A DNA stretch of 5,455 nt, taken from NCBI GenBank assembly GCA_946887425.1, contig CAMPKW010000042.1, positions 1 to 5,455 of the forward strand, in the 5' to 3' direction. The position numbers and the translations under genes are program-made. The notes below the pieces were generated by a model that had not been told where the DNA came from, searched no databases, and worked only from the letters and a program-made list of their open reading frames with translations. Shown piece by piece: positions 1 through 5,455 of this stretch (within the stretch, counting starts at the first letter, position 1; every line of letters begins with the position of its first letter). Source of the DNA: an uncultured Candidatus Saccharibacteria bacterium (GTDB lineage Bacteria; Patescibacteria; Saccharimonadia; Saccharimonadales; UBA6022).

Positions 1-33
1 TACTGCAACGAAACCTCGCATGTATCGTTTCAT
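1..33 (-). CDS. 5' end of an unidentified minus-strand gene (partial, runs off left edge)
   Basis: Only the first 11 codons are in the window, reading MKRYMRGFVAV. The start is supported by a strong ribosome site: CCTCC on the plus strand at 41-45 is GGAGG on the minus strand, 7 bases before the ATG. The Lys/Arg-rich start followed by hydrophobic residues could begin a signal peptide or membrane segment, but too little is visible to assign a product. The gene is transcribed divergently from the exported-protein gene at 238 and shares its upstream region. A plausible promoter lies at 68-96 on the minus strand. Confidence 0.6.
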   Translation of the reverse strand, partial: MKRYMRGFVAV

Positions 34-67
34 ATTCACACCTCCGTATTACACTTGGTATGTCTTC

Positions 68-96
68 GTTATACAACAACTTATTTTTCTCGACAA
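68..96 (-). promoter_or_regulatory. Putative promoter of the left-edge minus-strand gene
   Basis: On the minus strand, TTGTCG (96-91, four of six matches to TTGACA) is followed after 17 bases by TATAAC (73-68, five of six matches to TATAAT). The predicted start near base 61 would give a leader of about 27 bases containing the GGAGG ribosome site. Spacing and fit to the gene start are good, but AT-rich DNA gives such matches by chance. Confidence 0.4.
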
Positions 97-150
97 TAGC
101 AAAAAATAGTATATTCGTATCTTATGAGAAGGGTAAAACAAAATGTGTTA

Positions 151-170
151 TATGTGAGAATCTTCACATA
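151..170. promoter_or_regulatory. CRP-type operator palindrome upstream of the signal-anchor protein gene
   Basis: TATGTGA (151-157), six bases, then TCACATA (164-170) form a perfect 7-bp inverted repeat containing TGTGA-N6-TCACA, the established core of E. coli CRP sites. The centre lies between bases 160 and 161. A weak -10 box TATTCT at 190-195 predicts transcription from about base 202, which puts the centre near -41.5, the class II position where CRP-family activators substitute for a -35 box. A Crp/Fnr-type regulator is encoded at 3580-4218 and has a matching site at its own promoter. The palindrome is seen directly; its use by that regulator is inferred. Confidence 0.65.
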
Positions 171-189
171 CCATGGCTATGTTTAGGCC

Positions 190-195
190 TATTCT
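190..195 (+). promoter_or_regulatory. Weak -10 box for the signal-anchor protein gene
   Basis: TATTCT matches four of six bases of TATAAT and has no recognisable -35 hexamer upstream. It would start transcription near base 202, leaving a leader of about 36 bases with the ribosome site at 222-230. I chose it because its distance from the upstream TGTGA palindrome fits activator-dependent promoters. On sequence alone it is weak. Confidence 0.3.
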
Positions 196-237
196 AAGTA
201 TGTATTTAAATGCGAATGCGTGGAGAGGAGCGACATC

Positions 238-771
238 ATGTGGAGTTATCCAAAACCATCAATGTACCGTCAAAGAAAAAACGGCGTACATCGCAGCTCT
301 TACTTTTTAACAAGAAGTAAATCCGTCGCGGCCCTGCGTGTCGGCATACCACTGTTTGTCCTTGCTATGGCCTCGACATTAGGATGGTACTCAAGTTCCG
401 TATCGAAGCCCGCAACAACTGCAGACGTAACGCACGAAGAGACCCCGATCGATACCCGGCAGATTGAGTCGCCAAAGCCAGCTACCACCGATTCTACAAA
501 TGCAATCGATACTAACTTGGAGGTAACGCAAATGGATAATGCTCAAAAACCTGTCACTGAAACAAAACTCAATATAAATTCAGAGCCAGTGGTGATTCCG
601 GAGAGCGGAACGGTCCATAAGGTAATCCAGGACGAGAACGGCACAACAACGGTTGATATTAAGGTTGACTCACAAACAAACGGGTCAAGTGAAAATAGCA
701 CATCAATGAATATCGAAGTGAATTCAAGTAATGAAGTTGAATCAAACGTAGGAGCAAAAGAGGGGCCATAA
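238..771 (+). CDS. Unidentified signal-anchor exported protein with Ser/Thr/Asn-rich outer domain
   Basis: I do not recognise a family for this 177-residue protein. The N-terminal 34 residues are strongly basic (KPSMYRQRKN, several later Lys and Arg) and precede one hydrophobic segment at about residues 35-51. This predicts an inside tail and an outside C-terminal domain. The outer part is a low-complexity Thr/Ser/Asn/Glu linker (about 52-120) followed by alternating segments (TTTVDIKVDS, SMNIEVNSS) that suggest beta strands. There are no cysteines. The ATG at 238 is chosen because GGAGAGGAG at 222-230 sits 7 bases before it; an in-frame GTG at 220 would place that ribosome site inside the gene. 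It precedes two further exported-protein genes but is separated from them by a terminator at 756-784, so it may be a single-gene unit. A CRP-type palindrome lies upstream. Confidence 0.8.
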   Translation: MWSYPKPSMYRQRKNGVHRSSYFLTRSKSVAALRVGIPLFVLAMASTLGWYSSSVSKPATTADVTHEETPIDTRQIESPKPATTDSTNAIDTNLEVTQMDNAQKPVTETKLNINSEPVVIPESGTVHKVIQDENGTTTVDIKVDSQTNGSSENSTSMNIEVNSSNEVESNVGAKEGP

Positions 772-784
772 GCGCCTCTCTTTT
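756..784 (+). terminator. Intrinsic terminator overlapping the end of the signal-anchor protein gene
   Basis: AAAAGAGGGGC (756-766) pairs with GCCTCTCTTTT (774-784), giving an 11-bp stem with one G-U pair and a 7-base loop. The right arm ends in a T run and the left arm begins with an A run, so it could work in both directions. The TAA stop codon (769-771) lies in the loop, so the last codons of the gene form the left arm. This implies that the next gene (871) needs its own promoter or depends on read-through. Confidence 0.75.
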
Positions 785-795
785 ATGTGGTCGCT

Positions 796-840
796 CGACT
801 TAGAGGGATTGTCGTCTTTCCAAGTCGGGTGAACACCCGA
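796..840 (+). promoter_or_regulatory. Two overlapping inverted repeats in the leader of the two-repeat secreted protein
   Basis: CGACTT (796-801) can pair with AAGTCG (822-827), with a few more G-C and A-U pairs inside (806-808 with 819-821). A second perfect repeat, TCGGGTG-AA-CACCCGA, occupies 825-840. The two share bases 825-827, so the full stems cannot form together. No T run follows, which argues against a terminator. The region could be a structured mRNA leader, or 825-840 could be a DNA operator. I do not recognise a known riboswitch class and found no convincing promoter between 785 and 857. Confidence 0.4.
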
Positions 841-870
841 AAGTACTATTTATAACCAAAGGAGGACAAA

Positions 871-1470
871 ATGAAAACGAAGAAAACAATAGGTGCCGCA
901 GTGCTCTCGCTGAGCCTCTTAGTTGGTCTTAGTGGCTTTGCAGGTGCAGTCGATGGCTCTATAGAAAATACAGGTCCACGTTCATACAACACTGTCAAAA
1001 GTGAAGTTGAGCGTAAAATCAGAGTTTGGAATGACAATGATTTGAGGCTTGATAACGACAACTACCAGCGCGCCTACACTGGTGATGCTAGGACAACTGG
1101 CAATACCACGGGTGGCGATGCAAGATCTGGCAATGCTTCAAACGCGAACGCATTGAATGTAACAGCAACTGTTGACAACTCTGCTTCAGCTGACGATTGG
1201 GCGGATGTAGTCGGTGGTGCTGGTGGTGGCGGTGAAAGCTCAGGAACTATTGAGCAGACAGGCCCTCGATCTACAAATAAAATTACCATTGAAGATACAA
1301 CTGATGTTCGCATCAACAATGACAACAACATCAGGGTCTACAATGATAACAACCAACGTGCATCATCTGGTGACGCCCGAGTTTCAGGCAACACAACTGG
1401 TGGTGACGCGACAACTGGTAACGCAACCAACACCAATACGACAACAGTTAACCTGACTGTTCGTAACTAA
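871..1470 (+). CDS. Secreted two-repeat Asn/Asp/Thr/Gly-rich surface protein, family unknown
   Basis: This 199-residue protein starts with a clear signal peptide: KTKK, a hydrophobic core to about residue 22, and a likely cut after AGA (residue 26). The mature part is two gap-free copies of a 75-residue unit (29-103 and 125-199) joined by a Gly/Ser/Asp linker containing GGAGGGG. Each unit opens with G(S/T)IE(N/Q)TGPRS, passes through an Asn/Asp-rich segment (NDN, DNDN), and ends with the 20-residue motif (70-89 and 166-185) also found four times in the next protein. There is no cysteine, membrane anchor or sorting motif, so it is probably released or held through partners. Short periodic Gly-Asp/Asn-Ala repeats suggest a beta-solenoid or fibre-like fold; this is inference. 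A strong AAAGGAGG (858-865), 5 bases before ATG, predicts high expression. A surface fibre or coat subunit is my best guess. Confidence 0.88.
   Translation: MKTKKTIGAAVLSLSLLVGLSGFAGAVDGSIENTGPRSYNTVKSEVERKIRVWNDNDLRLDNDNYQRAYTGDARTTGNTTGGDARSGNASNANALNVTATVDNSASADDWADVVGGAGGGGESSGTIEQTGPRSTNKITIEDTTDVRINNDNNIRVYNDNNQRASSGDARVSGNTTGGDATTGNATNTNTTTVNLTVRN
955..1467 (+). repeat. Two 75-residue protein-coding repeats
   Basis: The copies lie at 955-1179 and 1243-1467, 288 bases apart start to start. They align over 75 residues without a gap, and I count 42 identical positions (56%). The most conserved parts are the opening IE.TGPRS, the NDN and QRA positions, and the closing GNTTGGDA block. The second copy ends exactly at the stop codon. 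The pattern indicates internal duplication of one structural unit. Confidence 0.9.
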
Positions 1471-1513
1471 TAGGTGACAAAGTGATCATATCGTAGGTAT
1501 GACATGGATGCAT

Positions 1514-1561
1514 TCGGGGAGAAAGATCTGCGGGATTCTCCCCGACCTAGAATTTATTTTT
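1514..1561 (+). terminator. Hairpin between the two repeat-protein genes, probable terminator or attenuator
   Basis: TCGGGGAGAA (1514-1523) pairs perfectly with TTCTCCCCGA (1536-1545), a 10-bp GC-rich stem with a 12-base loop. A T-rich run (1553-1561) follows, but starts about 7 bases after the stem, so termination may be partial. It lies 44 bases after the secreted two-repeat gene and 32 bases before the ribosome site of the large repeat gene. It could let the small protein be made in excess over the large one from a shared transcript. Confidence 0.6.
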
Positions 1562-1592
1562 CAGCAGCAACTGTAATCGGAAGGAGTGTATT

Positions 1593-3425
1593 ATGCGGAA
1601 CCATAAAAATATCATGCGAGTCTGTTTACTCTACAGCTTCGCTCTCATTATGGCAACTAGCTATCCACTCGCTGCATTTGCTGCTACGACGGATCCGTCA
1701 ACTACGTCGAGCACAGTGACGCCGGCTCCGGCGACGCCAAAAGAATCGTATACATTTAATCCTGAAACAAATCGTTGGGATAGTAATAAATGGAAATATG
1801 ATGCAGCCACGGGCACGTATCAGCGACCGCCAGCACCCGAGTCTCCTATCATGACCACGCCTGAAACACCTATAGTTGCAGGCGATCAACATCCTGCAGT
1901 GCCGTCAGGTACTTCAAGCACGACAACGACAGTCGACCAGCCAACTGCTTCGTCTAGTACTACTCAGCAGTCAACTATCGTAGTTGATAATAATCTGACT
2001 TCCCAGGCCCAGACCGGTAACGCTGGTGTCATAATGAACACAACTGGAGGTAATGCTAAGAGTGGTGACGCGCTAGCAACAACAACCGTGGTTAATGCGG
2101 TGCACTCAACAGTCCAGGGAGATACGGCGGGTGTAGCGCATTTTACAGCCGATATTCACGGTAATGTCGTCGGAGATATCACGCTTGGCCCAGCCCTGGA
2201 TAGCGCCATGGCCAACTCCGCGGATGGGTCAACAAAGACTGTATTAAACGCCAGTCAATCAACAAATTTGACGAATAACATTTCGCTCGGAGCAGCCAGT
2301 GGCAACGCGGATGTTATTAACAATACGACCGCGGGCAATGCTACGACAGGAACTGCAAATACAGTTGCCAATGTCATCAACCTTATTAACTCAATCATTG
2401 CCGCCAATAAGTCATTCGTAGGTACCATTAATATTTACGGCAAACTTGACGGTGATATTTTGATCTCACCGACCTTTATTCCACAGCTACTAGCAAGCAA
2501 TGCCCCGACAGCCGCAAACGCGACGGACTCAACCACTGTTCTCAACGCTAGCGATACCCAATCGATCATAAATAACGTCACACTAAATGCAGCAAGCGGT
2601 AGTGCAAATGTGCTGGATAATACGACTGCTGGAAATGCCACTACCGGCACGGCGGCGACCAATCTTACTATCCTAAACTACACCGGTCAGCAGGTGGTGG
2701 CGAGCAATAGTCTGCTTATTTTCGTCAACGTACTTGGTCGTTGGGTTGGACTTATCGTAGACGCGCCAGTTGGAGCGACTGCGGCCGTCCTTGGAAATGG
2801 CGTCACGAGCCACACTTCGAGCGGTAGTCAGCAGGTCAATGCAAGTTCGGATGCTGCTATTACAAATAATATCGATCTCGCCTCCCTCTCTGGTGATGCG
2901 ACCGTTCAGGGCAATACCCGTGCGGGCAATGCGACGAGCGGTAACGCAACGGCCTCGGCGAACATCGCCAATATTAGTACAAGTAGCTTCAGTGTATCGG
3001 ATTGGTTCGGCATCCTCTTTATCAACGTCTTTGATACATGGCTGGGGAGCTTTGGAATTGATACGGCTAACGGCACAGTTACGCCGATAACTGGTGGCAC
3101 GATTCCGCCAGTAGATAACAAGCCGGTGGTTAGCGCATCAGTGCCGCAGTTTGGATTTATACCACGACAATCATCTACACAGCCACAATCACAGTCGACG
3201 AGCGCAGCAGCGACAGTCGAATCCGTAGACGAGAGTCCAGTAGCCGAAGTAGTCAGTACCATAGCAACCAAACCAGCTGCAATCATCGAAGGTGAGACAA
3301 CAGCACCTGTGATTATATCTGAAGGTTCTCAGCCAAACTCATCATCTGCAATATTTATCATAGCCAGCCTCATCGGTGCCACGGTTGCAGCGGGCGTCGG
3401 ACTCTATCGTAGGCAGGATATGTAA
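1593..3425 (+). CDS. Large membrane-anchored four-repeat surface protein, family unknown
   Basis: This 610-residue protein has a signal peptide (basic start, hydrophobic 10-29, likely cut after AFA at 30). A Pro/Thr/Ser linker follows, with an aromatic motif at 53-76 (YTFNPET..RW, W.YD..TGTY). Residues 125-494 hold four tandem units of about 77-99 residues. Each has a 20-residue core starting at 141, 236, 335 and 433, and about 46-48 residues later a second motif of the form (N/D)(I/V)x(G/D)xxxG. A Pro/Ser/Gln/Glu-rich stalk (about 505-584) leads to one membrane segment at about 586-605 and a short YRRQDM tail. No LPXTG motif is present. The only cysteine (11) is in the signal peptide. The layout suits a surface adhesin or scaffold held by its C-terminus. 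The start is supported by GGAAGGAG (1579-1586), 6 bases before ATG. It shares its core motif with the upstream secreted protein, so the two may assemble together (inference). Confidence 0.88.
   Translation: MRNHKNIMRVCLLYSFALIMATSYPLAAFAATTDPSTTSSTVTPAPATPKESYTFNPETNRWDSNKWKYDAATGTYQRPPAPESPIMTTPETPIVAGDQHPAVPSGTSSTTTTVDQPTASSSTTQQSTIVVDNNLTSQAQTGNAGVIMNTTGGNAKSGDALATTTVVNAVHSTVQGDTAGVAHFTADIHGNVVGDITLGPALDSAMANSADGSTKTVLNASQSTNLTNNISLGAASGNADVINNTTAGNATTGTANTVANVINLINSIIAANKSFVGTINIYGKLDGDILISPTFIPQLLASNAPTAANATDSTTVLNASDTQSIINNVTLNAASGSANVLDNTTAGNATTGTAATNLTILNYTGQQVVASNSLLIFVNVLGRWVGLIVDAPVGATAAVLGNGVTSHTSSGSQQVNASSDAAITNNIDLASLSGDATVQGNTRAGNATSGNATASANIANISTSSFSVSDWFGILFINVFDTWLGSFGIDTANGTVTPITGGTIPPVDNKPVVSASVPQFGFIPRQSSTQPQSQSTSAAATVESVDESPVAEVVSTIATKPAAIIEGETTAPVIISEGSQPNSSSAIFIIASLIGATVAAGVGLYRRQDM
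1965..3074 (+). repeat. Four tandem ~98-residue protein-coding repeats
   Basis: Approximate units are 1965-2252, 2253-2549, 2550-2843 and 2844-3074, the last being shorter. Unit borders were set at the recurring (V/L)(L/V)NAS or VNASS before a (T/I)NN strand. Core motifs lie at 2013-2072, 2298-2357, 2595-2654 and 2889-2948, spaced 95, 99 and 98 residues apart. Units 2 and 3 are the most alike (NTTAGNATTGTA in both). DNA identity is much lower than protein identity, so these are old repeats and not a recent expansion. Confidence 0.85.
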
Positions 3426-3454
3426 ATAAAAACCATCACTAAGGCTCTTTCGGT

Positions 3455-3470
3455 TGTGAGTATAATCACA
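3455..3470 (+). promoter_or_regulatory. Promoter of the Crp/Fnr gene with CRP-type operator over its -10 box
   Basis: TGTGA (3455-3459), six bases, then TCACA (3466-3470) is a perfect CRP-type palindrome. A consensus TATAAT (3461-3466) lies within it, giving a predicted start near 3473 and a leader of about 107 bases. No good -35 hexamer lies 16-18 bases upstream. A protein bound here would cover the -10 box, so negative autoregulation by the Crp/Fnr protein encoded downstream is the simplest reading. The sequence is certain; the regulatory role is inferred. Confidence 0.65.
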
Positions 3471-3579
3471 GTATTGAATTGATTCTTATCACGAGATAGT
3501 TTGCCACGCCAAGCTACATTATTAAGGGACATAGCACGTCATTGAAAATGTAGAAACGGCAATTCGCCCGGATGAATAT

Positions 3580-4218
3580 ATGGACGCATTCAAGCAATTT
3601 CTCTTACAATACCCCTGCCAAGCATATAAAAAAGGTGAAACTATTCTTCTGCGAGGTGACAAGCCGAAGCATCTTTTCATAATCGAGTCTGGATTCGTAA
3701 AGACCTATACTATTACCGCCAACGGAGATGAACGGCTTGTCTCAATTGATAGCAAAGGCGAGGATTTCCCGATTGGCTATGCATTTGACCTTATTGAGGC
3801 ATCGCAATATTTTTACGAAGCGTTTACTCGTTGTACGATCCGACTCGTGCCGCGGGAAAAGTACCTTGAGCACTTACACGCAAATGTTGAAAGTATGTAT
3901 AAGCGTCAGGTTCGTATGACAATTTTGCTTCTTTCGACACTTTCACGAGTTCATGCTCTGGAGCAATCAAGTGCAAGCGACAAGATCGCACACACCTTAC
4001 TCTATATGGCCGATCAGCTTGGAGTGATTTTGAGGCCATATAATACCCGGCTTAAAATATCCGTGACGCAACAAGAGATTGCTGATTCACTTGGCTTGAC
4101 TCGTGAGACTGCCAATATTGAGCTCAAAAAACTTGAGATGATGAAGTTGATTGCTCATTCGCGCAAGAGCTATGTGCTGCATATGGAGCGTTTGCATAAA
4201 TATCTAGAAGATAGGTGA
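3580..4218 (+). CDS. Crp/Fnr-family transcription regulator
   Basis: This 212-residue protein has the usual layout and length of the family. It has an N-terminal cyclic-nucleotide-binding-like beta barrel (about 15-95, with KKGETILLRGDKP and ESGFVKTY), a long dimerisation helix (about 98-128), and a C-terminal winged helix (about 135-210). The turn-helix is VTQQEIADSLGLTRETANIELKKLE in sequence order from residue 162. Arg175, Glu176 and Thr177 align with Arg180, Glu181 and Thr182 of E. coli CRP, which contact TGTGA; CRP Arg185 is replaced by Ile180. The barrel lacks the GE..RSA cAMP pocket (FPIGYAF and EAFTRCT instead), and Cys13 and Cys85 do not form an FNR-type cluster, so its effector is unknown. 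The ribosome site before ATG3580 is weak (GGATGA). An in-frame extension to an ATT at 3541 is open but unlikely. Confidence 0.9.
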   Translation: MDAFKQFLLQYPCQAYKKGETILLRGDKPKHLFIIESGFVKTYTITANGDERLVSIDSKGEDFPIGYAFDLIEASQYFYEAFTRCTIRLVPREKYLEHLHANVESMYKRQVRMTILLLSTLSRVHALEQSSASDKIAHTLLYMADQLGVILRPYNTRLKISVTQQEIADSLGLTRETANIELKKLEMMKLIAHSRKSYVLHMERLHKYLEDR

Positions 4219-4243
4219 GATGCTCGCTCTCTGCGCTTTTTGC

Positions 4244-4270
4244 TTAGCACTCTGGACAGCTAAGTGCTAA
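4244..4270. promoter_or_regulatory. CIRCE element (HrcA operator) upstream of dnaJ
   Basis: TTAGCACTC (4244-4252), nine bases, then AAGTGCTAA (4262-4270) match the established CIRCE layout TTAGCACTC-N9-GAGTGCTAA at 17 of 18 arm positions, with the exact spacer length. CIRCE is bound by the repressor HrcA and is released after heat shock in many bacteria. Its position right before a DnaJ gene makes the call nearly certain. HrcA itself is not encoded in the window. The element lies upstream of the predicted transcription start, so it should act only as DNA. Confidence 0.93.
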
Positions 4271-4281
4271 TTATCTATAAT
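4253..4281 (+). promoter_or_regulatory. dnaJ promoter with its -35 box inside the CIRCE spacer
   Basis: TGGACA (4253-4258, five of six matches to TTGACA), 17 bases, then a perfect TATAAT (4276-4281). The -35 box forms the first six bases of the CIRCE spacer, so bound HrcA would block polymerase directly. Predicted transcription starts at about 4288-4290, at or within two bases of the ATG, so the mRNA should be leaderless. Confidence 0.8.
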
Positions 4282-4289
4282 AATAAGTA

Positions 4290-5393
4290 ATGAGCAAGCG
4301 TGATTACTACGAAATACTAGGTCTACAAAAAGATGCCTCTGATGACGAAATCAAGAAGGCATTTCGAAAAGCTGCGGTAAAATATCACCCCGACAAAGAA
4401 GGTGGTGACGAGACAAAGTTCAAGGAAGCAAGTGAAGCTTACGAAGTGCTGAAAGACAGTGCGAAGCGACAGCGCTACGATCAATTTGGGCACGCTGGAG
4501 TCGGTGGGGCTTCTGGCGGTGGCGCAAGTGGTAACCCGTTCGAAGGTTTTGGTGGCTTTGGTGGACAAAATGTACACTTTGACTTTGGTGATGGTGGGCT
4601 TGGTGATATCTTTGGCCAATTCTTTGGCGGTGGTCAACAGCGCTCGCAAGGTCCGACCCGTGGTCGTGACGTCGAAGCGAGCATCCAGCTGACTTTCGAG
4701 GAGGCTGTGTTTGGTGTAGAGGAAAAGATTACTCTTGATATGGACGATGAATGTAGTCATTGTCACGGTACTACTGTAGAGCCAGGCCATGACATGAAAA
4801 CCTGCCCAACGTGTAAGGGTGCAGGTCAGCAAACTCGCATTATGAATACGATGTTTGGGCAGATCCAGCAGGCGGTCACCTGTGAAACATGTCAAGGGCG
4901 CGGAAAAGTGCCAGAGAAAGTTTGTACGGTGTGTCGCGGCCGAGGAACGGAGCGTCGCAAGCAGGCAATCACCCTTAAGGTGCCAGCTGGTATTGATGAC
5001 GGTGCAACAATCCGCCTCAAAGAGCGCGGCGAGGCTATTGGTGGCGGAGCGAAAGGTGACCTGTATGTTCATGTTCGGGTGCAGGCGCATAAGAAGTTTA
5101 CCCGTGAAGGTGATATCATTCTTTCCGAAGAGCATGTCAGTATGATCGATGCCGCCCTGGGAACTGAAATTGACGTCGATACGGTTGATGGTGCTGTGCG
5201 CATGAAGGTTACGGCCGGTACACAAAGTGGAACTGATTTTAAGCTATCGAATCACGGTGTGCCACACATGCGCTCATCGGCCCGTGGCCCGCATATTGTC
5301 AGTATTATTGTCGATACGCCGACCAAGCTAACAAAAAAGCAAAAAGAGCTGCTCGAACAATTCGAGGGAACCAAAAAACGAAGTATTTTTTAG
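4290..5393 (+). CDS. dnaJ: Chaperone protein DnaJ (Hsp40)
   Basis: DnaJ delivers unfolded proteins to DnaK and stimulates its ATPase in the cytoplasm. All family parts are present over 367 residues (E. coli DnaJ has 376). The J domain (1-67) has the HPD motif at 33-35, a Gly/Phe-rich region spans about 67-117, and four zinc-binding CxxC pairs lie at 155/158, 172/175, 198/201 and 212/215. The C-terminal client-binding and dimerisation domains run from about 225 to 350. The first zinc motif reads CSHCHGTT, not CxxCxGxG, but its cysteines are intact. The start is fixed by the typical MSKRDYYEILG; no ribosome site precedes it, which fits a leaderless mRNA from TATAAT at 4276. CIRCE at 4244-4270 indicates HrcA heat-shock control. 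No dnaK or grpE is adjacent, and no clear terminator separates it from the Crp/Fnr gene upstream. Confidence 0.97.
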   Translation: MSKRDYYEILGLQKDASDDEIKKAFRKAAVKYHPDKEGGDETKFKEASEAYEVLKDSAKRQRYDQFGHAGVGGASGGGASGNPFEGFGGFGGQNVHFDFGDGGLGDIFGQFFGGGQQRSQGPTRGRDVEASIQLTFEEAVFGVEEKITLDMDDECSHCHGTTVEPGHDMKTCPTCKGAGQQTRIMNTMFGQIQQAVTCETCQGRGKVPEKVCTVCRGRGTERRKQAITLKVPAGIDDGATIRLKERGEAIGGGAKGDLYVHVRVQAHKKFTREGDIILSEEHVSMIDAALGTEIDVDTVDGAVRMKVTAGTQSGTDFKLSNHGVPHMRSSARGPHIVSIIVDTPTKLTKKQKELLEQFEGTKKRSIF

Positions 5394-5418
5394 CTCTAGA
5401 TTCTCCAACCTGCTTAAG

Positions 5419-5447
5419 GTATTCTTAATATAGTTTAAGGGGAATAC
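5419..5447 (+). promoter_or_regulatory. Inverted repeat covering the ribosome site of the right-edge start
   Basis: GTATTC (5419-5424) pairs with GAATAC (5442-5447), and inside it TTAA (5425-5428) pairs with TTAA (5435-5438), leaving TATAGT in the loop and three G bases bulged. In RNA this would partly hide the AAGGGG ribosome site; in DNA it could be an operator around the -10 box. The stem is AT-rich and may be chance. Confidence 0.3.
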
Positions 5448-5451
5448 TATT

Positions 5452-5455
5452 ATGG
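5452..5455 (+). CDS. Possible first codon of a further gene (partial, runs off right edge)
   Basis: An ATG at 5452-5454 is preceded by TTAAGGGG (5435-5442), an acceptable ribosome site ending 9 bases upstream, and by TATAGT (5429-5434), a possible -10 box. No coding sequence is visible to test it, so the call rests only on these signals and the direction of the neighbouring genes. Confidence 0.35.

What the first reader, a model, noticed from the sequence alone, without database searches (positions are those of the whole stretch)
871..3425. Adjacent secreted and membrane-anchored proteins built on the same 20-residue motif
The motif (S/T)G(D/N/S)A-x4-NT(T/R)(G/A)G(D/N)A-x-(S/T)G-x-A occurs twice in the small secreted protein (residues 70-89, 166-185) and four times in the large anchored one (141, 236, 335, 433). 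It never needs a gap. A small cysteine-free secreted subunit with a strong ribosome site beside a large anchored protein with the same motif resembles the logic of fibre subunit and cell-bound nucleator pairs such as CsgA/CsgB. No sequence homology to curli is claimed. This may be an undescribed surface fibre, coat or host-attachment system.
Basis: partly seen in the sequence, partly recalled or inferred. Interest (0 to 1): 0.78.

Follow-up and report, generated by a model that had tools for sequence, protein, structure and literature searches.

The report
Patescibacterial sortase-linked surface repeat system
Two neighbouring genes in a tiny Saccharibacteria-type bacterium make a released and a membrane-held protein built from the same repeat; with a third, anchored version found in relatives they look like an undescribed surface fibre or coat of Patescibacteria, although no fibre has been seen.

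Summary
In detail: the 20-residue motif is at all six stated places and shuffling never produced it. It is the core of a longer unit, two per secreted protein and four per membrane protein. The gene pair is adjacent in 19 of 20 Saccharibacteria loci and in 29 of the 30 large-gene genomes of a 195-genome class sample.

In the class sample it is in 17 of 30, beside a sortase in 9. The window's genome is not held, so it is unverified there. Similar loci occur in distant Patescibacteria (15 of 15 read). A hairpin between the genes (17 of 19 gaps, 1.2 expected) and a conserved membrane protein upstream complete the locus.

Best reading: a surface fibre or coat of the secreted protein, tethered through the same unit on anchored proteins; chaplin- or curli-like in logic, unrelated in sequence. 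Polymerisation is inferred; fold matches were not significant.

The parts
220..771 (+). P0003: 183 aa (GTG start), short N-terminus, one transmembrane-like segment near residues 36-54, tail with a conserved NGQ-x-VPVP-x-NGT...NGTT-x-V-x-V stretch; probable accessory membrane protein of the locus
   Evidence: (hydropathy 1.9 from residue 36), 30, 32, 113: relatives immediately upstream of the small gene in 13 of 20 Saccharibacteria loci besides the window (9 of these 13 and the window were used to build the profile); no Pfam match
860..865 (+). Ribosome-binding site AGGAGG of the small gene, 5 nt spacing
871..1470 (+). Small secreted repeat protein (199 aa): signal peptide, two units, no cysteine, no anchor; proposed main subunit
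   Evidence: (180 homologues at E<=1e-3)
1078..1137 (+). Motif copy 1 of the small protein (residues 70-89)
1366..1425 (+). Motif copy 2 of the small protein (residues 166-185)
1514..1545 (+). GC-rich hairpin between the small and large genes (10 bp stem, 12 nt loop), no strong U-run; proposed to set the subunit ratio by leaky termination or 3'-end protection
   Evidence: comparable hairpin in 17 of 19 gaps, 1.2 expected from dinucleotide shuffles (this one p=0.005). Whole-gap folding energy of the window is not unusual (z -0.9 against mononucleotide shuffles)
1593..3425 (+). Large repeat protein (610 aa): signal peptide, N-terminal W/Y-containing domain (about residues 50-80), four units, linker, C-terminal transmembrane segment with basic tail; membrane-held partner
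   Evidence: 1406 homologues at E<=1e-3 among the candidates scored; motif blocks pLDDT 93-97
2013..2072 (+). Motif copy 1 of the large protein (residues 141-160)
2298..2357 (+). Motif copy 2 of the large protein (residues 236-255)
2595..2654 (+). Motif copy 3 of the large protein (residues 335-354)
2889..2948 (+). Motif copy 4 of the large protein (residues 433-452)

Best explanation
The window holds part of a multi-protein cell-surface assembly system of Patescibacteria. SHOWN by sequence: (1) the small protein has a signal peptide and two repeat units but no anchor; (2) the large neighbour carries four related units and a C-terminal membrane segment; (3) in relatives a third protein carries one related unit and a C-terminal anchor, often a sortase-type sorting signal with a sortase gene beside it; (4) the pair, and often the third protein, recur together in distant branches of the phylum. 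INFERRED: the exported small protein stacks unit on unit through long beta-strands lined with Asn/Gln ladders, giving a fibre or a coat. The same unit, displayed on the membrane protein and on the wall- or membrane-anchored third protein, seeds and tethers this polymer. Sortase does not polymerise the subunit, which has no sorting signal; where present it fixes the single-unit partner to the wall. The intergenic hairpin probably makes the free subunit more abundant than the membrane-held one. Likely purpose: adhesion to hosts or surfaces, or a protective coat, in an episymbiont thought to lack an outer membrane.
For: Pair adjacency: 19 of 20 loci, 29 of 30 large-gene genomes in the class sample (8 of these 30 genomes are also among the 20), 15 of 15 distant loci read. 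Third protein: 17 of the 20 genomes, sortase adjacent in 16, the 17th at a contig end; in the class sample 17 of 30, sortase beside it in 9 of 17. Sortase identity: Pfam PF04203 for all 11 candidates tested (3, 8); His, Cys and Arg columns invariant in 10 of 10 aligned. In distant loci L047, L048 and L052 the order is small, large, third, sortase. Unit homology: the small-family HMM finds the third proteins at E 2.5e-12 to 4.7e-28 and 18 of 19 complete large ORFs at 8e-14 to 1e-29 (L018's large is not found at E<=1e-4). Structure: the same strand pattern in four units of the large protein, motif blocks pLDDT 93-97, same order in the small. Conservation alternates every second residue along strands 48-70 and 142-166 (lag-2 autocorrelation 0.67 and 0.65; 0 of 10,000 shuffles as strong), the conserved face being Val/Asn/Asn/Asn/Asn/Gln/Ala. 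Unit number varies: 2 in Saccharibacteria, 3-4 in 100 of 120 listed distant small proteins, up to 6. Hairpin in 17 of 19 gaps. All 5 rows with E<=10 in the two PDB Foldseek searches were functional amyloid subunits (FapC four times, CsgA once), although none is significant.
Confidence: 0.57

Rival explanations
1. The proteins are modular adhesins, not a polymer: the repeats form stiff beta-rich stalks or binding modules, the large and third proteins act as separate cell-bound adhesins, and the small secreted one is a soluble partner (ligand, decoy or lid) that binds their units.
For: The large protein has nearly invariant hydrophobic segments between motifs (W384, W471, F472, W483) and a conserved N-terminal W/Y domain, not needed for plain stacking; it persists without the small one in L001; four units in 121 of 121 listed relatives suggests a fixed architecture.
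Against: The small protein varies from 2 to 6 units among listed relatives, as expected of a stacking subunit; a hairpin follows its gene in most loci, which could raise its dosage; no known binding domain in Pfam. The stronger ribosome site of the small gene holds in the window but is not consistent across loci.
Confidence: 0.25
2. The small protein is an S-layer-like lattice protein of the envelope, the large and third proteins being its membrane and wall tethers.
For: Ultrasmall groundwater cells, likely CPR or DPANN, lack an outer membrane, and one showed a surface layer with 3.8 and 10 nm periodicity (PMC7906910, passages read); two tethers per coat fit a lattice.
Against: No S-layer domain among Pfam matches; only 30 of 195 class genomes carry the large gene; repeat-number variation is unusual for a fixed lattice. 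The imaged cells were not identified to species.
Confidence: 0.12
3. Compositional coincidence: Asn/Gly/Thr/Ala-rich secreted proteins look alike and there is no specific system.
For: Biased composition; weak matches to Sdr/Clf repeats in distant acidic members.
Against: 0 exact motif matches in 20,000 shuffles; conserved gene adjacency in distant genomes; strand conservation pattern; motif blocks modelled at pLDDT 93-97; Fisher p about 4e-29 for co-occurrence, not corrected for relatedness.
Confidence: 0.03

Closest known systems
Streptomyces chaplins (ChpA-C long, ChpD-H short; Pfam PF03777)
   Same: Free secreted copies and sortase-anchored copies of one domain in a monoderm bacterium; [quoted passage not shown]
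   Different: No PF03777 match; unit is longer and Asn/Gly-rich; here the sortase-linked protein has one unit and the free one two or more, and there is an additional four-unit transmembrane partner.
Curli CsgA/CsgB
   Same: Secreted repeat subunit with a cell-bound relative of the same repeat; Asn/Gln with alternating inward hydrophobic residues.
   Different: No curlin match in Pfam scans; motif spacing 95-99 aa against an average curlin repeat of 23 aa (PMC10192328, passages read); that CsgB is no transmembrane protein and that curli need an outer-membrane exporter is recalled.
Pseudomonas Fap (FapB/FapC)
   Same: Imperfect repeats with conserved Asn/Gln/Gly joined by linkers (PMC12392863, passages read); FapC is the top PDB row for both models.
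   Different: Foldseek E 0.58-6.2, not significant; no FapC chain among profile matches to PDB sequences. Other fap genes were not searched for.
Gram-positive sortase-assembled pili
   Same: Sortase gene beside a secreted protein with a sorting signal (in relatives).
   Different: The proposed main subunit has no sorting signal, so it should not be sortase-polymerised; none of 4 sortases tested passes an NCBIfam class cutoff, class C included.
CPR-enriched sortase family fam000526
   Same: Sortases reported as enriched in CPR and near ubiquitous in Microgenomates (PMC6744442, passages read).
   Different: The passages read name no substrate; this work proposes one. Whether these sortases belong to that family was not tested.

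Membership tests
Curli (CsgA/CsgB) | Curlin repeat (Pfam) | tested here: not met
   No curlin family among Pfam matches for P0001/P0002 (E<=1) or for 78 small and 73 large relatives (E<=0.1)
Curli (CsgA/CsgB) | csgDEFG export genes | not tested
   The five window proteins have no such Pfam match, but neighbours and whole genomes were not scanned for them
Curli (CsgA/CsgB) | Forms amyloid fibres, cell-bound relative nucleates | not testable with these tools
   Needs protein
Chaplins | PF03777 domain | tested here: not met
Chaplins | Free and sortase-anchored forms of one domain | tested here: met
   free two-unit protein, and single-unit protein with an L[PA]xT[SA] signal in 16 of 20 genomes of relatives, 15 of these with a sortase seen beside it; not verifiable in the window's own genome; covalent anchoring itself not testable
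Fap (FapB/FapC) | Sequence or fold match to FapC | tested here: inconclusive
   Top PDB Foldseek rows but E 0.58-6.2; no profile match
Sortase substrates (third protein) | Signal peptide, LPxTG-like motif just before TM, basic tail | tested here: met
   L[PA]xT[SA] motif and C-terminal TM in 16 of 17 third-protein genomes of the 20; L028 lacks it. Class sample: of 16 sequences read, 7 canonical, 6 with an LPxTG/LPxVG-like motif too far from the TM, 3 without. So met in a part of the family
Sortase | PF04203 with catalytic His, Cys, Arg | tested here: met
   class not assignable
Sortase-assembled pilus | Main subunit with sorting signal | tested here: not met
   2 of 119 small relatives have a TM-like stretch after residue 40; 0 of 121 have LPxT[GA] in the last 60 residues

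The most novel reading that the evidence does not exclude
A previously undescribed family of cross-beta surface polymers present from Saccharibacteria to Gottesmanbacteria and relatives: a secreted Asn-ladder subunit, a multi-unit membrane seed, a single-unit anchor fixed in many members by sortase, and a small membrane accessory protein, with subunit ratio set by an intergenic hairpin. It would be an adhesive or protective fibre of episymbiotic ultrasmall bacteria, distinct from type IV pili.
Probability: 0.38. Interest if true: 0.85.

Novelty: new variant of a known kind. Interest (0 to 1): 0.7.

Why it matters
Patescibacteria are a large, mostly uncultured group whose cultivated members live on other microbes, and apart from type IV pili little is known of what is on their surface. 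This locus gives a defined, testable set of parts for a surface structure found across the phylum, supplies probable substrates for some of their sortases, and would add an independent example of tethering a self-assembling protein through anchored copies of its own unit.

Tried and rejected
Rfam and tRNA scans of the window: nothing. Pfam, NCBIfam, PHROGs and PDB sequence searches with both proteins: no family. Small numbers of small relatives match SH3_15 (8 of 78, best E 2.9e-5), ribosomal L6 (7 of 78) or the YdcK beta-solenoid repeat (3 of 78) weakly; treated as noise. Sdr/Clf matches of acidic distant members are far below cutoff and look like composition. Viral fold library: no significant match. 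The own-genome search was impossible. The sortase alone is no marker: 149 of 195 class genomes have some sortase-profile match at E<=1e-3, so only adjacency was used. Considered and dropped: sortase-polymerised pilus (subunit lacks a signal), type IV pilin and toxin or effector (no such Pfam match in the window proteins).

Limits of counts. The class is that of G009; its name is not given by the tool, and Saccharibacteria comes from record titles. Third-protein counts outside the large-gene genomes rest on the profile alone (1 of 165, G047), whereas inside them 16 of 17 sequences were read (not G113), so the Fisher value for the third protein (1.7e-15) is biased. Of 19 phylum-sample matches not in the class sample, the 15 fetched were mostly those with long or several matching frames; G221, G229, G312 and G454 were not read. 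L012's 9-nt gap was left out of the hairpin count. Statements that the system is not in print rest on searches of an open-access library, judged by capped listings of titles and abstract openings. On checking against the calls I found the sortase link weaker in the class sample (9 of 17) than in the 20 genomes, and lowered the two main probabilities slightly (0.60 to 0.57, 0.40 to 0.38) and raised the adhesin rival (0.22 to 0.25).

Full report
What is there. The window carries, on the + strand, P0003 (220-771, membrane protein), a small secreted protein (871-1470), a large membrane-anchored protein (1593-3425), a Crp/Fnr-type regulator (3580-4218) and dnaJ (4290-5393).

The pair is real. Relatives number 180 (small) and 1406 (large, among the candidates scored) at E<=1e-3. 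Of 20 Saccharibacteria-type loci found with the large-protein alignment, 19 have the small gene directly upstream on the same strand, gaps 9-130 bp; in L007 and L013 the large gene runs to the contig end. In a sample of 195 genomes of the class, 30 hold the large gene at E<1e-60 (8 of them also among the 20), and 29 of these hold the small gene beside it: 28 by the genome search (G203 by a partial match) and G124 after its locus was read. The exception, G001, is a complete genome; no remnant of a small gene was recognised in the gap. Four genomes have small-profile matches without the large one (G044, G047, G101, G206). Fisher p about 4e-29, not corrected for relatedness.

A third partner. Ten of the 20 loci also hold, 1.4-3.7 kb upstream of the large gene (on the other strand in L002, L004, L007 and L015), a 173-218 aa protein with signal peptide, one unit, and a C-terminal L[PA]xT[SA] motif, transmembrane segment and basic tail. 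In all ten a sortase gene lies next to it. Pfam confirms the three of these sortases that were scanned, and His, Cys and Arg columns are invariant in all ten. In seven of the other ten genomes the same protein lies elsewhere: six beside a sortase, including the divergent L028 (Pfam sortase E 2.3e-21), which lacks the motif, and one at a contig end (L026). It was not found in G001, G005 and G014. In the class sample 17 of 30 large-gene genomes have it, 9 of 17 with a sortase beside it. Of 16 sequences read, 7 have a canonical signal next to the membrane segment, 6 an LPxTG- or LPxVG-like motif too far from it, and 3 none; G113 was not read. So the sortase link is strong in the window's closer relatives and looser across the class.

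Across the phylum. In 379 genomes drawn from the phylum, 30 match the small profile; 11 of these are also in the class sample. Of the other 19, 15 loci were fetched, and all 15 have a multi-unit protein of the small type beside a larger protein matching the large profile (E about 1e-10 or better; 1.0 kb away in L043, closer elsewhere). In 14 of these 15 the printed end of the larger protein includes a membrane-like segment; L043 does not. Five of the small proteins (L046, L047, L048, L051, L052) end in an extra hydrophobic tail of unknown meaning. Ten of 15 loci also hold a third-type protein with a C-terminal hydrophobic segment, and five have a Pfam-confirmed sortase (L040, L047, L048, L051, L052). 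In L047, L048 and L052 the order is small, large, third, sortase. Other named hits are Woesebacteria and Daviesbacteria; that these are Microgenomates is recalled.

Other parts. P0003 relatives sit directly upstream of the small gene in 13 of 20 loci and, at E<0.01, in 9 of 18 class-sample loci read; the family is unnamed. A GC-rich hairpin stands between the small and large genes in 17 of 19 gaps of at least 30 nt, against 1.2 expected. The threshold was set after looking, and whole-gap folding energies are less striking (z -5.0 to -0.5, window -0.9). It lacks a strong U-tract, so leaky termination or protection of the upstream message are both possible. Either would give more small than large protein. 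This is inference.

Mechanism. The small protein has no sorting signal and almost never a hydrophobic anchor (2 of 119), so it is either released or held by non-covalent contacts. Anchored proteins with the same unit give it natural docking sites. The simplest reading is a fibre or coat built by unit-on-unit stacking and tethered to membrane and wall. The design is that of chaplins and, more loosely, of curli and Fap, without detectable homology to any of them. Rivals are modular adhesins with a soluble partner, and an S-layer-like lattice.

Novelty. None of the eight literature searches used for this listed a paper whose title or abstract opening describes this system; papers opened were read as passages only. 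A CPR-wide protein-family study reports sortases as CPR-enriched; the passages read name no substrate. A recent paper on Saccharibacteria surface structures concerns type IV pili (PMC12206443, passages read). I rate it a new variant of a known kind: a known design, new parts.

Noticed in passing
window 4290-5393; L001, L002, L004: The locus lies by dnaJ in the window, and in L001, L002 and L004 between a dnaK-like gene (recognised by eye) and dnaJ, with the Crp/Fnr-type regulator between the large gene and dnaJ in the window, L001 and L002; a regulator of this cluster (c2) follows the large gene in other loci too. It could control the system.
   Followed up: partly
L006, L009, L016, L017 (near sortase): A glycosyltransferase-like gene follows the sortase (Pfam PF00535 in the two tested, L006 and L009), so the surface proteins may be glycosylated.
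   Followed up: partly
L029 2169-2555 (G004): A 128-aa secreted relative of the unit, very rich in Tyr/Asn, without anchor, at a separate locus.
   Followed up: no
L041, L049, L043 small proteins: In distant genomes the strands become alternating Val-Asp/Asn-Asp runs, strongly acidic, which might make assembly depend on calcium or pH.
   Followed up: no
G045:C35, G114:C3, G119:C17, G123:C8, G101:C2, G206:C6: Additional longer proteins (371-439 aa frames) match the small profile; in four of these genomes (G045, G114, G119, G123) they lie on a contig other than the pair's.
   Followed up: no
window 755-790: By eye, a terminator-like stem with a T-run just after P0003, suggesting that P0003 and the small gene may be separate transcripts; the automatic scan did not list it.
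   Followed up: no
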